A stretch of DNA of 34,456 nt from Nanobdellota archaeon (lineage in GTDB: Archaea; Nanobdellota; Nanobdellia; SCGC-AAA011-G17; GW2011-AR17). Both the position numbers and the translations under genes were made by a program. Below are positions 1 to 34,456 of the stretch, piece after piece (positions within the stretch are counted from its first letter, which is position 1; each line of letters begins with the position of its first letter). The stretch spans positions 1,144 through 35,599 of the forward strand of contig DUFP01000023.1 in the NCBI GenBank assembly GCA_013331795.1. The letters are read 5' to 3'. The notes beneath the pieces are model-generated. The model had not been told where the DNA came from, ran no database searches, and worked only from the letters and a program-made list of their open reading frames with translations.

Positions 1-218
1 CCCATAAATGTATGCATTGCATCATGTAATGTACCAGGATGCATCAACTCCATATAATATTCTCCTACTGCTACTAATTGCTCATCTGTAAGATTATTAC
101 AAGAACTCTTTTCGTCTACAATTTGTCTTCCTTGTTCAATTTCTTCTTCATCTGCAGAAACAAAAACAAGACTTGTTAATATTAAAATAAAAAAAAAGAA
201 AAAGAATGTTTGTTTCAT
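1..218 (-). CDS. Exported small protein of the copper cluster (3' end off the window)
   Basis: This is a 5' fragment of 72 codons running off the left edge. It starts at an ATG (218) that overlaps the stop of the upstream gene by ATGA. The first ~20 residues are a typical signal peptide (MKQT, a phenylalanine/leucine-rich core, then VSA), followed by an acidic segment with one cysteine and a His/Met-rich stretch (MELMHPGTLHDAMH). Similar small Met/His-rich exported proteins often accompany archaeal and bacterial copper ATPases, so a metal-binding role outside the membrane is a reasonable inference, not a demonstrated function. It is the last visible gene of the cop-type operon that starts near 4938. 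The C-terminal half is not in the window, so total length and family cannot be settled. Confidence 0.75.
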   Translation of the reverse strand, partial: MKQTFFFFFFILILTSLVFVSADEEEIEQGRQIVDEKSSCNNLTDEQLVAVGEYYMELMHPGTLHDAMHTFM

Positions 219-415
219 TTTTTTCCCTCTTCTGTTTTTCCCCAGATAAGGAAAAATATTGCAAATAAAACTGCGCCAATGGCATCAAAGAAATAAAATT
301 CTGGAGCTATTCCAAATATATTTTTACCTAGCATGAGGCTTATCCACGCGGTGAGAAATGTTAGCAATCCACAAAGTAGGGATACCCATGCAAGTATTTT
401 CCATAATGTTCTCAT
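215..415 (-). CDS. Small two-helix membrane protein
   Basis: This 66-residue protein has two predicted membrane helices, about residues 6-30 and 42-58, and a charged C-terminal tail (KTEEGKK). I do not recognise a family. It is translationally coupled on both sides: its ATG overlaps the stop of the upstream 60-aa gene (ATGA at 412-415), and its own stop overlaps the start of the exported Met/His-rich protein. That arrangement places it in the copper-handling operon. A structural or accessory role for a membrane complex is possible, but nothing in the sequence (no Cys, His or Met cluster) indicates metal binding directly. Confidence 0.7.
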   Translation of the reverse strand: MRTLWKILAWVSLLCGLLTFLTAWISLMLGKNIFGIAPEFYFFDAIGAVLFAIFFLIWGKTEEGKK

Positions 416-594
416 TTTTTTTCTCCTCCTTTTTGTGTCATTTTATAGATGATGACTGTAAGTGCAGCAAACAAGAGGATCACTGCAAGGATCATGAACA
501 GAGGAAAAATGGCTGTCCCAAGAGAAGAGCTTCCAGAGGTTTGCGCTGCTGCAAAAGATCCTGTGTTTACACCGCATCCACTAACCATGTTCAT
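412..594 (-). CDS. Small single-helix membrane protein with Ser/Gly-rich N terminus
   Basis: This 60-residue protein has a short Ser/Gly/Ala-rich N terminus with one cysteine ([10 protein letters not shown]), one strong membrane helix at about residues 27-50, and a lysine-rich tail that suggests the C terminus is cytoplasmic. The start may be the ATG at 594 or the in-frame ATG two codons later (588). It overlaps the 3' end of the methyltransferase gene by about 14 nt and overlaps the next gene by ATGA. Family unknown. Location suggests co-expression with the CopA operon; the Cys near the N terminus could be a metal ligand or a lipid site, but there is no clear lipobox. Confidence 0.65.
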   Translation of the reverse strand: MNMVSGCGVNTGSFAAAQTSGSSSLGTAIFPLFMILAVILLFAALTVIIYKMTQKGGEKK

Positions 595-1204
595 CCCCTT
601 TTTTTGCTTCGAATCTTCTAAAAATATCTCCTAAAGCTAGAGATTCCTCTTTTATTATATGTAGGCCGGATTTTTTAATGTTGCCCTTTGTATCCCTATT
701 TATATTAGAACCAAAGAAAAATTTTGTAAGAGGATTATGGATATCCTGCCAAAAAGCAAGCAAAGGATTCTTACTTCGAACATGCTCTACCATAATAATT
801 TTTCCCTCTTTTTTTATGACTCTCTGCATTTCTTTTAAGGCTTTTACAGGATCAGGTATGGAACAAAGTACAAAAGTTGTTACAATATAATCAAAACTAT
901 TCTCTTTGAAATCCATATCTTGTGCATCCATATACACCATTTTTGCTTTGGAGAAATTCTTTCTTTTTGCCATCTCAAGCATATTTTTACTAAAATCTAT
1001 TCCTGTATATTCAATATTCTTCCAGTTGTAATAGGGGAGATTTTTGCCTGTGCCTACACCTATCTCTAATACTTTCCCTTTTAGTGGAGAAAGCGTTTCT
1101 CTCCTTATTCTTGCAAAGAATAATCTTTCTATGGGGTACTCAAAAAAATCGTATACTCGTGCAAAACGATCGTATCTTTCTTGGATATTTTTTGTGCTAG
1201 TCAT
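581..1204 (-). CDS. Class I SAM-dependent methyltransferase (methyltransferase type 11 / UbiE-like)
   Basis: This 207-residue protein is a seven-beta-strand methyltransferase. Motif [11 protein letters not shown] (about residues 45-54) is the SAM-binding loop, D70 after strand 2 is the ribose-binding acid, and [10 protein letters not shown] followed by a late EGKIIMVEH strand complete the fold. A longer reading exists upstream, to 1363, but it would read through the CopA 3' end; the ATG at 1204 overlaps the CopA stop exactly (ATGA), so I chose it. The substrate cannot be read from sequence: phospholipid, quinone-like lipid and small-molecule methylation are all seen in this family. Its place directly after copA suggests a link to metal stress or membrane lipid modification, which is inference. 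Confidence 0.85.
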
Positions 1205-3402
1205 AGCTTTTTTCCTTTTAATAAAAGAGAGTTTGTGACAACAGAAACTGAACTTAAAGCCATTGCTCCTCCCGCAATAATAGGAGAAAGCAACCATCCT
1301 GTCCAAGGAAATAAAACTCCTGCAGCAATAGGAATTCCTAAGACATTGTAAAACAAAGCCCAAAACATATTTTGTTTTATTTTGCTCATTGTATATTTGG
1401 AAAGTTTAATTGCCCTCGGAACATCAAGCAAATCATTTTTCATCAGAACAATAGAGCCAGATTCCATTGCAACATCTGTACCTGAGCCCATTGCAATACC
1501 AATGTCTGCTTGTGCGAGTGCTGGTGCATCATTTATTCCATCGCCAATCATTGCAACTTTTCCTTTCTCTTGCAATTTTTTCACATAGTTTGCTTTGTCT
1601 TCTGGAAGTACTTCTGCAAAGACATGTTTAATTCCTGCTTGTTTTGCAATTGCTTTTGCTGTTCGTTCATTGTCTCCAGTGATCATATAGACTTCCAAAC
1701 CTAATTCGTGCAACTGCTTCACTGCTTCTGGAGAAGATTCTTTTATCGTATCTGCAACTGCGATGAGCGCAAGAAGTGTTTTTCCTGATGCAAGAAGCAT
1801 GACTGTTTTTCCTTCTTCTTCTAAACGATGTATTTGTGTTAGATGTTTCGTTACAGAAACTCCTTCTTTTGTCATAAGTTTTTGATTTCCAAAGGAATAT
1901 TTTTTTGCTGCAATTTTTGCTTCAATTCCATACCCTGGAATTGCTTTAAACTGAGAAACTTTCATGAGAGATACTTTCTTCTTCTCTGCAGCTTTGACAA
2001 TTGCTTCAGCCAAGGAATGTTCTGATCCCTTTTCTATTGATGCTGCAATTTTCAAAATTTCTTCTTCTGAAATTTTTTCTACTGTAACAATATCTGTAAG
2101 TTCTGGTGTCCCTTTTGTAATTGTTCCTGTCTTATCAAAAATAAGATATTTGAGCTTGTGTGCAGTTTCTAATGCTTCTCCCCCTTTAATGAGAATTCCT
2201 TGTTGTGCGCCTTTTCCCGTCCCTACCATAATAGCGGTTGGTGTTGCCAATCCTAATGCACAAGGACAAGCAATGACAAGGACTGCGACTGCTGCAATCA
2301 TTGCAAAAGAGAATGCTGCTCCTAAAATGGAGAACCAGATTACAAAAGTTAAAAAGGAAATGAAAATAACAATGGGAACAAAGTATGCAGAGATCATATC
2401 TGCAAACCTTTCAATCGGTGCTCGAGATGCTTGTGCATCTTCTATAAGCTTGATAATTCTTGAAAGCGTTGTGTTCGCTCCAACTTTTGTTGCTTTAAAA
2501 GTAAAAGATCCATGCTTGTTTATTGTTGCTCCAATAACAGAATCCCCTTTCTTTTTTTCTACTGGAATACTTTCTCCTGTGACCATACTTTCATCAACAG
2601 AAGAATGTCCATCCAAAACAACACCATCAACAGGGATTTTTTCTCCAGGCTTGACAAGAATCGTATCTCCTAACTGTACTTCATCTATAGCAATTTTGAT
2701 TTCTTTGCCATGGCGAACTACTGTTGCCATTTTTGGGCTTAGACCAATGAGTTTTTTAATTGCTTCAGAGGTTTTTCCTTTTGCATTTGCTTCTAAAAAT
2801 TTTCCTAAAACAACTAAAGTGATAAGAATTGCAGAGACTTCAAAGTACTGCCCCAGAGAAGGCATGAAAAGCACTGCGAATGCAGAGTACACATATGCTG
2901 CAGTCGTTCCTAAAGCAATCAGGGTATCCATGTTTGCAGATTTGTTTCTCAATGCATGATACGTGCCTTTATAGAACTGCCAGCCTACATAAAACTGTAC
3001 AGGTGTTGCAAGAACCCACACAAAATAATGATGAAAAATCTCACTAAAGACTTCTATATTAAACCATTCAAGGATCATTAATGCAAGGAGTGGAATAGAA
3101 AAGAGAAGTCCAATAAGAAACATTTTTTTATACTCTTTTTTTTCTTTTTGCAGAAGCTGCATTTGTGCCTCTGCAAGATTTGTTCCTTCTTGTAAAGGCG
3201 TTGCACCGTAACCTTTTGCTTTTATTGCTCCTATTAATACTGATTCATCCACTTTACCTTCGTCAAACTTTATTGATGCAGAAGCTGTAGAGTAATTTAC
3301 AGAAGCATCTTTTACCCCTTCCACTTTTGTTAATGCTTTTGTAATTATTGTTGCACAGCTTGCACAATGCATTCCGGAAATTTGTAGATTTGTTTTTTTC
3401 AT
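1201..3402 (-). CDS. copA: Copper-translocating P1B-type ATPase
   Basis: This 733-residue protein pumps Cu(I), probably outward, using ATP. Domains in order: an N-terminal heavy-metal-associated domain with MHCASC (Cys13, Cys16); two N-terminal membrane helices; the actuator loop with TGES (275-278); the membrane metal site CPC (379-381); the phosphorylation motif DKTGT (Asp423); an SEHSLAEAI nucleotide-binding motif; GDGINDAP in the hinge; and a last membrane pair with YN and the MALSS motif typical of Cu+ (P1B-1) pumps. All catalytic motifs are intact and the length is normal. It lies 4 bp after the cupredoxin gene and overlaps the downstream methyltransferase, so it is the core of a copper-resistance operon. 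Direction of transport and Ag/Cu selectivity are from family knowledge. Confidence 0.96.
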
Positions 3403-3406
3403 TTTT

Positions 3407-3814
3407 TTATTCCTCGACTGTCAAATATGTTACACCCATACCCATAGAACAAGTAATGACTACTTCTCCTGTTTTTGTAGGGGTAAATTCTATAACACTA
3501 TCACTGCTTGTTATGAACTTACTTAGTCCATAGGCAGGAATTTGCACATACCGATAACAACCCCGCAAAGAATTTGCATCTGCCGTTATACGCACTGGCT
3601 GATTTACTTTTACTATGTTTGGGCTGAGAACATAATTAAAAGAATAGCCAGATTTTCCATACCTTAATTGAATATTTTGGTAGCCATCTTCTGCAATTGT
3701 TGCATAGCTATCAGCAGTTACAGGAACTTCTGATGCGTTCCCATCCCCGCTGTAATATACCCAGATGAGTCCTATTACTACAATAAAAAGTATTATGTAT
3801 GTGCTTGTTTTCAC
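3407..3814 (-). CDS. Membrane-anchored cupredoxin-domain protein
   Basis: This 135-residue protein has one N-terminal membrane helix (about residues 5-22) and an extracytoplasmic beta-sandwich. The C-terminal motif TCSMGMG (Cys122, Met124, Met126), with Cys86 earlier (RGCYRY), matches the copper ligand pattern of cupredoxins of the plastocyanin-like COG4633 type, where C-x-M-G-M binds copper. The family commonly sits beside CopA and HMA proteins. It probably receives or buffers copper at the outer face of the membrane. It starts 3 bp after the stop of the HMA-membrane gene and ends 4 bp before copA. I am fairly sure of the fold; the exact redox or chaperone role is inferred. Confidence 0.82.
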
Positions 3815-3817
3815 TTT

Positions 3818-4738
3818 TTATCCTCCCACCAAAGGTGATTTTATTCCAAATACCATAACCATCACTAAAATTGCTGTGATTACTATACTAAAGAGTGTAA
3901 GCTTGAAAAAAGATATAGGTGCTTTTGTTACTTCTTTATTTTCTACCATCTCTTCAAAGATCATATAAGAAAAGCCCCACACAATAACAAGATTTACAGC
4001 CATAAATAAGGGCATAAACCAAAGTAAATGATCTGAGAATAACATGAGCGTTGTCATTGGACCCATGATTCCCCCCATAAGACCAGCCATCAGACCTTGT
4101 ATTATTCCCATAATGCCACAACATTTTCCTGTCAATACTCCTGCAGTTACTCCTAAAATAAGACCGACAAGAGAACCAATGAATAAACCGTTGGTTGCAC
4201 CAAAAACTGAACCGAGCATTAAGCCTGTTTGCATTCCCATGGTCATGCCTATCATCATACCGAGCATACAGGTTACGCGTGCTTTATACGAGAGGAAATG
4301 CCAAAGTGCTGCACTCAAGCTTGCAATGCTTATATTTAGGTATAATAACCACCACCTATATTTTTCTACAAAAAAAGGAATATTCTTGAAGTACAGAAAA
4401 TAGGCTATAAGCTCTAAAAATCCCAGTATAAAAAAGATAGCTAGAGAATATTTGAGAAGCCTGTATTCCATTTCATATTTTACTTTCTTCTCTAAAAATT
4501 CACGTTTTCTTTCCGCTAAATTTTTTTTCTCAAATGGATGGATATCAGCCCTATATCCTGCATCTCGAATTGTCTGCAATAATTTTTCTGTAGAAAGTTT
4601 ATTCTCTTCGAAAGAAATATCTACAGCTTCACTTGAAAATTTTATTGATCCTATGCCTTCTAATTTTTCAAATCTTTTTTTTAATAGTGTGCTACAGGAG
4701 TCACATTCCATATCAGGAACATAGATTTTTACTTTCAT
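3818..4738 (-). CDS. HMA domain fused to a Met/Gly-rich polytopic membrane protein
   Basis: This 306-residue protein starts with a heavy-metal-associated domain (DMECDSC, Cys12 and Cys15; about residues 1-66), followed by a charged linker and about seven hydrophobic segments. The centre (about residues 155-235) is unusually rich in Met and Gly (repeated GMMIGM, GLMAGLMGGIMGP units) and contains a CC pair (GKCCGI). Glycine-zipper helices carrying many methionines are consistent with a Cu(I) path through the membrane, as in CTR-type or CopD-like transporters, but I do not recognise this as a named family. It is coupled to copZ (ATGA overlap) and precedes the cupredoxin and copA. A copper permease or sensor role is inference. 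Confidence 0.8.
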   Translation of the reverse strand: MKVKIYVPDMECDSCSTLLKKRFEKLEGIGSIKFSSEAVDISFEENKLSTEKLLQTIRDAGYRADIHPFEKKNLAERKREFLEKKVKYEMEYRLLKYSLAIFFILGFLELIAYFLYFKNIPFFVEKYRWWLLYLNISIASLSAALWHFLSYKARVTCMLGMMIGMTMGMQTGLMLGSVFGATNGLFIGSLVGLILGVTAGVLTGKCCGIMGIIQGLMAGLMGGIMGPMTTLMLFSDHLLWFMPLFMAVNLVIVWGFSYMIFEEMVENKEVTKAPISFFKLTLFSIVITAILVMVMVFGIKSPLVGG

Positions 4739-4938
4739 TTCACTTTATATCCTTCTTTTTCAATGATTTGCCTTACTTTTGTTTCGGAGATCTTTTTTTC
4801 ATCTATTGTTGCAACTACTGTTCCTTTGTTTACAGAGACTTGAACGTCCGTTGCACCTGCGTCTTCCAGTTCTTCTTTGACTAGCACTTCACAACTTTTA
4901 CAGTGCATGCCTTCAACTTTTAAAGAAAGTTTTTTCAT
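4735..4938 (-). CDS. copZ: CopZ-like copper chaperone (HMA domain)
   Basis: This 67-residue protein is a single heavy-metal-associated domain: beta1, GMHCKSC (Cys13, Cys16), helix, beta2, beta3 (VVATID), helix and a closing GYKV strand. It carries Cu(I) in the cytoplasm and hands it to HMA domains of CopA-type pumps. I chose the ATG at 4938 over one seven codons upstream (4959), because a TATA box at 4961-4970 would place transcription initiation very near 4938, giving a leaderless mRNA, and because the HMA fold begins there. It is the first gene of the minus-strand copper operon and overlaps the next gene by ATGA. Confidence 0.9.
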   Translation of the reverse strand: MKKLSLKVEGMHCKSCEVLVKEELEDAGATDVQVSVNKGTVVATIDEKKISETKVRQIIEKEGYKVK

Positions 4939-4960
4939 ATTGCTAGAAAAGGATATCATC

Positions 4961-4970
4961 TATATAAAAT
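4961..4970 (-). promoter_or_regulatory. TATA box for the copper operon
   Basis: On the minus strand this reads ATTTTATATA, an archaeal TATA-like element. It lies about 23-32 nt before the CopZ start at 4938, the usual spacing for a leaderless archaeal transcript. No inverted repeat of a CopR/CsoR-type operator was evident around it. Confidence 0.6.
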
Positions 4971-5044
4971 GTTTCTCTTAGATATTGGTTTAGAGATATG
5001 CTTAAAATCCATAATTTTCGTCCCTTATCGTTTATAATTGCTTT

Positions 5045-5572
5045 TTAGAATTTTCTTACCAGGAATATTTCATTGGTCTTTCCATGCTCTTTTCTTGTAA
5101 TAATTTCTCTTTCTTCTAAAGACTTCAAAAGCAATGATAAAGAGGTTTTGGGCATATTTATTCTATACCTCAACGTAGATTGCTGGATTCCTTCTTGTTC
5201 TTTTACTGCTTTCAACACTTTTTGTTCTTCTTCAGAAAAGCCTGCAAGGTATGCTTGGAAGACATCTTTTTCTTTTGCTTCTTTTAATGCGGAAGCAACT
5301 TCTTTGTGCTGCTGCAAAAGCATTTTCTGAGACTTGTCAAAAAAGAGGAGATAAGCTCCAGAAAAGGCCACTACTACTGCCAATAACCCCCCTAGAAAAT
5401 ATTTGATAAACTGTTGATCATGCACACATATTCCATCGACATAACAAACACCACCTTGTTCTTCTATGATTTTATCCAGATATATATCCTCTTGTTGTTT
5501 TGTTACAAAAAGGAAAATTCCTATAAAAAGAGCAACTACCAGTAATACTGCTCCTATATGCCTATTATTCAT
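5045..5572 (-). CDS. Membrane-tethered winged-helix regulator, possible metal sensor
   Basis: This 175-residue protein has two N-terminal membrane helices (about residues 8-24 and 56-77) flanking a short outside loop, then a cytoplasmic helical linker and a C-terminal winged helix of MarR/TrmB type (about residues 110-172; STLRYRINMPKTSLSLLLKSLEEREII reads as HTH plus wing). The outside loop carries Cys43, Cys49 and His51. This architecture, short membrane hairpin plus wHTH, is common in archaea and is thought to couple an external signal to transcription. Adjacent to the copper operon, the Cys/Cys/His loop makes it a candidate copper or redox sensor; that is inference. It has no clear partner gene and is followed downstream by the copZ promoter. 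Confidence 0.78.
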   Translation of the reverse strand: MNNRHIGAVLLVVALFIGIFLFVTKQQEDIYLDKIIEEQGGVCYVDGICVHDQQFIKYFLGGLLAVVVAFSGAYLLFFDKSQKMLLQQHKEVASALKEAKEKDVFQAYLAGFSEEEQKVLKAVKEQEGIQQSTLRYRINMPKTSLSLLLKSLEEREIITRKEHGKTNEIFLVRKF

Positions 5573-5609
5573 AAAAAAAAGAAATAATAGGAGTTTTTAA
5601 TAGTTGCGT

Positions 5610-5807
5610 TTACTCTTTATTGTGTATTTTTAGTACATCATGAAGCCAACAATAGCCCCAGAAGCTCTCTATAAGTGCTATCCAAGCAACTACAATGATG
5701 AGCCAATTTACCCAACTATTGCCATATCGCAATGCCCATGGGCCTAACCACCAAAAAGCTAATGCAAAGCGTAAAACTCTGTCAATTTTTCCAAGATTTT
5801 GTTTCAT
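5610..5807 (-). CDS. DUF2892-like (YgaP membrane-domain type) small protein
   Basis: This 65-residue protein has two predicted membrane helices. It begins with the characteristic MKQNLGKIDRVLRFALAFWW pattern and ends the second helix with a single cysteine (GYCWLHDVLKI), where the family has a conserved Cys-Pro. The family is found alone or fused to rhodanese domains, often near sulfur or metal-stress genes; its molecular function is not established. The gene lies between a 72-aa Met-rich membrane protein and the membrane-bound regulator, so it is part of the same metal/stress neighbourhood. Confidence 0.75.
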   Translation of the reverse strand: MKQNLGKIDRVLRFALAFWWLGPWALRYGNSWVNWLIIVVAWIALIESFWGYCWLHDVLKIHNKE

Positions 5808-5819
5808 TTTTTTCTCCTT

Positions 5820-6038
5820 TTATCGTTTTGATTTTTTTTCTGTTATATGGTGTACTCCCATTATAATCAGAACTATTGCTATGATACTTACAGAAATACC
5901 ACTTCCGTAGCTCATCATACTATATCCGCTTGTAAAGCCCATCATTCCCATCATGCCATTATAGCCAATTCCACCGGAAGTAAGCAATGCAAGAAATCCA
6001 CCTATTATTTGTATCCAGCCTATTCCTTTATGATTCAT
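5820..6038 (-). CDS. Met/Gly-rich two-helix membrane protein
   Basis: This 72-residue protein has two membrane helices (about residues 7-25 and 47-63) joined by a Met/Gly/Tyr/Ser-rich loop (GYNGMMGMMGF, YSMMSYGSG). Small proteins with such Met-rich loops are frequent next to archaeal copper genes, and Met clusters bind Cu(I) under oxidising conditions outside the cell. No family is recognised. It lies 12 bp before the DUF2892 gene and is probably co-transcribed with it. Metal binding is inferred from composition only. Confidence 0.68.
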   Translation of the reverse strand: MNHKGIGWIQIIGGFLALLTSGGIGYNGMMGMMGFTSGYSMMSYGSGISVSIIAIVLIIMGVHHITEKKSKR

Positions 6039-6099
6039 TCTTTCACCTCTTTTACAATATTTATATTCTAGGATAGAGCTTCTCCATTAAAAAGCTTTT

Positions 6100-6609
6100 C
6101 TATATCTCCACACCTATCCATATTCGTAAAAGATATCCTATGACAAAACTTAATAGTGCAATGCTTAAACTTACCAAAGCCATTTCAAAAAATCTTTTCT
6201 TAAAAGAAATATTTTGGATGTAAGAAATATAATAGGTAAACGCAGCTATAATCAATAAAGCGTTGAGTACAGTAAAAGATAAACTTAACAAAGCATTTGA
6301 AAAAAGAAAGAAAGGAGAAATTAAAATAAGTACGGTTAAAAAATAGACTGAGCCCGTGTAGAAAGCAGCGAGTAAAGGTTTTCTTTTTGAACGTTCTGTT
6401 TTTCTGGAAAAATATTCAGAGCTTGCCATGGAAAGAGATGCTGCAATGCCTGTGATTAAGCCAACTAAGGCAATAATTTTGGTATTTTGCAGAGCCAAGG
6501 TTAAACCAGCTAAGGCTCCTGTCAATTCTACCAAGGCATCATTCATGCCTAGGACTATTGAACCTAGATATCTTTTCTCTTCTGTAAAAAAAGGAGAACT
6601 CTTTTTCAC
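6100..6609 (-). CDS. VIT1/CCC1-family membrane transporter
   Basis: This 169-residue protein has five predicted membrane helices. The N-terminal GMNDALVELTGALAGLT and the following SMASSEYFS motif match the VIT1/CCC1 (DUF125) family of Fe2+/Mn2+ transporters. Helix 1 carries the conserved Asp and Glu, while the cytosolic loop between helices 2 and 3 is short, as in prokaryotic short versions lacking the ferritin-like domain. The family usually moves iron or manganese out of the cytoplasm against H+. Here it sits next to copper genes, supporting a broader metal-homeostasis region. Substrate is inferred from family. Confidence 0.85.
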   Translation of the reverse strand: MKKSSPFFTEEKRYLGSIVLGMNDALVELTGALAGLTLALQNTKIIALVGLITGIAASLSMASSEYFSRKTERSKRKPLLAAFYTGSVYFLTVLILISPFFLFSNALLSLSFTVLNALLIIAAFTYYISYIQNISFKKRFFEMALVSLSIALLSFVIGYLLRIWIGVEI

Positions 6610-6644
6610 TCTCTCTTAGAAGAGCTATTTCTTTTTAAGGTTTA

Positions 6645-7148
6645 CTAGAATATTTTTGGGATCAAGGCTTTTACTTTTTTCTTGTATTCACCATATTCTT
6701 TAAATGTCTCTTCTAATATTTTTTCTTCAACTTTAATTCTATAATATCCGGATGGTATTAGAAAAATAATTGTTGCTAGAGTTCCGAGCCATGTTTGAAA
6801 GAAAATACACCAGCCAATCACTTCTATAAGCATGCCAGTGTAGCCTGGATGCCGCATATACGCATAGAGACCATCGCTTTTTACTTTGTGATCGTCAAGA
6901 ATTTTTACATTAAAGGTAAATAATTTTCCTAATTGTATTCGTGCAGTTGTACGTATGATCGCGCCTATGAGAAAGAGCAGAGCACCAAGCCAATAGAAAG
7001 AATATACCCCCTCTTCCAAAGCGTAGACTTCATAGAATGTTGCAATGATAATAAGTGCGAGAGCTATAAGAATAAAGTGGAGAGAATATGTATCAAAAGA
7101 TTTTCCTCCTTTGCGAAAGCCAAAAAGCATTACAATTTTTTCTTTCAT
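6645..7148 (-). CDS. ICMT/PEMT-like membrane methyltransferase
   Basis: This 167-residue membrane protein has about four hydrophobic helices. The C-terminal half holds YAYMRHPGYTG, followed by a buried helix with Glu, and then KVEEKILEETFKEYGEYKKKV. This is the RHPxYxG...E signature of the isoprenylcysteine carboxyl methyltransferase / phospholipid methyltransferase superfamily, which binds SAM at the membrane. Bacterial and archaeal members have mostly unknown substrates. It is the most upstream minus-strand gene of the metal region and is divergent from the GNAT gene across a 105-bp gap. Confidence 0.85.
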   Translation of the reverse strand: MKEKIVMLFGFRKGGKSFDTYSLHFILIALALIIIATFYEVYALEEGVYSFYWLGALLFLIGAIIRTTARIQLGKLFTFNVKILDDHKVKSDGLYAYMRHPGYTGMLIEVIGWCIFFQTWLGTLATIIFLIPSGYYRIKVEEKILEETFKEYGEYKKKVKALIPKIF

Positions 7149-7253
7149 TAGTCTTGTAAGGTTTTCTTCCTTTTTGAAGTTTTCTTTTTTCTTTTAAACT
7201 GTAAGTTCTTGTTTTGAGGAATATTTTTAAAGTTCTTGTTATTATACTAAAGG

Positions 7254-7739
7254 ATGATTCACATCAGAAGACATCTCGTTTCAGATATTCCTTTACGAGT
7301 ACAATGGCTGAATAATCCTCATGTCAATAGCTATCTTCGAGATACAAATGAATGCACAACTATCCAAAAAGAAAAAATTTGGTTTCAGAACTATCTCAAA
7401 TCACCACATAAAAAATTTTTTACTATTTATTCTTATTCTCACCCCATTGGATTTATGGGACTTTCTCATATTACAAAGAAAAGTGCAGATTTATTTATTC
7501 TTATAGGAGAAGAAAAATATCATGGGAAAGGCCTTGGAAAAAAATCTTTCCAATGGCTTTTGGATTATGGTTTTCAGAAATTACAATTAGATACTCTTCG
7601 CCTTTGTGTTTTTCAGAAAAATATTCCTGCTCTTCATTTGTATACATCTTTAGGCTTTCGCATTACAAAAAAAACAAGAAAAGAAATTTTTATGAAATTA
7701 GATAAAAAAGATTATAATGGAGCAGGCGGCAAGATTTGA
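7254..7739 (+). CDS. GNAT-family N-acetyltransferase (RimJ/RimL-like)
   Basis: This 161-residue protein is a GNAT acetyltransferase of the RimJ/RimL branch. It has the N-terminal RVQWLNNPHVNSYL helix typical of that branch, a central beta strand (PIGFMGLSHI), an acetyl-CoA pyrophosphate-loop equivalent (EEKYHGKGLGKKSF), and the late NIPALHLYTSLGF helix-strand. The acceptor could be a protein N terminus or a small molecule. The ATG at 7254 lies about 25 nt after a TATA-like stretch (ATTTTTAAAG near 7223-7232). Its last 22 nt overlap the 3' end of the convergent tRNA-Cys gene. Confidence 0.9.
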   Translation: MIHIRRHLVSDIPLRVQWLNNPHVNSYLRDTNECTTIQKEKIWFQNYLKSPHKKFFTIYSYSHPIGFMGLSHITKKSADLFILIGEEKYHGKGLGKKSFQWLLDYGFQKLQLDTLRLCVFQKNIPALHLYTSLGFRITKKTRKEIFMKLDKKDYNGAGGKI

Positions 7740-7792
7740 ACTTGCGCATGAGAGGGTTGCAGCCTCTTGCCTTACCGCTTGGCTACGCCTGC
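7718..7792 (-). tRNA. tRNA-Cys(GCA), CCA encoded
   Basis: Read on the minus strand, all arms fold: acceptor GCAGGCG/CGCCTGC, D stem GCC/GGC, anticodon stem AGAGG/CCTCT with loop CTGCAAC (anticodon GCA), and T stem GCAAG/CTTGC with loop TTCAAAT. The discriminator is U, the known identity base for cysteine tRNA. CCA is encoded at the 3' end (7718-7720). No intron. Its 3' end lies inside the last codons of the opposing GNAT gene. Confidence 0.95.
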
Positions 7793-7875
7793 AGATAGAA
7801 GAAAAAAGAAAGTAGAGCTTTATAAGTGTTGTTGTGAGAAGATATTTAAAATAGATACTTTGTTTAAAGTATAAG

Positions 7876-7971
7876 CGAGTCTGGCGGGATTTGAACCCGC
7901 GACCTATAGCTTAGAAGGCTTTAGCGGGATCTTTCAACCCTATCGCTCTATCCAAGCTGAGCTACAGACTC
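7876..7971 (-). tRNA. tRNA-Arg(UCU) with a 21-nt intron in the anticodon stem
   Basis: Minus strand: acceptor GAGTCTG/CAGACTC, D stem GCTC/GAGC, T stem GCGGG/CCCGC with loop TTCAAAT. The anticodon loop CTTCTAA (7917-7911) gives anticodon UCU. The 3' stem strand GCTAT needs ATAGC, but the 5' strand is interrupted after ATA (7943-7941). Removing 21 nt (about 7940-7920) restores ATAGC exactly. The intron therefore sits inside the 5' anticodon stem (between positions 29/30 or 30/31), not at the canonical 37/38. Discriminator G; no CCA encoded. The intron contains a GGG/CCC helix, but a full bulge-helix-bulge is not obvious to me. Confidence 0.88.
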
Positions 7972-8135
7972 ATAGTAAGCATGAAAAATACTATGTTTTT
8001 AAATCTTCCTCTTAGCGTCTTTTCCTTTCTCCTTCTCTAAAGCGAAAATCTTTCGAAAAAAAAGACTTTTTTCGGAAATCTTTCGGAATTTTTTGGTGAA
8101 GTTTTATTAAAAGAGTTTTCTTAGAAGTATTTTGT

Positions 8136-8253
8136 GCTGCAGTTGCCTAATCCGGTAGGGCAGAGGTCTCAAAACCCTTAGCACCAGAGGAACTAAGGGG
8201 CAGAGACAACCTCAGTCTCCCAAGACTTCTGGGTTCAAATCCCAGCATGGGTG
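8136..8253 (+). tRNA. tRNA-Leu(CAA)-like gene with canonical intron and poorly pairing acceptor stem
   Basis: D arm GCCT/GGGC with GG in the loop; anticodon stem GAGGT/ACCTC with loop C-T-CAA-A-A (anticodon 8170-8172); long variable arm AGTCT/AGACT; T stem CTGGG/CCCAG with loop TTCAAAT. The type II variable arm and anticodon CAA indicate leucine. A 34-nt intron (8174-8207) lies at canonical 37/38; it has a 7-bp hairpin CCCTTAG/CTAAGGG, and TCTC of the anticodon region pairs with GAGA near the intron end, as in a bulge-helix-bulge. The expected 5' strand GCTGCAG and 3' strand CATGGGT pair at only about four of seven positions, two of them wobbles, so the gene may be degenerate, edited or rearranged. 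Confidence 0.72.
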
Positions 8254-8317
8254 TTACAAAGTATTTAGAGAATATAAATTTTACAAAAAGAAAAAGGCTG
8301 GATAAAACCAACAAACA

Positions 8318-8382
8318 CTTACACCGTGTTTCACGGGCTCAAAAGTGCCCTGCACGGAAAATCCCGTCTCCGGCACTGTAAG
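8318..8382 (+). ncRNA. Folded leader-like RNA (three-way junction)
   Basis: In the 169 nt between the tRNA-Leu-like gene and the ORF at 8423, these pairings can be drawn: outer helix CTTACA (8318-8323) with TGTAAG (8377-8382), hairpin CCGTG-TTT-CACGG (8324-8336), and stem GTGCC (8345-8349) with GGCAC (8372-8376) enclosing ACGG/CCGT (8354-8357/8364-8367). The stretch is visibly more GC-rich than its flanks. It matches no riboswitch or RNA family I can recognise. It could be a cis-regulatory leader for the downstream gene or an independent small RNA (for example an H/ACA-type guide). Confidence 0.45.
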
Positions 8383-8422
8383 AAAGTAAAACAATGTAGC
8401 GAGAGCTATAGAAGGAGGAAAA

Positions 8423-8749
8423 ATGTTAGAAAACCACTGTGATGTAGAAGCAACACCCATTGTTGCAAAAAACCCTATTGCATTTTATTATGCAAAGGCA
8501 AAAGAATTAGAATTGCATCTAGGATATTTGCATTTTCTTAGTGCAGAAGCAAAAGAATTGTATGGACAAGAATTACAAAATGTCTATGACATTCTTTTTG
8601 ATAGAGTGATGACAAGCAAACTGAGTCCATTTTTTAAACAAGAAATAGAACAATGGTACAGCTTTAATAGGGATTTCCTTGGCTTTTGTGATACTACAGA
8701 AATGAATAGAGAACTAGAAAAATTATTGGGGAAGTTTGAGTTGCTCTAA
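8423..8749 (+). CDS. Hypothetical helical protein downstream of the folded RNA
   Basis: This 108-residue protein is soluble and apparently all-helical, with no membrane segment. It has three cysteines (positions 6 and about 93 are clear) but no metal-binding pattern. A good Shine-Dalgarno sequence (GAAGGAGG) lies 5-6 nt before the ATG, stronger than for most genes in the window, where leaderless starts dominate. That implies a real 5' untranslated region and fits the folded RNA just upstream. The 3' end overlaps the convergent thiolase gene by 27 nt. Family unknown. Confidence 0.7.
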   Translation: MLENHCDVEATPIVAKNPIAFYYAKAKELELHLGYLHFLSAEAKELYGQELQNVYDILFDRVMTSKLSPFFKQEIEQWYSFNRDFLGFCDTTEMNRELEKLLGKFELL

Positions 8750-9631
8750 GACTGCACACTTTTGGCAGACATCTTGAGAGCTTGGCTCTTTGCATTTCAT
8801 ACAGTATTTTATTTTTCCTTTTTTCTCTTGTTTTTGTAATGCAGGAAGTATTTCCATGAAAGAACTGACAATAGAATGCTTTGTTCCCGGATAAAGCTCT
8901 TCAAAATTATTGAGCATTTCTCGCACTTGATTTCGATAACTTTCTTTATTGTAAGGGCACTCATTAAACTCTCTGACAATTCCTTTTAGAAATGCATAGG
9001 TCATAATTTCTTTTTCAGACATAAAATATAAAGGTTTTATTCGACGAACGAAGGCTTCATGATCTTCTATTCCTGTCATTGGGCCTAGACGTGCTGAAGC
9101 ACCTATATTTTTTCTAAATTGGTTCATAATAATTGTTTGTGCTTCATCATCAAGATTATGCCCTGTTGCAAGTTTTTTTACTTGTAATTTTTTTGCATAG
9201 CTATTGAGAAGACTTCTTCTGAGCACACCACAAACAGAACAGGGTTTTCTTCCTTTTACCACTTGATCTAAATCAAAAGAAAATTCTTTTTTATAGGAAA
9301 CAATTTCTAAAGGAATCTTTCTTTCTTTACAAAATTTTTTTGTTGGTGCGATACATTCGTTTCTGTACCCTTTGATTCCTTCATCAATCATCAAAGCTTT
9401 TAGAGTAATCTTTTTATTTTCTTTGTAAATATTATATAAAATATCTAAAACTGTCAAAGAATCTTTTCCTCCAGAGACTGCTACTGCGATTTCATCTTTT
9501 TTTTCTACAAGCTTGTACACACGAATTGTTTTCCGTACTTTCTTTTCAAAGTATTTGAAGAAGCAATTTTGGCATAACTGTTCTCCAGAGTGTAATTTGT
9601 ATACAGGATTTTTTGGGCAGTTGTTACACAT
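8723..9631 (-). CDS. ttuA: tRNA 2-thiolation enzyme, Ncs6/TtuA/CTU1 family
   Basis: This 302-residue protein is a PP-loop ATPase that thiolates tRNA (U34 in the Ncs6 branch, U54 in the TtuA branch). Order: N-terminal zinc finger (Cys2, Cys5, Cys20, Cys23), PP-loop SGGKDS (53-58), Fe-S/active-site cysteines CSVC (131, 134) and Cys225 (NECPY), the GHNLDDEAQT motif, and a C-terminal zinc finger (Cys277, Cys280, Cys289, Cys292). All expected residues are present. A TATA element (GCTTTATAAAG, about 9651-9661) precedes the ATG. The ubiquitin-like carrier gene lies just upstream on the same strand, and a ThiF-type activator lies at 15406-16212. Which uridine is modified cannot be told from sequence. 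Confidence 0.93.
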   Translation of the reverse strand: MCNNCPKNPVYKLHSGEQLCQNCFFKYFEKKVRKTIRVYKLVEKKDEIAVAVSGGKDSLTVLDILYNIYKENKKITLKALMIDEGIKGYRNECIAPTKKFCKERKIPLEIVSYKKEFSFDLDQVVKGRKPCSVCGVLRRSLLNSYAKKLQVKKLATGHNLDDEAQTIIMNQFRKNIGASARLGPMTGIEDHEAFVRRIKPLYFMSEKEIMTYAFLKGIVREFNECPYNKESYRNQVREMLNNFEELYPGTKHSIVSSFMEILPALQKQEKKGKIKYCMKCKEPSSQDVCQKCAVLEQLKLPQ

Positions 9632-9663
9632 AGATTTTTTGGGAGAGAATGGCTTTATAAAGC

Positions 9664-9855
9664 TTATCCTCCAGACACCACAGAGAGAATTTTTATTTTA
9701 TCCTTTGTTTTCAAGGCATACTCTTCGGTAACTACCATACCATTAACGACAACAATGACAGAATTTTTATTTAGTTTTAATTCTTTCAACATATCCTGGA
9801 TATTTTTTGCTTTTACTGTATACTCTTTATTTTCTCGATCATAATAGACTTTCAT
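9664..9855 (-). CDS. Ubiquitin-like sulfur carrier (TtuB/MoaD/ThiS-like) ending in Gly-Gly
   Basis: This 63-residue protein is a minimal beta-grasp: two N-terminal strands (MKVYYD, YTVKA), the helix NIQDMLKELKL, strand SVIVVVNG, and a last strand ending in SVVSGG. The exposed C-terminal GG is where an E1-like enzyme forms an adenylate and then a thiocarboxylate. No extra tail follows, so no peptidase processing is needed. I chose the ATG at 9855, which overlaps the upstream stop (ATGA); a longer reading from 9903 adds a non-homologous extension. Next to the Ncs6/TtuA gene it is probably the sulfur donor for tRNA thiolation, though such carriers can also modify proteins, as archaeal SAMPs do. 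Confidence 0.88.
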   Translation of the reverse strand: MKVYYDRENKEYTVKAKNIQDMLKELKLNKNSVIVVVNGMVVTEEYALKTKDKIKILSVVSGG

Positions 9856-10130
9856 GCATATACCTTCTTTGCAAGTGCTTCTATCTTTTTCAGATCCTTG
9901 CATTTTTTTACTAAGAGTTCACCATATTTATGAATTACTATTTCTACTCCATCTTCTTGAATAACTAAAGCAATGGGACTATCAAAAATAATTTTGAAAT
10001 TCTTTTTTATTTTTGCAAAGTCTAATTTTAAATTATTTAGGGGCTTTACTGTATAGCCACCTTTGCTTTTGCATTCTTTTATTTCAAACATAGAATGGGA
10101 GTAAAAAGATTCTTTAAATAGTTTCCCCAT
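9852..10130 (-). CDS. Conserved-looking hypothetical protein upstream of the sulfur carrier
   Basis: This 92-residue soluble protein has an alternating strand/helix pattern and ends with two strands and a helix (VEIVIHKYGELLVKKC, then KKIEALAKKVYA). The E-[IV]-x-x-HKYGE-[LI] strand pair is the kind seen in TBP-like or small archaeal alpha/beta domains, but I do not recognise the family. It is coupled to the sulfur carrier gene by ATGA and overlaps the upstream gene by 17 nt. These three genes plus the thiolation enzyme form a likely operon, so a role in tRNA modification is possible but unproven. Confidence 0.7.
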   Translation of the reverse strand: MGKLFKESFYSHSMFEIKECKSKGGYTVKPLNNLKLDFAKIKKNFKIIFDSPIALVIQEDGVEIVIHKYGELLVKKCKDLKKIEALAKKVYA

Positions 10131-10428
10131 AGTATATAAAAAACTTTGCAGGCCTATATCGTACTGTTTGAGGGATATGATCTTTTATCAAGATATTTTT
10201 GTCTTCTATTTGAGAAAGAACTTCATAAATGGTATCATCAGAAGGATACGTCCCCCAACGCCTTATGATAAGTGCTTTATTATCCCCTCCTATTTCTAAG
10301 ACTTTTTCTTTTTCATTGAAAATAAACATTCTTATTGCTCTAGGATAAAAATACAAGCCTTTTGTTTGTTCTCTTATCCTTCCTACAATAAAAATTTCAT
10401 CTTTGACTTTATTTTCTCTCTTTTGCAT
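10114..10428 (-). CDS. Hypothetical protein, first gene of the sulfur-carrier operon
   Basis: This 104-residue protein has a beta-rich first half ([35 protein letters not shown]) and a helix in the middle ([12 protein letters not shown]). No membrane segment, no cysteine pattern and no recognised family. It overlaps the next gene by 17 nt and is divergent from msrB, whose start is 43 bp away from its own. A shared short promoter region thus serves both directions. Function is unknown; context suggests an accessory factor for sulfur transfer or RNA modification. Confidence 0.65.
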
Positions 10429-10470
10429 GCGCGGGAAAAGTTTATAATATTTTTAAGGCTTTTCTTTTGT

Positions 10471-10839
10471 ATGAACTGGAAAAAGAAACTTAGTACAGAA
10501 CAGTATCATATTCTTCGAGAAAAAGGAACAGAACTCCCCTTTACTGGGAAGTATTTGTACAATAAAGGCAAAGGAAAATATATTTGTGCTGCATGTGGTG
10601 CTGCTCTTTTTTCTTCTGAAACAAAATTTGATTCTGCTTGTGGCTGGCCTAGTTTTTTTGCTGCTGAAGGAAATGTAGAGTTGAAAAAAGATACAAACCA
10701 AGGCATGCATAGGATTGAAGTTCTTTGTAAAAAATGTGGTGGGCATCTTGGACATGTCTTTGATGATGGACCAAAGCCTACAGGAAAAAGATTTTGCATT
10801 AATTCGCTTTCTTTAGATTTTAAAAAAGAAAAGACGTGA
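10471..10839 (+). CDS. msrB: Peptide methionine-R-sulfoxide reductase MsrB
   Basis: This 122-residue protein reduces methionine-R-sulfoxide in proteins. It has the zinc site CAAC (Cys39, Cys42) and CKKC (Cys86, Cys89), the family signatures [10 protein letters not shown] and [12 protein letters not shown], and catalytic Cys109 in RFCINSLSL. No signal peptide, so it acts in the cytoplasm. I chose the ATG at 10471, which begins the normal MsrB N terminus ([21 protein letters not shown]); the 35 codons upstream read through the divergent promoter region. No MsrA is visible in the window. It complements the DsbA-like and copper genes as oxidative-stress protection. Confidence 0.95.
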
Positions 10840-10853
10840 TATTTTACAAAAAG

Positions 10854-10867
10854 GTTTATATATATAA
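10854..10867 (+). promoter_or_regulatory. TATA box for the surface-protein operon
   Basis: GTTTATATATATAA is a strong archaeal TATA element ending about 19 nt before the ATG at 10886, suggesting a leaderless or very short-leader transcript covering both surface-locus genes. Confidence 0.65.
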
Positions 10868-10885
10868 GAAGTCTAAAGTTCAGGA

Positions 10886-13800
10886 ATGAAAAGAGGTTTA
10901 TTTGGACTGATTAGCTTAGTGTTGCTTCTCTCTCTTCCCAATGTTTTTGCCGCAGAGACTTTTTTAGATCTCATTTTTGGCACGAGCAATGAAAGTATTC
11001 TTTTTTTGAAAGTTGCTTATGCAATGCTTGTTTTCATTATTTTTGTCAAAGTTTCTAAAGAAACAGTGTTCAAAAAAGAACAAGCAAACCTTGCAAATAT
11101 GTTTGCTCTGCTTCTCTCTTTTTTTACTCTTCGTTTTACGCCAGATGGTATTGTTCAAGGCTTTGGTTGGGTGATTATGGCCATTGCGCCTTCTATTATT
11201 TTTTATAAACTCAGTTCAATATTTGTAAAACAAGAAGATGGAAAATTTTCTTGGGCACGAACTATTCTTGCCACTATTGCCACACTTATTCTTTGGTTTG
11301 CTTTAGGTTCTACAGATGCATTTGGTGCTGGACTTGGAAGTACTCCTGGTTTAGGTGGATTTTTTGATGAACTCTTTTCTGATATTCATTATTTCTTTTT
11401 TGGAAGTTTAGGACCTTTTTTTGTTTTTCTTCTTATAGGAATTGTCCTTGGACTACTCTTTCTTCTTTTTGGAAGGTTACGAGGAGGAACTGGAGCTGGT
11501 GGAGCATTTGGGAACTCTTGGGGACGAGGACTTCTTCTTGTTCTTGGGATTGCATTGCTTGGAGCTTTGCTTGGTGGTCTTTTAAGAGTGGGTTTACCTA
11601 GGGGATTATTAGGAGTACTTTTTGAAAGTCTTTATTGGTTAGGGATTCTCGCACTTGTTATTCTTTTTATTTATCTTCTCTATAGATTTCCTGGATTTAG
11701 ACAAGTTATTTGGAGAATTGTACGATTTCTTTTTTGGGATCTTTGGAGATATATCATTGGTAGTATTGGATTTGTTCTCATACGATTATGGAATTGGATG
11801 CGTGGATTATTTGGAGGAAGAGGACCTCGAACGCCTTTAGGAAATGCAGATCTTATTCTCAACCTACAAGTGGGAAGAAATACTGTAGGAGATCTTGCTG
11901 CGGGAATTCCTGGAATAATTTTTGTGAATGAAGGAAGTACAACACCCTTTATTTTTACTGCATACCGAAGAAGAGGACTTTTGAGAAATGTTCGTTTGGA
12001 TGCAGCAAACATTACTGTGCTTCGTGTGAATAATGGAATTATTGCTCCAACAACAGGGGCTACAGATGCAAGAGGAATGCTTCGCACATTGTATACTGCT
12101 CCAAATGTTGCGGGCCGTGCACGGTTACATGTAGAAATTACGCATCCTGATTTAAACCCAGGCATTGTTATCCCTGATGCAGAGATTACGATTGGCACTG
12201 CACAAGATCTTTTTGTTGCTGTTCCTGCTGTAGCTGCAGTTGATGTAGGAAATGCTGCAGACATTGTTGTTGAAGTTGAGGATGGTATCACAGGAGCTGG
12301 CGTGAATGGCGCAGCTGTTGAAGTTGTTTTTCCTAGAAATCCAGGCATAGGACCATTTCGAGGGACAACATTAGGCGGTGCTGCTGCAAGAGCTGCTGTA
12401 CTTACACTTAGAACAAATCCCTTTCCCACAGCTGGCACGTATAATTTTATTGTTACTGTTACTGCTCCTGGATACAATGCTCCTGCTCCTATCCCTGGTG
12501 CAATTACTGTAAACAATCCTCGAATAGAAGATTTAGAAATCTTCAATGTTGCAGGAAGAGTAGGAAGAACACTTGTTAGCGGGACTCCAGCTATTCCTGT
12601 GCGTGTTGGACAACGAGTAGATATAGAATTGTCTGTGAGAGTTGCTGGAGCATTACCTGCACGAATGATTGACACTGCTACTCTTAGCATTACTCCTGCA
12701 ACGAATGTCACCAGTCCTGTGCGACGAGGAGCTGGACAATATATTGGAACTTTTACTCCAACAGCAGCAGAAATTGGGGTGCAGAGATTTGTTATTGAAG
12801 CAAGAATGACAGGATACAATAATGCAGTTGCATATCTTGATATGGAAGTTGAAGATCTTCCTACATTGAATGTTGCTGTTCGCGGTCCTGTGGCACCTTT
12901 CCGTTCAGGTATGACTGGAATTATTGAAATAGAAATTAGCGACGCTGCAGGAAGAGCTCTCAATGCTGGTGTAGAAATTTTCCAAGGTACTGGCGGTGGC
13001 AGAACTTCTCTTGCTACAGGAAGAGCAGGGACAAGCACGGTTGGAGGAAGAGCAGCACGAACGGGATTGTATTATTATCCTTTTACTGCACCTTTAGGGA
13101 TTACAAGAAATGTTGATGCTCCCTTTACTATTGTCGTACAGGAAAGAGGCTATCAAGGGCCTGTTAGTATTCCATTAATTGTTACAATAGAAGCTCTTTC
13201 TGCAGTTGATGTCAATCTTGAAATTTTAGATGATACAGGAAGTCCTTTGCCTGCGACTGGGAATATTTATCGAGCTCAGACAAATGAAACTATTACTTTC
13301 AATGTGCAAGTTACTGATAGAGCAAGTGGAAATCCTGTTGGTGGAACAGTTACTTTTAGTCCAGTAAGAGGAACTGGTTTTACGCTTACGAATAGCATAG
13401 GAACTTTGAGTGGAACAGGTGCGCCACATAGTGCAGGATTTATCGCTACAAATGTACAGCGTTATCCATTTAGCTTAGCGATACGACCAGATCCAGGATT
13501 TGTTGCACCAGTAGTAATTCCTTTTATTATACAAACACTTTCTGCGCCTGCATTGCGTGTGACTGTGAACTGGGTTCCTGAACCAACAACTTCAAATAGA
13601 TATATGCTCATGAATTTTGTTGTCCTTGATGATAGTACAGGAAATCCTGTTACTGGTGCAGTTATTCGCATTACTGATACACATGCAAACTCTGTGCTCT
13701 TTGATCGAGCAGGGCCATACAGGACAAACAATACTGGACAATTAGCAACAGAATTACGTATCCGTTTAGGAAGAGTGCTTGTACGAGGAGGAAGTGAAGT

Positions 13801-13918
13801 ACATCGTTTAGATATTGAGGTTGCTGCAGGTGGCTATACTACACGAACAGGAACTATTGATATTACTTTCCATCCTCCACGATCACGATTAGGAGGGCCT
13901 GTATCTCGAGCACTTTAA
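10886..13918 (+). CDS. Large membrane/surface protein with Ig-like repeats, lysine-free over its last 890 residues
   Basis: This 1010-residue protein begins with a signal peptide (about residues 1-22), then about six or seven membrane helices to residue ~310, then a long extracellular beta-sandwich region (about 325-1010) of roughly five or six Ig-like/invasin-like domains. These repeat motifs such as APGYNAPAPIPGAITV, ITVLRV and VVQERGYQGPVSIPLIV: each unit ends with a G-Y-x...-x-I-P strand pair. There is no lysine after residue 120 and no cysteine anywhere, although neighbouring proteins are lysine-rich; arginine is abundant. Such proteins form cell-surface layers or mediate adhesion. It is followed 1 bp later by a cytoplasmic partner gene. 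The exact family is not recognised. Confidence 0.85.
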   Translation: MKRGLFGLISLVLLLSLPNVFAAETFLDLIFGTSNESILFLKVAYAMLVFIIFVKVSKETVFKKEQANLANMFALLLSFFTLRFTPDGIVQGFGWVIMAIAPSIIFYKLSSIFVKQEDGKFSWARTILATIATLILWFALGSTDAFGAGLGSTPGLGGFFDELFSDIHYFFFGSLGPFFVFLLIGIVLGLLFLLFGRLRGGTGAGGAFGNSWGRGLLLVLGIALLGALLGGLLRVGLPRGLLGVLFESLYWLGILALVILFIYLLYRFPGFRQVIWRIVRFLFWDLWRYIIGSIGFVLIRLWNWMRGLFGGRGPRTPLGNADLILNLQVGRNTVGDLAAGIPGIIFVNEGSTTPFIFTAYRRRGLLRNVRLDAANITVLRVNNGIIAPTTGATDARGMLRTLYTAPNVAGRARLHVEITHPDLNPGIVIPDAEITIGTAQDLFVAVPAVAAVDVGNAADIVVEVEDGITGAGVNGAAVEVVFPRNPGIGPFRGTTLGGAAARAAVLTLRTNPFPTAGTYNFIVTVTAPGYNAPAPIPGAITVNNPRIEDLEIFNVAGRVGRTLVSGTPAIPVRVGQRVDIELSVRVAGALPARMIDTATLSITPATNVTSPVRRGAGQYIGTFTPTAAEIGVQRFVIEARMTGYNNAVAYLDMEVEDLPTLNVAVRGPVAPFRSGMTGIIEIEISDAAGRALNAGVEIFQGTGGGRTSLATGRAGTSTVGGRAARTGLYYYPFTAPLGITRNVDAPFTIVVQERGYQGPVSIPLIVTIEALSAVDVNLEILDDTGSPLPATGNIYRAQTNETITFNVQVTDRASGNPVGGTVTFSPVRGTGFTLTNSIGTLSGTGAPHSAGFIATNVQRYPFSLAIRPDPGFVAPVVIPFIIQTLSAPALRVTVNWVPEPTTSNRYMLMNFVVLDDSTGNPVTGAVIRITDTHANSVLFDRAGPYRTNNTGQLATELRIRLGRVLVRGGSEVHRLDIEVAAGGYTTRTGTIDITFHPPRSRLGGPVSRAL

Positions 13919-13919
13919 G

Positions 13920-15419
13920 ATGGCAGAAGACGATAAAAATAGCATAGTAGAACTTTCTGAGGATGTTCGTTTTAATGGGAAATCTATCAAAGGACAAAGT
14001 ATTCCTGGACCTGGAACTGTAGAATTTGTGCAAGAGTTGCGAAGAGCTGATGGCAGAGTTATTCCTGTTGTGCAAAGAATTATTGTGCCTGCAGATCTTT
14101 TTACGAAAGAAACTGTAGGAATTGCGTTTGATGCAGACATTCCTAGCATTCAGCCTGGCAATGATCTTCCCATTCGCTTTCATATTACAGAAGGAGAACT
14201 TTATCCAGGTGATCAAATACAGATCGCTTTTTCTTCCCAAGGAAAAAGTGATTTAAAATATTTTAAAATCATTGCTGTTGTTCCTCCTGATCAAAAAGAA
14301 TTTGTTTTTCCAGGAGACAAAACAAAAAATATTGATTCTGATGATTGTTATATTGCTTTGAATATTGTGAGTTCTGCATCCGAACTTTTAGATTCTATTC
14401 TTTCTTCACAATTTGCGATTAAGAAAAAAAATACTACTCCACCACCATCTTCTTCTGTAGCTACTATTGATATTGAGCTTTATTCTCTCACAAAAAATCA
14501 AAAAATTCAAGCAGGAACAAAGGTAGAAGTTAAATGGAGATTAGAACCTAAAGATTTGAGAACAGAAATGCTCGTGTATTCTAAAATAGGAAAAGATAGT
14601 AGTCCTTACCAGCTCATGAGTAATCTTGGACTTGTTTTTGATCGAGGAGTTTTTACATGGAATATTTCTGGAAATATTCCTGATACTACTGAAGCATATA
14701 TCAAAGTTACTCTTCCTATGCAGAAAATAGAAAAAATATTTGGGCCGTTTTTGATTGTTGGTGGGAAATCAGTACGAGCAGTTGAAGAAATTAAAGAGGA
14801 ATTTGATCATATAGACACTTTGCTTAGAACTATTCGACTTCCCGGAAAAGGATGGCTATCAAATAGGGTTAGTGTTGGAACTTATCTGTATTATTTGATC
14901 AACTCTAGTGAATTAACCAATTATGTTACTGTTGCAAATAGACTTCGAGAGATACAATCCTATCTTGAAACAAAGGATATGGAACATAAAATTTCAGTTT
15001 CTCTCTATGGGGAATTTATGACCCAAATGCGAGAGCTTGAAAGATTACGATCAGGTGTAGAAGGATTGGAAAGAACTAAGGAATTAAAAGACCGGCTGGT
15101 ATCTTTGCTCAGAGTATTTATTCCAGCAATTAATAAGGATCTTCTAGATGATTTCAAAAAACACCATGGAGTTGATATGAAAGCTCTTCGCGCAGAAATT
15201 ATTACTGCAAAAACAAGCCAAGGATTAAATTATCTTTCTTGGGTTATGGAGCATGCACAAAAAATTGATCAAGTAGCGGGAACAGGAAATAGTTATGGTA
15301 TGCTTGACCTTTATAATTATATTCAAGAACTCCAAGACCATAGTAATCCAATGCTTGCTCAGTTGAAATCTATGCGAGAAACTGTGAGAAAAATTAAAAA
15401 AGAACTCAAGCTCCAATAA
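13920..15419 (+). CDS. Cytoplasmic-looking partner of the surface protein (beta N half, helical C half)
   Basis: This 499-residue protein has no signal peptide or membrane helix. Residues ~1-165 are beta-rich. A Pro/Ser linker (TPPPSSSV) leads to an Ig-like domain (about 178-275: QAGTKVEVKWRLEP ... GVFTWNISGNIPD) resembling cell-wall beta-sandwiches that bind Ser/Thr-rich stalks. The C-terminal half (about 285-499) is helical and coiled-coil-like (REIQSYLETKD, MRELERLRSGVEGLERTKELKDRL). It begins 1 bp after the surface-protein stop, so the two are co-translated. If truly cytoplasmic, it would be an inner-face partner; if exported by an unrecognised route, a surface subunit. Its 3' end overlaps the convergent ThiF gene. 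Family unknown. Confidence 0.75.
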   Translation: MAEDDKNSIVELSEDVRFNGKSIKGQSIPGPGTVEFVQELRRADGRVIPVVQRIIVPADLFTKETVGIAFDADIPSIQPGNDLPIRFHITEGELYPGDQIQIAFSSQGKSDLKYFKIIAVVPPDQKEFVFPGDKTKNIDSDDCYIALNIVSSASELLDSILSSQFAIKKKNTTPPPSSSVATIDIELYSLTKNQKIQAGTKVEVKWRLEPKDLRTEMLVYSKIGKDSSPYQLMSNLGLVFDRGVFTWNISGNIPDTTEAYIKVTLPMQKIEKIFGPFLIVGGKSVRAVEEIKEEFDHIDTLLRTIRLPGKGWLSNRVSVGTYLYYLINSSELTNYVTVANRLREIQSYLETKDMEHKISVSLYGEFMTQMRELERLRSGVEGLERTKELKDRLVSLLRVFIPAINKDLLDDFKKHHGVDMKALRAEIITAKTSQGLNYLSWVMEHAQKIDQVAGTGNSYGMLDLYNYIQELQDHSNPMLAQLKSMRETVRKIKKELKLQ

Positions 15420-16212
15420 TCTCTGTAAATTTTTTCTTTGCTTCTTTCTCTGAATTGGCTTTTACTAAAACTCTTTCTTTAAAAATATAAAAATCTTTGT
15501 AGACAAAACTGTTTCCTTTCCCATGCAATCTTTTTTTTATTAAATTGAAATCAAAATCTCCTTTAAATTGGTAGCGAGAAGAACCACAAAATTTTATAGG
15601 CCTTTCTTTTTTTCCTTGAAGATAGAAATAATTTCCTTTGCACACGGGACAAGAAGGATTCCTTTGCACCTTTATCCATTCTCCATTTGCCCAGAGACCA
15701 GAGGATTTCTTTCCTGAAAAGATTCTTTCCACTTCTTTTTGCACTATTTTTGCTAATAGTTGCGCCTGAGAAAGATCCACACCAGCTGTCGTGCATGTTT
15801 CTAAGCCTTTTACTTCAGAAAAAATGCAACGAAAACAAAAATTGCCTGTGAAGGACATCATTCGAGCACGAGAAGCTACTATTCCCGTGTAAATCCAGGG
15901 AATTTTATTTTTGGTACAAAACTCATTCATGAGAAATCTTGTTTCTAAATTATCTGTACAATCAATAACAAGATCTGCTTTTTTCAAAAAAGAAATATTT
16001 TCATAATCAAGATCTATATCTTTATAGGCATATTTGAATCTTTTTCCAAGAACCTCTGCTTTGGGCTTTCCTATATCTTTTTTTGTAAAAAGTTTTTGTC
16101 TTGAGAGATTTTTTTCTTCTACGATATCTCTATCTATAAGGGTGATTTTCCCATTGAGGAGGGGAATGATTGCATTTCCTGTTGTTCCACAACCAATGAT
16201 CGTAATTTTCAT
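15406..16212 (-). CDS. ThiF/MoeB/UbaA-like activating enzyme (E1-like)
   Basis: This 268-residue protein adenylates the C-terminal Gly of a ubiquitin-like carrier. It has the nucleotide loop GCGTTG (7-12), DRDIVEEKNLSRQ (27-39), the DCTDNLETR signature (84-92), zinc cysteines CFRC (126, 129) and CPVC (188, 191), and the candidate catalytic Cys140 in ETCTTAGV. The Rossmann fold starts at residue 1, without the usual N-terminal RYSRQ helix. A ~70-residue C-terminal extension is unrecognised. The most likely client is the 63-aa carrier at 9664, giving a complete E1-carrier-thiolase relay split over 6 kb. It is one of two E1-like proteins in the window and differs from the tandem one at 26715. 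Confidence 0.9.
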   Translation of the reverse strand: MKITIIGCGTTGNAIIPLLNGKITLIDRDIVEEKNLSRQKLFTKKDIGKPKAEVLGKRFKYAYKDIDLDYENISFLKKADLVIDCTDNLETRFLMNEFCTKNKIPWIYTGIVASRARMMSFTGNFCFRCIFSEVKGLETCTTAGVDLSQAQLLAKIVQKEVERIFSGKKSSGLWANGEWIKVQRNPSCPVCKGNYFYLQGKKERPIKFCGSSRYQFKGDFDFNLIKKRLHGKGNSFVYKDFYIFKERVLVKANSEKEAKKKFTEIIGA

Positions 16213-16236
16213 GGGAAAATGGGAAGAGAAGAGATT

Positions 16237-16249
16237 TAAAAAACTATCG
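16237..16249 (-). promoter_or_regulatory. Promoter element of the ThiF gene, identical to one upstream of the nucleotidyltransferase
   Basis: On the minus strand this reads CGATAGTTTTTTA, ending 25 nt before the ThiF start at 16212 and continuing into AATC as a TATA-like box. The same 13 bases occur at 17026-17038 at the same distance from another start. Confidence 0.55.
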
Positions 16250-16456
16250 CCTAGAGCTTTTTATTGTTTTTAGTTTAGCTATTTTTTCTTTTCCACCAGG
16301 CATAGCTTCAATTCTTTTTAAAGCAGCATTCGCCATTTCAAACTGATCATTAAGAAACCTTGTATGTTGCTCTCTCCAAGTCTCTGGATTATCTTTTATA
16401 TATTTTGCCCATCTTTCTATTTGTTCCAAACGTGAAGGATCTAATTTAGTTTCCAT
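16244..16456 (-). CDS. Small helical protein coupled to the nucleotidyltransferase
   Basis: This 70-residue protein is highly charged and helical (RLEQIERWAKYIKDNPETWREQ ... ALKRIEAMPGGKEKI). It overlaps the upstream nucleotidyltransferase gene by 16 nt and is certainly co-transcribed. Small helical partners beside MNT/AbiEii-type nucleotidyltransferases are often the antitoxin or toxin of a pair, but here the order (NTase first) and sequence do not match a family I can name. The stop lies beside the ThiF promoter element. It might also be a simple accessory subunit. Confidence 0.65.
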   Translation of the reverse strand: METKLDPSRLEQIERWAKYIKDNPETWREQHTRFLNDQFEMANAALKRIEAMPGGKEKIAKLKTIKSSRR

Positions 16457-17001
16457 TTTCTTATCAAAAGCTTTATACCACTTATCTTTTCTTCATCTAT
16501 TTGATCTTTATATATCAATCGCAAATGCTTTGCATCTTCTAAGTCCTTTTCACTTTTTAAATATTCTTCTTTAAATGCAATATTCATTTCAATGGAGCTA
16601 AACCATACATCTACTTGAGTGAAAGGAATCTTCTGCCTTGTTTTTATTTGATAATTATCTAGTGGATTTTTTGCAAATTTTATTTCCATCTCAGGCAAAT
16701 ATTGTTCTTTTTTATGGTAACGAATACTTGTTTTTTCTTCTAAATAATCCTTATAGAGCTCTTCTGCTTCTAGATCTTGTACACAAATAAAATTCTCTTT
16801 TAGAAGCTCTTCATGTAGCTTCCTAAAAGTCTCCAAAGGAATATGTTCTATAATCATATCTATATCCTCTGTTCCCCTTGAACGACCAGAAGCTATTGCT
16901 ACATACCCGGAAACAATGATATATTTACAGTATTTATCTACAATTGAACAAAAATGCTCGCAAAATGTTTTTAGAATGTTTGTGTCAGCTATTTCTCTCA
17001 T
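16441..17001 (-). CDS. Nucleotidyltransferase-fold protein (MNT/AbiEii-like)
   Basis: This 186-residue protein has a pol-beta-type nucleotidyltransferase core: YIIVSGYVAIASGRSRGTEDIDMII (about residues 29-53) gives the G-S/G-R-x-T-x-D-[IV]-D pattern with two metal-binding Asp (ED-I-D), and a later strand VDVWFSS supplies the third acid. The helical C-terminal part ends in KDLEDAKHLRLI, a feature of proteins annotated as nucleotidyltransferases of the DUF6036/AbiEii kind. Some of these are toxins that modify tRNA ends; others have other nucleotidyl transfer roles. It is followed by a 70-aa coupled gene. Toxin-antitoxin is a possibility, not a demonstrated role. Confidence 0.72.
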   Translation of the reverse strand: MREIADTNILKTFCEHFCSIVDKYCKYIIVSGYVAIASGRSRGTEDIDMIIEHIPLETFRKLHEELLKENFICVQDLEAEELYKDYLEEKTSIRYHKKEQYLPEMEIKFAKNPLDNYQIKTRQKIPFTQVDVWFSSIEMNIAFKEEYLKSEKDLEDAKHLRLIYKDQIDEEKISGIKLLIRKWKLN

Positions 17002-17025
17002 CTTTCTGGTTAGGGGATATTTCTA

Positions 17026-17038
17026 TAAAAAACTATCG
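17026..17038 (-). promoter_or_regulatory. Promoter element of the nucleotidyltransferase gene (repeat of 16237-16249)
   Basis: Minus strand CGATAGTTTTTTA followed by TAG. It ends 25 nt before the start at 17001, identical in sequence and spacing to the element upstream of the ThiF gene. It fits a BRE-TATA promoter core. Confidence 0.55.
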
Positions 17039-17100
17039 ACTAGGGTTAAATATTCTCTCACCCACAGATTTTTAAAGGTTTTTTGGCTCTTTTTTTGGCT

Positions 17101-19023
17101 ATGCAGTTCTCTGATCTCATTAAAAAATTGAAGGCATATGAAAAAAAGCCTGATTTTCCTTTAATCAAGAGAGCCTATGCCTTTGCAGAAAAAGCACATG
17201 AAGGACAGAGGAGAGCAACTGGAGAGGCCTATATTGAACATCCACTGCATGTTGCATGTATTCTTGCGGATTTGAAACTTGATGATGTTACTATTGCTGC
17301 AGCACTGCTTCATGATGTTGTAGAAGATACAGAATTCACTCAAAAAGACATTACAAATGAATTTGGAAAAGAAATAGCACAGATTGTTGAAGGGATGACA
17401 AAAATTAAAACTTTAAAGAACCTTTCCAGAGAGGATTATCATGCAGAAACTATTCGAAAAGTTATTCTTGCTTCTGTAAAAGATATTCGTATTATTTTAA
17501 TCAAACTTGCAGACAGATTGCATAATATGCGGACTATTAGTGTTTTTCGAGAGGAAAAAAGGCAGAGAATTGCCAGTGATGCTTTAGAAGTCTATGCACC
17601 TATTGCACACAAACTGGGTATCGCAAGTATCAAATGGGAAATGGAAGACCTTGCATTTGAACAGCTACACCCAGATATTTATGTTGATATAAATAAAAAA
17701 ATACAGCAATCCCACAAAGAACGAGAAAAAGAAATTGCAAAGATTAAACGTCTCCTCCAAGAGGAGTTACAAGGGACAAAAATTAGCTGTGATATTTCTG
17801 GAAGACCAAAACATATTTACAGTATTTATAGAAAAATGTATAAAAAAAATAAAAGTTTTGAAGAAATTTATGATCTGAGTGCATTACGAATTATTACAGA
17901 TACTGTACGACACTGTTATGAGCTTCTAGGAATTATTCACAATATTTGGACACCAATCCCTAAAGAATTTGATGATTATATTGCAACACCAAAATCAAAT
18001 ATGTATCAATCTTTACATACTGTGGTCATTGGACCTATGAATAAACCTGTAGAGATTCAAATCAGAACAGAAGAAATGCACGAAATTGCAGAGCAAGGTA
18101 TTGCTGCACACTGGAAATACAAAGGCCATGGCTCTGATAATGAATTTGATCAGAAATTGAAATGGATGATAGAAGTTAATGAACTACAGAAAGATTCTGA
18201 AGATGCAAAAGAATTCTTAAAAATGCTGCACATTGATTTTTTTGAAGATGAAATATTTACTTTTACGCCTAAAGGAAAAGTTATTGAACTTCCTAAAGGT
18301 GCAGGGATTTTAGATTTTGCATATGGAGTACACTCTGATCTTGGAGATAAATGCATCGCTGCAAAAGTAAATGGGCTTTTTGTTCCTCTACGAGCAACTT
18401 TACGAAATGGAGACAGAGTTGAGATTATCACTGCAAAAAATCAACATCCCTCGCGAGATTGGCTAAAAATTGTCAAGACTTCTAAAGCTGCATCTAAAAT
18501 TAAAAGATATATTACCCTCACACAAAAAGTTCCTGTACAAAGCTTCAAAAAAGAAGAAGAAATAAAAAAAGAATTAGAAGCATGGATTATTGATGTAGAT
18601 AGTATGTCAAAGCCAGAAATTTTACTTTCTAAATGTTGTAGGCCTACTCCAGGGGATAAGATTATTGGATTCTCACGAAGCATTGGGAAAGTGAATATCC
18701 ATAGAAATGACTGTAGTGCTGTAAAAAGAAGAGTCGCTGATAGAAAAAAAGTTACTGTCCGATGGGTAGATAGCATTGGAAGAACTGTTGAAATCAAAGT
18801 TGATGCAGAAAATCGCACAGGACTCTTTGCAGAGATTCTCAATACACTCATTGCACAAAGTACTTCCATTAAGCATGCACATGCAAAAGCTATGGGTGAC
18901 CAATTTGTTGAATGCAGCTTTGAAATGGAAACAGCAGGTCTTGAGCATCTGCAGGATTTGATTAAACGATTACGAAGAATTTCTGGTGTAAGGCATGTGT
19001 TTATTGGAAATATGAGCTCTTAA
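17101..19023 (+). CDS. Long RelA/SpoT homolog (bifunctional (p)ppGpp synthetase/hydrolase)
   Basis: This ~640-residue protein makes and degrades the alarmone (p)ppGpp. Domain order is HD hydrolase (IEHPLHVACILADL, ALLHDVVEDT, LADRLHNMRT), then synthetase (RPKHIYSIYRKM, YDLSALRII, YQSLHTVVIGP, EIQIRT, GIAAHWKYK), then TGS (EIFTFTPKGKVIELPKG), a helical/zinc-finger-like CCRP segment (SKCCRPTPGD) and a C-terminal ACT domain. All catalytic residues I can check are intact on both sides, so it should be bifunctional, as in bacterial Rel. Start chosen at 17101, six codons inside the longest reading, because a TATA-like ATTTTTAAAG lies about 25-30 nt upstream. RSH proteins are uncommon in archaea, so transfer from bacteria is likely. 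Confidence 0.94.
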   Translation: MQFSDLIKKLKAYEKKPDFPLIKRAYAFAEKAHEGQRRATGEAYIEHPLHVACILADLKLDDVTIAAALLHDVVEDTEFTQKDITNEFGKEIAQIVEGMTKIKTLKNLSREDYHAETIRKVILASVKDIRIILIKLADRLHNMRTISVFREEKRQRIASDALEVYAPIAHKLGIASIKWEMEDLAFEQLHPDIYVDINKKIQQSHKEREKEIAKIKRLLQEELQGTKISCDISGRPKHIYSIYRKMYKKNKSFEEIYDLSALRIITDTVRHCYELLGIIHNIWTPIPKEFDDYIATPKSNMYQSLHTVVIGPMNKPVEIQIRTEEMHEIAEQGIAAHWKYKGHGSDNEFDQKLKWMIEVNELQKDSEDAKEFLKMLHIDFFEDEIFTFTPKGKVIELPKGAGILDFAYGVHSDLGDKCIAAKVNGLFVPLRATLRNGDRVEIITAKNQHPSRDWLKIVKTSKAASKIKRYITLTQKVPVQSFKKEEEIKKELEAWIIDVDSMSKPEILLSKCCRPTPGDKIIGFSRSIGKVNIHRNDCSAVKRRVADRKKVTVRWVDSIGRTVEIKVDAENRTGLFAEILNTLIAQSTSIKHAHAKAMGDQFVECSFEMETAGLEHLQDLIKRLRRISGVRHVFIGNMSS

Positions 19024-19037
19024 AAAAAAGAAAAAAA

Positions 19038-19973
19038 TTAAGAAGAAATTTTTGCAAGCTCCTCTTCAATCACTTTTTGGAATGTGGAAAATTTTTCATT
19101 TCCAGATATTCTTTGTTCACCAATAAAAAAGGTTGGTGTACTGGAGACTCCTAAAGCAATTCCTTCTTGCTGATCAGCTGCAACTTCTTCTGCCATTGCA
19201 TCTGAATCAAGGCACTCATCAAATGCTTCTGTGTCTAAGCCAAGATCTTCAGCATACTGTTTGAGGTTCTTTTCTTTTAGAGAATCTTGATTTTCAAAGA
19301 GTGTATCATGATATTCATTAAATTTTCCTTGAAGATTTGCACATTTTGCTGCTTCTGCTGCCTTCTGTCCATTCTCATGACTCGGAATGGGAAACGTTTT
19401 GTAGACTAATTTTACATCTTCTGGATATGCATCAAGAATTAATTTCATTGTCCAATAGACTTGCCCACAATAAGGACATTCAAAATCAGAATATTCTACA
19501 ATGCTTAAGGTTGCATTTGGATTTCCCACGATGAGATCCCCACTTGCTTCTCTTGAGGGAATATCTGCTTCTTCTGTTATTGTTTCTTCAGATTGAAAAT
19601 CACTTATATCAATTGCACTTGGAAAAAGTAGTTCCCCATCTTTTGTTACATACAATGTTGCATTTTCTTTTTCTTCTGATGTTTCTGAAGAAATTACAAG
19701 CTCTAATTTATAGAGATCATTTTCTTCTGTTGCTGATTCTAAACTTGCTGTTGCAAAACCTGCGAGAAGATTTTCATTCAAAAAAGCTACTGCTCTTTCT
19801 GAAGCCTGTTCCTGAGATTGCTCAGTCATTTTTCCAGGTAAGCCATACGTGTAAACCCCTATAATCATAAGTACAAGAAGTAGCAAAGTACTCCATTTCC
19901 AAAATCCTGATTGGGCCATTCTATTCCTCCTTACATTTTCTTTATGTTCTGTTAAAAAAGTATCCTTATCCAT
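19038..19973 (-). CDS. Membrane-anchored DsbA-like thiol oxidoreductase
   Basis: This 311-residue protein has a short charged N terminus, one membrane helix (about 25-43), an extracellular N-terminal domain (~50-140) and a DsbA/thioredoxin-4 domain. The active site is CPYC (Cys166, Cys169) in EYSDFECPYCGQ, with the cis-proline loop SSTPTF near residue 280. Another cysteine pair lies in the helical insert. It probably forms or isomerises disulfides in exported proteins. Two starts are possible: 19973, preceded by GGGGAGG, and an in-frame ATG at 19919, preceded by AAGGAGG. Both are strong ribosome-binding sites; the second would remove most of the cytoplasmic tail. No DsbB/VKOR partner is visible here. 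Confidence 0.9.
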   Translation of the reverse strand: MDKDTFLTEHKENVRRNRMAQSGFWKWSTLLLLVLMIIGVYTYGLPGKMTEQSQEQASERAVAFLNENLLAGFATASLESATEENDLYKLELVISSETSEEKENATLYVTKDGELLFPSAIDISDFQSEETITEEADIPSREASGDLIVGNPNATLSIVEYSDFECPYCGQVYWTMKLILDAYPEDVKLVYKTFPIPSHENGQKAAEAAKCANLQGKFNEYHDTLFENQDSLKEKNLKQYAEDLGLDTEAFDECLDSDAMAEEVAADQQEGIALGVSSTPTFFIGEQRISGNEKFSTFQKVIEEELAKISS

Positions 19974-20088
19974 CTTGATACCTCCCCAAATGAAAAGAAA
20001 ATTAAAAGAGTCTATTTAAAGATTTATGTTTTTTATAATCAAAGCATATTTTTAAAGGAAAAAGAACATATACATTCTCGAAACATAG

Positions 20089-20098
20089 TTTTTATAAA
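20089..20098 (+). promoter_or_regulatory. TATA box for the FAD oxidase gene
   Basis: TTTTTATAAA ends about 23 nt before the ATG at 20122, so a leaderless mRNA is likely. Confidence 0.55.
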
Positions 20099-20121
20099 GC
20101 ATCTTTCTATCAAAATCGCGT

Positions 20122-21282
20122 ATGAAATTACAAGAAATTTTTAGCCCAAAGGAATATTCCCATTCTGATGTAGATAAAATGGTTTATTCTAGAGATGCTT
20201 CAGAATTTGAAGGTGAGTGCCAAGCAGTTGTATGGCCAACGAGCAAAGAACAGATTATACATATGTTGAAATTTGGAAGCAGTGATGGTACACATTTTAG
20301 TGTACGAGGAGCAGCAAGCAATACTTTTGGAGCATGTGTAGCAACACGTTCTGTTGTTGTTGATATGTCACGCTTGCATAAGGTTCTCGAATGGGGCTCA
20401 GATTTTGTTGTTGTGGAAAGTGGTATCCTGCTTAGTGATCTTTTGCGAAGCTTAGAAAAGAAAAAATTAATTTTTCCTATTAAGCCTTTGGAACACCCTG
20501 TTTGTACAATAGGAGGAATGCTGGCAATGAATTGTTATGGGCTTGATGTGTATTATGGCCCAATTGCACAGTGGGTAGAAGAGCTAGAAGTTATTACAGG
20601 AAAAGGAGATAGAATACTTGTTTCTGGTGCGCAAATAAAAGATTTTATTGGGATGGAAGGGAATACAGGGATTATTTACAGTGCGAAACTTAAACTCCTA
20701 CAAGAGCCTCAAGAAAAAACAGTCTCCATTTTCAAATTTAACACTCTTAGTGCAATGATGGATAAGGTTCTTATTCTTGATAAAAACCCACAGGTTCTTT
20801 CTATAGAATATTTTGATGACTATTGTTCCAATTTTTTACAATTAGGGCAAGCCTTTCATTTGCTTGTTGAATATAAAAATGATTCAGGACTTATCAAAAA
20901 CTCTGAAGAGATAGAAAAAATTGATGAAATGAAAGAAAAACTCCAGCATATGCTTGTCAATAAAAAATATACTCAGAAAGAAGATCCTAAAATCCCTCTG
21001 GAGCAAATACCCAAATTTCTTCATTGGGCACAGAAAAATGGTGTCCCTTGTTTTGGACATATGAAATTGCGTATACTCCATCCTTGTCTTCGAGAAGGAT
21101 CCAAGCTTCATTCAGAAATGTATCCTTTTATTCAAAGTCTTGGAGGAGAAATTGTTGGGCAATATGGCACTGGAATGAAAAGAAAAAGATTTGTCAGCCT
21201 AGATAAAAAAATAAAATATAAGAATCTAAAAGAGAAATATGATCCTTCTAAAATTTTAAACCGTGGCGTACTTTTTGATTAA
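20122..21282 (+). CDS. FAD-binding oxidase/dehydrogenase of the GlcD (VAO/PCMH) family
   Basis: This 386-residue protein has the FAD-binding PCMH fold: VVWPTSKEQIIHMLKF, then FSVRGAASNTFGA (pyrophosphate contact), VVVDMSRL, VESGILLSDL, the GGMLAMNCYGLDVYYGP segment and IGMEGNTGIIYSAKLKLL. The C-terminal end KYDPSKILNRG is the usual family finish. Relatives oxidise 2-hydroxy acids (glycolate, D-lactate) or aldonolactones. It is shorter than bacterial GlcD (~490) because the substrate-cap domain is reduced, and no Fe-S or quinone partner gene adjoins it. Substrate is not predictable from this sequence. Confidence 0.88.
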   Translation: MKLQEIFSPKEYSHSDVDKMVYSRDASEFEGECQAVVWPTSKEQIIHMLKFGSSDGTHFSVRGAASNTFGACVATRSVVVDMSRLHKVLEWGSDFVVVESGILLSDLLRSLEKKKLIFPIKPLEHPVCTIGGMLAMNCYGLDVYYGPIAQWVEELEVITGKGDRILVSGAQIKDFIGMEGNTGIIYSAKLKLLQEPQEKTVSIFKFNTLSAMMDKVLILDKNPQVLSIEYFDDYCSNFLQLGQAFHLLVEYKNDSGLIKNSEEIEKIDEMKEKLQHMLVNKKYTQKEDPKIPLEQIPKFLHWAQKNGVPCFGHMKLRILHPCLREGSKLHSEMYPFIQSLGGEIVGQYGTGMKRKRFVSLDKKIKYKNLKEKYDPSKILNRGVLFD

Positions 21283-21563
21283 TAGCCTTGCAATTCCTGT
21301 ATACACTTCTCTAGACTTTCAGGATAGGAATTCAAAGGAAAATACTCTTTTATTTCTTTAAAAAAATCTTCTCTTTCTAGAATGGGCTCTTCTGAGAAAA
21401 TAAAATTTCTTGTTCTAAATGTATGATTAAGGTCTTTGCACCAAGATTGCAGCTCTACTATTTTTTGGACTTCCTCTAAAGAAAAAGAAATGGAAGTCTC
21501 TTGCTTGATTTCTGGTTTTGGCATACAAGAGACTAGGAGGTTAAGATAAAGGATAGATCTCAT
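21279..21563 (-). CDS. Hypothetical protein coupled to the Ogg2 gene
   Basis: This ~94-residue protein is mostly helical and acidic (SFSLEEVQKIVELQSWCKDLNH, SEEPILEREDFFKEIKEYFP), with an N-terminal hydrophobic stretch and no membrane anchor. Start chosen at 21563, which overlaps the Ogg2 stop (ATGA); a further ATG lies 10 codons upstream. Its 3' end overlaps the convergent FAD oxidase stop by 4 nt. No family recognised. Its position as the last gene of the aIF2 gamma/cmk/ogg run suggests only co-transcription. Confidence 0.6.
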   Translation of the reverse strand: MRSILYLNLLVSCMPKPEIKQETSISFSLEEVQKIVELQSWCKDLNHTFRTRNFIFSEEPILEREDFFKEIKEYFPLNSYPESLEKCIQELQGY

Positions 21564-22183
21564 TTTAATATTTCTCCAGATTTTCTTGACCATAACACAA
21601 AATCTAACTCATCCATACTTATGTTAAGATATTTTGAAAAAAGTTTTAGTTTCTTTTCTAAAATAAGATAGTTCTTTTTATTCATGGTTGGTATTTTTTT
21701 TATAATGCCAAATTCTTGCATTGCCCTCAATACATGTTTGTCTAAGATTGCATAGTCGCTATGGCCCATATTTCTCAGGAAATGAGAACTCTCTTTGTAC
21801 CCAAAGCCCTTTATATTTTCTGCGAGATAGTCTCTTTCAAATTTTATAGGGACATTGCGTGCAAGAAAAATATATTCTGCTCTTTTGTTATAAAAACGGC
21901 AGCTCAATGCATGTAATCTCTCTCTTATCTCCTGCTCTGAGCCTGTAAAGATTACTTCACCAACTCCATTCATTACTCTTGATGCCATTTTTGAGGAAGT
22001 ATTTGCTGCTAAGATACAGAAACATATCTCACGGAATGTTTTTTTTTCATCACGAACTTGCTTGAACTCTTGTAAACGCTCTTTGATTGCTTTCTTATGC
22101 TTTTCGTAGTGATGATATAATTCTTTCCACTTCTCGGATGACTTCTTCCATTGTTTGCTTTGTTGTATCGATGTAGGCATCAT
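21560..22183 (-). CDS. ogg: N-glycosylase/DNA lyase, Ogg2 family (8-oxoguanine repair)
   Basis: This 207-residue protein removes 8-oxoguanine and nicks the abasic site. The signature ICFCILAANTSSKMA near residue 55, the helix-hairpin-helix KGFGYKESSHFLRN (with the catalytic Lys) and LDKHVLRAM (catalytic Asp) match archaeal Ogg2. Length is normal (~200-210). Its first ~30 codons overlap the 3' end of the cytidylate kinase gene in another frame (89 nt), so the true start could be further in; the ATG pair at 22183/22180 is the only obvious one. Confidence 0.92.
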   Translation of the reverse strand: MMPTSIQQSKQWKKSSEKWKELYHHYEKHKKAIKERLQEFKQVRDEKKTFREICFCILAANTSSKMASRVMNGVGEVIFTGSEQEIRERLHALSCRFYNKRAEYIFLARNVPIKFERDYLAENIKGFGYKESSHFLRNMGHSDYAILDKHVLRAMQEFGIIKKIPTMNKKNYLILEKKLKLFSKYLNISMDELDFVLWSRKSGEILK

Positions 22184-22634
22184 AATTTTCTCTCTTCTCT
22201 AAATCTAAATTATATCTTTGTATGTATCTTTTTCTATCTGTTTCCCAACGTTCTTTATTTCTTTGTGCAAGCTCTTCTTCCGTTTCTGCTTTTCCTTCAG
22301 ATTTTCTTGGTTTGAGAAAAATTCTTCGTGCACCTTCCTCATAAGAAACATCTAAAAATACTTTTATTGCATCAGGGATAAAATGGAATGCTAATCTACT
22401 ATCAAAAATAAAATTATCCTCTGTTTTTCCAATCTTTTCAGTTCTTTCATCTACTTTTCTATCAATCTCTTCTGGTGTCACAGAAGAAAAAGCTTCTATT
22501 GTATAGCCCATCCCCATAGCTATTTCTCTCATCATATCACCAGTAGAATAATGCTTTAGATGATATTTCTCTGCTAGGAATTTTGCAATGGTAGATTTTC
22601 CAGAACCAGCACGACCTCCTAAAGTAATTTTCAT
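22095..22634 (-). CDS. cmk: Archaeal cytidylate kinase
   Basis: This 179-residue protein phosphorylates (d)CMP with ATP. It has the P-loop GRAGSGKST (about 7-15), the substrate-binding STGDMMREIA segment, the DSRLAFHFIPDAIKVFLDV strand, and a lid region with RNKERWETDRKRY. Start chosen at 22634, where the ATG overlaps the aIF2 gamma stop (ATGA); four extra codons upstream are unlikely. Cmk near translation genes is a common archaeal arrangement. The 3' end overlaps the ogg gene by 89 nt. Confidence 0.92.
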   Translation of the reverse strand: MKITLGGRAGSGKSTIAKFLAEKYHLKHYSTGDMMREIAMGMGYTIEAFSSVTPEEIDRKVDERTEKIGKTEDNFIFDSRLAFHFIPDAIKVFLDVSYEEGARRIFLKPRKSEGKAETEEELAQRNKERWETDRKRYIQRYNLDLEKRENYDAYIDTTKQTMEEVIREVERIISSLRKA

Positions 22635-23923
22635 TTTATGGTACAATATCCGATTAATCGGAATCTATGACCTACAAGACGAGAAACTGTAATTTTATCT
22701 GTTTTTTCTGCACATACTGGAAGTTTTAATTTTACTGTAAAATAATTTTTAGACAAATCTGTTACTAGACCTACTGTTGTTGAAGAGTTCACATTGAGCA
22801 TAAGATTTTCTCCTTTCTTAATTGGCTCAACTTGTAATTCTTTCTCTGAACCCACAACACGATCAAGCAAATGTGGGACTAGTTGTAATTCTAGATATAC
22901 TTCTGGAAGATGCCCTGGATGACCAACAACATTTCCTGTCAAGGAATCTGATTTTACCAATGCTGGATCAAGTGCAGTAAGCAATGCAATAGATGCACCA
23001 GGATGCGCTTCTTTAAGATCATCATTTCCTGTTCTTATTTTTACAATAGAAGTATTTAGGGAAAGCCAAGAAACTTTTCCTTCTCTTTCTACCTTTCTTC
23101 CTGGGCGAATTTCAATTGCATCTCCTTCTTTGAAAATACCCTGCTTTAATGCACCACCAAGGACTCCACCAACAATCTTTGTATAGTGCACTCCAGGTTT
23201 ATTAATATCAAAACTTCGAGCAATAAACATGATTGGAGATTTTTTGAGATCTCTTTTTGGTGTGAGAAATTGTTCTTCTATTGTTTGAATAAGAAGATCA
23301 ATGTTTACATTATTTTTTGCGGATATAGGGATAATAGGAGCATTTTCTGCTATAGAGCCTTTCACAAAAGCTTTAATCTGCTTGTAATTTTCTAGTGCAT
23401 CCTCTTCTGCAACAAGATCAATTTTATTTTGTACAATGATAATATTTTTTATACCTGAGATTTGTAAGGCCATAAGATGTTCTTTTGTTTGTGGCTGTGG
23501 ACAGAGCTCATCTGCTGCAACTAATAACAAAGCTGCATCCATGATTGCAGAGCCTGAAAGCATTGTTGCCATCAGTGTTTCGTGCCCAGGTGCATCTACA
23601 AAAGAGACTGCACGAAGAAGCTTTGCTTTGCCTTCACAGTTTGCACATTTTTCTGTTGTCCCATATGCCTGCGAAGCTTTACATTTTTCACATTTGTAGA
23701 AGGATGCATTTGCATAGCCTAGACGAATCGTAATTCCTCTCTTAACTTCTTCAGAATGCGTATCTGTCCATTTTCCAGAGAATCTTTCTGTTATGGTTGT
23801 CTTTCCATGGTCAACATGGCCTACCAAACCAATGCTTATCTCTGGCTGTCGGTGCTCCTGCTCTTTTATTTCTTTCTTTTCTTGTTTTCCCTCAGGAGTT
23901 TTTGCTTTTGCCTTTAGCGCCAT
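22631..23923 (-). CDS. Translation initiation factor aIF2 gamma subunit
   Basis: This 430-residue GTPase carries initiator Met-tRNA to the archaeal small subunit. It has G1 GHVDHGKTT, switch I region RGITIRLGYA, the zinc knuckle CEKC...CANC (about residues 77-99), G3 DAPGHE, G4 NKID, G5 SAK, then the two beta-barrel domains. All motifs are intact and length is normal (410-430). An N-terminal ~25-residue Lys/Glu-rich extension precedes the P-loop. Alpha and beta subunits are not in the window. It heads the aIF2 gamma-cmk-ogg run. Confidence 0.97.
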   Translation of the reverse strand: MALKAKAKTPEGKQEKKEIKEQEHRQPEISIGLVGHVDHGKTTITERFSGKWTDTHSEEVKRGITIRLGYANASFYKCEKCKASQAYGTTEKCANCEGKAKLLRAVSFVDAPGHETLMATMLSGSAIMDAALLLVAADELCPQPQTKEHLMALQISGIKNIIIVQNKIDLVAEEDALENYKQIKAFVKGSIAENAPIIPISAKNNVNIDLLIQTIEEQFLTPKRDLKKSPIMFIARSFDINKPGVHYTKIVGGVLGGALKQGIFKEGDAIEIRPGRKVEREGKVSWLSLNTSIVKIRTGNDDLKEAHPGASIALLTALDPALVKSDSLTGNVVGHPGHLPEVYLELQLVPHLLDRVVGSEKELQVEPIKKGENLMLNVNSSTTVGLVTDLSKNYFTVKLKLPVCAEKTDKITVSRLVGHRFRLIGYCTIK

Positions 23924-23944
23924 GTTAAGGACAAAATTTTGATC

Positions 23945-23956
23945 GTTTATAAAGCC
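23945..23956 (-). promoter_or_regulatory. TATA box for the aIF2 gamma gene
   Basis: Minus strand GCTTTATAAACG, about 22-33 nt before the ATG at 23923; archaeal TATA consensus. Confidence 0.6.
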
Positions 23957-24004
23957 TTCTGTGAAGAGAAAGACCTAAATAGGCATATTTTTTAGGATTT
24001 TGTT

Positions 24005-24333
24005 ATGAGCTCTTTAGATCTAGTGTATAAGATTTTTGAAAGAGGAATTAAAGGTTCTGGAAAAGTATATGTTCTTTGCCCTGAGAAATATGTTAAAATT
24101 CAAGTAACCCCCATGATGGTATTCTTATTAATTATTACAATGGTGAGAGCTATGGACAAGAAGGTCTTGATGGTTTGCTTCGAAACATGTTTGCAGATCC
24201 AGAAGTTCTTGCTTTTGGTATGAGTTCTCCTGAAGTAAAAGATCTTCTAGAATGTACTGGGGAGTTTATTTTTGTTAAAGGAAAAGCGCATGCATACAAA
24301 CAAAAAGACACAGGAGAATTAGCTTTATTTTAG
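24005..24333 (+). pseudogene. Small gene interrupted by a frameshift
   Basis: From the ATG at 24005 the reading is a plausible soluble protein up to KYVKIQVT (near 24108). It then becomes an unlikely Met/Leu-rich string and stops at 24223. The -1 frame takes over at the five-C run (24108-24112) and continues as a sensible acidic protein, NYYNGESYGQEGLDGLL to GELALF, ending at 24331-24333. Joining the two gives ~110 residues. So either one base is missing in the C run (assembly or sequencing error), or the gene is decayed, or there is programmed -1 slippage. No family recognised. The gene is convergent with the 94-aa gene at 24368. Confidence 0.6.
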
Positions 24334-24367
24334 TGCAAAAGCTCTAGAAAAATCAGTCGTTTTTGTT

Positions 24368-24652
24368 TTATTCTTGTTTGCCTGTTACATAGACATGATC
24401 ATTGTTTACTTCAATCTCAATCTCTGTGAGATTATTTATCACAATGTCATTCCCTGGAAGAAGATAGTCTATATTTAAGCCTTTAATGACAACTTTATGT
24501 ATCTTCTCAAACTCGACTACTTCTTTTGGCCCCTGAGTGTTTAAATGAGGGTTATTTTCGTCAAACAAACTAATAAAACAAGGTCTACGACTAAAGTCAT
24601 CACCGGATTCCTTTTTCCGAGCTATGAGAACACTTTTGGTTTTATATTTCAT
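24368..24652 (-). CDS. Hypothetical beta-rich protein downstream of eS6
   Basis: This 94-residue protein is beta-rich (KYKTKSVLIARK, VVEFEKIHKVVIKGLNID, NLTEIEIEVNNDHVYVTG) with one cysteine and no membrane segment. It lies 32 bp downstream of the eS6 gene on the same strand and is probably co-transcribed with it. No family recognised. Confidence 0.6.
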   Translation of the reverse strand: MKYKTKSVLIARKKESGDDFSRRPCFISLFDENNPHLNTQGPKEVVEFEKIHKVVIKGLNIDYLLPGNDIVINNLTEIEIEVNNDHVYVTGKQE

Positions 24653-24684
24653 GGCGTATTCCTCTAGGAATTATGATGAAATGC

Positions 24685-25071
24685 CTATTCTGCCTTTGCA
24701 TCTTTTCCAAAGATGTCATCCAAAGGTTTTGGTCCGTATTTTTTGACAGAGAGATTGAGTTGCGCTGTTTTTATTGTTACTTGATTTCCACACACAGTTT
24801 TTCTTTTTTTCATACCTTTTCTGTCAATTTTTACCCCTACTCCAGAGCCAAGCAATGCCTTTTTCCTGATAGGACCTTCAATGTCATTGCGCATAGGAAA
24901 ACCAGCAAAATCACTACCACCACGAATTTGTAATTCATAGCCTTCAAGACCTAAGAAATCTCCCACAATAGTCTCTCCGATTCTTTTCCCTACAAGACTT
25001 TCGTCTTCTAGAGCTTTCTGGTAGCTTTTTCCTGTTTTTGTGTCATTTATGACAAATCGTAGTTCAGCCAT
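24685..25071 (-). CDS. rps6e: Ribosomal protein eS6 (S6e)
   Basis: This 128-residue protein of the small ribosomal subunit shows the archaeal eS6 signatures: FVINDTKTGKSYQKAL, GETIVGDFLGLEGYELQIRGGSDFAGFPMR, and the K-R basic stretch KGMKKRKTVCG. Length is normal for archaea (120-130). Three residues into the C-terminal extension, it ends in a short acidic/Lys tail. Together with aIF2 gamma (24 kb) and aIF5B (33 kb), it places the conjugation operon inside a translation neighbourhood. Confidence 0.97.
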   Translation of the reverse strand: MAELRFVINDTKTGKSYQKALEDESLVGKRIGETIVGDFLGLEGYELQIRGGSDFAGFPMRNDIEGPIRKKALLGSGVGVKIDRKGMKKRKTVCGNQVTIKTAQLNLSVKKYGPKPLDDIFGKDAKAE

Positions 25072-25097
25072 TTTTCATGTTTTAGAGTTTTTAGCAG

Positions 25098-25107
25098 CTT
25101 TATAAAG
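25098..25107 (-). promoter_or_regulatory. TATA box for eS6
   Basis: CTTTATAAAG, a symmetric TATA element 27 nt upstream of the eS6 ATG on the minus strand. Confidence 0.6.
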
Positions 25108-25149
25108 TTTTTGATAGTCTTTTCCTGCTCTTTTGAGCTGCCACTTTTA

Positions 25150-25178
25150 GAGAGCATCTCTCCTCTGGAAAAAAGAGG
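25150..25178 (-). terminator. Two overlapping hairpins after the conjugation operon
   Basis: Downstream of the last operon stop (25192) on the minus strand come hairpin CCTCT/AGAGG (25174-25178 with 25162-25166) and then GAGAG-ATG-CTCTC (25158-25162 with 25150-25154). They share one base, so they are alternatives. They could mark the transcript 3' end; no long U-run follows, so this is weak. Confidence 0.3.
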
Positions 25179-25191
25179 GTTTACTTTGTTA

Positions 25192-26718
25192 TTATTTGTT
25201 ATGTACCATATCCCAAAAGAGAAACCAATGAGGATTTGTTTTTAGTTCTTGGGCTTTATGCACTCCAGTATGATCTTCTTTTGAAGTTTCCACAATGAAA
25301 TCACAATAGGTATTTGCTTTTGCATATTGTTTCATAGTACTATACATTGCTGCAGTAGAAAGGAGCATTGCATTTCTTTGTTTTTCATTTTCTGTATATC
25401 CAGCAACTGCTTTATATCTCTCAATTGTTTCTTCAAAATCCACTGGGATTCTCTTCCCTCTTCTGAATTCTGTTTTCTTCTCTCCAAGTAAAATAGCGAA
25501 ATTTGCATCTGCATACTGCTCAGGAATCGTTGTATCCCTTGCAACTTTCTCATAATAATCCTTTCCAAGAGCAGAATATGCTCCATTTAGATCCCCTAAA
25601 AGAGATGCAGCATCTACAGCAGTTGTGTCAGTATGAGTACTCACATCTGTTAACCAGGCTTCTGTTTCTCTGTTTGCAAGAAAAGCATCTCCTGTTTCTT
25701 GGAAAACAGCTTTGTATATATTATCATATACTCTTGATAAGGTTATTCTAGTAATATAATAAGGAATTTTTCTTCCTTCTTCTACTGCTTCTTGTTCAAG
25801 AATTATACTTGCATCATCACTGTCAACAACTTCTTTTACTTCTTGAAGAAGATCTGCAAGTTTAAATTTTGCTTTTACAGCAATGAAATCTCCTTTATAG
25901 AACTTGATAAATTCTTCAAGCGAATGTATTTTTTGGGCAATAACATTAGGATTCATTTTTTCCTGAGGCAATGTTTTTATTGAAGCCATATTAAACAATT
26001 TTACTTCATCTGTTTGTAGTTGAGAATATATTTCTCTTGAACAGATCTCTGCAAGCTCTACCTGCGCACTTAGATCTCTATTCTCAAAATTTCTATCTGC
26101 TATTCGCCAGGCATAAAATTGTTTTTCTTTTTCAGGATTTTTGAGCTCTTCCCGTACAGAGGAAAAATTTTCCTTGTTTTGGTGTAGCTTTGCAGATTCT
26201 ATCAAGGGTGCATCATTTATATTTTTGAAATACGCATGTGCAAATCCTGCTGTTGCAATGAATGTACCGAATATTGCTAATCTCCCATAATATTGTTCAC
26301 TGGAAAAAGCACGATACGGCAACATCCTTGATTGGATTACAGCTTTTTGTCTTTTTCTTATTTCTTTTGTTAGCGTGCTAAATGCTTTCTTCTTTTGTCT
26401 TTTATATTCTTTTTTTGGTAATGCATCACTTAAAATTAAAGCAGTTTGTGTGATGATAGTGGAGAGATTTTCTCCTTCTTGTAGAAGGTTTTGTATCTCT
26501 TTCATATTTTCTGTATCATTTCTTCTTTCTAACTCCCCAAGATAACTATTCACTAAAAATACTTGTTCTACATAGGGATGAATATCTTCTTGTTTTGGAA
26601 TTATTTCTATATACTTATCTAAGATCTCTGGTATAATTCTTTGTGTATGCGCTTTGAGTATGAGAACGTCTCCAGGACTTAGTCGAGGATTTGCTAAAAT
26701 ATCTTCTAAAGTTTTCAT
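25192..26718 (-). CDS. Membrane-anchored helical-repeat protein of the conjugation operon
   Basis: This 508-residue protein is helical throughout, with one membrane segment at about residues 146-163. The positive stretch just before it (KRQKKKAFST, RKRQKAVIQ) suggests the N-terminal 145 residues are cytoplasmic and the C-terminal ~345 outside. The C-terminal part has paired amphipathic helices of TPR character (LLSTAAMYSTMKQYAKANTY, DLNGAYSALGKDYYEKVA), but I could not assign a domain with confidence. The ATG overlaps the E1-like stop (ATGA), so it is the last gene of the operon and made in step with it. It may be an adaptor, a membrane docking subunit or a conjugation target. No RING or HECT motif is visible. 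Confidence 0.82.
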   Translation of the reverse strand: MKTLEDILANPRLSPGDVLILKAHTQRIIPEILDKYIEIIPKQEDIHPYVEQVFLVNSYLGELERRNDTENMKEIQNLLQEGENLSTIITQTALILSDALPKKEYKRQKKKAFSTLTKEIRKRQKAVIQSRMLPYRAFSSEQYYGRLAIFGTFIATAGFAHAYFKNINDAPLIESAKLHQNKENFSSVREELKNPEKEKQFYAWRIADRNFENRDLSAQVELAEICSREIYSQLQTDEVKLFNMASIKTLPQEKMNPNVIAQKIHSLEEFIKFYKGDFIAVKAKFKLADLLQEVKEVVDSDDASIILEQEAVEEGRKIPYYITRITLSRVYDNIYKAVFQETGDAFLANRETEAWLTDVSTHTDTTAVDAASLLGDLNGAYSALGKDYYEKVARDTTIPEQYADANFAILLGEKKTEFRRGKRIPVDFEETIERYKAVAGYTENEKQRNAMLLSTAAMYSTMKQYAKANTYCDFIVETSKEDHTGVHKAQELKTNPHWFLFWDMVHNK

Positions 26719-28079
26719 TTTTCTTTTTCCGTATGATTACATATATTTGTTTTCTTAATCACTTGTGCTCTGCTTGCTTCAAATACATCATAGGCAATAT
26801 ACCCATTGATATGCTCTCCTGCTCCACTAAGATAGAGCACTGCTTCTCCGGCCATAAGAGCTGCACAAATTTTACTTGTACTTATAATACTTGGCTCTGG
26901 AACTGCATCACAGCTATCTCTCTTTTTTTCCTCTGCTGCAAAAAGAGAAAAACCAAAGAGGCAATCTGGACAAAGTGTTTTTCCAGGAATGGATAGGGAA
27001 GATTTTGCACTTCGAAAACTTGTTCCTCCATGCACCAAGGGCATTCCCATCTTATTGAGTATCAATCTTGCTTCAAAATTATCTAAACAGCTTACTATAA
27101 GTTCTGGAGAGAGACCTTTAATTTGTTCTGGAGTTATACATTCATATCCTTCTTCTTTTTCTTCTACAAGTTTTGCATTCAAAGCTCTTATTTTTGCCTT
27201 AGGTCTTATTACTCCTAATTTTTCAGATAATACCAGAGCTTTTGGTCTTCCTTGAGCATCATAATAAAAGATTTGTCGTGAAAGGTTAGAAGTACTAGGG
27301 ATATCATAGTCAATAATGTGTATGTCATCAGCTCCTTCAAGGAGCAAAGCAGTGAGGCAAGGTGTCGCTAATGCTCCTGCGCCTACACTGACTATAGATT
27401 TTCCAGATAGCTGTACTGTTGCATGAAAATCATTTTGCTTTTCAAATCTCTCCTTAGAGAAAAGATTATACCAAAACAGTGTTTTCAAAGTTTTGCTTTC
27501 CTCTGCAGCATAGGGCATACATGATTTTCTTGCTTCTTCCACCATCATTCCTCCAATAATCATACTTGGAATAATACCCTGTGATCCCTGGAGTTCTTGC
27601 ATCTCAGAAATATATTCTTGATTTTTTCCAGAAGCAAGTGCCCCACGATATTTTTCTGCAGAGCCATAAATAAGAATTTTCCTTTTTTCTTTTGCATATG
27701 CACAAAGCATTCCCTTCGTTTGAGGATCATTTGTTGTTTCAAAAAGAAGATCTGCTTTTTCTAGAAATATTTCTAAACTTTTTCTTCTTAGAGGCCAATC
27801 TAAAAAATCTATTTTTATTTCAGGATTCACTTTTTTTAAGAAGTCTACTGCAGAATCAGACATTGAATCTCTAGAGGTATTTGGATAATAGCCTTTTTTC
27901 TCCGCACTATTCTTTTTTTCACCAATAAATAAGATATCTCCCAAACCTGTTGCTACAAGATTTTCCAGCACTTGCTGGCCTAAAAGATCATCACCAATAA
28001 CTACAGCACTCATGCTTCCCCATTTTTTCTGATCCCAACCTAGAATCATTTCTTGGCGAGAGTATCTTCCTTCAGTCAT
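26715..28079 (-). CDS. Single-chain E1-like activating enzyme with two tandem ThiF-type units
   Basis: This 454-residue protein has two Rossmann units. Unit 1 (about 5-190) starts with RYSRQ and AVVIGDDLLGQQ; its nucleotide loop lacks the normal GxGxxG, so it looks inactive. Unit 2 (about 222-440) has SVGAGALATP (231-240), DYD (257-259), NLSRQ (265-269), K280, CLDNFEAR (331-338), CPDC (370, 373) and the crossover-loop cysteine C390 in DSCDAVPEPS, the expected thioester residue. A C-x-H pair at 447/449 may complete the zinc site. An inactive plus active pair in one chain is how eukaryotic Uba1-type E1s are built. I chose 28079 (GAGG upstream); 28109 adds ten codons. It overlaps both neighbours. 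Confidence 0.92.
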   Translation of the reverse strand: MTEGRYSRQEMILGWDQKKWGSMSAVVIGDDLLGQQVLENLVATGLGDILFIGEKKNSAEKKGYYPNTSRDSMSDSAVDFLKKVNPEIKIDFLDWPLRRKSLEIFLEKADLLFETTNDPQTKGMLCAYAKEKRKILIYGSAEKYRGALASGKNQEYISEMQELQGSQGIIPSMIIGGMMVEEARKSCMPYAAEESKTLKTLFWYNLFSKERFEKQNDFHATVQLSGKSIVSVGAGALATPCLTALLLEGADDIHIIDYDIPSTSNLSRQIFYYDAQGRPKALVLSEKLGVIRPKAKIRALNAKLVEEKEEGYECITPEQIKGLSPELIVSCLDNFEARLILNKMGMPLVHGGTSFRSAKSSLSIPGKTLCPDCLFGFSLFAAEEKKRDSCDAVPEPSIISTSKICAALMAGEAVLYLSGAGEHINGYIAYDVFEASRAQVIKKTNICNHTEKEK

Positions 28080-29040
28080 TGTTGTTTCCTCTTCTAAAAA
28101 GTTCTTCATAGCGAAGAGAGTTTGCCACTTTCATTTTGAGAGCTCTTTCTGCTACTTCTTTTTTTATTATGTCTCTTTCTTTTTCTTCTTCATTTGTATC
28201 TATAATTTCTAAGGATACTTGCCTTTCTCGAATTCTATCATCTGAAGTATTCAAATATGACCATTTTTTCCAGAAGAACCCAGCATAAGGATCTTTACAA
28301 ATATCTTGCTGGAATTCTTGCCCTAAATAATGCTCTGGAGCTTTTGCAATCTTTCTATCAATAAATTCTAAAATTTTATTTGCACCTTCAACTGCACTTA
28401 CCAGAATATTTGGTGATACTGAAGGATTCATAATAATACATCCAATATAAGAATAATATGTTGGGAGCATTGTACCAATAGAATCTATAATCTCTTTGAG
28501 ATCTTTTCTTTCTTTATCTTTCAACTTTATAACAAAGTTTATATGGCTCTTTCTTGAATGCAAGAAAAACTCACCTTCTTTTTCTTCAATGAAGAAATCA
28601 TCTATACTCCTCCTTTCTTCTTGAGCATAGATTTTGTAGTTTTCCTCTCCAATTTTATTTAAGAAGGCCCCACAACTATCTTTATCATTCACTACTGGAA
28701 ATCTTGGGCCTGATGGACGAAGTGCACCATAACAATGGTGGTGTATCCAGCTATTTAGGATTAAATTTTCTGCTCTCTTTGCTTCAATAATTACCGGAAA
28801 AAGAGGATCATGCACTTCCACTCCTTCTGCTGCACAGTGTTGAATAGGAAAATAGAGGTCTCTAATGATATGCTCTGGATCATCTTTGGCTCTAAATCCA
28901 TACATATAACTTTCTACAACACCTTTTTGCAAAACTGTTTCATCAATATATGCTTGTGCTGCATTATATGCTCTACGACTTATTTTCATCGTTGGAAAAA
29001 GAATTTCTACTGGGAATAATTTTCTGTCTACATCTATCAT
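28072..29040 (-). CDS. JAMM/MPN-like metalloprotease (candidate processing and deconjugating enzyme)
   Basis: This 322-residue protein has an N-terminal JAB1/MPN-like domain (about 14-135). The zinc/catalytic set can be read as Glu43 (VVESYMYGF), H100-x-H102 in WIHHHCYG, and S110 after exactly seven residues. The motif's Asp, normally three residues later, is displaced: D119 or D121 in NDKDSCGAF. So the loop carries an insertion of about 8 residues. JAMM enzymes cleave after Gly-Gly of ubiquitin-like proteins; here the obvious job is removal of the VY tail of the 122-aa protein and release of conjugates. The C-terminal ~190 residues are unrecognised. Start at 29040, overlapping the E2 stop (ATGA); 17 extra codons upstream are unlikely. 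Confidence 0.85.
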   Translation of the reverse strand: MIDVDRKLFPVEILFPTMKISRRAYNAAQAYIDETVLQKGVVESYMYGFRAKDDPEHIIRDLYFPIQHCAAEGVEVHDPLFPVIIEAKRAENLILNSWIHHHCYGALRPSGPRFPVVNDKDSCGAFLNKIGEENYKIYAQEERRSIDDFFIEEKEGEFFLHSRKSHINFVIKLKDKERKDLKEIIDSIGTMLPTYYSYIGCIIMNPSVSPNILVSAVEGANKILEFIDRKIAKAPEHYLGQEFQQDICKDPYAGFFWKKWSYLNTSDDRIRERQVSLEIIDTNEEEKERDIIKKEVAERALKMKVANSLRYEELFRRGNNND

Positions 29041-30302
29041 ATTTTTTCTCCTATAATAAAGTCCGTTTTCTTTGGTATAAAAGAAACCCATTGTTTATGA
29101 AATCGAGGATTATCAAGCCTATGTGGATTTCCCATGTTTGTCATGGTAATTAAAGCGAGAGGCCCATGTATGTCATCAAAAATATTGGTCATATTTGTGC
29201 CATAAAATAAAGTATGTCTATTGAGAGTAAACAAAGATGCTAGATTTTCCATCTGATCTGCAGTTTTTGCATTTTCATATTGCTCTTTGTAGCCTCTTAG
29301 ACAGACTTGACCGTAATTAGGATGACGTTCTGGATAGATAAGAGGGTGCTGTTCAGGAAGCGAATAGTATATAGGATAAAAAAGAAACTGCATATTTGTT
29401 GTTGCAAGGAGTTTTGTTTCTAATTCCGCTTGTTGAAATTGAATATAACATCTTACTCCTGGAACCTGGATATAATACTTTGGAATACACATTTTTATGT
29501 TGTATTGCCCTCCAATTGCTTCTTCAAATAAGAGCCCATACGAATGAAAATCTTCTTCTTCAAATCTTCTTTGAAGATAATGCCTTTGTTTTCTTGCAAT
29601 CTTCATCTCATCTCCTAAAGAAATACTTGAAGCATACCGTTTGAAAAAATTATTTATATACCTTTTTCTCATTGCAACACTTTTTTCTGGGGTAATTCCT
29701 GAAGGATAAATATCATATTCCTCCCCAAAGATTTGTATCCCTCCTTTACTTTTTATTTCTTTTTGAATTCTAAAAGCAATGCCATCCACAAAAAGAGTGT
29801 AATTAGTCTGTGTTGAATTTGCTTTGATAACTGTTTTTAGTCCTTTCATAAAATCTTTTCTTTTTTTTTCTTCAACAGGATCATATTCTTTTCCAAACTC
29901 TTCTTCTAAACGTTTTTTGTCTGGTACTTTAGATGGAGTGTAGGTGCTCATATCCAAATATTCTTTATATCCTATGTCCGCTTTTAATCTTCTAAACAGA
30001 TTTAAAATTGCTACAAGAGACCTATTTCCTAGGATATAGTCTGCATAAGTATTTTCAGGCATTGCCTCACCTAATGACTGTAAAAAATTATCTTCTATTT
30101 CCTTTTGATATTGCTGAAGATAGATTTCTATAATTTTTGTATAGCTACTTGTCTCCTCTAAAGCAAAAGGAATAGAATCAATACAAATACTTCCTGTTCT
30201 ATCCCTTGGAAATGCTTCTGTGCCTATATATATTTTATCTTTTAGAATAAGAACTATATGCTCTTTTTGGACTATATCTTCTAATGGAAAGGATGGAATC
30301 AT
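29037..30302 (-). CDS. E2-like (UBC-fold) conjugating enzyme with a large N-terminal domain
   Basis: This 421-residue protein has a UBC-like domain in its C-terminal half (about 235-370). Beta strands (YNIKMCIPKYY, VRCYIQFQQAEL) lead to FYPIYYSLPEQHP and then HPNYGQVCLRG, with H327-P-N and Cys334. This matches the E2 signature H-P-N...G-x-[VI]-C-L, with a shorter gap than in eukaryotic E2s (seven residues from His to Cys rather than about ten), as in several prokaryotic E2-like families. Residues 1-230 are unrecognised and end with the basic helix KRYASSISLGDEMKIARKQRH. It begins 23 bp after the ubiquitin-like gene and overlaps the JAMM gene. It would accept the activated tag from the tandem E1. 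Confidence 0.85.
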   Translation of the reverse strand: MIPSFPLEDIVQKEHIVLILKDKIYIGTEAFPRDRTGSICIDSIPFALEETSSYTKIIEIYLQQYQKEIEDNFLQSLGEAMPENTYADYILGNRSLVAILNLFRRLKADIGYKEYLDMSTYTPSKVPDKKRLEEEFGKEYDPVEEKKRKDFMKGLKTVIKANSTQTNYTLFVDGIAFRIQKEIKSKGGIQIFGEEYDIYPSGITPEKSVAMRKRYINNFFKRYASSISLGDEMKIARKQRHYLQRRFEEEDFHSYGLLFEEAIGGQYNIKMCIPKYYIQVPGVRCYIQFQQAELETKLLATTNMQFLFYPIYYSLPEQHPLIYPERHPNYGQVCLRGYKEQYENAKTADQMENLASLFTLNRHTLFYGTNMTNIFDDIHGPLALITMTNMGNPHRLDNPRFHKQWVSFIPKKTDFIIGEKI

Positions 30303-30325
30303 TTTCTAAAAAAGAAAATAAAAAA

Positions 30326-30694
30326 TTAATAGACGCCCCCACCATCTCTCTTTGTTACTCTTATTGTAAATGTTTTATATGGAGATTCTCCACTAACGGT
30401 CATCATGCTGTCCAAATAGTTTACTGCTTTATCTGTTTGGCGTGCAGGTTTTCCATTTACTTCTAGTGCATAATCTACTAAAACTCCAAACCTTTTTGCT
30501 TTTAGAATATTGGTGACATTTTTTGCAAGCTCTTCTTGTGAGCCTTCATATTCTTGTTGCAATGTTGAATCTATCAAATCTAAAAGAGTTAATTCTGCAA
30601 AGTCAACAGGGGCTTTTTGTTCCAGCAAACTTGTATCTCTTGTTAAAGCTGTTCCTAGTCTTATTCGTACATCATAATTTGTTTCTGCTATCAT
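30326..30694 (-). CDS. Candidate ubiquitin-like protein precursor ending in GGG-VY
   Basis: This 122-residue protein reads as an extended beta-grasp: strand YDVRIRLGT, strand ALTRDTS, helix LTLLDLIDSTLQQEY, a middle insert (50-75), strand DYALEVNGKPA and a last strand KTFTIRVTKR leading to the C terminus DGGGVY. The Gly118-Gly119-Gly120 run followed by two residues is how ubiquitin-family precursors look before a peptidase trims them; removing VY would expose Gly-Gly. Similarity to named families is too weak to see by eye, so the call rests on the tail plus its place before E2, JAMM and E1 genes. AAGGAG lies 8-9 nt before the ATG. It is longer than the 63-aa sulfur carrier, which has no tail. 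Confidence 0.82.
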   Translation of the reverse strand: MIAETNYDVRIRLGTALTRDTSLLEQKAPVDFAELTLLDLIDSTLQQEYEGSQEELAKNVTNILKAKRFGVLVDYALEVNGKPARQTDKAVNYLDSMMTVSGESPYKTFTIRVTKRDGGGVY

Positions 30695-30721
30695 TTTTAT
30701 TCTCCTTCTTAATAGATATAT

Positions 30722-30735
30722 TTCTCTTAAGAGAA
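30722..30735. promoter_or_regulatory. Perfect 14-bp palindrome between the membrane-protein and ubiquitin-like genes
   Basis: TTCTCTTAAGAGAA is its own reverse complement. It sits in the 53-bp gap upstream of the ubiquitin-like gene, just before a TATA-like ATATATC and the AAGGAG ribosome-binding site. It could be an operator for a homodimeric regulator at an internal promoter. Confidence 0.4.
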
Positions 30736-30747
30736 TTTAGCTTCTCT

Positions 30748-31350
30748 TTATAAGCTTTGTTGAGGGCTATTTTGTAGCTGCATTGCCTTACTGAGTATTG
30801 GATTTTGCAGAGAGATTTGCATTTTGTCTTTTGCTCTTTCAAAGATAGTTTTTTTGGGAGGATCTGGCATGTCAGCACGAGAAAGATATTCTGCAAAAGA
30901 CCATGGAATTATTGCTATTGAAGTTAATAACATAGAAGAGGCTATTGTTTTACTTAGAATGGAAGCTTCATCATCATTAAATGTTTTATATGCTACCCTC
31001 CCCAGGGTTATTGCTACTATTGGAAGAATTATACGTGCAATCTTCATTCCTTTTTTAGGATACCCTCTTGCTTCTTGTTTTATTTCTTCTTCTAATGGAC
31101 TTAAGATCTCTGGGTCTTTACTTCCATAATATGTTAGAAGACTAAAAACTAAATTCGGAATCATTATTGGACTTGCTACAATAAATCCATATGATGAAAG
31201 AAGATACGCAGACTTTACCAATTCTACATAGCTCTTCCCAGTACAGTGTTGATACATTTCTCCTAGAAATCCAGCATTGCGAATCATGAAATTATCATAA
31301 CGTGTGAGTAAAGTTCCATCCTCTGGAAAAAATCTGTCTTCTAAACTCAT
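30748..31350 (-). CDS. Polytopic membrane protein upstream of the conjugation genes
   Basis: This 200-residue protein has about four predicted membrane helices (around residues 40-75 as two, 103-122, 132-152) and soluble ends. The C-terminal tail is hydrophilic (PPKKTIFERAKDKMQ) and may be cytoplasmic. No family recognised. The ATG at 31350 starts 1 bp after the aIF5B stop, with GGGGTG just upstream; a GTG three codons earlier (31359) would overlap aIF5B. It is separated from the ubiquitin-like gene by 53 bp. It may belong to the conjugation operon (a second membrane subunit beside the 508-aa protein) or be a bystander. Confidence 0.75.
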   Translation of the reverse strand: MSLEDRFFPEDGTLLTRYDNFMIRNAGFLGEMYQHCTGKSYVELVKSAYLLSSYGFIVASPIMIPNLVFSLLTYYGSKDPEILSPLEEEIKQEARGYPKKGMKIARIILPIVAITLGRVAYKTFNDDEASILSKTIASSMLLTSIAIIPWSFAEYLSRADMPDPPKKTIFERAKDKMQISLQNPILSKAMQLQNSPQQSL

Positions 31351-31351
31351 C

Positions 31352-33064
31352 TTAGACACCCCAAAAATTATTTGCTTTTCTTTTTATTTCTGCAAGCTCT
31401 TTGAGAACATGTATCTCTTCTGGTAAAAGTAATTTTTTAAATTCTTTCAAACGACGAAAGTTTTCTTCATTCATATCAACATAATAGATCTCTTCTTCAT
31501 GAATTTGCCGACCAGCAGTAACTCCAGGGAGAGAAATTGCCACTTGTTTTCCTTTTTCTGCTACTGCAATAGATTCTCTTTCATACTCCACAGTTTTAAT
31601 ATGCCCTAGAAGATCCCCATTTTCTTTTATGAGGTCGGTATCAGGACGCAACGTTCCTTGCAATATTTCTACACCAATAACACAAGGATTATTCTGGCGA
31701 AAGGTACAGCCACGAAGATATTTGATTTTTGCAGGGCGAATGAGACCAAGTAATTCTTTTTGCTCTTCTTTTTTCTTTTCTGCTGCAATCCATGCTTCAA
31801 AATCATCTATTAACTGGTAAATAACATTATGTGAAATTATTTTTACTGCTTCTCCTTCGCCTTTGACATTGAAACACAGAATGACGCGTTCATAGGGATC
31901 TTCAGAAGATGCTGCTGCTGCAATATCTTTTTTTGTGACATTGCCTACTGTTGCTTTTTTTATTGCAATATGTTTTTCTTTCAACATAGAAATGAGTGCT
32001 TCTAAAGAGCCAAGGGTATCTGCTTTCACGATAATCCCTTGATTTTCTGTTTCTATAACTACTTCATCCACTTCTTCTTGGATTTTTTCACGTAACTCAG
32101 ATTCATTTTTGTCTATCACAAAGAGAGGCATACCAGAAACAACTTCTTTAATATCTACTGCAGAAATTTTAACCCCTGCTGCTGCATGTACTTCTTTTAC
32201 AGATATGAATTTTCCTTTTTCATCTGGTAAAAAAAGAGCTCGGACTTTTGTGACAATAGGCTCATTGAGACCACCAATGATAATGGGATCATTCACTTTT
32301 ATTTTTCCTTCATACACAATTGCATCTAAAGTTACGCCAAGACCTTGTTCTTCTTTCACTTCAAGAACAGTTGCTTTTGCAGGTGCATCTTGATTGCTTT
32401 TCAGATTTTCTTCAAGATACTTTTGTGCAAGGCCTATTAAGACCATGAGTACTTCTGGAATGCCCATGCCTGTTTTTGCAGAGCATGGAATCATTGCCAC
32501 TGTTTTTGTATAATCATCAATGCGGTCAAAACGATCTGCTTGAAAACCAAGCTCATAGCATTTTCCTACAATCTCATACAATTTTGTTTCTATTGCTGTT
32601 TGCACTTGTGGAGATTGCTCTGCGATTGCCTGCAAGACAAAGGAAGATTTTGCCGACCTAAAAGAAGATACAAGATCTACTTTATTTAATGCAATGACAA
32701 AAGGAGTTTTGTATTTTTTAAGAATAGAAATACATTCTTCGGTTTGGGGCTTGATACCTTCATTGATATCAATGACCAAGACTGCAATGTCTGCAAGGTT
32801 TCCACCACGCTTTCGCATATTGGAGAATGCTGCATGTCCAGGCGTATCAATGAAGACAAAGCCGGGGATAGAAATATTTTTGTTTTTTAATAAATCTCCA
32901 CAAATCTTTTGGATAGTTTTTACAGAAATTGCAGAAGAGGAAATCATCTGTGTAATTGCGCCAGGTTCTGATTCTACAACTGCAGTTCTTCGTATGCAAT
33001 CCAAAATTTTGGTTTTTCCATGGTCAACATTCCCCATTACTACTACTAAAGGTTGTCTGAGCAT
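31352..33064 (-). CDS. infB: Translation initiation factor aIF5B (IF2/eIF5B homolog)
   Basis: This 570-residue GTPase promotes subunit joining. It has G1 GNVDHGKTK (the usual His after Gly is Asn here), switch I AITQMISSS, G3 DTPGHAAF, G4 NKVD, and G5 SAKTG, then the beta-barrel (AKATVLEVKEEQGLGVTLD), the alpha/beta domain III and the C-terminal domain IV for tRNA contact (ILQGTLRPDTDL). Slightly short but complete. Its start has a TATA element at 33092-33104. It is the first gene of the minus-strand run that continues into the conjugation operon. Confidence 0.96.
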   Translation of the reverse strand: MLRQPLVVVMGNVDHGKTKILDCIRRTAVVESEPGAITQMISSSAISVKTIQKICGDLLKNKNISIPGFVFIDTPGHAAFSNMRKRGGNLADIAVLVIDINEGIKPQTEECISILKKYKTPFVIALNKVDLVSSFRSAKSSFVLQAIAEQSPQVQTAIETKLYEIVGKCYELGFQADRFDRIDDYTKTVAMIPCSAKTGMGIPEVLMVLIGLAQKYLEENLKSNQDAPAKATVLEVKEEQGLGVTLDAIVYEGKIKVNDPIIIGGLNEPIVTKVRALFLPDEKGKFISVKEVHAAAGVKISAVDIKEVVSGMPLFVIDKNESELREKIQEEVDEVVIETENQGIIVKADTLGSLEALISMLKEKHIAIKKATVGNVTKKDIAAAASSEDPYERVILCFNVKGEGEAVKIISHNVIYQLIDDFEAWIAAEKKKEEQKELLGLIRPAKIKYLRGCTFRQNNPCVIGVEILQGTLRPDTDLIKENGDLLGHIKTVEYERESIAVAEKGKQVAISLPGVTAGRQIHEEEIYYVDMNEENFRRLKEFKKLLLPEEIHVLKELAEIKRKANNFWGV

Positions 33065-33091
33065 TATACTTCACAAATGATGGGAACAGAG

Positions 33092-33104
33092 TCTATTATA
33101 TAAA
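33092..33104 (-). promoter_or_regulatory. TATA box for aIF5B (and possibly the conjugation operon)
   Basis: Minus strand CATTTATATAATA, about 28-40 nt before the aIF5B ATG (33064). If transcription reads through aIF5B it would also express the membrane protein and the ubiquitin-like genes. Confidence 0.5.
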
Positions 33105-33185
33105 TGTTTCTTCATAAACTATCCTATACATAAGTAAAATCTATCCTTAGAAAAGACTTATAAAACAGAGTAAAACTAAAATGTT

Positions 33186-33965
33186 ATGGACAAAGAAATA
33201 ACGCTTGAAGAACTGGCAAAAAAGATGCATACTATTTTTGTAGATGGGACTATTTATTATAAAGACCTTCCTACATCCTCTCTTGAGAATGGAACTTATT
33301 CAAGTGAAGGGCTTATTGCCCAATACTCTAAAGCAATACGATTTAATGAACAAGGCCTATTTGTAAGACAAGAAGAATATGTGGAGAGGATATTTTGGTG
33401 TATGAAGAATAATGAGACTATTCATTCTCCACCATTTATTCTAAACGAATATAAATATTTTATAAAGTTAATCAAAAAACAAGTGCCTTTTTTGAGGGAT
33501 ACTAAAATTAGGTCTCATTTATTGAAAAGCCTGGAGAAAATATTAGAGAGCCATCAAATGATACTACACCTTCTAACTGATCGTGTTCAAACAGAAACAG
33601 ATGACAAATCTTCTTTAGCTTACTTTCTTCTCAAAAATAAATTTCACAAGCCTTGCTCGGGATATTTTAAAAAAAGAAGGCTCATTGAAGAGACTTCTAA
33701 AGCTGATGCACAATTAGTAAGTTTTGCTGTTGATGAAGCAATGATTAAACATGAACCAATTGCTATTCTCACAAATGATTTTGACATCCCTAATATGCTT
33801 TATAATCTGGTTCTTTCTGATGGAGGAAAATTAGGTACAGAGATAGATTTATCTATATACTTTCCATCATACAAATTATGGCCTGGAAATTTTGATTTAG
33901 AGCTTATAACAAATTCTAAAGGGTATGCCCTTAGAGACCTTAAAGCCTATTCAAGAGGAGTCTAG
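33186..33965 (+). CDS. PIN-like nuclease-domain protein
   Basis: This 259-residue soluble protein shows a PIN-like pattern: an early acid in TIFVDGTIY (about residue 19), a conserved helical stretch SKADAQLVSFAVDEAMIK with Asp near residue 178, and ILTNDFDIPNM with one or two Asp near 200. The four-acid PIN site is therefore plausible, with a long helical insert (residues ~55-150) between the first and second motifs. PIN proteins cleave RNA and may be toxins or maturation nucleases. No antitoxin-like gene is adjacent, so it is more likely a housekeeping RNase. Divergent from aIF5B across a 121-bp gap. Confidence 0.68.
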   Translation: MDKEITLEELAKKMHTIFVDGTIYYKDLPTSSLENGTYSSEGLIAQYSKAIRFNEQGLFVRQEEYVERIFWCMKNNETIHSPPFILNEYKYFIKLIKKQVPFLRDTKIRSHLLKSLEKILESHQMILHLLTDRVQTETDDKSSLAYFLLKNKFHKPCSGYFKKRRLIEETSKADAQLVSFAVDEAMIKHEPIAILTNDFDIPNMLYNLVLSDGGKLGTEIDLSIYFPSYKLWPGNFDLELITNSKGYALRDLKAYSRGV

Positions 33966-34032
33966 GTCTCTCTATAAAATTTACTTTTTTTCTAATTAAA
34001 ACGCTTTTTTCAGAAATAAATCCCTAACAAAA

Positions 34033-34042
34033 GATATTTAAA
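34033..34042 (+). promoter_or_regulatory. TATA box for the small membrane protein at 34098
   Basis: GATATTTAAA lies 55-65 nt before the ATG; a GGGAGGG ribosome-binding site at 34083-34089 shows that this gene has a true 5' leader. Confidence 0.5.
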
Positions 34043-34097
34043 TGTCAAGGCTTTCTTAAAAGGAAATAATTATTATAAATAAGGGAGGGAAAAAGAA

Positions 34098-34433
34098 ATG
34101 GCAAAAGGTGAAGCAAAGGCAATGTTAGGACGATGGGCTTTCTTAATTGGTGTTGTTTTAGCCGTAATTTTTGGGTTCATTTCTGCTGGAACATGGTTAT
34201 CATGGCTTCTTGTAGTAATTGGACTTGTTGTTGGGCTTGTCAATATCAGTGATAAAGAAGTTGGCGCATTCCTTACAGCTGGAACTGTCATGGTTTTGAT
34301 GGGTTACTTTGGTGGTCAAACACTATCTAGTGTTGTCTATCTCAGTACTATCTTCAATAATATCTTGACATTATTCGTGCCAGCAACTATTGTTGTTGCA
34401 GTGAAGTCAGTACTTTCACTTGCACGAAATTAA
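34098..34433 (+). CDS. Small polytopic membrane protein with strong ribosome-binding site
   Basis: This 111-residue protein has four predicted membrane helices (about 11-31, 33-47, 56-76, 88-106) and short polar ends (MAKGEAKAML, SLARN). Glycine/valine-rich helices resemble small conserved membrane proteins found widely in Woesearchaeota-like genomes, but I cannot name the family. The strong GGGAGGG ribosome-binding site and isolated TATA promoter suggest high expression. Only 23 bp follow before the end of the window. Confidence 0.75.
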   Translation: MAKGEAKAMLGRWAFLIGVVLAVIFGFISAGTWLSWLLVVIGLVVGLVNISDKEVGAFLTAGTVMVLMGYFGGQTLSSVVYLSTIFNNILTLFVPATIVVAVKSVLSLARN

Positions 34434-34456
34434 GCTGGGAAGCGAGAAACATTTTT

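What the first reader, a model, noticed from the sequence alone, without database searches (positions are those of the whole stretch)
25192..30694. Complete ubiquitin-like conjugation operon in a DPANN-type archaeon
Seen: five same-strand genes, the last four overlapping by 4-8 nt, encode in order a 122-aa protein ending GGG-VY, an HPN...C E2-like protein, an HxHx7S JAMM-like protein, a tandem E1-like protein and a membrane-anchored helical protein. Known: E1-E2-JAB-tag sets exist in Asgard/Caldiarchaeum-type archaea and in bacterial defence-type operons (Bil and Bub systems). Inference: this is a stand-alone conjugation pathway separate from the tRNA sulfur relay at 9-16 kb. The gene order, the large N-terminal E2 domain, the JAMM insertion and the membrane subunit do not match the arrangements I know, and no E3 is visible.
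Basis: partly seen in the sequence, partly recalled or inferred. Interest (0 to 1): 0.93.

Follow-up and report, generated by a model that had tools for sequence, protein, structure and literature searches.

The report
Ubiquitin-like tagging operon in tiny archaea
This stretch of a very small archaeal (Woesearchaeota-type) genome carries what looks like a complete ubiquitin-style protein-tagging kit: a tag with a removable tail, the protease that would trim it, and the two enzymes that would attach it. The same linked gene set occurs in dozens of related archaea, a group in which I found no published report of such a system.

Summary
On the minus strand, 25192-30694 encodes, in order, a ubiquitin-like protein (Ubl, 122 aa, tail GGG-VY), an E2-like protein, a JAMM protease, a tandem E1 and a helical protein. 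The genome's relatives are Woesearchaeota/Nanoarchaeota. Among 371 phylum genomes, 44 (12%, 32 families) carry this tandem E1. Of 56 loci examined, 40 hold all four core genes and 50 hold E1+E2. Active residues are conserved: JAMM E/H/H/D in 47/47, E2 Cys in 45/45 (HP in about 41/45), the E1 ATP-site residues and Cys400 in 55/55. Every one of 38 Ubl genes carries a tail beyond its C-terminal glycine position. The Ubl model matches SUMO/ubiquitin folds. The E2's UBC fold is not proven; only its active-site segment aligns with known E2s, 0/100 shuffles. Its closest analogue is bacterial BilABCD (same gene order), but the E2 motif and E1 Cys domain differ, and there is no RING E3 as in Caldiarchaeum. 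The operon is patchy: a same-genus genome lacks it at this site. In six relatives the operon includes an AAA+ unfoldase (two Mpa/ARC-type), hinting at targeted unfolding or degradation. I rate it a new variant of a known kind.

The parts
30326..30694 (-). Ubl tag precursor, 122 aa. Conserved C-terminal Gly position G120 (codon 30335-30337), then tail V121-Y122 that would have to be removed.
   Evidence: near-invariant Gly column, tail of 1-27 aa in 38/38 relatives; AF2 pLDDT 80, Foldseek top hits SUMO/Ub/ISG15/Atg8.
29037..30302 (-). E2-like protein, 421 aa. H319-P320 (29343-29348) and catalytic Cys candidate C334 (29301-29303); large N-terminal region with two beta-hairpin-plus-helix repeats.
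   Evidence: C334 45/45, H319 41/45, P320 42/45; profile match to eukaryotic E2 active site, 0/100 shuffles; AF2 model pLDDT 72, fold search inconclusive.
28072..29040 (-). JAMM/MPN metalloprotease, 322 aa. E43, H100, H102, D119 = JAMM tetrad; 6-residue loop insertion before D119; Val116 where relatives have Ser.
   Evidence: tetrad invariant in 47/47; 30/47 relatives hit Pfam Prok-JAB and 6 JAB; profile hits Rpn11 E=1.7e-4.
26715..28109 (-). Tandem E1, 464 aa (454 aa if it starts at Met11, 28079). N-terminal inactive adenylation half with RYSRQ motif; C-terminal active half; catalytic Cys candidate C400 (26910-26912) in the crossover loop.
   Evidence: both halves MoeB-like (hhalign prob 99.4 and 99.6); ATP-site residues invariant in 56, C400 in 55/55 with data; PDB profile hits NEDD8 E1/UBA1.
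25192..26718 (-). Helical protein, 508 aa, one weak hydrophobic segment (about residues 146-165); 4-nt overlap with E1; function unknown, no homologue in related loci.
30748..31359 (-). Hydrophobic-segment protein, 203 aa (200 aa from ATG at 31350), between IF5B and the Ubl gene; lies inside the variable island and may belong to the operon.
   Evidence: hydropathy peaks near residues 58, 105 and 133.
25161..25174 (.). Left copy of 14-nt direct repeat TCCTCTGGAAAAAA bounding the island.
31319..31332 (.). Right copy of the 14-nt direct repeat; one copy only in same-genus genome G002, where IF5B and S6e are adjacent.

Best explanation
This is a ubiquitin-like conjugation system. Proposed cycle: the JAMM protease removes the VY tail of the Ubl after G120. 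The E1 active half adenylates that glycine, using an arginine finger from the inactive half, and takes the Ubl as a thioester on C400. The Ubl passes to C334 of the E2, which attaches it to target proteins without a dedicated RING E3; the E2's large N-terminal region or the helical protein may choose targets. The JAMM can also remove the Ubl again. In some relatives the tagged proteins are probably handed to a co-encoded AAA+ unfoldase; in this genome the candidates are the CDC48-like ATPase and the 20S proteasome. Shown here: gene set, conserved linkage, conserved active residues, Ubl fold by model. Inferred from known families: the chemistry. Speculative: targets and fate.
For: Gene set and overlaps. 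E1: Pfam ThiF 1.1e-43; both halves MoeB-like, RYSRQ in the inactive half, Cys400 aligned with the MoeB 'LTC' cysteine; closest PDB profiles are NEDD8/Ub E1s. JAMM: tetrad 47/47, Prok-JAB in 30/47, Rpn11 by profile. Ubl: all 38 have a tail beyond the conserved Gly position; Foldseek top hits SUMO/Ub. E2: Cys 45/45, HP about 41/45, in-register profile match with 0/100 shuffles. Linkage: 40/56 loci with all four, 50/56 E1+E2, 50/56 E1+JAB, and 26 of the 40 loci fetched after the E2/JAB/Ubl profiles were built have all four. Unfoldase link: 6 loci; proteasome and CDC48-like in own genome.
Against: No Pfam UBC hit for any of 45 E2s and no UBC hit for the whole E2 model, so the E2 assignment rests on a 26-35 column match and motif conservation. 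The window's own JAMM has no Pfam hit, a longer loop and Val for the usual Ser, so its activity is less certain than its relatives'. The loci used to show linkage were found through E1. No substrate, E3 or expression data. The unfoldase link comes from relatives, not from this window.
Confidence: 0.82

Rival explanations
1. It is a mobile anti-virus (defence) conjugation system analogous to bacterial Bil: same chemistry, but it tags viral or mobile-element proteins when the cell is attacked.
For: Patchy presence: missing from the six same-genus genomes searched, empty site in G002, several copies per genome in relatives, and own-family E1s fall in at least four places of the E1 tree. Gene order equals BilABCD (PMC11354881).
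Against: No PADLOC hit except generic E1-E2 models to E1; no relatives in viral, phage or plasmid collections beyond generic ThiF; no nuclease or other classic defence neighbour next to the window operon; the unfoldases point to proteostasis instead.
Confidence: 0.35
2. The Ubl is a sulfur carrier: E1 activates it to a thiocarboxylate for tRNA or metabolite sulfuration, and the JAMM only matures it.
For: ThiF/MoeB ancestry of E1; a PP-loop gene and a single ThiF gene lie at 8.7-16 kb; relatives L034/L038 have class-V aminotransferase (cysteine-desulfurase-like) and radical-SAM genes in the cluster.
Against: An E2-like protein with invariant Cys is linked in 50/56 loci; no rhodanese or desulfurase in the window operon; an asymmetric IAD-AAD E1 is typical of conjugation E1s; the window has a separate ThiF E1.
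Confidence: 0.07
3. Atg8-like: the Ubl is attached to a membrane lipid or membrane protein, with the hydrophobic neighbours as anchors.
For: Hydrophobic-segment genes next to the Ubl here and in L032, L043-L045; LC3/Atg8 among the Foldseek hits.
Against: The neighbours are not detectably homologous to one another; SUMO/Ub hits rank higher; archaeal lipids lack phosphatidylethanolamine of the ester type used by Atg8 (general knowledge).
Confidence: 0.05
4. The '421-aa E2' is not a UBC-fold enzyme but another HP...Cys protein, so that the E1 passes the Ubl directly to targets.
For: No Pfam or Foldseek UBC hit; model confidence modest (pLDDT 72, pTM 0.50).
Against: In-register profile match to the E2 active site (0/100 shuffles, reversed control negative); some members read HPFVYDNGSIC, nearly UBE2D2's HPNINSNGSIC; predicted order helix, strands, HP, Cys, helices fits UBC.
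Confidence: 0.12

Closest known systems
Bacterial Bil systems (BilABCD)
   Same: Ubl, E2, JAMM and E1 genes named in the same order; Ubl precursor trimmed by the JAMM; E1 with fused inactive and active adenylation halves (PMC11354881).
   Different: BilB has a CEHH motif instead of HP before the Cys; BilD has an ~80-aa helical Cys domain; BilA has two Ub-like domains. Here: HP...C, crossover-loop Cys, one Ub-like domain.
Bub / type 6d bacterial Ubl operons
   Same: Ubl, JAB, E1, E2 plus a fast-diverging helical protein (row 6d in PMC1779556).
   Different: Row 6d E2 lacks the His before the Cys and has one after it; the primary Bub papers could not be read here.
Caldiarchaeum/Asgard Ub-E1-E2-RING operons
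   Same: Archaeal; pro-ubiquitin with a tail; JAMM (Rpn11-like) adjacent; [quoted passage not shown]
   Different: Those have RING E3s, recognisable ubiquitin and a UBL-domain E1; here none of these, and Ubl and E2 are unrecognisable by sequence.
SAMP/Urm1-UbaA systems of archaea
   Same: MoeB-type E1 chemistry, JAMM desampylase.
   Different: No E2; single-domain homodimeric E1.
Mycobacterial Mpa/ARC proteasomal ATPase (only in relatives L079, L082)
   Same: OB + AAA proteasomal ATPase encoded beside a tag gene.
   Different: Tag here is an E1/E2-type Ubl, not Pup; C-terminus of the L079/L082 ATPases shows no obvious GQYL-type motif.

Membership tests
E1/E2/Ubl conjugation system (general) | E1 with full adenylation site and a conserved catalytic Cys | tested here: met
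E1/E2/Ubl conjugation system (general) | Beta-grasp Ubl ending in Gly (after trimming) | tested here: met
   Foldseek to SUMO/Ub (best E=1.5e-3, prob 1.00, TM 0.40/0.56); conserved Gly position and tails.
E1/E2/Ubl conjugation system (general) | E2 with UBC fold and catalytic Cys | tested here: inconclusive
   Cys and HP conserved, active-site profile match; fold not confirmed.
JAMM/MPN+ protease | E, HxH, D tetrad | tested here: met
   47/47 incl. window; the usual Ser is Val116 in the window.
Bil (BilABCD) | Gene order Ubl-E2-JAMM-E1 | tested here: met
   order from PMC11354881.
Bil (BilABCD) | E2 CEHH motif (Cys, Glu+6, His+8, His+13) | tested here: not met
   Window: C334, E340, Y342, T347; HP precedes the Cys instead.
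Bil (BilABCD) | E1 helical Cys domain of about 80 aa | tested here: not met
   15 residues between C384 and C400.
Bil (BilABCD) | Ubl with two Ub-like domains | tested here: not met
   122 aa, one domain in the model.
Caldiarchaeum/Asgard Ub system | RING E3 in the operon | tested here: not met
   0 RING-like motifs in 795 ORFs of the loci.
Caldiarchaeum/Asgard Ub system | Pro-Ub with tail plus JAMM that trims it | tested here: met
   By sequence only.
Caldiarchaeum/Asgard Ub system | E1 with C-terminal UBL domain | tested here: not met
   E1 ends after the active half.
CBASS Cap2/Cap3-type | E2 and E1 fused in one protein | tested here: not met
   Separate genes; PADLOC E1-E2 models match only the E1 part.
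Bub (bacterial ubiquitination-like) | Family-defining sequence features | not testable with these tools
   Primary papers not held.
Canonical eukaryotic E1 (UBA1-type) | IAD-AAD pseudo-dimer with the Arg finger in the IAD | tested here: met
Canonical eukaryotic E1 (UBA1-type) | SCCH and UFD domains | tested here: not met
   Length and alignment.
SAMP/UbaA | Single-domain E1, no E2 | tested here: not met
   Tandem E1 with linked E2-like gene.

The most novel reading that the evidence does not exclude
A DPANN-wide, previously undescribed ubiquitin-like system, with its own E2 family and a pseudo-dimeric E1 that keeps a MoeB/UBA5-style crossover-loop cysteine, tags proteins for AAA+ unfoldases (Mpa/ARC-like or ClpX-like) and the proteasome: a ubiquitin-proteasome-like pathway evolved without RING E3s in minimal archaea.
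Probability: 0.3. Interest if true: 0.88.

Novelty: new variant of a known kind. Interest (0 to 1): 0.74.

Why it matters
Complete E1-E2-JAMM-Ubl operons were known from bacteria and from Asgard/Caldiarchaeum archaea; no paper found here reports one in DPANN archaea. A set present in about 12% of sampled genomes of one reduced-genome phylum, with E2 and Ubl families invisible to Pfam, widens the range of ubiquitin-like systems. Its E1 combines a eukaryote-like pseudo-dimer with a bacterial-style catalytic cysteine. The AAA+ unfoldase neighbours make a concrete, testable link between Ubl tagging and unfolding or proteolysis outside eukaryotes.

Tried and rejected
Pfam, NCBIfam and PADLOC found only the E1 in the window. 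Whole-model Foldseek of the E2 gave unrelated low-probability hits. Sequence search of PDB with the E2 profile gave nothing. Profile comparison of the Ubl family with human ubiquitin failed; the structural match is the evidence. Viral, phage and plasmid searches found only generic ThiF proteins. Attempts to link the 508-aa and 203-aa proteins to accessory proteins of other loci failed. Papers on Bil and Bub structures were not held.
Full report
Setting. The window is contig 8 of a 975-kb, 89.7%-complete genome. Related loci in named records belong to 'Candidatus Woesearchaeota' and 'Nanoarchaeota', so the DPANN label is right. IF5B (31352-33064), S6e (24685-25071) and eIF2-gamma (22631-23923) flank the operon (names by my reading of the sequences).

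Observation. Five minus-strand ORFs lie at the stated coordinates. E2/JAMM and E1/508-aa overlap by 4 nt. JAMM/E1 overlap by 8 nt if E1 starts at Met11, which fits the conserved start of the alignment at RYSRQ. The Ubl stop is 23 nt before the E2 start. Only E1 is recognised by Pfam.

Relatives. An E1 search found full-length tandem E1s at roughly 22-34% identity in other genomes of the same family, order and class. A profile of them hit 44 of 371 genomes of the phylum with strong matches, from 32 families, some with 2-4 copies (my count from the listing). I fetched 55 loci. With profiles of the four families, 40 of 56 loci hold all four genes, 50 hold E1+E2, 50 hold E1+JAMM and 46 hold E1+Ubl. 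Some Ubl genes were assigned by position. The E2, JAMM and Ubl profiles came from the first 16 loci; of the 40 loci fetched afterwards, 26 have all four. The usual order is Ubl-E2-JAMM-E1, with Ubl-E2-E1-JAMM and Ubl-JAMM-E2-E1 variants. Several loci are cut by contig ends.

E1. The N-terminal half keeps the RYxRQ motif (the arginine finger of the MoeB/UBA family) but not the ATP-site residues. The C-terminal half has invariant G243, G245, D267, D269, N275, R278, K290 and D343. C400 is present in all 55 rows that have the column and aligns with the MoeB 'LTC' cysteine, in the loop that carries the catalytic Cys in ThiF/UBA4/UBA5-type E1s (the last comparison is from general knowledge). There is no room for a separate Cys domain. 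Profile searches of PDB rank NEDD8 and ubiquitin E1s first. So the E1 is a pseudo-dimer like eukaryotic E1s and Bil's BilD, with a crossover-loop Cys.

JAMM. E43, H100, H102 and D119 are invariant in 47 of 47. The spacing from H102 to D119 is the longest of the family (16 residues; usual 10), and Val116 replaces a Ser found in all 46 others, so activity in this organism is likely but less certain. 30 relatives match Prok-JAB and 6 match JAB; the profile finds Rpn11 (E=1.7e-4).

Ubl. 35 of 38 have Gly at the column of G120, the other three have Ala there next to a Gly, and all 38 carry 1-27 further residues. This is what a precursor trimmed by the linked protease would look like. The AF2 model (pLDDT 80, pTM 0.71) finds SUMO2 first (E=1.5e-3, probability 1.00) and SUMO, ubiquitin, ISG15 and Atg8 through the list. 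The first 30 residues are modelled poorly.

E2. C334 is invariant in 45; H319 and P320 are near-invariant. Some members are almost textbook: HPFVYDNGSIC versus HPNINSNGSIC of UBE2D2. The predicted order is helix, strands, HP, Cys, helices. But no member hits a Pfam UBC family and the whole-chain fold search found no E2. I treat the UBC fold as likely, not shown.

Island. Same-genus genome G002 has IF5B directly beside S6e and no tandem E1 anywhere found. The window segment between is bounded by a 14-nt direct repeat (25161 and 31319; none expected by chance). G002 has one copy and a 14-codon remnant matching the start of the 203-aa gene, so loss in G002 or gain as a unit in the window lineage are both possible. 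Other same-genus and same-family genomes have unrelated genes at this site. The E1 tree scatters own-family members over at least four places (quick tree, long window branch, weakly placed). The system is patchy and probably moves or is often lost.

Function clues. In L079 and L082 the gene directly upstream of the Ubl is an AAA ATPase with proteasomal OB domain (PF17758/PF16450), and the L079 ATPase aligns nearly full length to Mpa/ARC. In L031, L076, L112 and L114 a ClpX-like AAA+ ATPase is in the operon. The window's genome has 20S proteasome alpha and beta genes (58 of 60 genomes searched have proteasome genes, with or without the operon) and a two-domain CDC48-like ATPase. This supports, but does not prove, tagging for unfolding or degradation. 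Other clusters add Lrp/AsnC regulators, class-V aminotransferases with radical SAM proteins, or transglutaminase-like proteins, so outputs may differ between lineages. No RING-like protein was found.

Known systems. Bil (BilA Ubl, BilB E2, BilC JAMM, BilD E1; PMC11354881) has the same order and the same E1 halves, but its E2 CEHH motif, E1 Cys domain and two-domain Ubl are not met. The 2006 survey (PMC1779556, rows 6a-6e) describes bacterial sets, including one with a fast-diverging helical protein, whose E2-like protein lacks the classical His. Caldiarchaeum (PMC5654768, PMC6043591) has the trimmed pro-ubiquitin and JAMM but also RING E3s and recognisable ubiquitin. I found no paper on DPANN; most subscription-journal papers and preprints are not covered.

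Verdict. A real, conserved Ubl-conjugation operon. As a system it is a new variant of a known kind, with a new lineage, a new E2 family at the sequence level and an unusual E1 architecture. The functional output is open.

Noticed in passing
L079:10341-12270 and L082:9701-11649 (minus strand): Mpa/ARC/PAN-like OB-AAA ATPase gene directly upstream of the Ubl gene.
   Followed up: partly
L031, L076, L112, L114: ClpX-like AAA+ ATPase inside the Ubl operon.
   Followed up: partly
L034, L038: Ubl cluster with class-V aminotransferase (cysteine-desulfurase-like), radical SAM proteins and large helical proteins.
   Followed up: no
L037, L040, L041, L043, L044, L045: Lrp/AsnC-like HTH gene beside E1/JAMM, possible dedicated regulator.
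   Followed up: no
L040:1840-3534: JAMM protein fused to a C-terminal hydrophobic segment and LysM domain.
   Followed up: no
L031, L038, L079, L105: Repeated 'YYGG..GS.G.I..W..HPDE' module, perhaps SH3-like, in accessory proteins of the Ubl clusters; possible substrate receptor.
   Followed up: no
window 17083-19023 +: Full-length RelA/SpoT-type protein (HD, RelA_SpoT, TGS, ACT), unusual for an archaeon.
   Followed up: partly
window 7875-7971 -: ARAGORN reports a tRNA-like gene with a four-base anticodon gaaa, 97 nt; perhaps a tRNA with an intron or a misprediction.
   Followed up: no
window 25161-31332: Island between IF5B and S6e with a 14-nt direct repeat at both ends; single copy and 14-codon remnant of the 203-aa gene in G002.
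   Followed up: yes
genomes G274, G375, G236, G197, G218: Two to four divergent copies of the Ubl system in one small genome.
   Followed up: partly
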